DNA of 37,589 nt from Syntrophaceae bacterium (lineage in GTDB: Bacteria > Desulfobacterota > Syntrophia > Syntrophales > Smithellaceae): positions 1 through 37,589 of the forward strand of contig PLGI01000189.1 in the NCBI GenBank assembly GCA_003139775.1, given 5' to 3'. Position numbers and translations under genes: made by a program. Under the pieces are notes generated by a model. That model worked only from the letters and a program-made list of their open reading frames with translations, had not been told where the DNA came from and ran no database searches. The stretch's first letter is position 1; the number at the start of each line of letters is the position of its first letter. Of the stretch, positions 1-37,589 are shown one piece after another.

Positions 1-312
1 TCCTAGGAACCCAGACCACCTGTTAGACCAGGTATCTTTAAGATTTTCCCAATTATTTTTTAACTCATTAATTTGTTTTTTTAAATATACTGCATAATCA
101 TCAGCGTCTTTCTGATTTACAAAAGGGAATAAAGGATACTGACCAGCTTCATTTATGGGTATAGGAAAATATCTTCCGTCCTTATACCGAATAGACAATG
201 TTGGCATTCCAAATTTACTCGCTTTCTTTTGATCATCTTCTGAAAATTCTTTTAACATGACCTTAACAAAATAATTGCCTTGAGTTAGCTCCTGTGAAAT
301 CAAAAATTTCAT
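1..312 (-). CDS. Hypothetical protein, 3' end outside the window
   Basis: The reverse strand reads open from an ATG at 310-312 to the window edge, giving 104 codons without a stop. It begins MKFLISQELTQGNYFVKVML and continues with a mixed polar sequence that ends in a tryptophan-rich stretch (NNWENLKDTWSNRWSGF). An AGGTGA Shine-Dalgarno sits about 7 bases before the ATG, and a good promoter lies 60-90 bases upstream. I see no signal peptide, membrane segment or motif I recognise. The codon pattern and upstream signals suggest a real gene, but its function is unknown and its C-terminus is not in view. Confidence 0.6.
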   Translation of the reverse strand, partial: MKFLISQELTQGNYFVKVMLKEFSEDDQKKASKFGMPTLSIRYKDGRYFPIPINEAGQYPLFPFVNQKDADDYAVYLKKQINELKNNWENLKDTWSNRWSGFLG

Positions 313-371
313 GTTCAATTCACCTGATATATTATTTAAAAAACATTATTATTAATTTCCGTTTATAAACT

Positions 372-399
372 ATTATAATTAATTAAAATAAATATTCAA
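372..399 (-). promoter_or_regulatory. Sigma70-type promoter for the partial gene at 1-312
   Basis: On the minus strand there is TTGAAT (394-399), a 16-base spacer and a perfect TATAAT (372-377). The predicted transcript would start near 365 and have a leader of about 50 bases before the ATG at 312. The surroundings are very AT-rich, so a chance match is possible. Confidence 0.5.
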
Positions 400-514
400 G
401 AATATTTTTTACTTGTACTCTTATTTAACTTTTTTCAGTAAATAAGGATTACTCTTTGAAATAGAGTATAATCTTCAAAATTGTTGGATGCTTTGTTAGA
501 AGAAGAAAGAAATA

Positions 515-1762
515 TCACAATAAAACCTCCTTCATCCAATCCTTCCCACCCAGAATTCTTGCAACCAGTATGCTTGCCACATTATCACCAACGGCGTTTA
601 CCATCGTCGCGGGAGCGTCAACCAGAGTGCCGATTACCGTGATCAATGGAAATGCTTCAGGCGGAAAGCCGTAAAGAGAGATAATCAGCAGTTCACCTAT
701 TGTGCCGCCGCCCGGTATTCCGCTTACGACCATTCCCGTCAGCATGCCGATTCCGATTGCCGTAAATATGGTACTGGCACCGGAAAAATCCATATGGAAT
801 ATACCAAAAAGAAAAGCTATTTTTAAGACGGCGGCCAGGCACGATCCCTCCATGTGCAGGGTTGCGCCAACGGGAATGACAATCTCACTGATTTCCCGGG
901 GAACACCCATTTTATCAGCGGCGTCGAGGTTGGATGGTATTGTGACCATGCTGCTTCCCGTTGCCAGAGCGGTGACGGATGGAGGGATGATGTATTTCCA
1001 GAATGCCTTCACGCCCGGCCCTTTTGCCGCTATGTATACATAAAGTGTAAAGGCCACAAAAAAGTATAAGATGGCAAGAGGGAAATACAGGATGATAACC
1101 CTGGCATAGGAACCGAGCAGTTCCGTGCCGAAAGATCCTGTAATGTATGCAAAATACGCGCATAAACCGATCGGCGCATAGAGCATGATATAACCGATAA
1201 CCTTCATCATAACTTCGGTGCCCGCGCTCAGGAAATCAGCGAAAGCCTTTCCTTTTTTGCCCGCGGAGGATGCGCCCAGGCCGGTGAGAATGGCGAAAAT
1301 AATCAGCGCCAGCATATTATTCTTGCTCATGATGTCGCGGAAGTCTGATACGGTCAGCGCCTTCGCAATTTGTTCGGCGGTGTTGAAATGCTCAATCTTC
1401 AGGTATGAGCCTAAGTTGATATTTATGCCTAGCGCGGGAGGATATATCTTGACGCCGATCATCATAACGCAAGCGGCAATGAAACCGGCGACGGTAAAGA
1501 CGACGATCATGGCTGTCAATATTTTTCCCAGGCGCTTCAGGTCGGACATTCCGGCGACTGCTGATGAAATGGAGAAAAAAACCAGCGGGATGACGATTGT
1601 AAAAAGAAGATTGAGAAATATATCTCCGAGTGGTTTGAGAACGGCGGCATCTTTTTTGAAGATGATTCCAAGAACAGAGCCGATAATGATGGATATAATC
1701 AAAATGAATGAGAAGCCGTAGGATTTGAAGAAAGCCGGTAATTTAATTTTCATATTTTTCAC
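515..1762 (-). CDS. Sodium:amino-acid symporter, DAACS (GltP/SstT) family
   Basis: A 415-residue polytopic inner-membrane protein of the dicarboxylate/amino acid:cation symporter family. The family landmarks are present: the serine-rich hairpin motif ATGSSMVTIP (267-276), HMEGS (303-307) where the family has NMDGT, IPGGGT (349-354), and the last-helix motif DAPATMVNAVGD (382-393). In GltPh-type carriers this last motif reads D-x-x-R-T-M-x-N-x-x-G-D. The arginine that binds the substrate side-chain carboxylate is alanine here (A385), which argues for a neutral amino acid as substrate (inference). The GTG start overlaps the stop of the upstream dipeptidase gene by 4 bases. An ATG three codons later (1753), with GAGTG before it, is an alternative start. 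It is the last gene of a minus-strand operon. Confidence 0.88.
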   Translation of the reverse strand: MKNMKIKLPAFFKSYGFSFILIISIIIGSVLGIIFKKDAAVLKPLGDIFLNLLFTIVIPLVFFSISSAVAGMSDLKRLGKILTAMIVVFTVAGFIAACVMMIGVKIYPPALGININLGSYLKIEHFNTAEQIAKALTVSDFRDIMSKNNMLALIIFAILTGLGASSAGKKGKAFADFLSAGTEVMMKVIGYIMLYAPIGLCAYFAYITGSFGTELLGSYARVIILYFPLAILYFFVAFTLYVYIAAKGPGVKAFWKYIIPPSVTALATGSSMVTIPSNLDAADKMGVPREISEIVIPVGATLHMEGSCLAAVLKIAFLFGIFHMDFSGASTIFTAIGIGMLTGMVVSGIPGGGTIGELLIISLYGFPPEAFPLITVIGTLVDAPATMVNAVGDNVASILVARILGGKDWMKEVLL

Positions 1763-2532
1763 TCAATCACAAAATCAAAATAAGTGTCGGGAAAAGGTTC
1801 GTTTTTCAGAGTGAAGTGCCACCACTCCTTATCATAATTTCTGAATCCGTGCTTTTCCATGAGCGATTTGAGAAGAAGCCGGTTGATTTTCTGCTGCCGG
1901 CCGATGTTTGTGTTTGCCGTATGCGACAGTTCATCAAAACAATCAAATCCGGTTCCCATGTCAATGCTGTTATCTGGGAAGCGTTTTGCCGCAGGTAGGT
2001 AACATTCGTAAAGTTTCTGTCCCGGCGAATATTGTGGCTGTATGGGGACAGGCGAGGGGACAATGGTCAGATCAACAGTACTGCCACGGCTATGGCCTGA
2101 CTTGCTGTCGATATAACCGTCTTTAAACAGATTTCTTTTATCCACAGTCGGATAGAATTCTTTTTTTGTTTTGGTATTTTCAATTTCTGTTGCCCAGCGG
2201 ACAAAATGATTAACCGCCCTTTGAGGCCGGTAGCAATCATAAATTTTCAGCGATAGCGAATAGGGTTCCAGGTCTTTCTGCACGTGAGACAGAGCTTCCG
2301 CAGCTTCTTTGGTTAGAAAACATTTAGGCGCCAGATAGCCATCAACTTTTTCCCCGACAAAGTTGTGCGGACTATAATAACGAATATCCAGAGCAATATC
2401 GGGAATAACTTTTTGTATATCGACAAAACTTCCCGGGATCTCATCGGAGGAATAAGATATTCCAACGAATGATGGAACACACAGGCATATAAAAAGAAAA
2501 AACGATATAAGTAAAAATTTTGATTTCAGCAA
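1759..2532 (-). CDS. D-alanyl-D-alanine dipeptidase, VanX/DdpX type (peptidase M15D)
   Basis: Zinc dipeptidase that hydrolyses D-Ala-D-Ala. It has 257 residues and starts with a hydrophobic signal peptide (about 1-28), so it should act in the periplasm. The M15D residues are all visible: the catalytic-site arginine in CYRP (R102), zinc ligands H147 and D154 in GHSRGSTVD, catalytic E236 and zinc ligand H239 in EWWH. The MGTGFDCFDELSHT segment is also typical of VanX. The stop overlaps the symporter start (4 bases), and the transpeptidase-like gene ends 14 bases upstream, so all three are probably co-transcribed. No vanA/vanH/vanS/vanR gene is nearby, so peptidoglycan D-Ala recycling is likelier than glycopeptide resistance. 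Confidence 0.9.
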   Translation of the reverse strand: MLKSKFLLISFFLFICLCVPSFVGISYSSDEIPGSFVDIQKVIPDIALDIRYYSPHNFVGEKVDGYLAPKCFLTKEAAEALSHVQKDLEPYSLSLKIYDCYRPQRAVNHFVRWATEIENTKTKKEFYPTVDKRNLFKDGYIDSKSGHSRGSTVDLTIVPSPVPIQPQYSPGQKLYECYLPAAKRFPDNSIDMGTGFDCFDELSHTANTNIGRQQKINRLLLKSLMEKHGFRNYDKEWWHFTLKNEPFPDTYFDFVIE

Positions 2533-2546
2533 AGTAAACCTCCCGT

Positions 2547-3257
2547 TTAGTTTTCCATGCCCATAATAATAACAGGCGAAGCTTGTGGATCAAGCCATTC
2601 GATAATTTTGATAATGTTTTCTTCGGAAACCGCTACGCAACCCGCTGTAGGTATGCCTTTTCCTTTCCAGATATGTAGAAAGATGGCGCTGCCGTTTCCC
2701 ATGATTACGGGATCGGTATTATATTCGATGACGACACCGTATTTATACAGATTATCGTCGCGTTTCATTAGCTCGTATGAAGCCGCGCGCGTTTCGGATT
2801 TTTTTACCCAGCGATTGTAATCGTCGGAGTTGGAATCGTCAACCCATATGTCATCCGGCATAGCTTGACGATAAGGCATTTTTGTTCCTATGGTTGCATC
2901 GTAACCGAATGTTAATTTAAGAGGGTAGATGCCGGAAGGTGTTTTCCCATCGCCTTCTTTTTTTTCTCCTTCCTCAGCAAAGCCGTTTATTCCGATTACT
3001 GCATTGAAAGGTTCGAAAGCCATTTGCCAGTTATCGCCACGCTTTTCCATTGCGTAAACATTTGTTTTAGTGGGGAAAAATGAACTATTGTCTATGACCA
3101 AAAGAATTTGAGCGGATTCACCGATTTTGTTTTCCTGAGATGCCGTGAATATTTTCATATCTAATTTAGATATCGCCGGAATAAAGACACATGCCGACAC
3201 TGAGAAAAGAGTCAGCAAAATTGCTAACAACATGATAATTATGAAAGTATTCTTCAT
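2547..3257 (-). CDS. L,D-transpeptidase (YkuD-fold) family lipoprotein
   Basis: The C-terminal half has the YkuD pattern: GDGKTPSGIYPL, then FLHIWKGKGIPTAGCV, giving the catalytic His (H195) and Cys (C207). The motif reads TAGC rather than the classical HGC, as I recall for the ErfK/YbiS-like group. I chose the ATG at 3257 because it opens a textbook lipoprotein signal: a hydrophobic run, then VSAC with the lipidated Cys at residue 23. The frame also stays open upstream to an ATG at 3383, which would add 42 residues with no export signal. Neither start has a strong ribosome binding site. The protein should be anchored in the envelope, where such enzymes make 3-3 or lipoprotein crosslinks and release terminal D-Ala. 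It is the first gene of the operon with the D-Ala-D-Ala dipeptidase and symporter. Confidence 0.8.
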   Translation of the reverse strand: MKNTFIIIMLLAILLTLFSVSACVFIPAISKLDMKIFTASQENKIGESAQILLVIDNSSFFPTKTNVYAMEKRGDNWQMAFEPFNAVIGINGFAEEGEKKEGDGKTPSGIYPLKLTFGYDATIGTKMPYRQAMPDDIWVDDSNSDDYNRWVKKSETRAASYELMKRDDNLYKYGVVIEYNTDPVIMGNGSAIFLHIWKGKGIPTAGCVAVSEENIIKIIEWLDPQASPVIIMGMEN

Positions 3258-3406
3258 CTTCGCAATAAGATTCAATTCTTTTTTTGTCTTTAGGCAAACA
3301 CAATAATGTTTTTTGCAGCTCAAGTCAACAAGTCCATTATAACTAAGCCAGTGATCAGATTTGTACTTAATATTATTATTCATTTAAGTCATTAGATGGC
3401 TTAAAT

Positions 3407-3436
3407 ATAATAAATTTAAGGTATAACTTGGGTCAA
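3407..3436 (-). promoter_or_regulatory. Promoter of the transpeptidase/dipeptidase/symporter operon
   Basis: The minus strand carries TTGACC (3431-3436), an 18-base spacer and TATTAT (3407-3412), each hexamer one base off consensus. Transcription would begin near 3400, upstream of both candidate starts of the first gene. An 8+8 base inverted repeat overlaps the -35 box. Confidence 0.55.
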
Positions 3437-3441
3437 GTTAT
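3423..3441. promoter_or_regulatory. Operator-like inverted repeat over the -35 box
   Basis: ATAACTTG and CAAGTTAT form a perfect 8-base dyad around GGT. It covers the -35 hexamer of the minus-strand operon promoter and lies between divergent genes, the usual place for a repressor site. No regulator gene is adjacent in this window. Confidence 0.45.
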
Positions 3442-3488
3442 TCTTGACTTTGATTCTTTTTTTGTGGTAGTTACCGAACACCTTTAAT

Positions 3489-3494
3489 TATAAT
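3489..3494 (+). promoter_or_regulatory. Possible -10 box for the M23 peptidase gene
   Basis: A perfect TATAAT lies 35 bases before the ATG of the M23 peptidase gene. No good -35 box is found 16-18 bases upstream, so this is only a weak assignment. Confidence 0.3.
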
Positions 3495-3528
3495 ACTTGC
3501 GAATCTCATTTAAATCTCAAGGAAAAGA

Positions 3529-4443
3529 ATGTCTGATAATTTATTTACATTAATGATTATTCCCAGCCGAAAAAGTGGCGTAAAAAAGATATCTGTTCCC
3601 AGAGTTTTAGTTCGTAATCTTTTTATTGCTTTTGTTTTGGTAATTTTCGTAACCCTTTACATCGTTTATGATTACGCGAGCATTAAAAGAGACAGGGCCG
3701 AGTTGGCAAGACTTAGAGCACAAACTAAAGAACAATCTCAGCAATTTCGGGATCTGGCCATGAAAATAGATGGTTTTGCCGATCGGATGGAAGAGCTTCG
3801 GCAATTCGATAAAAAAATTAGAATTTTGTCTGCAGATCAAACCATCCGGGATAGAAAACTACCCTTAGGTATTGGCGGATCTGATAAGGAAACGAGAGTT
3901 AAAGAATTATTAGATCAAGATCAACAAAAGTTAATTACTGGAATTCGTGAAGAAATTGCGAAATTAAATGAAGATGCCAATGACCGGGAAAAGAGCTTTA
4001 ACGAATTATTAAATTTTTTACATGAACAAAAGTCTATCCTTGCCGCTACACCTTCTATCTGGCCGGTTAAAGGATGGGTAACATCGGAATTCGGGGTAAG
4101 AGAATCGCCTTTCAGAACAGGTGTTGAATTTCATAAAGGGTTGGATATATCAACCAGATTTGGCAAGGAAGTAGTTGCGCCGGCAGATGGACTTGTAATT
4201 GTGAGTGCATATGATCAGCAGGATGGTAATTTTGTAAAAATCGATCATGGCCGTGGCTTGGCTACTGGTTTTGCCCATTTGTCCAGGATGGCTGTAAAGC
4301 AAGGCATGAGCGTTAAAAGGGGTGACATAATCGGCTATGTTGGCGATACCGGTCGCAGCACAGGTCCGCATCTCCACTATGCTGTTTTTGTCAACAATGT
4401 TCCGGTCAATCCCAGAAAGTACTTGAAAAATATATTCGGCTGA
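3529..4443 (+). CDS. M23 family metallopeptidase (LytM/NlpD type), membrane-anchored
   Basis: Peptidoglycan endopeptidase of 304 residues. It has a short basic N-terminus, one membrane helix (about 26-48), a charged coiled-coil stretch (about 52-170) and a C-terminal M23 domain. All zinc and catalytic residues are present: H202 and D206 in HKGLD, H250, and H281/H283 in HLHY, so it should be an active enzyme rather than a degenerate activator. The domain order with a coiled coil resembles periplasmic division or elongation hydrolases. An AAGGAAA ribosome binding site precedes the ATG. A terminator lies between this gene and secA, so the two may be only partly co-transcribed. Confidence 0.9.
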   Translation: MSDNLFTLMIIPSRKSGVKKISVPRVLVRNLFIAFVLVIFVTLYIVYDYASIKRDRAELARLRAQTKEQSQQFRDLAMKIDGFADRMEELRQFDKKIRILSADQTIRDRKLPLGIGGSDKETRVKELLDQDQQKLITGIREEIAKLNEDANDREKSFNELLNFLHEQKSILAATPSIWPVKGWVTSEFGVRESPFRTGVEFHKGLDISTRFGKEVVAPADGLVIVSAYDQQDGNFVKIDHGRGLATGFAHLSRMAVKQGMSVKRGDIIGYVGDTGRSTGPHLHYAVFVNNVPVNPRKYLKNIFG

Positions 4444-4473
4444 TCGTGGGTGCAAATCGCAATACTAGTTCTA

Positions 4474-4569
4474 ATGGCGAAGTTAAGGAGAAAAATTTTA
4501 AAAATATTTTCCTTACCGGAAAATTTCACCTCAGGGCGTGAGCTTTTATTATCGATAAAAATTATTTAA
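4474..4569 (+). CDS. Possible 31-residue leader ORF upstream of secA
   Basis: An ATG at 4474 opens 31 codons ending TAA at 4567-4569, five bases before the terminator hairpin and 45 bases before secA. The product is basic and amphipathic at its N-terminus (MAKLRRKILKIFSLP) and ends LLLSIKII. No Shine-Dalgarno precedes the ATG, and an ORF of this size can arise by chance in AT-rich DNA. I list it because of its position in the secA leader, where other bacteria (E. coli SecM, Vibrio VemP) use short peptides as secretion sensors. It does not resemble those peptides in sequence and has no clear export signal. Confidence 0.2.
   Translation: MAKLRRKILKIFSLPENFTSGRELLLSIKII
4525..4552 (+). promoter_or_regulatory. 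Possible secA promoter
   Basis: TTCACC (4525-4530), a 16-base spacer and TATTAT (4547-4552, one base off consensus). Transcription would start around 4559, just before the hairpin at 4575-4590. This is a weak to moderate match. Confidence 0.35.
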
Positions 4570-4574
4570 ATCCG

Positions 4575-4599
4575 CCGGTAAATTTACCGGTTTTTTTTT
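4575..4599 (+). terminator. Rho-independent terminator or attenuator before secA
   Basis: A perfect palindrome CCGGTAAATTTACCGG (4575-4590) is followed directly by nine T. It lies between the M23 peptidase gene and secA, with the secA ribosome binding site (AAAGG) starting at the end of the T run. An extra copy of its 3' arm, TTACCGG at 4513-4519, could pair with CCGGTAA (4575-4581) as an antiterminator. Confidence 0.8.
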
Positions 4600-4614
4600 A
4601 AAGGTAATTAATCA

Positions 4615-7137
4615 ATGTTGAGTAATCTACTGAAAAAAATTGTGGGAACAAAAAATGACAGGGAATTAAAGCGATTGTCATTGCTTTTAAATGAAATCAG
4701 TAATTTTGAACCGGCGATGATGTCGTTAACAGATGAAGAATTGCGGGTGAAAACTCCCTATTTTAGGGAAAAATTAAAAAATGGTCTTACTATTGATGAT
4801 ATTCTAAGCGAAGCTTTTGCCGTAGCACGGGAAGCTTCCCGCCGTACTTTGTTAATGCGCCCCTTTGATGTCCAAGTAATCGGCGGAATTGTTTTGCATG
4901 AAGGCAAGATTGCTGAAATGAAAACAGGTGAAGGAAAAACACTGGCCGCGACCATGCCGCTATATCTTAATGCTTTAGAAGAAAAAGGCTGCCATGTTGT
5001 TACTGTAAATGATTATCTGGCCAAAAGAGATTCTGAATGGATGGGGCCGATTTATAACTTTTTGGGTTTAAGTGTGGGTGTTGTTATACATGGTATGGAT
5101 GATCCGGAAAGAAGAGATGCATACCATGCCGATATAACTTACGGAACTAATAATGAATTTGGTTTTGATTATCTTCGTGACAATATGAAGTTTAATCTGG
5201 ATGATTACGTTCAGCGTGAGTTCAATTATGCCATAGTTGACGAAGTGGATAGCATTTTGATTGATGAAGCCCGGACTCCGTTGATTATTTCCGGTCCATC
5301 CGAGGAATCGACGGATAAGTACTATAAGATAAATCAAATAATTCCAAGATTAAAGAGAGAAAGCGATTATTCAATAGACGAAAAAAGCCGCACGGTTGTT
5401 CTCACGGAAGAAGGGGTTGCGCATGTAGAGGGATATTTAAATGTGCAAAATCTTTATGAACCGCGAAATATAGAAATAGTTCATCACGTCAATCAAGCTC
5501 TTCGTGCCCATACTTTGTTCAAGCGGGATGTAGATTATCTTGTTAAAGATGGAGAGGTTATTATCGTCGACGAGTTCACCGGAAGGGTAATGCCAGGCCG
5601 GCGTTATAGTGACGGTCTTCATCAGGCACTGGAAGCGAAGGAAAAAGTAAAAATTGAAAGAGAAAATCAAACGCTGGCTTCAATCACATTTCAGAATTAT
5701 TTCAGAATGTACAAGAAACTGGCCGGCATGACTGGGACAGCCGATACGGAAGCTGCTGAATTCAAGAAAATTTACAATCTCGATGTTCTTGTTGTCCCGA
5801 CCAACATGCCGATGATTCGCGAAGACCACAACGACTTAATCTATAAAACCGAGAAGGAAAAGATCAATGCTGTAATTAAGGAAGTTAAATCTTTAAATAA
5901 AGAAAAACGGCCGGTTTTGATAGGAACTATTTCTATTGAGAAATCAGAGTCCTTAAGTACCCATCTCACTCGTTCCGGTGTAAAGCATCATGTTCTCAAT
6001 GCCAAGAATCATGAACGGGAAGCGGAAATAGTTGCTCAGGCAGGTCAACCGGGGATGGTTACAATATCCACCAACATGGCTGGCCGTGGTACGGATATTC
6101 GTCTGGGAGAAGGGGTTGCCGATTTGGGAGGCTTGCATATTTTAGGCACCGAACGTCATGAAAGCCGTCGTATCGACAATCAGTTACGAGGGCGGTCCGG
6201 CCGGCAAGGCGATGCTGGATCCTCCCGCTTTTATCTTTCTCTGGAAGATGACTTACTGCGTATATTCGGCGCCGATAAAATATCGGGAATTATGGACAGG
6301 CTCGGTATAGAAGAAGATCAGCCTATCGAACATAAGTATATTTCTCGAGCTATAGAAAATGCCCAAAAACGCGTTGAAGGACAAAATTTTGATATTCGTA
6401 AGCATCTATTAGATTACGATGACGTAATGAACAGACAACGGAAAGTAATATATGAACAACGAAAAAAAGTTTTACGTGGTGATAACTTATGGACAGATAT
6501 TGAAGAAATGGTTGATGAAATTGTTGATGATCTTTTATCCACATATATTCCTGAAAAAGGGCATAGCGAAGACCTGAATCTTAAAGGGCTTGACGATGCC
6601 TTATTGAAGCAGTTCAATTTAAAACTTAATTTAGCTAATTCAAATGAAATTACTTTTGATCAATCATCCATCAGTGAATTAATAATTCAAAATGTCCAAA
6701 AACTTCTTCACGATAAAGAAAATGAATTTGGCAAAGAGCTCATGGATTACTTAATGAAAGTGATCATGTTACAGGCAATAGATACACAATGGAAAGAACA
6801 TTTACTAGCCATGGATCATTTGAGGGAAGGGATTGGTTTACGAGGCTATGGCCAAAAGGATCCCGTGAGGGAATATCAGCGTGAAGGCTACGAAATGTTT
6901 ATGGAAATGATTTTCCGTATTAAAATGGATGTGTTGGAAAAATTATGCCTGGTTAAAATACAAAGGGAAGAAGAAGTAGAAGAAATACGGCAGAAACAAA
7001 AACAAGATTATATTATGAGCCGCGGAGAAGATGTGCCAGAAACGAAAACAATCAAGCATGAAGGCGACAAGATCGGACGGAATGATCCATGTCCCTGCGG
7101 CAGCGGCAAGAAATATAAAAAATGTTGCGGTGCTTAA
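4615..7137 (+). CDS. secA: Protein translocase subunit SecA
   Basis: ATPase motor that drives preproteins through SecYEG at the inner membrane. It is full length at 840 residues. Visible features are Walker A MKTGEGKT (102-109), the DEAD-like Walker B around [12 protein letters not shown] (209-220), the second RecA domain with [10 protein letters not shown] and the [11 protein letters not shown] arginine-finger region, and the helical scaffold region. It ends with the zinc/SecB-binding motif [14 protein letters not shown] (C826, C828, C837, C838). The start is the usual one for the family, and an AAAGG lies about 11 bases upstream. argJ follows 21 bases later, suggesting one transcript. The upstream leader has a terminator-like hairpin that could regulate expression. 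Confidence 0.98.
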
Positions 7138-7158
7138 ATTTAAAGAGGAGTTAGTTTC

Positions 7159-8358
7159 ATGGTTAAAAGCACAACAAAAATTAGCGTACCTGGTTTTTTG
7201 GCCAACGGAATTTCCGTTGGAATTAAGGGATCTGATCAAAAAGACCTGGCCTTGATTTATTCGACCATACCGGCAAAAGTAGCAGCAGTATTTACTAAGA
7301 ATACTTTCAAAGCTGCACCGTTATTGATTGATGAAGAACGTGTTAAAAAAGGGATGGCCCAAGCTATCATTACCAACAGTGGATGTGCTAATGCGGCAAC
7401 CGGAAAAGAAGGTTACCGCGACGCGTTAGCTGTTTCAGCGGCTCTGTCTAAAGAAATGAAAATAAAAGATGAACTTGTATTGGTGAGTTCGACAGGAGTT
7501 ATTGGAAAGAGACTTCCCTTAAAAAAGATAGAAATCGGCATAGGTAACTTGGTTAAAGGATTAAATGAGAACGGTATTGAAGATGCGGAAATGGCGATGA
7601 TGACGACGGATAAATATCCCAAGATTGCTATACGCAAAGGTGTGGTCGGCGCAAAAGATATTACCATTTGCGGTATAGCCAAAGGCGCCGGTATGATTGA
7701 ACCCAATATGGCCACCTTGCTGACTTATGTAATGACCGACGCTTTAATTGATTCGAAAGCTCTGAGCACAGTGTTTCATCAGGTAATTAATTCTACTTTC
7801 AATTCCATCAGTGTTGATGGTTGTATGAGCACTAATGATATGGCGATTATTTTAGCCAACGGTTTAGCCGGTAACAATCCATTGGAAAAGGCGCAAGCAC
7901 GTTTGCAGCGTTTTCGTGATATGCTGTCTGATGTTTTAACGGAACTTTGCCATGCAGTTGTTAAAGATGGCGAAGGGGCGACAAAATTTATTTCCATCAT
8001 GGTGGAAGGCGCGAAATCTAAGTCAGATGCACGGTGTGCCGCTTATGCTATTGCCAACTCCAATTTAGTCAAAACGGCGTTTTTTGGAGAAGACCCTAAT
8101 TGGGGAAGAATAATTGCCGCCCTTGGTTCTTCAGGAATACCTATGGAGAAAGAAAAAATCAGCTTATCAATAGGAAATATGTTAGTATTTTACCAAAATT
8201 CACCAGTCAATATTAATTTAAGTAAATTGAAAGAAATGTTTCAAAAAGACCGGATCGATGTGCATGTTGAGTTGGGGGGAGGAGATAAATCATATTATGT
8301 CTATACATCTGATCTTTCGTATGATTATGTCAAAATAAATGCTGATTACTCAACTTAA
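7159..8358 (+). CDS. argJ: Bifunctional glutamate N-acetyltransferase / ornithine acetyltransferase ArgJ
   Basis: Enzyme of arginine synthesis in the cytoplasm that recycles the acetyl group from N-acetylornithine to glutamate; bifunctional members also use acetyl-CoA. The protein has 399 residues. The self-cleavage motif is present as MATLLTY, with Thr186 as the N-terminal nucleophile of the beta chain. ITNSGCANAATG, STGVIG and EDPNWGRI are other family signatures. A strong GAGGAG ribosome binding site lies before the ATG. No other arginine gene is in the window. The secA-argJ neighbourhood is, as I recall, common in Deltaproteobacteria. Whether it is mono- or bifunctional cannot be read from the sequence. 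Confidence 0.95.
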   Translation: MVKSTTKISVPGFLANGISVGIKGSDQKDLALIYSTIPAKVAAVFTKNTFKAAPLLIDEERVKKGMAQAIITNSGCANAATGKEGYRDALAVSAALSKEMKIKDELVLVSSTGVIGKRLPLKKIEIGIGNLVKGLNENGIEDAEMAMMTTDKYPKIAIRKGVVGAKDITICGIAKGAGMIEPNMATLLTYVMTDALIDSKALSTVFHQVINSTFNSISVDGCMSTNDMAIILANGLAGNNPLEKAQARLQRFRDMLSDVLTELCHAVVKDGEGATKFISIMVEGAKSKSDARCAAYAIANSNLVKTAFFGEDPNWGRIIAALGSSGIPMEKEKISLSIGNMLVFYQNSPVNINLSKLKEMFQKDRIDVHVELGGGDKSYYVYTSDLSYDYVKINADYST

Positions 8359-8451
8359 TCCCAGATAAAAGATATTAATTTTATCGCCTGAAAACAGTTA
8401 TTTAAACTTGATTATTCCGATTATTTGTGTTAATTGCCGCCAAATTCAAAT

Positions 8452-8480
8452 TTCACACATTTCTGGATTACAGGTATGTT
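8452..8480 (+). promoter_or_regulatory. rpsB: Promoter for the rpsB-tsf-pyrH-frr operon
   Basis: TTCACA (8452-8457), a 17-base spacer and TATGTT (8475-8480) lie in the 187-base gap between argJ and rpsB. The start would be near 8487, leaving about a 59-base leader. The gap also holds GATAAAA...TTTTATC just after argJ, a weak hairpin without a T run. I do not recognise an S2-binding leader structure. Confidence 0.45.
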
Positions 8481-8545
8481 GCTTTTAATTAAGTGTGCCG
8501 TGTAAGTTGAAGGGAATGGAGGAAAAAACAAAAGAGGAGAAAAAT

Positions 8546-9373
8546 ATGTCAGCAATTTCAATGAAACTTTTACTGGAAGCGGGTGTCCATTTCGGGCATC
8601 AGACAAACAAATGGAATCCCAAGATGAAGCCGTACATTTTTGGGGCGAGAAACAATATTTACATTATTGATCTACAGCAAACCGTCGGCATGTTTCAGGC
8701 AGCGTATAACTTTGTTATTGATACTGCCAGCCAGGGCAAAGAGATACTTTTTGTCGGAACCAAAAAGCAATCGCAGGAAGCTATTAAGGAAGAAGCTACG
8801 CGTTGCGGCATGCCTTATGTCAATCAGCGCTGGCTTGGTGGGATGTTGACCAATTTCATGACCATTAAAAAGAGTATCGACCGTTTAAATACTTTAACTG
8901 CTATGTTTAATGATGATTCTATTAAAGCCTTTCCCAAAAAAGAAATAACCAAATTACAAAAAGAAAAGGAAAAACTGGAAAATGTTTTAGGCGGAATTAG
9001 AAATATGAAATCTCAACCGGCTGTTGTTTTTATTGTCGATCCCAGCCGGGAACATATAACAGTTAATGAAGCAAAGAAATTAAGAATTCCCTTAGTGGCC
9101 ATCGTTGATACGAATTGCGATCCTGACGACATCGATTATGTTATACCGGGAAATGATGACGCTATCAGAGCAATTAAATTATTTACCTCTAAATTTGCCG
9201 ATGCGGTTTTGGAAGGTAAAAAACGCTTTGAAGAAAAGTTAACCGCGGAATCAAATAAAGAAGTAGAGTTGGTTGCCCAACCGAAATCCGGGGAAACAGA
9301 TGTCCCCGAAAGTATAGAAATGGAAGATAAAATTGAGAAGTCGGAAGAATACGCCGACGAATCATTCAAATAA
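8546..9373 (+). CDS. rpsB: 30S ribosomal protein S2
   Basis: Small-subunit ribosomal protein, 275 residues from this start. The N-terminus [20 protein letters not shown] matches the family, and a strong AGAGGAG lies 5-11 bases before the ATG at 8546. The frame extends upstream to 8495, but that would add 17 residues not seen in S2 proteins and lacks a comparable ribosome binding site. Other signatures are [26 protein letters not shown] and the [19 protein letters not shown] region. After about residue 225 comes an acidic, glutamate-rich tail of roughly 45 residues that is longer than in E. coli. It heads the standard rpsB-tsf-pyrH-frr cluster. Confidence 0.97.
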
Positions 9374-9423
9374 TTGTAAAATATTTTAGATTTATTAATG
9401 TATTAAGAGGGAGGAACATAAAA

Positions 9424-10029
9424 TTGAAAATATCTTCAGCAATGGTTAAAGAATTGAGGGTAAAAACCGGTACCGGAATGATGGATTGCAAAGAAGCATT
9501 AATAGCGGCGGATGGTAATTTTGAAAAAGCTATTGATTATTTAAGAAAAAAGGGATTATCGGCGGCAACGAAAAGATCTTCTAAAGCTGCTAAAGATGGT
9601 ACTGTAGCTTCGTATATTCATATGGGTGGTAGAATTGGAGTTATGGTGGAGATAAATTGCGAAACTGATTTTGTCGCAAAAACCGAAGATTTTCAAACAA
9701 TGGCCAAAGATATTGCCATGCATATTGCGGCATCCAATCCGCTTTATGTCCGGCCTGATGAAATTCCTCCGGAAATTTTAGATAGGGAAAAAGAGATCTA
9801 CCGCAGCCAATTACGTGAAGAAAACAAACCGGAAAAAATCTGGGACAAAATAATTGAGGGAAAACTTAAAAAATATTACGAAGACGTCTGTTTGATGGAA
9901 CAGAAATTTATAAAAAATACGGATATTACTGTGGGGACACTTTTGAGTAACACTATTGCCAAAACAGGTGAAAATGTTGTTATTCGCAGATTTGCTAGAT
10001 TTCAACTGGGAGAGGAAATTAAAAAATAA
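9424..10029 (+). CDS. tsf: Translation elongation factor Ts
   Basis: Guanine-nucleotide exchange factor for EF-Tu. It starts with TTG at 9424, which is supported by the GGGAGG about 9 bases upstream and by the match of KISSAMVKELRVKTGTGMMD to the EF-Ts N-terminal UBA-like domain. The second signature INCETDFVAKTEDF is present. At 201 residues it is the short form, lacking part of the second core repeat found in the 283-residue E. coli protein; short forms are normal in many phyla. The stop codon abuts the pyrH ATG with no gap, suggesting translational coupling. Confidence 0.97.
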   Translation: MKISSAMVKELRVKTGTGMMDCKEALIAADGNFEKAIDYLRKKGLSAATKRSSKAAKDGTVASYIHMGGRIGVMVEINCETDFVAKTEDFQTMAKDIAMHIAASNPLYVRPDEIPPEILDREKEIYRSQLREENKPEKIWDKIIEGKLKKYYEDVCLMEQKFIKNTDITVGTLLSNTIAKTGENVVIRRFARFQLGEEIKK

Positions 10030-10758
<729 letters not shown>

Positions 10759-10759
10759 T

Positions 10760-11320
10760 ATGTCTAAAGAAACGGTTTTTCAGAAATTTAAAGACGAGAT
10801 GGAAAAGGCGATTATCACTTTAGGTAAGTCTTTCAGCAGGGTGAGAACAGGCAGAGCATCAGTTGCCTTATTGGATGGAATCAAAGTTGATTATTATGGT
10901 GTTCCTACTCCCATTGCTCAGGTGGCTAACATTTCTGTTCCGGAAAGCCGTCTAATTCTTATTGTTCCCTGGGATGTTTCAGTAATTGGCGCAGTTGAGA
11001 AGGCTATTCAAAAATCGGATTTAGGTTTAACGCCATCAAACGATGGTAAAGCAGTGCGTCTTTCTATTCCGCAATTAACGGAAGAACGGCGCAGAGAAAT
11101 AGCCAAAGTTGTGAAAAAGATGGCGGAAGAAGGAAAAATCAAGTTACGTAATGAGCGTAGAGATACTAATGAAGAATTGAAAAATATGAAGAAAAATAAT
11201 CAAATCTCTGAAGACGAACTTTTTACCGCGCAAGAAGAAGTTCAAAAATTAACTGATCAGTATATTGAAAAAACAGATAAAATACTGGTAGCCAAAGAAA
11301 AAGAAATAATGGAGATTTAA
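10760..11320 (+). CDS. frr: Ribosome recycling factor
   Basis: Splits post-termination ribosomes together with EF-G. The length of 186 residues is typical. Family features include FSRVRTGRASVALLDGIKVDYYG, the ANISVPESR loop and the final helix with RRDTNEELKNMKK. It is the last gene of the cluster and is followed by a strong terminator at 11343-11375. A GGAG sequence at the end of pyrH serves as its ribosome binding site. Confidence 0.97.
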   Translation: MSKETVFQKFKDEMEKAIITLGKSFSRVRTGRASVALLDGIKVDYYGVPTPIAQVANISVPESRLILIVPWDVSVIGAVEKAIQKSDLGLTPSNDGKAVRLSIPQLTEERRREIAKVVKKMAEEGKIKLRNERRDTNEELKNMKKNNQISEDELFTAQEEVQKLTDQYIEKTDKILVAKEKEIMEI

Positions 11321-11342
11321 ACTGGGCTTTACATAAATACAG

Positions 11343-11375
11343 AAATGGGGAGTCAAAAACTCCCCATTTGTTTTT
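11343..11375 (+). terminator. Rho-independent terminator after frr
   Basis: An 11-base perfect stem (AAATGGGGAGT paired with ACTCCCCATTT) closes a CAAAA loop and is followed by GTTTTT. It separates the rpsB-frr unit from the uppS unit, which has its own promoter downstream. Confidence 0.9.
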
Positions 11376-11460
11376 CTGCTAATTATTTTAAACACATTGT
11401 TTTTACTCGAGGGAAAACTTTTGCAGATATTATTCAGATTTACCGAAATCAGATTGCCTG

Positions 11461-11489
11461 TTGAAAAAAATTGCTCTGTCTATTAAAAT
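11461..11489 (+). promoter_or_regulatory. Sigma70 promoter of the uppS-cdsA-dxr-rseP-tsaB unit
   Basis: TTGAAA (11461-11466), a 17-base spacer and TAAAAT (11484-11489). It sits between the frr terminator and the uppS start, and the transcript would begin about 20 bases before the GTG start. Confidence 0.65.
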
Positions 11490-11514
11490 AAAAAATTAAT
11501 TTGGAGCTAAATTA

Positions 11515-12264
11515 GTGATAAAAATTGACTTCAATAAATTACCCCAACACATAGCCATAATTATGGATGGTAATGGTCGTTGGGCTAAGCAACATGCAAT
11601 AGGCAGAATTCGGGGGCATAAAAAAGGCGCTCAAGCAGTCAGGACAACCGTAAAAACATGTCGCGAAATCGGTATAAAATGTCTTACATTATTTGCCTTT
11701 TCCATAGAAAATTGGGAACGTCCGGTAAAAGAAGTGGAAGCTTTGATGTTTTTACTGGAAGAATATTTGACCAAAGAAATAAAACAACTGCAAAAACAGG
11801 GAATCCGGCTCACGACTATCGGTGAAATTGATCGGTTACATCCGTCGGTGAAAGAAAAACTCTTGGAGGCAAAAGGAACCACAGTAAAAAATGACAAGAT
11901 GATTTTAAATCTGGCTTTGAGTTACGGTAGTAAAGATGAGATTATCCGTGCTGTAAAAAAAATTATCCAAGATAATAAAAACGGTAAAATTGATATCAAT
12001 GAAATTAACAAAGAAACTTTTGACAATTATCTATACACTTCAGGAATGCCGGATCCCGATCTATTAATTCGCACCAGTGGCGAATATCGCATTAGTAATT
12101 TTTTACTCTGGCAGATGGCTTACACAGAACTTTATTTTACTAATGTCCTTTGGCCGGACTTTACAAAGGATGATCTTTTTAAAGCAATTGCCAGTTATCA
12201 GAAACGTGAAAGACGTTTTGGTCTAACCAGCGAACAGTTGCAAGAAAAAGATTTTTCAATCTGA
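11515..12264 (+). CDS. uppS: Undecaprenyl diphosphate synthase
   Basis: cis-Prenyltransferase that extends farnesyl diphosphate to the C55 carrier lipid for peptidoglycan and other envelope polymers. It has 249 residues. HIAIIMDGNGRWAKQ carries the catalytic Asp18. FAFSIENWERP and DPDLLIRTSGEYRISNFLLWQ...ELYF are the other family motifs. The start is GTG at 11515 with GGAG 9 bases upstream. It heads a five-gene unit, and dxr in the same unit makes precursors for its substrate. Confidence 0.96.
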   Translation: MIKIDFNKLPQHIAIIMDGNGRWAKQHAIGRIRGHKKGAQAVRTTVKTCREIGIKCLTLFAFSIENWERPVKEVEALMFLLEEYLTKEIKQLQKQGIRLTTIGEIDRLHPSVKEKLLEAKGTTVKNDKMILNLALSYGSKDEIIRAVKKIIQDNKNGKIDINEINKETFDNYLYTSGMPDPDLLIRTSGEYRISNFLLWQMAYTELYFTNVLWPDFTKDDLFKAIASYQKRERRFGLTSEQLQEKDFSI

Positions 12265-12296
12265 ACCATGAATTTAAAAAGTTAAGGTTTGAATTA

Positions 12297-13115
12297 ATGT
12301 CCAAGACAGGGAATTCATATTTAAGAAGATGGTTGACAGGCCTTATTCTGGCGCCTTTATTAGTTATAATTATTTTATTCTGTTCAGAAGCAGTTTTCTC
12401 CGCTGTTGTTATTTTATTTATTCTGGGTGGAGTCTGGGAATACAATCATATGGTTTTCAGAAATGGTTTTGTAAAAGAAAAAATTGAAGGTCTGATTTTT
12501 GCGATAATAATTCCTTTGTTTGTCTTCTTTGGAAATAATCAGCATTTACTTGCCGTACTGGCTTTCTCTATATTGCTTGTTTTTATTTTATTTGTTTTGT
12601 TGATTAAAGAATCAAATTTTGATGTGCTATCCGTCGCTAAAGTAATTTTTGGCATAATGTATATACCTTTTTTGATGTCGTATTTCATTTCATTGCGAAT
12701 GATGGGAAAAGGAATTACATGGATATTCTTTGTTTTGATCCTTGCTTTCGTGGGCGATATAGTCGCGTTATATGTGGGTAAGTATTTCGGCAAACATAAA
12801 TTATCCCCTTTAATCAGCCCCGGTAAAACAGTGGAGGGTTTGGCAGGATTGGTCTTGGGAAGCACAATTGCTTGTCTGATCTTCGCTTATTATTTGTTGC
12901 CGGAAATATCGTTGATGCAAATAGCAATTCTTGCTTTTGCAGGCAGTATTATCGGGCAATTGGGCGATATTTGTGAATCCGCTATTAAAAGAAACTATGG
13001 GCTTAAGGATGCAAGTTCGCTTCTGCCCGGTCACGGGGGCATCCTTGATCGTTTGGATTGCCTGATTTTTATCGCTCCATTTGTTTATTATTACCGGATA
13101 TTTGTGATTGAATAA
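12297..13115 (+). CDS. cdsA: Phosphatidate cytidylyltransferase (CDP-diglyceride synthase)
   Basis: Inner-membrane enzyme making CDP-diacylglycerol from phosphatidate and CTP, the branch point of phospholipid synthesis. The protein has 272 residues with about seven hydrophobic segments. The family signature near the C-terminus is intact: SAIKRNYGLKDASSLLPGHG, followed by GILDRLD. It provides the substrate of PssA encoded at 24776-25549. An AAGGTTT sequence precedes the ATG, and dxr starts immediately after its stop codon. Confidence 0.96.
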   Translation: MSKTGNSYLRRWLTGLILAPLLVIIILFCSEAVFSAVVILFILGGVWEYNHMVFRNGFVKEKIEGLIFAIIIPLFVFFGNNQHLLAVLAFSILLVFILFVLLIKESNFDVLSVAKVIFGIMYIPFLMSYFISLRMMGKGITWIFFVLILAFVGDIVALYVGKYFGKHKLSPLISPGKTVEGLAGLVLGSTIACLIFAYYLLPEISLMQIAILAFAGSIIGQLGDICESAIKRNYGLKDASSLLPGHGGILDRLDCLIFIAPFVYYYRIFVIE

Positions 13116-14279
13116 ATGAAGAAAATAACGATCTTAGGATCAACAGGTTCAATAGGAATCAGCGCGCTGGATGTTATTGAAAAAAATCAGCAGTGCTTTC
13201 AGGTTGTGGCACTTGCCGCTGGAAAAAATATAAATCTGCTCAAAAAGCAAATAGAAAAATTTAAGCCAAAAGTGGTTGCTGTAAGTAGTAAAGACAGCGC
13301 TCTTAAACTGCGCGAGGCCTTAACCGCTAAAACTAAGGTTAAAATATTTTATGATGAAGAAGGCTTAAAAGAAATTGCTTCATTTCCTTCGGCAGACATT
13401 GTCGTTTCCGCCATATCAGGTTCCGCTGGTTTAATGCCAACGCTTGCGGCGATTGAAGCGGGCAAGGATATCGCATTAGCCAACAAAGAAACAATGGTTA
13501 TGGCTGGAGAAATTGTAACCAAAAGGGCAAAGAAAAAAGGAGTAAGAATTATCCCTGTGGATAGCGAGCACAGCGCGATATTTCAGTGTTTAGAAGGACG
13601 TAAGCGTGAAAATTTGCGGCGGATAATTTTGACGGCTTCCGGAGGTCCGTTTTTAAATTTTACCAGGAATGAATTGAAGAAAGTAAGTCTCAGTCAAACA
13701 TTGCAGCATCCCAACTGGAAGATGGGAAAGAAAATAACAGTTGATTCTGCTTCTCTGATGAATAAAGGGCTGGAAGTGATCGAAGCTAAATGGTTATTCA
13801 ATCTGGACATCAGTGATATTGATGTTTTGATTCATCCGCAAAGCATAGTGCATTCCATGATTGAATTTATTGACGGCGCTTTTTTGGCGCAAATGGGAAT
13901 TCCGGATATGAAAATACCTATTGCTTATGCCTTAACTTATCCGGAAAGGATAATTAATGATCTTCCATCTCTGGATCTTGTAAAAATAGGGAAGTTGGAA
14001 TTTCTTAAGCCGGATATAAAGAAATTTTCCTGCCTGGCTCTTGCTTATGCGGCAGGCCTTTGTGGCGGCACGGCTCCTGTTGTTTTAAATGCCGCCGATG
14101 AAGTCGCTGTATCCGCATTTATTGAGAAAAAGATTCGTTTTATTGATTTACCTAAGATTATAGAAAAAATTCTCGTTCTCCATGATTCAATTAATAATCC
14201 CTCATTAGATGATATTCTGCAAGCCGATCTATGGGCGAGAATAGAAACTAAAGAAATAATAGAAAGGATAATAACGTGA
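13116..14279 (+). CDS. dxr: 1-deoxy-D-xylulose 5-phosphate reductoisomerase
   Basis: First committed enzyme of the MEP isoprenoid pathway, converting DXP to MEP with NADPH. It has 387 residues, a usual length. ITILGSTGSIG is the NADPH-binding loop. PVDSEHSAIFQCL, NWKMGKKITVDSASLMNKGLE and the metal/substrate region near NAADEVAV are intact. It abuts cdsA with no gap and overlaps rseP by 4 bases (GTGA). The later MEP enzyme IspG is encoded at 27311-28396, so at least two pathway steps lie in this window. Confidence 0.97.
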   Translation: MKKITILGSTGSIGISALDVIEKNQQCFQVVALAAGKNINLLKKQIEKFKPKVVAVSSKDSALKLREALTAKTKVKIFYDEEGLKEIASFPSADIVVSAISGSAGLMPTLAAIEAGKDIALANKETMVMAGEIVTKRAKKKGVRIIPVDSEHSAIFQCLEGRKRENLRRIILTASGGPFLNFTRNELKKVSLSQTLQHPNWKMGKKITVDSASLMNKGLEVIEAKWLFNLDISDIDVLIHPQSIVHSMIEFIDGAFLAQMGIPDMKIPIAYALTYPERIINDLPSLDLVKIGKLEFLKPDIKKFSCLALAYAAGLCGGTAPVVLNAADEVAVSAFIEKKIRFIDLPKIIEKILVLHDSINNPSLDDILQADLWARIETKEIIERIIT

Positions 14280-15367
14280 TTACCGTAATTTCTTTTATAA
14301 TTTTACTGAGTGTTCTCATTTTTGTCCATGAATTGGGGCATTTTCTGGCTGCGCGAATTGCCGGTGTGGGCGTTCTTAAGTTTTCTCTCGGTTTTGGCCC
14401 GAAGATAATCGGCAAGAAAATTGGAGAGACGGAATATGTGCTTTCCTGGATTCCCTTAGGCGGATTTGTCAAACTTTTGGGTGAGTCAGGCAATGAAGAA
14501 TTGTCACCGGAAGATGAAAAAAGGTCATTTTTTAAAAAGTCCAAATGGAAACGAATGCTGATTATTCTGGCCGGTCCTGTTTTTAACTTTTTATTGGCTC
14601 TATTAATATTTATTATTGTTTTCATATACGGTTTGCCGAATTTAACTGCTGTTGTTGGTGAAGTGCAAAAAGAATCTGCCGCTTTTGAAGCAGGGATGAT
14701 TAATGGTGACAAAATCATTGCCATTGATGGCCATAAAATTGTCTTTTGGGAAGAGATAAAGCCAATAATAGCAGAGGGTAAAGGCAAAGAAACGGAAGTT
14801 GTTATCGAGAGGGGTGCGGGAAAGACGAATTTATTAATTAAACCAAGATTATCTAAATCAAAGAATATTTTTGGTGAAGACGTACTTACATACCTTATTG
14901 GAATCTCTCCTGCCGGAAATATTATAATAGAAAGAAAAAATCCTTGGGACGCAATCATTGCCTCGGCTAGCAAGACTTGGGAGATTAGCAAACTGACGAT
15001 TATTTCCGTGGTCAAAATGTTGGAGGGAGTCATTTCGCCACGAACTTTAGGAGGCCCCATTTTTATCGCTCAAGTTGCCGGTGCTCAGGTAAAAGAAGGC
15101 ATAATTCCTTTTATTCTCTTTATGGCCATACTTTCAATTAACTTAGGGGTAATTAATCTTTTTCCCATACCTGTTCTTGATGGCGGCCATATTTTCTTTT
15201 ATCTGATCGAAATTGTAACCAGAAGGGAGATAAGCGTCAAAACCAAAGAAATATCACAGCAGATCGGTTTTGTCATTTTGTTGATGTTGATGCTTTTTGT
15301 GATTTTCATTGATATTGAACGTTTGAACATTAAAGTTGTCAATGACATTATGAAAATATTTAAGTGA
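14276..15367 (+). CDS. rseP: RIP metalloprotease RseP (site-2 protease)
   Basis: Intramembrane zinc protease that cuts anti-sigma factors or signal-peptide remnants. It has 363 residues. HELGH (18-22) in the first membrane helix and the LDG motif (301-303, in NLFPIPVLDGGH) supply the zinc ligands. One PDZ domain lies between them (about 115-190), whereas the E. coli protein (about 450 residues) has two, so this is the single-PDZ form. The GTG start overlaps the dxr stop by 4 bases. The dxr-rseP order is widespread in bacteria. Confidence 0.95.
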   Translation: MITVISFIILLSVLIFVHELGHFLAARIAGVGVLKFSLGFGPKIIGKKIGETEYVLSWIPLGGFVKLLGESGNEELSPEDEKRSFFKKSKWKRMLIILAGPVFNFLLALLIFIIVFIYGLPNLTAVVGEVQKESAAFEAGMINGDKIIAIDGHKIVFWEEIKPIIAEGKGKETEVVIERGAGKTNLLIKPRLSKSKNIFGEDVLTYLIGISPAGNIIIERKNPWDAIIASASKTWEISKLTIISVVKMLEGVISPRTLGGPIFIAQVAGAQVKEGIIPFILFMAILSINLGVINLFPIPVLDGGHIFFYLIEIVTRREISVKTKEISQQIGFVILLMLMLFVIFIDIERLNIKVVNDIMKIFK

Positions 15368-15370
15368 GCT

Positions 15371-16066
15371 ATGTTGACTTTAGCTTTTGATACTTCTTCC
15401 AAAACCGCTTCGGTTGCGCTCTTGCAGGATGATGTTATTCTTTATGATACCATAATCAATGTTGGTTTAAATCATTCGGAAGTGCTCTTGCCTGCCATTG
15501 ATCAGGCATGCCTTCAAACAAAAATAAAAATTTCCGAAATTGATTTGTTTGCCTGCACAATTGGTCCAGGGTCGTTTACAGGACTGCGTATTGGAGTATG
15601 TACGCTCAAGGCACTGATGCTGACGACAGGAAAGCCGGCTGTCGGTATTTCTTCCCTTACTGCTCTTGCTTTGAACGTAAGCAAAAATTCAAAAATAATT
15701 TGTTCCGTAATGGATGCAGGTCGCGGACAGGTTTATATTGCATGTTACCGGTATAACAAAAATGGCCTTCTAGATCAGATCGGCACAGATAAAGCTGTTG
15801 ATCCACGGGAAATTATCCATAATCCTGAACAAGAGATAATTTTTGTTGGTGATGGAGCGATCAAGTATGCCGATATTCTAAGCAACAACAAAACTAAAGA
15901 AATTAATATCGCTTCAGCCCTGCAGCAATATATTCGGGCTTCATCTGTGGGTTTTTTAGGACGAGAGAAATATGATCGAAACGAATTGCTTAATGCTGAA
16001 ACATTTGTTCCTGTTTATTTGCGTTCAGCGGATGCCCATATGAAGAAAGCTTTATTTGATAATTGA
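15371..16066 (+). CDS. tsaB: tRNA threonylcarbamoyladenosine biosynthesis protein TsaB
   Basis: Partner of TsaD in making the t6A modification of tRNAs that read ANN codons. It has 231 residues with an ASKHA fold start (LTLAFDTSSKTASVALL) and the family signature GPGSFTGLRIG. It starts 3 bases after the rseP stop. The product probably scaffolds TsaD rather than acting as a protease. It is the last gene of the plus-strand unit and is convergent with the TPR gene 15 bases away; I see no terminator in that space. Confidence 0.94.
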   Translation: MLTLAFDTSSKTASVALLQDDVILYDTIINVGLNHSEVLLPAIDQACLQTKIKISEIDLFACTIGPGSFTGLRIGVCTLKALMLTTGKPAVGISSLTALALNVSKNSKIICSVMDAGRGQVYIACYRYNKNGLLDQIGTDKAVDPREIIHNPEQEIIFVGDGAIKYADILSNNKTKEINIASALQQYIRASSVGFLGREKYDRNELLNAETFVPVYLRSADAHMKKALFDN

Positions 16067-16081
16067 TTATATTGCCCAGGA

Positions 16082-16975
16082 TTAAAATCCTTTTATTTTG
16101 TTAAAAAGTTCCTGAACTTTTTTATTGTGCGGGTTGCGCGAAAGGATAAAATTAAGACGTTTGATTATATCTTCAATATTTACAATATTAGGATTTTTCA
16201 AGAATAATGAAAAATGAGCATTAGCCAAATTAAAGTTAGTTTCTTCGTTAAAAGGGTCAACGCTAAGAGCTTTGCGATAAGTAGATATAGCTTGTATAAC
16301 ATTATTAGTTATTTCATAAACAGAACCCAAATCGTTCCATGCATCAGTGTTTTTCGGTTCCAATTTTAAAACATTTTGGAAACTTTTTAAAGCTTTCGCA
16401 TAATCTCCGTCTTGAAAATAAATTCTGCCCAAATTGTGAAGAGCTTTCGTATGTTTCGGATTAATCTCAATAATATTTTCATATTCTTCCGCCGCTTCAT
16501 CATACATGTCGTGCTTATCATACAAGGTCGCTAAGCAAAAATGAGGCTCAACGGCTTGCGGATCGATCCCAATAGCCTTTTTGTATTGATCTACAGCATG
16601 GTGATAATCAATCTGCAATTCTAATATATGCCCGATTTTGATAATTGCTTCAATGTTGTCATCTTTTATTTTTAAGGCTTTTTCGTAGCATTTTTTTGCA
16701 GAATCAAACATATCCATTTTTTCATAGATATATCCGAGATTTATAAAATTTTTAGCATTATCTGGTTGTAGTTCTGTAATTTTTTGAAAACATTCTAAAG
16801 CCTCATCATAATCTTTATTCTCCAGATACATGAAACCAGAATTGGTGTAATCCTCAATGGAATTTGTGTCTTTTTCAATATTTTTTTTACGATTGGCGAT
16901 GGTCAGTTTGTTATTGACCGGATAAACGTTATAAGGCTTTTGAGGTGTTTTTTTTTCTAAAAATTCTTTATTCAT
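16082..16975 (-). CDS. Tetratricopeptide repeat protein
   Basis: A 297-residue protein made almost wholly of TPRs. A polar lead of about 40 residues precedes six to seven 34-residue units between about 41 and 275, with the usual spacing of A, L/Y, G and P (such as ALHNLGRIYFQDGDYAKALK). No signal peptide or membrane segment is visible, so a cytoplasmic adaptor is likely. The ATG lies 4 bases after the stop of the upstream AAA ATPase gene and has no own ribosome binding site, which indicates translational coupling and probably a joint function. The partner cannot be named from sequence. Confidence 0.85.
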   Translation of the reverse strand: MNKEFLEKKTPQKPYNVYPVNNKLTIANRKKNIEKDTNSIEDYTNSGFMYLENKDYDEALECFQKITELQPDNAKNFINLGYIYEKMDMFDSAKKCYEKALKIKDDNIEAIIKIGHILELQIDYHHAVDQYKKAIGIDPQAVEPHFCLATLYDKHDMYDEAAEEYENIIEINPKHTKALHNLGRIYFQDGDYAKALKSFQNVLKLEPKNTDAWNDLGSVYEITNNVIQAISTYRKALSVDPFNEETNFNLANAHFSLFLKNPNIVNIEDIIKRLNFILSRNPHNKKVQELFNKIKGF

Positions 16976-16979
16976 GGTT

Positions 16980-18926
16980 TTATATTGAAGTCATTGTCGC
17001 GTCTGTATTTGAGGATCTATTGAATTTCTTTAAAATCACATTTTTGACTTCAAACCATATAGCAACCGGATCAGAAAGCGATGACTTCATTATGTGCGGA
17101 TTTTCTTTAATGATTTGTGCTGACCAATATCCCGCCAATTTGTTTTTGTTTTCAGAACTTGCCAATTGCGCTTGTCTTATAACATGAGCAGGAATAGATA
17201 GCTTAACCTTCTGCTGGCCAATTAATACTTCTTCGTAAACTTCTTTCTCAACTTGTGCTGGCTGTTCTTCCTTTTCTTTTTGTTTTGCTTCAATAGGTCT
17301 AGCTTCTTCCCGTCTAGGGGGAATATTAGTTGCAGAAGGTTTTGCCAGGGGTACACCCCCCGGAATAGGAACATAATTTACAGCAGGTTTTGCCAAGGGT
17401 ACCGCTTTTGTTTCAACGCGGATAGTTTCTTCCCGTTGAGGCGGAATAGGCGTTGCAGGAGCCTGCTCCGGGATTACCATTCTTGGTTGAACAGGTCTAG
17501 CTTCTTCCATTTGAGGCGGAATAGGCGCTGCAGGAGGCGGTTCCGGTATTACCACTCTTGGTTGAGGAGGTAAAGCTTCTTCCCTTTGAGGTGTAATAGG
17601 CGCTACGGGAGGCGGTTCCGGTATTACCACTCTTGGTTGAACAGGAATAGCTTCTTCCTGTTGAGGCGGAATAGGCGTTGCAGGAGGCTGTTCCGGGATT
17701 ACCATTCTTGGTTGAACAGGTCTAGCTTCTTCCCGTTGAGGAGGAATAGGCGTTGCAGGAGGCTGTTCCGGGATTACAACTCTTGCTTCAACAGGAATAG
17801 CTTCTTCCATTTGAGGCGGAATAGGCGCTGCAGGAGGAGGTTCCGGTATTACCACTCGTGGTTGAGGAGGTAAAGCTTCTTCCTTTTGAGGCGTAATAGG
17901 CGCTACGGGAGGCGGTTCCGGTATTACCACTCTTGGTTGAGGAGGAATATCAATAGGTGGTATTTCTACCTCAGGCGCTGCTTTTCTTGGAAATGAAGTC
18001 CTGGGTTTTTTCTTCGGCAATTCAGTCTCAGGTTCTGAGATAACTTCTTCTGGTGGTTCTATCTCCGGACGGCTATGAATTTTACTTTTTGGCAAAGTAG
18101 TTTTACTTATTTTCTGGAAGCGATCGGCAATCTGCGCTACAACCTCACCTGATATCGTTTGAAATTCGTTAGTTTCGCCTGCTTTCAGGCAAAGTTTACA
18201 TATTTTGTTAGTAAGGCGAGGCGTGCCATGTTCGGAAAATTCCCAGATTACAGGAATAGCGTCATCTGTGAATATTTTTCTTTGATTGCCGGCAAGCTTA
18301 AGTCTTGTTTCGACATAAGTTTTAAGAGCTTCCTCTGAAGGCAGTTTTTCTATATGGCCATAAGTGCCAATCCTTTGAAATAAATTGGCCATTTTAGGAT
18401 GTTCTAATTTCTGCGCCAGTTCAATCTGGCCGGCAAGAAGCAAGGTGAAAAGATTGCGATCGTCATCCTGCATATTGGTTAAAAGGCGCAAATCATCCAG
18501 ATTAGCGGAAGTTAAAACATTAGATTCATCAATAACAATTACAATCTTTTTACCTTGGTCGGCTGTTTCAAATAAAAGACGATTAAATATTTCCAGCAAA
18601 TCCACTTTCTTTTTTTCTTCACATTGTTTGCCGGTTATCTGGCCGATAATTTCTCTTAACAGCTGTATGAAAGAAAGGGAGGGATTGGTAATCAGGGCGA
18701 CTTTATATTTTTCCGGCTCTAATGAATCAATGATTACGCGCAGAGAAAGAGTTTTGCCTAAACCTACATCACCGAAAATAACAACAAAACATTCATTGCC
18801 TTCTTTAATAGCATAGATTGCTTCAGAAATAACATTTTCCATGGATTCATGGCAGTCAACATACATTGAAGAATCAGGAACATTATCGAAAGGTGGTTTG
18901 GTTAAATTCCAATAGTCGCAATACAT
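16980..18926 (-). CDS. ExeA-like AAA ATPase with proline-rich tandem repeats
   Basis: A 648-residue protein. Residues 1-275 form an AAA+ ATPase of the ExeA/GspA and TniB-like group: PPFDNVPD near the start, Walker A GDVGLGKT (52-59), Walker B IVIVIDE (128-134) and LLLAGQIELAQKL...LFQRIG. Residues 276-327 are a charged, proline-containing linker. Seven 25-residue proline-rich units follow (328-502), with two VPLAKP copies just after, and then a C-terminal region (about 560-648) that I do not recognise (starting near VLIGQQKVKLSIP). There is no membrane helix or peptidoglycan-binding domain, unlike classical ExeA. A strong GGAGAGG precedes the ATG. It sits between a DNA-binding protein and a TPR protein. 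Its role could be envelope assembly or a DNA-related ATPase. Confidence 0.85.
   Translation of the reverse strand: MYCDYWNLTKPPFDNVPDSSMYVDCHESMENVISEAIYAIKEGNECFVVIFGDVGLGKTLSLRVIIDSLEPEKYKVALITNPSLSFIQLLREIIGQITGKQCEEKKKVDLLEIFNRLLFETADQGKKIVIVIDESNVLTSANLDDLRLLTNMQDDDRNLFTLLLAGQIELAQKLEHPKMANLFQRIGTYGHIEKLPSEEALKTYVETRLKLAGNQRKIFTDDAIPVIWEFSEHGTPRLTNKICKLCLKAGETNEFQTISGEVVAQIADRFQKISKTTLPKSKIHSRPEIEPPEEVISEPETELPKKKPRTSFPRKAAPEVEIPPIDIPPQPRVVIPEPPPVAPITPQKEEALPPQPRVVIPEPPPAAPIPPQMEEAIPVEARVVIPEQPPATPIPPQREEARPVQPRMVIPEQPPATPIPPQQEEAIPVQPRVVIPEPPPVAPITPQREEALPPQPRVVIPEPPPAAPIPPQMEEARPVQPRMVIPEQAPATPIPPQREETIRVETKAVPLAKPAVNYVPIPGGVPLAKPSATNIPPRREEARPIEAKQKEKEEQPAQVEKEVYEEVLIGQQKVKLSIPAHVIRQAQLASSENKNKLAGYWSAQIIKENPHIMKSSLSDPVAIWFEVKNVILKKFNRSSNTDATMTSI
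17421..17945 (-). repeat. Seven in-frame 75-bp tandem repeats inside the ATPase gene
   Basis: Each 75-base unit encodes 25 residues around RVVIPEPPPxxPIxPQ followed by xEEAx and P(P/V)QP. Units 1-3 resemble units 5-7 more than their neighbours (PVAPITPQ in 1 and 5, PAAPIPPQM in 2 and 6, PATPIPPQR in 3 and 7). This points to duplication of a 300-base block. Confidence 0.92.
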
Positions 18927-18996
18927 CTTTCCTCTCCTTACAACCTATTATAAAATGAAAAAATTTTATCCTTCAATATTAAATAATAAAATAAGC

Positions 18997-19749
18997 TCAT
19001 TGTTCATCATTAAGTTGGGTGACTTCCGCATCATTGCTCAAATATTCCAGAATATCTTCCAGCAAAAAGCGTCTCATTCTGCCCAGTTTGTAACTGTTCA
19101 GCTTTTTCTCATTGATAATTTTCCTCAAAAAACTCCGGCTGATTTGGAGCATTTGACAAACTTGATTGGAAGATAGCATTCTTAAAATCAAAGAATCATT
19201 AAAATGATAATTGAGAGAAATTCGGCCGTCGGGATTAAGTTTTATATCCAATGAAGGATCATTTTTTGCTCCGCTCAACAATTCTTTTATATATTCTGAT
19301 TGTTGCAGCAGCACTGATTGCTCCTTTGTCATAGTTATGGAAATAACGGAAGAGGACTTATCCATGAATTCCTCTACTATTTTATTATCGGAAAATTCGG
19401 GGTCATTATTGATGGCAATGCTGCTTATGGCAATTTCAGATGGAAGAGTATCACTCTGATTATCCGGCAGTATAATCTTAACTTCCGTTTTATTATCGGA
19501 AAATTCGGGGTAAGTATCGATGGCGATGTTACTTGTTGCAACTTCTTGTGGAAAAGTATCACTCAGATTATCCGGCATTATAAGTTTGACTTCCGTTTTA
19601 TTATCGGAAAATTCGGGGTGATTATTGATGGCGATGCTGCTTATGGCAACTTCAGATGGAAGGGTATCACTCAGATTATCCGGCAGTATAAGCTTAACTT
19701 CCGTTTGAGCGTATTCTCGCCGCCGTTTTACGATGCAGATCTTTTCCAT
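18997..19749 (-). CDS. Excisionase-type HTH protein with three tandem repeats
   Basis: A 250-residue soluble protein. A short basic start is followed by three 36-residue repeats (16-51, 52-87, 88-123) built on EVKLILPDNLSDTLPSE and ending PEFSDNK. A linker with a glutamine/leucine helix (about 137-160) comes next. Residues 192-238 form a MerR/excisionase-like helix-turn-helix: SSNQVCQMLQISRSFLRKII, then KLGRMRRFLLEDILEYL. A GGAG ribosome binding site lies before the ATG at 19749. It is first in an apparent operon with the AAA ATPase (70 bases downstream) and the TPR gene. No integrase is nearby, so a transcriptional or architectural role is as likely as excision. The repeat function is unknown. 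Confidence 0.8.
   Translation of the reverse strand: MEKICIVKRRREYAQTEVKLILPDNLSDTLPSEVAISSIAINNHPEFSDNKTEVKLIMPDNLSDTFPQEVATSNIAIDTYPEFSDNKTEVKIILPDNQSDTLPSEIAISSIAINNDPEFSDNKIVEEFMDKSSSVISITMTKEQSVLLQQSEYIKELLSGAKNDPSLDIKLNPDGRISLNYHFNDSLILRMLSSNQVCQMLQISRSFLRKIINEKKLNSYKLGRMRRFLLEDILEYLSNDAEVTQLNDEQ
19381..19704 (-). repeat. Three 108-bp tandem repeats inside the HTH gene
   Basis: Three direct repeats of 108 bases stay in frame and differ at only a modest number of positions; the segment TTTTATTATCGGAAAATTCG recurs at each junction on the plus strand. The strong base identity suggests recent expansion. Confidence 0.92.
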
Positions 19750-19953
19750 ATCACTCCAGGATAATCTTAGTTACTATTTAACAAAAAAACATTCCATATT
19801 TTAACCAGTAGTGTCAGAACCATAAAAATTTAATTTTTATACATATTTGTTTAGCTTATTTAGCAAGTAAAATCAAGATAAATTTAATATTTAAGCATTC
19901 AAGTCACCGCTGGGTTGGGCAGGGGATTAGTTAAATGTTACAATGGGAGGGGT

Positions 19954-21648
19954 TCATCTGATCCGGAGTTTTTTTTCACCAAGATATATGGGGTAAAATA
20001 CGGCCAAGAGACAAAGAAATAAAGTAAAAATAAAGGAAATAATCGACCAGATTATTTGTAGTAAAGAAAAACTCTGGCCGCGCAAATTAGCAATAAATAT
20101 GTAATACACAGGCCCGGCTTCCAGAATTATAACCAAAGCGATTAAACAAAAGCAAAGAATCATGAAAAGCAGCCCGCCAAAGCTAGTTACAACCTGTGCC
20201 GGATTTTCCGATTTAAAATCGGCATAGACAGCACCCAGGCCAATGGCCATGCCCACCACAGCAGGAACAAGACAAAATATTGTTATGGCCGATAGAGCCA
20301 TCATGAAAGGAGAAACTCGCAGCAATAAATTGGAAACAACAACTAGAACTTCCGCCAAAATTACCAATGGTATGTAATACAAAAAAAACTTAATCCAGAG
20401 GAAGTTTTTTGTAGATACCGGCGCTGCTTGAACAATCCAAAATGCTTCGCCTTCCATACTCACTGCCGGAAAAACAAAACGGGCGGCAATGGCCGTAAGC
20501 ACAAAAGCCGCCAGTCCTATATTTAAGAAAGAAAATAAATTTTGCAGGTAAATGGTTTTAATTGGCGAATTGTCCAAAGGTAAAACTGAAAAATTGTAAA
20601 GGTAAATTGCAATTAAGGCGGCCATTAGAAATAATTGCGGCCATTGTGCCGAATCCCTGAAAAAAGTTCGGATTTCCTTGACAGCAAAAGCTTTTGATTC
20701 GCGCGTGAGAAAATTTAATAAACTTTCCCAATTATAATCTTTGTATTTTACCGGCGCAAAAAGCCGCTGTGGAGTTGTCTGTGACTTTGAGAAACCCATA
20801 AAGTATGCGGCCTGAGCGGTAATGTTACTGATGAAAATAAGCATGAAGGCGCAGGTTCCGGTAAGCGCGATATTAAACAGACAGCTTTTTATTTCACCAT
20901 TGAGGGCAGCTTTAATTGCATCGGTAATCCATGTTGTGGGTAAAAGCGGCGAGTTGGGCGTTTGCATGGAATTTAAATAAAGAACAACGGAAGCAAAGCT
21001 ATCCGGATTTACCAATTGTTCCGGTCGTATTAAACGCAAAAAAAGAATAAGAAACAGTACCAAAATAACGCCCAGAATAATAAGAATTGTCCTGATTCGT
21101 CCGGCAGGCAGTATTATAGCTCCTAATAAAACTAAAATGCCGCTGAGAGCCGAAGATATAAGACACATGAGAATTATTGCGACTAAAAAGATCACATAAA
21201 AAATGATTCCCGTTTTGTAAATCAATCCGTAAGATAAAAATACCGGAAAACTGAAAGCAACAATCATCCAGGAACTGTCAAAGGTGCTGATGATCCACCG
21301 TGAAAAAAAAATATCCTTGGACGAAACCGGCAACGAATGCAGAAGCGGTAAATCCTGACTTAAATACAGATGGGAAAGGCAATTAACGATGTTGCTGAAG
21401 AGCAAAAGCGTAAAAAAAGTCATGATGAGCATCGAAATAAGTTTCATTGCTAAGATGTTGCCGAAATCCTGTACACTTTGAAAATAAAACAATACGCGAT
21501 AGAAAATTATAAAAATGCCTATCCAAAAAACAATACCAACTACGCTGTACATGAAAATACGTACCCAGCTGTTTTTTTCATTGTCCGTCCGCAAACTGTT
21601 GATGGCGGAAAGTATTCGCGGCCTTAACAGGGAAAGAATAGTATTCAT
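19954..21648 (-). CDS. ABC transporter permease (ABC-2-like exporter subunit)
   Basis: A 564-residue membrane protein with about 12-14 hydrophobic segments and few charged loops. It overlaps the ATP-binding gene upstream by 4 bases (ATGA), so the two should form one transporter in the inner membrane. The pattern resembles large ABC-2 permeases with two related halves. The substrate cannot be read from the sequence. Because ABC-2 systems mostly export, and because a periplasm-facing transglutaminase-like protein is encoded in the same operon, export or an envelope function is likely. Downstream is a 204-base gap with an AT-only palindrome (ATAAAAATT/AATTTTTAT) near 19823-19841 but no clear terminator. 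Confidence 0.82.
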   Translation of the reverse strand: MNTILSLLRPRILSAINSLRTDNEKNSWVRIFMYSVVGIVFWIGIFIIFYRVLFYFQSVQDFGNILAMKLISMLIMTFFTLLLFSNIVNCLSHLYLSQDLPLLHSLPVSSKDIFFSRWIISTFDSSWMIVAFSFPVFLSYGLIYKTGIIFYVIFLVAIILMCLISSALSGILVLLGAIILPAGRIRTILIILGVILVLFLILFLRLIRPEQLVNPDSFASVVLYLNSMQTPNSPLLPTTWITDAIKAALNGEIKSCLFNIALTGTCAFMLIFISNITAQAAYFMGFSKSQTTPQRLFAPVKYKDYNWESLLNFLTRESKAFAVKEIRTFFRDSAQWPQLFLMAALIAIYLYNFSVLPLDNSPIKTIYLQNLFSFLNIGLAAFVLTAIAARFVFPAVSMEGEAFWIVQAAPVSTKNFLWIKFFLYYIPLVILAEVLVVVSNLLLRVSPFMMALSAITIFCLVPAVVGMAIGLGAVYADFKSENPAQVVTSFGGLLFMILCFCLIALVIILEAGPVYYIFIANLRGQSFSLLQIIWSIISFIFTLFLCLLAVFYPIYLGEKKLRIR

Positions 21649-22379
21649 ATAAAAGTATTCTCTTTTATTATGGTTAGAAACACTTCTTCGAGCCTGGCTT
21701 CGCCGAGTTTTGCAATGTGCTTTAATTCATCAAGGGTACCCTGCGCCAATAGTGTACCCTTGTGGATTAAACCGATTCGATGGCACAAATCCTCAGCTAT
21801 GCTTAAAGTATGCGTGGAAATGAAGATGGTCGTTTGATTGACGGCCAGTTCTTTTAAAATATCCTTAACCATGTGCACTGCAGCCGGATCAAGGCCGACC
21901 ATTGGTTCATCAATAATCAATATTCTGGGATCATGTAACAGAGCGGAAGCAATGATGAGCCGTTGCTTCATACCGTGTGAGTAAGCCTCTATCAGCTCAT
22001 CAGCCCAATCCAAAAGCGCAAATTGCTGTAAGAGATTTTGGGCCTTTTGCAGAAATGTATCGCGTTTAACGTCGTAAAGATCAGCCGAAAAACGCAGGAA
22101 CTCCATCCCGGTGAGCTTCTCATAAAGAAAAGGCCTGTCGGGCACAAAACCGATCATTTTTTTTCCCTCGACGGGTTTTTTTGCCATATCTAATCCGCCA
22201 ATGATAATACTACCGGAGGTAGGAGCAAGAATGCCGCCCATCAGCCGAATTGTTGTAGTTTTACCGGCGCCATTGGGTCCGATAAAACCGTAAATTTCGC
22301 CGGCGGCAACATTTAAACTGAGCTTGTTTACCGCTATGGTAGTACCGTAATCTTTGGTTAGTTTGTGTAGTTCAATCAT
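21645..22379 (-). CDS. ABC transporter ATP-binding protein
   Basis: A 244-residue ATPase subunit. Walker A is GPNGAGKTT (34-42), the signature is a variant YSHGMKQRL (133-141) and Walker B is ILIIDEP (153-159), followed by VGLD and the switch His in STHT. The sequence most resembles ATPases of ABC-2 exporters (the CcmA/NatA-like group). It overlaps the transglutaminase gene before it and the permease gene after it by 4 bases each. It should power the permease encoded next to it. Confidence 0.93.
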   Translation of the reverse strand: MIELHKLTKDYGTTIAVNKLSLNVAAGEIYGFIGPNGAGKTTTIRLMGGILAPTSGSIIIGGLDMAKKPVEGKKMIGFVPDRPFLYEKLTGMEFLRFSADLYDVKRDTFLQKAQNLLQQFALLDWADELIEAYSHGMKQRLIIASALLHDPRILIIDEPMVGLDPAAVHMVKDILKELAVNQTTIFISTHTLSIAEDLCHRIGLIHKGTLLAQGTLDELKHIAKLGEARLEEVFLTIIKENTFI

Positions 22380-23839
22380 TTTATTTGCTCTAATACCTCC
22401 AGTTTGATTTTGCCCATCACGCCCATTAAGTTCATTTGTTCACCGCTATCACCGCGAACAAGTCTAATATGGGTCACATCGGCTGGAATTTGATTGAAAA
22501 CAGCATCTGCAGTGACCCATTTTCCCAAGTAAAGAACGTTCCATGCATGCCAATAAAACCGGCCATGCAGATAAACCAATCCCGCTTCCATTTGCGCCGG
22601 AATACCGGCGGCGCGCAGTAGGGCAACTGTCAGCACGGAATGCTCGTTACAATCGCCGACTTTATTTTTTAAGACCTCCAGTGCGTTGGGAACCGACAAC
22701 ACTGGTTTTTTCTCAATATTGTGGTAAACCCAGTTGACAATTTTTCTCGCTTTCTGATCAGCAGTGTCATTCGGCTTGATGATTTTATCCACCTGCGCTT
22801 TTATTTGCGGATGATCGGATTGTATAAGTGGCGCGGGTTTTAAAAAGACGGCAATTTCTTTGGGAAGATTATTATTTAAAGTTGAAGACGATGACAAGTT
22901 CTCCCTGGCGATGGTTAGAATGTTATTATGAAAGCTTTGTCTGTCGCCGTCAAGGAATAACACGCCGCTAGTACCGCCGATTTTAATTTTAATTTTGCTG
23001 AGTTTTTCCGGTTCAGTAATTTCAACATTGGAAGGAATGGAAGCAATTTGCGTAAAATCAATACTACCTTGATCAGCTATTCCTTCGTGAGCTTTTTGCG
23101 GGCTGACCTTTTCCATAGAGAGGCCAAGAATGCCTGCTTCCTTTAAAGTATCGCCCTCAAGGCTTAGCCAGGCGCAGTTTTTGGCCCCCACGAAATCAGC
23201 GCAATATTTTTTTGTTAAGATTCGTTTTTCCATGATGAGAATAATTTCATCGGCATTTCTGGTAACTTTAACCGATCGGATGGACAGTGTAGAAGGATCA
23301 AAAATGCTGAAACTGCGGGTTACATCTTTTTCCAAATTAGCGCGAAACGCGGCGTCATAAATACTGCCACTGATACGGGGAATATCTTTGAGCGGGATTT
23401 CGCTTTTTTCTTGCGCATCAGGTAAGCCGGTGAACAGGATCAGTTTGTTTTTGACCACGCGGCCATGAGCATTAAAGCGAAACAGGTTGGAGTTCAAATC
23501 AAAATTAAATGAGGAAAGAGTCATATCGGGGTTCAAATCGCCCTCAGTCAAAATATTGAGTGCCTGCGTTACTCCCATGGTATTGATCTGCATAAAAACA
23601 GTTTCATTAAAGTGGGATTTTTTTTCCAGATTGGTAGAAGTCCGGTGAACAAAACCAATCTTTTTTTTATTTTGATAGATATTCATCCAAGTATCTTGCG
23701 GACGCTGTGATTTTATACCTTGAATAGCCGCAATCGGCTCCAAATTATTCTGAAAAAATTCGAGGCGAATAAATAGCAGGATGAGAAAAGCAAACGTAAT
23801 GAACACACCCCAAACTATATTCCATTTGATTTTTTGCAT
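22376..23839 (-). CDS. Membrane-anchored transglutaminase-like protein
   Basis: A 487-residue protein with one N-terminal membrane helix (about 8-26) and the rest probably in the periplasm. The C-terminal third is a transglutaminase-like fold with the papain-type triad: C397 in VGDCNEHSVLTVALLRAAGIP, H431 in YWHAWN and D445 in WVTADAVFNQ. The middle part (about 50-300) is beta-rich and not recognised. Bacterial members are usually proteases or amidases rather than crosslinkers, so the activity is uncertain. It overlaps the ABC ATPase gene by 4 bases and heads the three-gene operon. Confidence 0.85.
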   Translation of the reverse strand: MQKIKWNIVWGVFITFAFLILLFIRLEFFQNNLEPIAAIQGIKSQRPQDTWMNIYQNKKKIGFVHRTSTNLEKKSHFNETVFMQINTMGVTQALNILTEGDLNPDMTLSSFNFDLNSNLFRFNAHGRVVKNKLILFTGLPDAQEKSEIPLKDIPRISGSIYDAAFRANLEKDVTRSFSIFDPSTLSIRSVKVTRNADEIILIMEKRILTKKYCADFVGAKNCAWLSLEGDTLKEAGILGLSMEKVSPQKAHEGIADQGSIDFTQIASIPSNVEITEPEKLSKIKIKIGGTSGVLFLDGDRQSFHNNILTIARENLSSSSTLNNNLPKEIAVFLKPAPLIQSDHPQIKAQVDKIIKPNDTADQKARKIVNWVYHNIEKKPVLSVPNALEVLKNKVGDCNEHSVLTVALLRAAGIPAQMEAGLVYLHGRFYWHAWNVLYLGKWVTADAVFNQIPADVTHIRLVRGDSGEQMNLMGVMGKIKLEVLEQIK

Positions 23840-23887
23840 AGACGATAGCCAGGAAAAAGTTAGTAACCTATTTATTCATTATTCCCT

Positions 23888-23919
23888 TTCTAAATCAAAG
23901 ATAGCGCTTTGATTTAGAA
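23888..23919. repeat. Perfect 13-bp inverted repeat between divergent operons
   Basis: TTCTAAATCAAAG and its exact inverse complement are separated by ATAGCG. It lies 49 bases upstream of the transglutaminase-like gene start and downstream of that gene's predicted promoter, so it would form a hairpin in the leader RNA. No T run follows on either strand, so a terminator is unlikely. It could also be a protein-binding site. Confidence 0.75.
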
Positions 23920-23934
23920 TTAGTATTACTATAT

Positions 23935-23963
23935 AGGATATAGGCCGGGTAAGCAAGAGTCAA
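23935..23963 (-). promoter_or_regulatory. Promoter for the transglutaminase/ABC operon
   Basis: On the minus strand, TTGACT (23958-23963) is followed after 17 bases by TATCCT (23935-23940), or after 15 bases by TATATC. The transcript would include the 13-bp inverted repeat in its leader of about 90 bases. Confidence 0.45.
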
Positions 23964-24007
23964 CAAATAGCTGTTCTGATTTGTTTTTGTATAAAATTAA
24001 AGATTCA

Positions 24008-24036
24008 TTGACAAGCGCACTCAATTGATATATCAA
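24008..24036 (+). promoter_or_regulatory. psd: Promoter for psd-pssA
   Basis: A perfect TTGACA (24008-24013) is followed after 17 bases by TATCAA (24031-24036); a 15-base spacing to TATATC is also possible. The leader to the psd start would be about 95 bases. Confidence 0.5.
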
Positions 24037-24137
24037 AAAAAACTCATTTAATACTGAGCCGTCTATAGCGGAAGCTGGTATCTGCTGTCTCGGTATCATG
24101 TTAAATGCAATTTGGTTTAAAAAAAGATAAATGCTTT

Positions 24138-24779
24138 ATGAAACATGATAATGTTATTGTTCACGAAGGTTATCCTTTTATCATTTTATCTCTGGTCGTT
24201 ACCGTTTTTGTTGCCTTTTTGGGTATTTGCTGGCTGATAATTTTATTTGCTTTTATTACATTTTTTATTATTTGGTTTTTTCGCAATCCGGAAAGGTCTT
24301 TTCAGGAGGAGGAAAAAGTCTTAATTTCTCCTGCTGATGGAAAAGTAATCAAAATCGAAGATGTCGAAGTAAATGGGACCATCTCCGGAAGATTTAAAAA
24401 AATAAGTATTTTTATGAATGTTTTTAATGTCCACGTAAATCGCGCCGCTTATTCGGGGAAAATCGAAGCAATTAATTACCATGAGGGTAATTTTTTTTCT
24501 GCTAATTTAGATAAGGCTTCGCTCGATAATGAGCGCAATGAAATTATGATTCGTGCTGAAGATGGACGTAGTGTTTGGATGGTGCAGATAGCAGGTCTTA
24601 TCGCCCGTCGGATTGTCTGCTGGGTCAATGTCGGGACGACCGTTAAAAAAGGCGAACGTTTTGGCTTAATTCGTTTTGGTTCGCGGGTGGATGTTTATTT
24701 ACCCGAAGATTCTCAAATTTCGGTGAAACTTAGAGACAATGTTAAGGCCGGTCAGACAATTTTAGGGTATTTATCATGA
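24138..24779 (+). CDS. psd: Phosphatidylserine decarboxylase proenzyme
   Basis: Makes phosphatidylethanolamine from phosphatidylserine at the inner membrane. This is the short prokaryotic/archaeal-like class. There are two hydrophobic segments near the N-terminus, then ISPADGKV, FMNVFNVHVNRAAY and the self-cleavage site RFGSRVDVYLP, where cleavage between Gly and Ser182 creates the pyruvoyl group. From this ATG the protein has 213 residues and starts MKHDNVIVHEGYPF, which fits the family. An in-frame ATG at 24105 would add 11 residues. Neither start has a clear ribosome binding site. pssA overlaps its end by 4 bases, so the two successive enzymes are coupled. Confidence 0.93.
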   Translation: MKHDNVIVHEGYPFIILSLVVTVFVAFLGICWLIILFAFITFFIIWFFRNPERSFQEEEKVLISPADGKVIKIEDVEVNGTISGRFKKISIFMNVFNVHVNRAAYSGKIEAINYHEGNFFSANLDKASLDNERNEIMIRAEDGRSVWMVQIAGLIARRIVCWVNVGTTVKKGERFGLIRFGSRVDVYLPEDSQISVKLRDNVKAGQTILGYLS

Positions 24780-25549
24780 ATACAGAAATTTCTCCCAAAA
24801 AAATTCGGATAAAAAAGGGAATTTATGTATTGCCGAATCTTTTTACCTCGGCCAGTTTATTTTGCGGATTTTATTCCATTATTGCTTCCTTTAAAGAACA
24901 TTTTGTTCCTGCCTCTGTCGCTATTTTATTTTCCGTTGTTTTTGATGGAATAGATGGCCGGATTGCCCGTCTTACGAATACAACCAGTAAATTTGGTGCA
25001 GAATATGATTCCTTGGCTGATGTAATAGCTTTTGGTGTTGCGCCAGCGCTTCTGGCGTATAGTTGGTCTTTGTCTATTTACGGTAAATTGGGCTGGATAG
25101 TTGCTTTTTTATTTGTTCTTTGCGGCGCGCTAAGATTAGCCAGATACAACATCCAGATAGGCCTGATTGAAAGCAACGTATTTAATGGGTTACCCATTCC
25201 ATCTGCAGCTTCGGTTGTGGCGACTACAGTAATTTTCTTTGATTGGACTGGTGCGGAAGGAAAGTTTCAAAATGGTTTTATAATGATTTTTATAGTCATT
25301 TTATCATTACTAATGGTCAGTAGCGTCAAGTATTACAGTTTTAAAGATATGAAACTCCTCGCACGTAAACCATTCACTATCTTTTTCTGGTCAACAGTTT
25401 TACTGATTATAATTTTTCATTGGCCGGAAATAATGTTTTTTGTGATTATATTAGGTTACGTTATTTCCGGGCCGATTTGGTGGGTAGTAAAGTTTAACCG
25501 GAAAGAACGCCAAAAAGCTAAGGAAAAGAAAAATAATGTTAAGATTTAA
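24776..25549 (+). CDS. pssA: CDP-diacylglycerol-serine O-phosphatidyltransferase
   Basis: Integral membrane enzyme that makes phosphatidylserine, the substrate of Psd. It has 257 residues and several membrane helices. The CDP-alcohol phosphotransferase motif is complete: DGRIAR, eight residues, then GAEYDSLAD, which fits the pattern D-G-x2-A-R-x8-G-x3-D-x3-D. The ATG overlaps the psd stop (ATGA). With cdsA at 12297 the window encodes the phosphatidylethanolamine branch from phosphatidate onward. Confidence 0.95.
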   Translation: MNTEISPKKIRIKKGIYVLPNLFTSASLFCGFYSIIASFKEHFVPASVAILFSVVFDGIDGRIARLTNTTSKFGAEYDSLADVIAFGVAPALLAYSWSLSIYGKLGWIVAFLFVLCGALRLARYNIQIGLIESNVFNGLPIPSAASVVATTVIFFDWTGAEGKFQNGFIMIFIVILSLLMVSSVKYYSFKDMKLLARKPFTIFFWSTVLLIIIFHWPEIMFFVIILGYVISGPIWWVVKFNRKERQKAKEKKNNVKI

Positions 25550-25590
25550 TACTTGGGGCAGGATAAGTAAATTAGATTTTAATCTTGTTT

Positions 25591-25676
25591 GGGGTTAATT
25601 CCCCTTAGCTTGCTACGAAAGGCCTATTCCTTATAGAGGCTTTTGATACCCCGTAGCTTGCTGCGGGGTAGTTCAT
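25591..25676. repeat. REP-like intergenic palindromic element
   Basis: The gap between pssA and rsmD holds GGGGTTAATTCCCC (25591-25604) and a strong hairpin TACCCCGTAG/CTGCGGGGTA with a CTTG loop (25647-25670). The sequence TAGCTTGCT occurs in both halves (TTAGCTTGCTACG and GTAGCTTGCTGCG). The layout looks like a dispersed repetitive extragenic element. The T run after the hairpin is offset (GTTCATTTTTT), so terminator activity for pssA is possible. Confidence 0.5.
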
Positions 25677-25691
25677 TTTTTGTGAAAAATT

Positions 25692-26240
25692 ATGAGAATT
25701 ATTGGAGGTGAGGCCAAAGGAAGGACATTGCATTTTCCTTCCAAATCAAAAGAAAGGCCGACTTCTGATTTTTTACGGGAAGCTCTCTTTAATTTATTAG
25801 GTTCTTTGCAAGACAAAACATTTCTTGATCTTTTCGCCGGATCGGGCAGCGTCGGTTTGGAAGCTGCCAGCCGCGGAGCTCAAGATGTTTATTTTGTAGA
25901 GAAAAATAAACATCTTGTTGAGGTTATTAAAAAAAATATCCAAACATGCTGTTTAGATAAAAACTGCCGAATAATTGCCGGAGATATCGAGTTCGGTCTG
26001 CGTGATCTTATTAGAAAAAAATATGAATTTGATATTATATTTGCCGATCCACCCTACAACAGGGACTTAGTGGAGGAAACACTGATGTTCCTGAGGAAAT
26101 ATCATGTTCTCAAGGAAGATGGTGTAATTGTCATTCAACATTCGATAAAAGAAACTTTTAGTGACTTAGATGATAATATTTATCAAACAGATCGGAGAAA
26201 ATATGGCGATAATGCCTTAACTTTTTTAAAAATGGAGTGA
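25692..26240 (+). CDS. rsmD: 16S rRNA (guanine966-N2)-methyltransferase RsmD
   Basis: SAM-dependent methyltransferase for 16S rRNA, 182 residues. MRIIGGEAKGRTLHFP is the typical start. DLFAGSGSVGLEAASRGA forms the SAM-binding loop, and ADPPYN is the catalytic (N/D)PPY motif. The stop codon lies 2 bases before the preferred coaD start, and the rsmD-coaD pair is common in bacteria. No strong ribosome binding site is seen. Confidence 0.95.
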   Translation: MRIIGGEAKGRTLHFPSKSKERPTSDFLREALFNLLGSLQDKTFLDLFAGSGSVGLEAASRGAQDVYFVEKNKHLVEVIKKNIQTCCLDKNCRIIAGDIEFGLRDLIRKKYEFDIIFADPPYNRDLVEETLMFLRKYHVLKEDGVIVIQHSIKETFSDLDDNIYQTDRRKYGDNALTFLKME

Positions 26241-26242
26241 AA

Positions 26243-26767
26243 ATGATACAAGAACCTTTCGCTAACAAAGTTGCAATATACCCGGGTTCATTTGATCCCA
26301 TTACTAATGGTCATGTGGATCTTATCAAAAGAGGAATGAGAATATTTGATGAAATCGTTATTCTCATTGCTCACAATCCTAATAAGGTTTATCTTTTCTC
26401 AATAGAAGAAAGAATGGAAATGATTCGGGAAATATTCAGTGATACTAAAGAAGTCAGAGTTGATAGCTATTCCGGACTGCTTGTTGATTATTTGAAAATT
26501 TCTGGCGCCAACATAATATTGCGCGGAATGCGCGCTCTCTCTGATTTTGAATATGAATTTCAGATGGCTCTGATGAACCGCCGTCAAACAAAAAAAATCG
26601 AAACAGTATTTCTTATGAGCGGGTTTAAATGGTTTTATACTAGCTCCAAGTTAATCAAAGAAGTGGTGAGTTTAGGAGGATCGGTGAAAGGTTTAGTGCC
26701 GGATAGTGTTAATCAAAAACTAATGGGAAAATTCAATGTCAACAATATCAATAATAACAGAGGGTAG
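26243..26767 (+). CDS. coaD: Pantetheine-phosphate adenylyltransferase
   Basis: Penultimate step of coenzyme A synthesis, joining AMP to 4'-phosphopantetheine. From the ATG at 26243 the protein has 174 residues, and a GGAG lies 5 bases before it. An in-frame GTG at 26237 would add two residues and overlap rsmD. Motifs are YPGSFDPITNGHVD (with the T/HxGH nucleotide site), ILRGMRALSDFEYEFQMALMNR and YTSSKLIKEV. It is the last intact gene before an aminotransferase remnant that starts 3 bases later. Confidence 0.95.
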   Translation: MIQEPFANKVAIYPGSFDPITNGHVDLIKRGMRIFDEIVILIAHNPNKVYLFSIEERMEMIREIFSDTKEVRVDSYSGLLVDYLKISGANIILRGMRALSDFEYEFQMALMNRRQTKKIETVFLMSGFKWFYTSSKLIKEVVSLGGSVKGLVPDSVNQKLMGKFNVNNINNNRG

Positions 26768-26770
26768 TTT

Positions 26771-27009
26771 GTGCGATTATCGTCCAGAGTAGCTAAAATT
26801 AATCCATCGGAAACTTTAGCTATTACTGCTAAAGCCAATGCCTTTCTCCGGAATTAATCGATTACCTGCTTGATGAAGCTAACTTGGCTGCTGTTTCCGG
26901 AGCAGCATTTGGCAGTGATAACCATATACGTTTATCTTACGCTACTTCTTTAGAAAACATAGAAGAAGGTATAAAACGGATTAAGAATGCTGTTTATAAA
27001 TTAGAATAA
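26771..27009 (+). pseudogene. Aspartate aminotransferase remnant with a large internal deletion
   Basis: A GTG at 26771 begins MRLSSRVAKINPSETLAITA, the typical N-terminus of class I (AspC/AspB-type) aminotransferases, but the frame stops at 26855-26857. In another frame, from about 26851 to the stop at 27007-27009, comes the normal C-terminus of the same family: ELIDYLLDEANLAAVSGAAF, then IRLSYATSLENIEEGIKRIK. About 26 N-terminal and 52 C-terminal residues remain of a family length near 395. An internal deletion of roughly 950 bases with a junction near 26840-26851 explains this. It probably once followed coaD in an operon. It cannot encode a working enzyme. Confidence 0.82.
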
Positions 27010-27310
27010 CATAATAGATAAATTTCATCTTTGCTTCATTTCTACGCTAAAAAAACTTTTTAAACGAAAAGTTTGCATTGGTCATTTCTAGGATAAATTA
27101 CTTATTGCCGAAGATTAATTCACATGTTATAAATTCACCCAGAGAGACCTTATGGTAATTATCAATTTGTCATTTCGACCGTAAGGAGAAATCTTATAAC
27201 ATATTAATATAAAAGAAAAATTTATCGTCGCTTTGCTCCTCGAAATAACACGCGGAGCAGTTTTTCAAAGGTCTATATAAATAAATTTATTCATTGGGAA
27301 TCTGGCGCCT
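27010..27310. other. Gene-free gap with a MITE-like element
   Basis: About 300 bases without a plausible gene between the aminotransferase remnant and ispG. The part from 27010 to 27167 is AT-rich with nothing I can assign. 27168-27250 holds a degenerate inverted-repeat element (listed separately). A TATATAAA stretch near 27275 could contribute to an ispG promoter, but I see no convincing -35 box. Confidence 0.6.
27168..27250. repeat. MITE/REP-like inverted repeat, about 83 bp
   Basis: The ends TGTCATTTCGA (27168-27178) and TCGAAATAACA (27240-27250) are inverted copies with one mismatch, and AGGAGAAAT and TTGCTCCT occur inside the arms. The CATTTCGACC...GGAGAAATCT pattern is one I recall as a dispersed intergenic repeat in several bacterial groups. 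This copy looks decayed in the middle. Confidence 0.5.
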
Positions 27311-28396
27311 GTGGAACATGTATCCTTGATCAAAAGAAGAAGAACAAAAAAGATAAATCTTGATAGTGTGCCGATAGGTGGAGACGCGCCTATTGTTGTG
27401 CAATCGATGACCAATACAGATACGCGTGATGTAAAAGCCACAGTTGCTCAAATCAACGCGCTGGAGAAAGCCGGTTGTGAAGTCATCCGCATTGCCCTTC
27501 CCGATAAAGATGCTGTGCAAGCGATCCCGGCTATAAAAAAAAGAATTCGTTTACCTTTGATTGCCGATATTCATTTTGATTATAGACTGGCCATAAATGC
27601 CATGAAACACGGGGTGGCCGGTATCAGGATTAATCCCGGCAATATTGCCCCAGATAAAATCCGCGAAATTGTCAAAGTGGCCAAAGAGCGGGAAATTGTG
27701 ATTCGTATCGGTGTTAATTCCGGTTCTCTGCAAAAAGATCTATTGCTGAAATATGGTGGCGCGACAGCGGAGGCTCTCACGGAGAGCGCCTTGCAAAATA
27801 TTGAGCTTTTTGAGGATCAGGGTTTTGGCAAGATAAAATTGTCGCTGAAATCATCGGATGTACCCACCATGATTGAAGCGTGTCGCGCGATTGCCGCCAA
27901 AACCGATTATCCGTTGCATCTGGGAGTGACTGAGGCCGGCTCATTGGTTAATGCCGCAATAAAATCAGCGCTGGGAATCGGGACCCTTCTTTATGAAGGC
28001 ATTGGTGACACAATCAGAGTTTCTGTTACCGGCGATCCTGTTTTGGAGATTCCCCTGGCTTATGGCATTTTGCGCGCGCTGAATATTAGAAAGGTCGGAG
28101 CGGATATCGTTTCCTGTCCGACTTGCGGACGTTGTGAAATTGATCTTTTAAATTTGACAAATAAAATTGAAAAAGCTCTTACAGGCAGAAAAGAATATTT
28201 AAAAGTTGCTCTGATGGGTTGTGTGGTCAACGGGCCGGGTGAAGCTGCGGACGCGGATATAGGTATTGCCGGAGGCAAAGGGCAGGGGATTCTTTTCAAG
28301 AAAGGAAAAGCCTTAAAAAAGGTCGACGAAAATGACTTTGTGAAAGTTCTACTCGAGGAGATAAATATGATGATAGAAGAAAGGAAAAAAAATTAA
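27311..28396 (+). CDS. ispG: 4-hydroxy-3-methylbut-2-en-1-yl diphosphate synthase
   Basis: [4Fe-4S] enzyme of the MEP pathway that turns MEcPP into HMBPP. It has 361 residues. VPIGGDAPIVVQSMTNTDT is the typical N-terminal motif. The cluster ligands are C269 and C272 in CPTCGRC, C304 in MGCVVNGPGE, and E311. The start is GTG at 27311, chosen because it fits the family N-terminus; the ribosome binding site is weak. Its stop (TAATG) overlaps the proS start by one base. Dxr of the same pathway is encoded at 13116. Confidence 0.96.
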   Translation: MEHVSLIKRRRTKKINLDSVPIGGDAPIVVQSMTNTDTRDVKATVAQINALEKAGCEVIRIALPDKDAVQAIPAIKKRIRLPLIADIHFDYRLAINAMKHGVAGIRINPGNIAPDKIREIVKVAKEREIVIRIGVNSGSLQKDLLLKYGGATAEALTESALQNIELFEDQGFGKIKLSLKSSDVPTMIEACRAIAAKTDYPLHLGVTEAGSLVNAAIKSALGIGTLLYEGIGDTIRVSVTGDPVLEIPLAYGILRALNIRKVGADIVSCPTCGRCEIDLLNLTNKIEKALTGRKEYLKVALMGCVVNGPGEAADADIGIAGGKGQGILFKKGKALKKVDENDFVKVLLEEINMMIEERKKN

Positions 28397-30129
28397 TGCG
28401 ATATTCAGAAATGTTTTTGCCTACCGGCAGGGAAGTTCCTTCAGATGCTGAAGTCATAAGCCACCAATTGATGATTAGAGCAGGGATGATCAGAAAATTG
28501 ATCAGCGGAATATATTCATACCTGCCGCTGGGTTATCGGGTTATTCGCAAGCTGGAACAAATTATCCGGGAGGAAATGAATAAAGCCGGCGCGCAGGAAG
28601 TTCATTTGCCCATGGTGCAGCCGGCAGAACTCTGGCAGGAATCGGGTCGCTGGGTGCATTACGGAAAGGAACTTTTGAGATTTCGCGATCGCCATGATCA
28701 CGAATACTGTCTGGGGCCGACTCATGAAGAAGTAATCACCAGTTTGGTCCGCAATGATGTAAAAACTTACCGGCAATTACCCCGCAACCTTTATCAGATT
28801 CAGACAAAATTTCGCGATGAAGTGCGCCCGCGATTTGGCGTAATGCGTTGCCGCGAATTCGGGATGAAAGACGCCTATAGTTTTGATGTTGATGAAGAGA
28901 GTGCGGGAAAAAGTTATGAGAAGATGTTTACCGCTTATAATAATATTTTCAATCGTTGCGGCTTAAAATTCCGTCCGGTGGAAGCTGATTCCGGCAGCAT
29001 AGGCGGAAAATATTCGCATGAGTTTATGGTCATGGCCGAATCCGGTGAAGACGCCATGGTATTTTGCGAAAAATGTTCATATGCGGCCAACCTGGAAAAG
29101 GCTGAAGTGGCATGTCCGGAGAAAAAAATAATATACGAATATGACTTTCTGCCCCTGGAGGAGGTTCATACTCCGGATGTGCGCACCATTGAAGAAGTCA
29201 GCGCTTTTTTAAAAGTGATGCCGCAGGATATCGTGAAAACTTTAATTTTCAATGCAGATGGCCAGCCTTGCGCTGTGCTTATCCGCGGCGATCAGGAAGT
29301 CAACGAGATTAAAGTAAAAAATTATTTAGGCGCAACGGAACTGGAACTTGCCTCTGATGAAATGATTTTAAAGGCGACCGGAGCGCCACGGGGCTTTGCC
29401 GGGCCCGTGAATATTGAAGTACGAGTAATTATCGATTATTCCGTAATTGATATGGTCAATTTTGTTACTGGCGCTAATAAAGAAAATTACCATTTTAAAA
29501 ATGTTAATATCGGCAGGGATTTTAATATTGAAGCCTTTGCTGATTTGCGCATTGTCGAACCAACAGATAATTGTCCCCGTTGCGAAGGTAATACTCAATT
29601 CGTGCGTGGTATTGAAGTTGGTCATGTCTTTAAGTTGGGAACAAAGTATAGCAAAGCGATGAAAGCAGAATATCTTGATAAAGATGGTCAGGAAAAAATT
29701 ATGATAATGGGTTGTTATGGAATTGGAATCGGGAGAACTGTTGCCGCCGCTATTGAACAAAATTACGATGAAAACGGTATTGTCTGGCCGATGCCTTTGG
29801 CGCCATATCATGTAATTATAACACCGGTAAATATAAATGAAAAAGATATCATGAAGGCTGCGGAGAATCTTTATAATTCGATGCTTGCCGAGGGTATTGA
29901 AGTTATTTTCGATGATCGAGATGAAAGAGCCGGCGTAAAATTTAAAGATGCCGATTTAATTGGAATTCCGCTTAGAATTATCATCGGTCAGAAAAACCTT
30001 CTTCAGGGGAATGTCGAACTAAAAATTAGAAAGACCGGCGAAAATAAGTTATACTCGCTTCAGGAGATAGTACAACAAGTCAAACAAGTAATAGCGCAGG
30101 AAGTGAATTCTACTATAGCCGTAAGTTAA
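28396..30129 (+). CDS. proS: Prolyl-tRNA synthetase, bacterial type with editing domain
   Basis: Class II synthetase that charges tRNA-Pro. It has 577 residues, the length of the bacterial form with an inserted cis-editing (INS) domain between motifs 2 and 3 (about 230-390). GPTHEE (107-112), motif 2 QTKFRDEVRPRFGVMR...FGMKDAYSFD (about 137-163), motif 3 GCYGIGIGRTVAAAIEQ and the C-terminal anticodon-binding domain (from about 470) are visible. Its substrate tRNA-Pro(UGG) is encoded at 34638-34714. It overlaps ispG by one base; this order is, as I recall, frequent in Deltaproteobacteria. Confidence 0.97.
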   Translation: MRYSEMFLPTGREVPSDAEVISHQLMIRAGMIRKLISGIYSYLPLGYRVIRKLEQIIREEMNKAGAQEVHLPMVQPAELWQESGRWVHYGKELLRFRDRHDHEYCLGPTHEEVITSLVRNDVKTYRQLPRNLYQIQTKFRDEVRPRFGVMRCREFGMKDAYSFDVDEESAGKSYEKMFTAYNNIFNRCGLKFRPVEADSGSIGGKYSHEFMVMAESGEDAMVFCEKCSYAANLEKAEVACPEKKIIYEYDFLPLEEVHTPDVRTIEEVSAFLKVMPQDIVKTLIFNADGQPCAVLIRGDQEVNEIKVKNYLGATELELASDEMILKATGAPRGFAGPVNIEVRVIIDYSVIDMVNFVTGANKENYHFKNVNIGRDFNIEAFADLRIVEPTDNCPRCEGNTQFVRGIEVGHVFKLGTKYSKAMKAEYLDKDGQEKIMIMGCYGIGIGRTVAAAIEQNYDENGIVWPMPLAPYHVIITPVNINEKDIMKAAENLYNSMLAEGIEVIFDDRDERAGVKFKDADLIGIPLRIIIGQKNLLQGNVELKIRKTGENKLYSLQEIVQQVKQVIAQEVNSTIAVS

Positions 30130-30145
30130 ATAAACTGGGTACTTA

Positions 30146-32299
30146 ATGCTACGAATCAATGATATTATCGATAAAGCCCAAACTTATTTGCCACAAGAAG
30201 ATCTGGAAATGATTGAGAAGGCCTATATTTACTCAGCTTCAGTTCATCAGGGACAGGTAAGATTATCCGGTGAACCATATCTTACTCACCCAATGGAAGT
30301 TGCGGGAATCCTAACAAATATGAAAATGGATGCCGCGACGATCATCAGTGGATTGCTGCATGATACAATTGAAGATACTTTAACCACAGTGGAACAGATT
30401 GAAAAGGAATTCGGCAGGGATGTGGCTTTTCTGGTCGGGGGATTGACAAAGCTCAGCCTTATTTCTTTTGGTTCTCAGGAAGAAAGACAATCGGAAAACT
30501 TTCGCAAAATGATTTTGGCCATGTCCGCCGATATTCGGATTTTGCTGGTGCGCCTGGCTGACCGTATTCACAACATGAGAACTTTACAGTATCAGCCAAA
30601 TGATAAAAGAATTTATATTGCCAGAGAAACTATGGATATATATGCGCCATTGGCCAATCGCCTCGGAATTAACTCGATGAGGATGGAATTGGAGGACTTG
30701 TCTTTTCAGTATATTGCTCCCGATGCATATAACGAATTATCAGCACGCGTCGCTAAAACAAATGAAGCGCGCGATCGTTATACGGAAGAAGTTAAGAGTA
30801 TTATTGGCTCTGAATTGGAGAAATCTTCCATTAAATGCAGAGTTGAAGGAAGGGCAAAACATCTTTACAGCATTTACAAAAAGATGCACGAGCAGCACAT
30901 AAATTTTGACGAGGTTTATGACTTGATTGCATTTCGAGTAATACTCGATTCCGACAAAGATAAAACTTGTTATGAAGTGCTAAGCATAGTGCATGCCTTA
31001 TGGAAACCTGTTCCCGGGCGGTTCAAAGATTATATCGCCATGCCCAAAGCAAATAATTATCAATCTTTGCATACCGCGGTTATAGGGCCTTACGGGGAGA
31101 GAATGGAAATCCAAATCAGAACGAAAATGATGCATGAATGGGCGGAAAAAGGTATTGCTGCTCATTGGCGCTATAAGGAAGGGCTTTCCTTTAAGAATAG
31201 TGAAGAAAATCAAATTAAAAAGCTCAGAGAAGTGATGGAGATACAGCATGAAATTAAAGATCCGAAAGAATTCATGTCCAATCTGAAATTGGCGTTATTT
31301 CCGGAAGAAGTTTATGTTTTTACACCCAATGGCGATGTCAAATCTTTCCCTAAGGGAGCCACTCCTATTGATTTTGCATACAGCATTCATACCGACGTTG
31401 GTAATCAGTGCATTGGAGCTAAAGTAAATAAAAGCATCGTTCCGTTAAAATATAAACTGCAAAATGGTGAAACAGTTGAAGTCACAACGCAAACCGGTCA
31501 CCATCCCAGTAAAGACTGGTTGAAATATGTAGTAACAACGAGAGCAATTTCCAAGATCAGAAATTGGATTAATTTAGAAGAGAAGAAAAGCAGTCTGACT
31601 TTGGGGCGCGATTTGCTGGAGAAGGAATTTAAAAGACATAATTTAAAATTCGGAAATTATGTTAAGTCGGAAGAAATTAAAAAAGTATTTATCGAATGTT
31701 CTGTAAATCATCTTGATGATTTAATTTCTCAGGTAGGTTTTGGCCGGATTTCAGCTAAGCGCGTAGTTAATTGTTTTCTGGCCGAGGAATTGGTTGACGT
31801 TTCCGAGCCGGTCACAGATAAGATAAAGAAGAAAAAGACTGCTTCGCCATCAATGGGTGTATCGCTTAGTGGCGTTGAAGATATAGAAGATATAATGGTA
31901 AATTTTGCAAAATGTTGCAATCCCATTCCCGGTGATGAAATATCGGGCTATATTTCACGTGGGCGCGGTATTATAGTGCATACAAAAAATTGCCCATACA
32001 TGAAAAAAATGGATGCGGAGAGGATTGTCGGTGTGGAATGGAACGTCAGGGAAGAGTATACTTATCCCGTTCACATTAAAGTTGTCTGCGACGATCTCAA
32101 GGGTATTTTAACGGAAGTTAGTTCCGTAATTTCATCTTTCGACATCAATATAAGTTATGCGCAGATAGAAACAGTCGATATGGTTGCTACCTGCAATTTT
32201 GTAATCGACATAAATAATTTACAGCAACTTAATCAAGTCTCATCGGCGATTAGACAGTTGAAATTTGTTAAATCCATTGAAAGGTTACGCCATTTCTGA
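30146..32299 (+). CDS. rel: Bifunctional (p)ppGpp synthetase/hydrolase (RSH family)
   Basis: Stringent-response enzyme of 717 residues. Domains in order: HD hydrolase (about 25-180) with H48, HD at 72-73 and ED at 76-77 intact; synthetase (about 230-360) with EGRAKHLYSIYKKM, RFKDYIAMPKANNYQSLHT and EIQIRT; TGS (about 385-450) starting near VYVFTPNGDVKSFPKGATP; a cysteine-containing zinc-finger/RIS region with FAKCCNPIPGDEI; and a C-terminal ACT domain (about 640-717). The RFKD at 292-295 is the RXKD form typical of bifunctional Rel/SpoT rather than the EXDD of RelA. Both activities should be present. It follows proS by 16 bases. Confidence 0.96.
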   Translation: MLRINDIIDKAQTYLPQEDLEMIEKAYIYSASVHQGQVRLSGEPYLTHPMEVAGILTNMKMDAATIISGLLHDTIEDTLTTVEQIEKEFGRDVAFLVGGLTKLSLISFGSQEERQSENFRKMILAMSADIRILLVRLADRIHNMRTLQYQPNDKRIYIARETMDIYAPLANRLGINSMRMELEDLSFQYIAPDAYNELSARVAKTNEARDRYTEEVKSIIGSELEKSSIKCRVEGRAKHLYSIYKKMHEQHINFDEVYDLIAFRVILDSDKDKTCYEVLSIVHALWKPVPGRFKDYIAMPKANNYQSLHTAVIGPYGERMEIQIRTKMMHEWAEKGIAAHWRYKEGLSFKNSEENQIKKLREVMEIQHEIKDPKEFMSNLKLALFPEEVYVFTPNGDVKSFPKGATPIDFAYSIHTDVGNQCIGAKVNKSIVPLKYKLQNGETVEVTTQTGHHPSKDWLKYVVTTRAISKIRNWINLEEKKSSLTLGRDLLEKEFKRHNLKFGNYVKSEEIKKVFIECSVNHLDDLISQVGFGRISAKRVVNCFLAEELVDVSEPVTDKIKKKKTASPSMGVSLSGVEDIEDIMVNFAKCCNPIPGDEISGYISRGRGIIVHTKNCPYMKKMDAERIVGVEWNVREEYTYPVHIKVVCDDLKGILTEVSSVISSFDINISYAQIETVDMVATCNFVIDINNLQQLNQVSSAIRQLKFVKSIERLRHF

Positions 32300-32609
32300 A
32301 ATTTGATCACGGGTATGAACCCCCAATAAGCTATATATAGACATATAGCCCCACGTCGTCGAAGATGCCCTCAGGGTGCTTCGCTCCTGGGATAATTTCC
32401 AATATCCTTTGGATATTGGATAGTTCGACTAACAAACTTTAATGCGTTACACTTTTAAAGTTTGAGTCTCATTACGTCCAGCAAGTTTCAGCGCGCCTAT
32501 AGTGACCTTTAGGTTATTCGCTTCTGTAACTTGGGATTCATTATATTTGATTGTTGACAAACAAAGCGACTCTGCTATAAGCAAGCGCAAATTTAAAATA
32601 GGTGAAGTT
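32300..32609. other. Gene-free gap with hairpins and the amidase promoter
   Basis: 310 bases without a convincing gene. It holds CTATATATAG (32331-32340), CCCTCAGGG (32368-32376), a perfect 10-base stem TCCAATATCC/GGATATTGGA with a TTT loop (32398-32420) and, near the end, a strong promoter (32554-32581). The hairpins lack T runs, so none is a clear terminator for rel. A minus-strand frame (32447-32550, ending ...ALKLAGRNETQTLKV) looks somewhat protein-like, but I cannot identify it. Confidence 0.55.
32554..32581 (+). promoter_or_regulatory. Strong sigma70 promoter for the amidase-rph-rdgB unit
   Basis: A perfect TTGACA (32554-32559), a 16-base spacer and TATAAG (32576-32581). Transcription would begin near 32588, which places the upstream in-frame ATG at 32502 before the transcript and supports the start at 32610. 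Confidence 0.7.
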
Positions 32610-33305
32610 ATGTTGGATATAAAAAAGATATTGCCCCTGCTCGGCATTCTAGTGCTGGTTTTTTTAATTTGCGGAGTTTTGGAACTATCGGCAGCCCCCA
32701 AAAAGCATTTAATCGTCATTGATCCGGCGCATGGAGGTCAGGATAAAGGTATTGCGCTGACGGATAAGGTTGCCGAAAAAGATATCACACTGGCAGTTGC
32801 TTTGGCCTTACGGAAAGAACTCTCCAAAGAAAATAATTTGGAAGTTGTTTTAACCCGTGATTCAGATAAAGAGGTTAGTCTGGAAGATCGGAAAAAAAAT
32901 ATTGCGAAGATCAAACCGGACTTTGTTTTAAGTCTCCATACTAATGCCGGATTTGGTAAGAGTGCCTCTGGGTTTGAGCTTTATTGCCCCGAATTTAATA
33001 AGGATTTTAAAAAAGAAAAAAAGACGGCCAAAGGTGATGTGAGGCAGGAAAAAAATAAATATCTTAATGACTCGGTCAGACTGGCCAGAAGTATTCAAGA
33101 AAACTTGAATACGTTATTCCCGCGAAAGGGCAGGGGCTTGCGGAGGGCTGATTTGCCGATAACTGAAGATTTGTTTGTGCCGGCTGTGGTTGTGGAGATG
33201 AGCTTTGCCACTAATCCTGAAGACAAGAAGAAATTGCTTTCTCAAAATACACAAACAGAAATTGCTAATGCTCTGGCCAAGAGTATTAAATCATTTTACA
33301 GGTGA
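32610..33305 (+). CDS. N-acetylmuramoyl-L-alanine amidase (Amidase_3)
   Basis: Zinc amidase that cuts the stem peptide from muramic acid; exported. It has 231 residues from this start. A signal peptide (about 1-29, ending ELSAA) precedes the catalytic domain. Zinc ligands are H41 in IDPAHGG, E56 in AEKDITL and H110 in LSLHTNAG, and the catalytic Glu is E196 in VVVEMSFATNP. The start at 32610 has GGTGA in front and lies just after a strong promoter; the frame runs upstream to 32502, but that part is before the promoter and would hide the signal peptide. A lysine-rich insert (about 130-150) sits after the third ligand. rph follows at once. Confidence 0.92.
   Translation: MLDIKKILPLLGILVLVFLICGVLELSAAPKKHLIVIDPAHGGQDKGIALTDKVAEKDITLAVALALRKELSKENNLEVVLTRDSDKEVSLEDRKKNIAKIKPDFVLSLHTNAGFGKSASGFELYCPEFNKDFKKEKKTAKGDVRQEKNKYLNDSVRLARSIQENLNTLFPRKGRGLRRADLPITEDLFVPAVVVEMSFATNPEDKKKLLSQNTQTEIANALAKSIKSFYR
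33300..33305 (+). promoter_or_regulatory. rph: Ribosome binding site that places the rph start at AUC
   Basis: AGGTGA overlaps the amidase stop codon and lies 6 bases before the ATC at 33312-33314, an ideal spacing. No ATG, GTG or TTG in the rph frame occurs between the in-frame TGA at 33303-33305 and TTG at 33375. Confidence 0.55.
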
Positions 33306-33311
33306 TGTGAA

Positions 33312-34040
33312 ATCGAAAGAAAATCGGGCAGAAAATTCGGCGAATTAAGACCGATCAATATTACCAATAATTACTTGAAGAACACTGCCGGTTCCGTTTT
33401 GGTGGAGTTTGGCAATACCAAAGTAATTTGTGCGGCATCTTTGGATAATAAACCGGCGCCTTTCCTGAAAAATACAGGAAAAGGCTGGCTGACGGCTGAA
33501 TATTCGATGTTGCCCATGTCCACGCAAACGCGGACAACAAGGGAATCCGTCCGCGGCAGTTTAGGAGGCCGGACGCACGAAATCCAGAGGATGATTGGCA
33601 GATCGCTGCGGGCAGTAACGGACTTAACCGCTTTTGGTGAAAGAACCATTTATTTAGATTGCGATGTCATACAGGCTGATGGCGGAACAAGGACTGCGTC
33701 AATTACCGGCGCTTTTGTCGCGCTTGTAGATTTATTTAAAAGATTGAGACAGGAAGGTATTGTAAAAGAAATGCCCGTCAGTGATTATTTATCCGCGATC
33801 AGTGTGGGGATAGTTGATAATCAAATTCTTCTCGATTTGGAATACGAAGAAGATTCCCGGGCGGAAGTGGATATGAATTTTGTCATGACCGGTTCCGGCC
33901 TCTTTATTGAAGTACAGGGCACGGCAGAGCGAGTTCCTTTTAATAAAGAACAATTGGACCTAATGACTGAATTGGCCGTAAGCGGCATTAAAAAGATTAT
34001 TGATCGGCAAAGAGAAATTGTGGGTGACCTGAGAGCATGA
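33312..34040 (+). CDS. rph: Ribonuclease PH, probably initiating at an AUC codon
   Basis: Phosphorolytic 3'-5' exonuclease that trims tRNA 3' ends. Family motifs are [65 protein letters not shown] and VQGTAE. From the first canonical start in frame (TTG, 33375) only 221 residues would be made, lacking the conserved N-terminus. The frame continues upstream as [20 protein letters not shown], which matches the normal R-x-x-G-R-x-x-x-E-L-R-P start of RNase PH. The only candidate initiator is ATC at 33312, giving 242 residues (E. coli has 238). A point mutation, a frameshift or a sequence error at this codon are alternatives. It overlaps the next gene by 4 bases. Confidence 0.88.
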
Positions 34041-34633
34041 AGATTGTTTTCGCTTCCGGTAACGAAGGAAAGGTGAGAGAAATTAGAGAAATGCTTGAAG
34101 GAATGGGAATTGAATTAGTTTCTTTAAGTAATTATGCTGACGTGCCGGAAATTGTCGAAGATGGAAAAAGTTTTCTGGAAAATGCGTTAAAGAAAGCAAA
34201 GATAGTTTCCGAATATACCGGCGAAACTGTTTTGGCGGATGATTCCGGATTGCAGATCGAAGTATTAGGAGGCGAACCGGGCATTTATTCTTCGCGTTAT
34301 GCCGGAGAAAAGGCCACTGACGAAGAAAACAATACCAAACTTTTGACCAAATTAAAAAATATTCCCCAGGAAAAAAGAACGGCTTTTTTCATTTGTGTGT
34401 TAGTTTTGTATAGAAGAGATAGCAGTTACGATTATTTTGAAGGTAAATGGAGAGGACAAATTATTGATGAGCGGCGCGGAAATAACGGCTTTGGTTACGA
34501 TCCTATTTTTCTGGTGCCGGAGCTGAAGATGACAGCCGCGGAATTGCCCGTAGAAATAAAAAACAAAATAAGTCATCGGGGGCAGGCCTTTGCCCAGCTA
34601 AAAAAGAAATTCGGGGAAAGATTAAAAAATTAG
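34037..34633 (+). CDS. rdgB: XTP/dITP diphosphatase (RdgB/HAM1 family)
   Basis: House-cleaning enzyme that hydrolyses non-canonical purine triphosphates (dITP, XTP). It has 198 residues. [16 protein letters not shown] is the N-terminal nucleotide motif, followed by [35 protein letters not shown] and [10 protein letters not shown], all typical. The ATG overlaps the rph stop (ATGA). The rph-rdgB pair is common in bacteria. tRNA-Pro begins 4 bases after its stop codon, so the tRNA may be co-transcribed with it. Confidence 0.96.
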
Positions 34634-34637
34634 AAAT

Positions 34638-34714
34638 CGGGGCGTAGCGCAGCTTGGTAGCGCGCCTGCTTTGGGAGCAGGATGTCGCAGGTTCAAATCC
34701 TGCCGCCCCGACCA
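34638..34714 (+). tRNA. tRNA-Pro (anticodon UGG)
   Basis: A 77-base cloverleaf including encoded CCA. The acceptor stem CGGGGCG pairs with CGCCCCG (34704-34710), then A discriminator and CCA. The D arm is AGCGCAGCTTGGTAGCGC, and the anticodon stem CCTGC/GCAGG holds the loop TTTGGGA with TGG at 34672-34674. The T arm is GCAGG TTCAAAT CCTGC. No promoter is seen between rdgB and the tRNA. Confidence 0.97.
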
Positions 34715-34801
34715 ATAAAATCAAGGAGTAATCGATTATTATTGCTAGCTCATTTTTTATATAAAGGGTCTGGAGACTAAAAATAAACATCTTTAAAACA
34801 T

Positions 34802-34827
34802 AAAAAAGCAGATGTTTTTACACCTGC
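34802..34827 (-). terminator. Rho-independent terminator of the HD-GYP gene
   Basis: On the minus strand GCAGGTGT pairs with ACATCTGC (one G-U pair) around an AAAA loop and is followed by six T. It lies 68 bases after the HD-GYP stop codon. In the other direction AAACATCT (34785-34792) could pair with AGATGTTT as a weak terminator for the tRNA transcript. Confidence 0.8.
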
Positions 34828-34894
34828 CGCGGTTAGTTGATTCTGTTTCTTACACCTTGTAATCTTGTTTTTCTACGGGATTGGCTTTTCCATC

Positions 34895-37444
34895 TTATGT
34901 AAGCTGATAGCCTTTTTCGCGAAATAATCTCAGACACGCATCGGCGACAGTATCGTCATAAAGAATCCCCTTATTTTTCTCGATTTCTTCAAGAGCTGCC
35001 TTAATACCCAAGGTCGGACGATAGGGACGATGGGAAGCCATGGCCTCCACGACGTCAGCGACAGCCAGAATCCGTGCCTCCATGAGAATTTCATCCCCTT
35101 TCAGGTTTCTTGGATAGCCGGATCCGTCCATCCGTTCATGGTGTTGGTAAACAATTTGTGCCAGCGGCCAGGGGGATTCTACATCCTTCAACATTTCGTA
35201 TCCACTCTTAGGGTGTTCTTTAATCAGATTAAATTCGTTGTTTGTCAGTTTGGTAGGCTTGACCAATATCTCCGCGGGTATGGATAATTTCCCGATGTCA
35301 TGGATGGAACCTACCGTGCGAATTCCATCAATTTTATCCGATGGAAGTCCCATCTCCGTGGCTATGGTGCGGGCTAGATCGGCAACCCGGAGCTGGTGGC
35401 CAGCCGTATAGGGATCTCTCATCTCTATAGCGGATACCATAACCTGAACGGTTACGCCAACGGCTTTCCTGAGACTTTCGAGGGTCTGTTTCAGGTCCTC
35501 ATCTGTCTGTTTGCGTTCGGTTACATCGCGGACATTCATGATAAAACCTGCGACAGCTGGATTATCTAAGAGATTTTTTCCCAGCCCTTCAAAATAACGC
35601 TCCGCGCAATCTTTACGCACTATGCGGAATGAATTGGGAATCGCAGAATCCATGGCCAGAATAGCTTTGTTGTAATCACTGAGAGCACGTTTAACATCAT
35701 CCGGATGAATAATCGAGATCCCATTTCTACCGATTAGTTCCTCGGATTTATATCCGGTAAAACGCTCGACAGAAGGGCTGCAATATTTTATTTTCCCGTT
35801 TTTATCCGTAATGATAATAATGTCCGAAGAGTTTTCTGTAATCTCCTTAAAGTATTTTTCGCTCTCTTGCAGTTTCTGCTCCGCTTTTTTGCGGTCGGTA
35901 ATGTCGCGGACAATTCCTCTAAACCCTATTGGTTTACCCAATGAATTTTTTTGCAACGATACAGATGCTTCAACGTATCTTTTAGTCCCATCTTTTCTTA
36001 TAATCTGCCAATCGAATCCTTCGGTGGGTTCTCCTGTATTGTAAACTTTATTAAACGTTTGAAAAAGTTTTTTTGAGTGTTCTTTGTCTGTATATTGACG
36101 GTTATTCATGCCTATCAATTCCTCTTTGGAGTAGCCAAGGAATCGGCGTAATGAATCGTTGAAAAAGGTAAAGTTACCGGAAAAATCAACCTCAAAATAA
36201 CCTTCCTGCGTGTTTTCCAGAATGGTTCGATATTTTTCCTCGCTTCGACGCAGTTCTTCTTCCATTTGCTTGCGCTCAGTGGTATCACGAGCGATCATCT
36301 GGATTGCTGCAGGTTTTCCTTTAGACATGACGATGGATCCTTGAGTCTCCAAGTATATCTCTTTGCCGCCTTTGTTTCGCAACCTGATCTCACGCAGGTC
36401 CTTTTGAATACCGGTTTTTGTAATCTCTCGGATTATTTCCAATGCAAGCGGAAGTTGATCTTCGCCCACAATCAATTTAAAATTAACAGAACTGATATCT
36501 TCCCTCTTATAGCCAAACAGATTCAAGGCGGCGTTGTTAGCATCGATGAATTGACCGTCGAAATCCATGACGGAAATAAGGTTGAGTGAACGGTCAAAGA
36601 GCGCCTTGTATCGCTCCTGGCTTTCCAGCAGCGCCCTGAGCGAACCCACCCTAGCGGACTCGTCCTGTTTTCGCTTGGTGATATCCTGAATGACTCCCGT
36701 GACAAGCAGCGGGTTGCCGTGTTCGTCTCGCTTCAACTCGGCGACGGAGGAAATGATTCTTGGCGTCAAGGAGTTTTTCGGGTGTATCTCGAATTCCAGA
36801 TTGTACGGCTTATCTGCTTCGATAAGATCGATCAATGCCTGATGGACCCCCTCCCGTTCAGGAATACAGTTTTCGACTTCGTCAATGGTGAAATCCAAAA
36901 CCTTAGGATCAAATCCATAGATGCGCTTGGCCTCGTCGGATCCCCAGAACTTTTTGGTTTGCAGGTTGTATTCCCAGTTGCCTATATGTCCTATAGCCTC
37001 CGCAATGCGATAGCGTTGCTCGCTGATTCGCAACGCATCTTCCGCTCGCCTTTGCTTATTTCTAACTTTTGCTTCTTCTAATTCTCTGGCTATGGTTGGG
37101 CAAAGACGGGACAGGTTACCCTTCATGATATAATCCTGAGCACCTAAACGCATACACTCTGCGGCTGTTTCTTCACCGATAGCTCCGGTTACAACGATGA
37201 GAGGGATATCGATATTTGATTCCTTTAATAAAGCAATGGCTGAAGGAGCATTGAATTTAGGCAGGCTATAATCGCAAAGGATGATATCCCATTGCTTCTC
37301 TTTGAGAGCTTTTTTCATGGCGGCGGCGGTTTCCACCCGTTTATACACCGGATTGTATCCGCCTTTTGTAAGCTCACGGATTATAAACAGCGTATCAACG
37401 TTCGAATCTTCAATAATTAATACACGGAGTAATTGATCCTTCAT
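34895..37444 (-). CDS. Response regulator with four PAS domains and HD-GYP output
   Basis: An 849-residue cytoplasmic signalling protein without membrane segments. A receiver domain (about 6-125) has the acid pair E12/D13, phospho-acceptor D58, T86 and K108. Four PAS/PAC units follow (about 143-260, 275-392, 402-520, 528-645), each ending in a DITKRK/DTTERK-like PAC end. The HD-GYP domain (about 665-840) keeps H683, H715-D716, H744, H768-H769 and DGSGYP, so it should hydrolyse cyclic di-GMP. The PAS units could sense small ligands or redox state. No partner histidine kinase is next to it. GGGGAA precedes the ATG. It is monocistronic, with its own promoter and terminator. Confidence 0.93.
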   Translation of the reverse strand: MKDQLLRVLIIEDSNVDTLFIIRELTKGGYNPVYKRVETAAAMKKALKEKQWDIILCDYSLPKFNAPSAIALLKESNIDIPLIVVTGAIGEETAAECMRLGAQDYIMKGNLSRLCPTIARELEEAKVRNKQRRAEDALRISEQRYRIAEAIGHIGNWEYNLQTKKFWGSDEAKRIYGFDPKVLDFTIDEVENCIPEREGVHQALIDLIEADKPYNLEFEIHPKNSLTPRIISSVAELKRDEHGNPLLVTGVIQDITKRKQDESARVGSLRALLESQERYKALFDRSLNLISVMDFDGQFIDANNAALNLFGYKREDISSVNFKLIVGEDQLPLALEIIREITKTGIQKDLREIRLRNKGGKEIYLETQGSIVMSKGKPAAIQMIARDTTERKQMEEELRRSEEKYRTILENTQEGYFEVDFSGNFTFFNDSLRRFLGYSKEELIGMNNRQYTDKEHSKKLFQTFNKVYNTGEPTEGFDWQIIRKDGTKRYVEASVSLQKNSLGKPIGFRGIVRDITDRKKAEQKLQESEKYFKEITENSSDIIIITDKNGKIKYCSPSVERFTGYKSEELIGRNGISIIHPDDVKRALSDYNKAILAMDSAIPNSFRIVRKDCAERYFEGLGKNLLDNPAVAGFIMNVRDVTERKQTDEDLKQTLESLRKAVGVTVQVMVSAIEMRDPYTAGHQLRVADLARTIATEMGLPSDKIDGIRTVGSIHDIGKLSIPAEILVKPTKLTNNEFNLIKEHPKSGYEMLKDVESPWPLAQIVYQHHERMDGSGYPRNLKGDEILMEARILAVADVVEAMASHRPYRPTLGIKAALEEIEKNKGILYDDTVADACLRLFREKGYQLT

Positions 37445-37536
37445 AGGATTTCCCCTGCGTGTTGAAATGTTAACTAATGACTACCATGACCGATTGATGA
37501 TTCTTAATCATGGCCATATTACTTATGTATATTAAT

Positions 37537-37565
37537 AAAATATGCTTATTTTTATACTACGTCAA
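37537..37565 (-). promoter_or_regulatory. Promoter of the HD-GYP gene
   Basis: On the minus strand TTGACG (37560-37565), a 17-base spacer and TATTTT (37537-37542). The leader of about 86 bases contains a short dyad ATGATT-CTT-AATCAT (37497-37511). Confidence 0.5.
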
Positions 37566-37589
37566 GTTTAATCTCTCCGGGTAATATTC

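Follow-up and report, generated by a model that had tools for sequence, protein, structure and literature searches.

Architecture of the three-gene locus

The locus lies on the minus strand of the window, a 37,589-nucleotide contig (PLGI01000189.1) from a Syntrophaceae bacterium, and comprises adjacent genes coding for an HTH protein, an ATPase, and a TPR protein (Table 1), with 4 bases separating the stop of the ATPase from the start of the TPR protein. ORF analysis and TRF reproduce this layout and the 3 × 36-residue and 7 × 25-residue repeats as given in the original prediction. We define the HTH-ATPase-TPR module as three such adjacent genes whose ATPase bears the C-terminal domain found here. 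None of the three proteins shows a transmembrane helix by hydropathy. The flanks include tsaB, an M50 protease gene, dxr, uppS, genes for ABC_tran_2, ABC ATPase, and transglutaminase-like proteins, psd, pssA, ispG, proS, and others; in keeping with the earlier claim that no integrase or secretin gene is nearby, neither turned up among those flanking genes that were subjected to family searches.

Table 1. Features of the HTH-ATPase-TPR locus in window coordinates
Feature	Position	Strand	Basis and remarks
Sigma-70-type promoter candidate	19848..19876	-	TTGATT-N17-TAAACA, ahead of HTH gene
HTH protein gene	18997..19749	-	250 aa; ORF and Pfam
N-terminal motif of HTH protein	19717..19749	-	MEKICIVKRRR; orthologue alignment, consensus MEK[IL][CS]IVKRRK
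HTH-linker repeat array	19380..19706	-	108 nt (36 aa) × 3.0; TRF
HTH_17 winged-helix domain	19036..19179	-	Residues 191-238; Pfam, E 4.3e-11; BldC/Xis comparisons
ATPase gene	16980..18926	-	648 aa; AAA_22, ExeA-like superfamily, own clade
AAA domain	18117..18926	-	Residues 1-270; intact Walker motifs, GDVGLGKT (A) and IVIDE (B)
Pro-rich variable linker	17247..18116	-	Residues 271-560; composition, orthologue identity
ATPase-linker repeat array	17422..17940	-	75 nt (25 aa) × 6.9; TRF
C-terminal domain of ATPase	16983..17246	-	Residues 561-648; conserved, ~85 aa; beta-hairpin and 3 helices
TPR protein gene	16082..16975	-	297 aa; cytoplasmic; Pfam TPR_1/TPR_2

Many Syntrophales orthologs of the HTH gene are likewise preceded by a promoter-like pattern, TTGATT-N17-TAnnnT. 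The window's element has one other match genome-wide, which is partial with 3 mismatches; hence, no regulon is visible by that route, and the idea of a regulon sharing this element was rejected.

The HTH protein displays, in N- to C-terminal order, a short motif, a variable linker with the 36-residue repeats, a β-α-α-β-β middle domain, and a BldC/Xis-type winged helix. The last of these matches the solved BldC and Xis domains, with a sequence match to BldC (E 1.5e-4) and a Foldseek fold match (probability 1.00; TM 0.75 on BldC and 0.80 on Pukovnik Xis), and excisionase families match the protein weakly; from these sequence and model comparisons, we infer that the protein binds DNA via this domain. 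Whereas this C-terminal domain is what it has in common with BldC and the phage excisionases, the HTH protein adds the middle domain and the N-terminal tail, and its gene is paired with that of the ATPase. The motif in this tail is near-invariant across the orthologs, including those from distant phyla, with K3 and R10 invariant in the 43 sequences compared. In the TPR protein, the most conserved stretch is LYDxHDM(F/Y)DEA (residues 151-161).

The original prediction had treated "expanding" tandem repeats as a mark of the system, a claim that did not withstand comparison with the orthologs. Of 64 ATPase genes, 20 contain repeat arrays, whose units differ; of 57 HTH genes, only two do, that of the window and that of its closest relative, L128. 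They are thus lineage-specific rather than common to the family and look like the outcome of slippage within disordered variable linkers; not being conserved, they were rejected as a functional feature.

The ATPase and its relatives

The ATPase has an ExeA-type N-terminus and matches the Pfam model AAA_22 (E 9.5e-17). Its AAA domain is 59-87% identical to those of 28 orthologs; the linker (29% Pro and 14% Glu over residues 291-560) has a mean identity of 18%, and the C-terminal domain, with an invariant G, D-P, and W, a mean identity to the window of 38%. This distribution indicates that both ends of the protein are under constraint. The C-terminal domain, modeled as a β-hairpin and three helices, which led us to reject a ribbon-helix-helix guess, matched nothing in Pfam, NCBIfam, or PDB folds, and the hits returned by Foldseek and VIA-align were not trustworthy (best Z 4.2; Foldseek E >1), a result that does not by itself prove a new fold. 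The earlier inability to recognize this domain is therefore borne out by profile and structure searches, and hydropathy and Pfam likewise uphold the stated lack of the membrane helix and peptidoglycan-binding domain of classical ExeA.

In a quick tree, the family forms one clade (support 100) with a long stem of 2.2 changes per site, standing apart from the secretin-linked ATPase set. The host genome also codes for a GspA-type paralog (32% identity), which sits on contig C125 inside a gspL-M-N-C-A-B-D-E-like (T2SS-like) locus and belongs to a different clade; hence, the module ATPase is not GspA/ExeA. While the two share the ExeA-type N-terminus and the AAA_22-type domain, the module ATPase differs in lacking the membrane helix and peptidoglycan-binding domain, in having the additional Pro-rich linker and C-terminal domain, and in its neighborhood, with no gspB or secretin in the window flanks and none recurring beside the orthologs. 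Domain content, neighbors, and tree thus concur in rejecting the ordinary GspA/ExeA beside a type II secretion locus against which the original prediction had cautioned.

The best NCBIfam ATPase model is that of the XrtA/PEP-CTERM-associated ATPase (TIGR03015), with 167 bits over residues 1-269; however, this score and those of the orthologs (153-176 bits) are far under the curated cut-off of 324.5 bits, and the GspA-type paralog scores higher (292 bits). No exosortase gene is present in the module locus; one was found somewhere in the genome in 10 of the 30 genomes bearing the module and in 14 of the 89 others. With two thirds of the module-bearing genomes showing none, an exosortase link was rejected as a requirement. 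The nearest clade in the tree comprises ExeA-like ATPases adjoining low-molecular-weight phosphatase-like genes (L124, L125, L249, L254), which show 35-38% identity but are 264-278 residues long, lack the linker and C-terminal domain, and have other neighbors. We dropped an XrtA-ATPase label for relatives of this size (L124, L125, and others) because the GspA-type protein scores higher on TIGR03015.

Recurrence of the gene unit

In the named genomes, the HTH gene is directly upstream of the ATPase gene at 55 of 62 family loci, and the TPR gene is directly downstream at 49 of 57, being collinear in 30 and convergent in 19. The adjacency of the TPR gene even when inverted suggests selection for linkage beyond co-transcription. 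The module is found in many Syntrophales and Syntrophorhabdales lineages and in anammox Planctomycetes, with distant HTH-ATPase pairs without the TPR gene occurring in Kiritimatiellota, Nitrospirota, and others. Within the genus, its syntenic place among housekeeping genes is fixed, and in seven relatives from the same family, the three genes are jointly absent after tsaB (tsaB itself, sought for this empty-site comparison, was not found in G014). Pairwise distances in each of the three proteins track those in the other two (r 0.70-0.87, with permutation maxima <0.19), a pattern that shared ancestry alone would also produce.

No neighbors other than these three genes recur across distant lineages, the remainder tracking local synteny; a Crp-type neighbor was rejected as a fourth component, being beside few loci only and drawn from different subfamilies. 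The HTH gene is missing, with no tblastn trace, from seven of the 62 ATPase loci, all of which retain the ATPase and TPR genes (L159, L162, L170, L179, L180, L181, L182), and the TPR gene is missing from most of the distant ATPase subfamily. Hence, neither partner is obligatory, and the HTH protein is dispensable in some lineages. The proposal of a separate three-gene system accordingly stands as regards the same gene order in other Syntrophales genomes and the exclusive recurrence of these three components, but not as regards the HTH gene as an obligatory member. The HTH, ATPase, and TPR genes form a conserved linked unit around ExeA-like AAA+ ATPases that constitute a family of their own; no earlier description of this module was found in the literature searched.

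Possible functions and their implications

Given that the three genes lie side by side in dozens of distantly related bacteria, among them syntrophs of sediments and anammox organisms, their products very probably act jointly as a single cytoplasmic machine. We tentatively favor, at somewhat short of even confidence, an undescribed ATP-switched, DNA-anchored cytoplasmic AAA+ complex with a recruiting or regulatory role. In such a complex, the winged helix of the HTH protein would contact DNA, and its MEKICIVKRRK tail might dock on the ATPase, which by analogy to related AAA+ recruiters would oligomerize upon binding ATP; the long Pro-rich linker could let the C-terminal domain of the ATPase reach out, and the TPR protein may be the adaptor joining the assembly to a client.

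A possible, if somewhat unlikely, alternative is that the HTH protein is merely the transcription regulator of its own operon, with the ATPase and TPR protein constituting the working machine away from DNA. Consistent with this are the seven loci that have lost the HTH gene, the Crp/Fnr-type regulator that replaces it upstream in three of them (L159, L180, L182), and the conserved promoter candidate. However, the HTH gene remains beside the ATPase gene in distant phyla, even without the TPR gene, and the N-terminal tail of its product is conserved to a much greater degree than most other parts, a constraint that simple autoregulation would not call for.

We consider it improbable that the module plays an accessory part, as ExeA/GspA does, in type II secretion, in type IV pili, or in the assembly of another envelope structure. 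The ExeA-like superfamily of the ATPase, a distant HTH-ATPase pair (L186, PVC bacterium) amid genes that appear prepilin-like from their N-termini, and the secretins present in most genomes of the order are compatible with such a role; against it are the domain content of the ATPase, the lack of recurring secretion genes adjoining the module loci, the separate GspA-type paralog, and a module-bearing genome (G046, 84% complete) that shows no secretin. For the envelope link suggested earlier, no supporting evidence emerged.

More improbable still is that the genes are a domesticated pair for transposition control, in which the ATPase would be TnsC/TniB-like and the HTH protein of target-site or excisionase type. 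The pairing of an AAA_22-type ATPase with a small HTH gene, the match of the ATPase to PHROG 296 "DNA transposition protein" (1.1e-16), the weak excisionase matches, and the MerR-type regulator reported to accompany a Tn7-like CAST element (PMC9938897) are in line with it. However, the flanks hold neither a transposase nor an integrase gene, a search for terminal inverted repeats or other mobile-element ends at the module gave none that were convincing, and its genus-wide syntenic place is fixed; nor was a close match found on phages, plasmids, or viral contigs, the last yielding one weak partial match and plasmids only matches of at most about 35% identity to the AAA domain alone. ATPases with TPR and HTH partners occur in some defense systems, and the patchy distribution reaching distant phyla would fit, but we give very little credence to an anti-phage role, as PADLOC returned weak generic matches with no convincing system protein, there is no nuclease or other toxic domain, and the site among housekeeping genes is stable in the genus.

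Returning to the DNA-anchored complex, its most far-reaching form, which we regard as doubtful, would be an undescribed ATP-switched machine built on a separate AAA+ family, with a C-terminal domain of new fold and an invariant peptide by which the HTH protein docks. It would be common to anammox planctomycetes, syntrophic members of the Desulfobacterota, and other phyla, perhaps through horizontal transfer of the whole unit, and would control a shared cellular process that no annotation covers. The analysis delimits a conserved system of three genes, together with a family of ATPases that databases now lump under a generic ExeA-like model and whose last ~85 residues constitute a domain without a known fold match. 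The ExeA-like ATPases divide into several machines, and a secretin accompanies just one of these. The module also gives a clear unit for testing in syntrophs and anammox organisms, which matter ecologically and are for the most part uncultured.

Conserved linkage of the HTH, ATPase, and TPR genes

The HTH-ATPase-TPR module is a real, conserved three-gene system made of known kinds of parts and one unrecognized domain, apparently without an earlier description among open papers. Its three minus-strand ORFs in the window lie exactly where the original prediction placed them, with gaps of 70 (HTH-ATPase) and 4 bases (ATPase-TPR). By hydropathy, all three products lack a membrane helix and are thus expected to be cytoplasmic. 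The flanks comprise housekeeping genes (tsaB, M50 protease, dxr, uppS, psd, pssA, rsmD-like, coaD-like, ispG, proS) and an adjoining ABC transporter/transglutaminase operon, which is conserved with the module in the genus only. A promoter candidate, TTGATT-N17-TAnnnT, precedes the HTH start by ~100-240 bases, both in the window and among many of the Syntrophales orthologs; the sole other copy in the window's own genome has three mismatches.

Coordinates of the module genes and of other features mentioned in the text
Feature	Location	Strand	Length	Description
HTH protein	window 18997-19749	-	250 aa	first in transcription order; Pfam HTH_17
ATPase	window 16980-18926	-	648 aa	second; Pfam AAA_22-type domain
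TPR protein	window 16082-16975	-	297 aa	last; Pfam TPR repeats
Adjoining operon	window 19954-23839			ABC_tran_2 permease, ABC ATPase, transglutaminase-like
Promoter-element copy	G000:C88:5664-5690 (L269)
Lone C-terminal domain	L122:9130-9528 (genome G062)		132 aa	ORF after tsaB
PVC-group pair	L186:1203-7317			HTH-ATPase

Of 119 genomes from the order, 30 encode the ATPase C-terminal domain and 25 the HTH protein (one of these a weak match), the two being nearly always adjacent. A scan of named genomes yielded 79 loci; among those with enough sequence, the HTH gene lies directly upstream of the ATPase in 55/62 and the TPR gene directly downstream in 49/57 (30 same strand, 19 convergent), so that the togetherness which the original prediction proposed checking in other genomes recurs widely. 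That the TPR gene stays adjacent even when inverted suggests selection for the linkage itself. In neighbor clustering, these three are the only families recurring across distant lineages, whereas others track local synteny; in seven same-family relatives without the module, other genes follow tsaB and all three are missing from that place. Distances among the three proteins correlate (r 0.70-0.87), compatible with co-inheritance and equally with shared species history.

The module is found in Syntrophales, Syntrophorhabdales, and several anammox planctomycetes (Kuenenia, Brocadia, Scalindua, Anammoxibacter), several of the latter loci being on contigs of 50-300 kb, and in a Tectomicrobia locus with all three genes and a frame-shifted ATPase. 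Identities of 62-69% suggest that anammox bacteria have been donors or recipients in horizontal transfer, but the ATPase tree does not settle this. More distant HTH-ATPase pairs without TPR occur in Kiritimatiellota, Nitrospirota (where the contig stops after the ATPase), and further bins; a 'Victivallis' case on a 3.8-kb contig may be a binning error. In genome G032, contig C44 carries two HTH-ATPase copies (L109/L161) separated by ~5 kb, of which one has a TPR gene, suggesting duplication of the module. One genus-level lineage (L106, L116, L159, L180, L182) lacks the HTH gene and has, upstream of the ATPase and in the same orientation, a Crp/Fnr-type regulator.

Domain architecture and tandem repeats

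The AAA domain (ATPase residues 1-270) has retained both Walker motifs, A and B; its mean identity to 28 orthologs is 69%, against 18% for the Pro-rich linker (residues 271-560) and 38% for the C-terminal domain, in which a G, a D-P, and a W are invariant. The latter, unrecognized in the original prediction, is predicted to form a β-hairpin and three helices, with block pLDDT values of 75-92 for its core; comparison of this model with the PDB still gave no credible match. An intact version stands alone in a short ORF (L122) whose AAA domain and TPR gene are gone, either a remnant or a stand-alone domain. The first residues of the HTH protein form a near-invariant tail, MEKICIVKRRK, whose K3 and R10 are the same in all of 43 sequences spanning several phyla; a variable linker leads on to a small middle domain and then to a BldC/Xis-type winged helix. 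The most conserved stretch of the TPR protein is LYDxHDMFDEA.

The repeats reported earlier are present: TRF finds a 108-nt unit repeated 3.0 times in the HTH gene and a 75-nt unit repeated 6.9 times in that of the ATPase. They fall outside the conserved design: arrays occur in 20/64 ATPase genes with differing unit lengths, whereas among HTH genes only those of the window and of its closest relative carry them. Replication slippage within disordered linkers appears to be their origin; full-length family ATPases span about 420 to 717 aa.

Relationship to GspA and XrtA ATPases

In a quick maximum-likelihood tree including paralogs from the same order, 74 family ATPases group as a single clade with support 100 and a stem of 2.2 changes per site, which excludes both the secretin-linked set and other ExeA-like ATPases. 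The window's genome also encodes a GspA-type paralog on contig C125, in a locus reading as gspL-M-N-C-A-B-D-E (secretin by Pfam, remaining names from reading the sequences). The best NCBIfam match, TIGR03015, scores 167 for the window ATPase and 153-176 for its orthologs, below both the GspA-type paralog (292) and the cut-off (324.5), which rules out the name XrtA ATPase. Exosortase genes occur in 10/30 module-bearing genomes versus 14/89 others. Two closely related further ExeA-like ATPases (L004, L005; contigs C72 and C150 of the same genome) sit on a long branch, and four others (L124, L125, L249, L254) adjoin a low-molecular-weight phosphatase-like gene, L249 additionally with radical-SAM and PqqD-like short genes, possibly constituting a peptide-modification locus.

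Proposed mechanism and alternatives

A rival reading, with the HTH protein serving only as the operon's regulator, fits the absence of its gene from seven loci retaining the ATPase, three with a Crp/Fnr-type regulator upstream instead; this absence is the main weakness of the mechanism proposed here. A link to pili keeps a low probability, as one distant pair (L186) lies amid genes whose products have N-termini like those of prepilins and PilX. The analysis establishes that the linkage is conserved, that the ATPase motifs are intact, that the HTH protein has a DNA-binding fold, and that both its tail and the ATPase C-terminal domain are conserved. We propose that the tail of the HTH protein might dock on the AAA domain, that ATP would drive oligomerization of the ATPase, and that a client would be reached through the ATPase C-terminal domain and the TPR protein.
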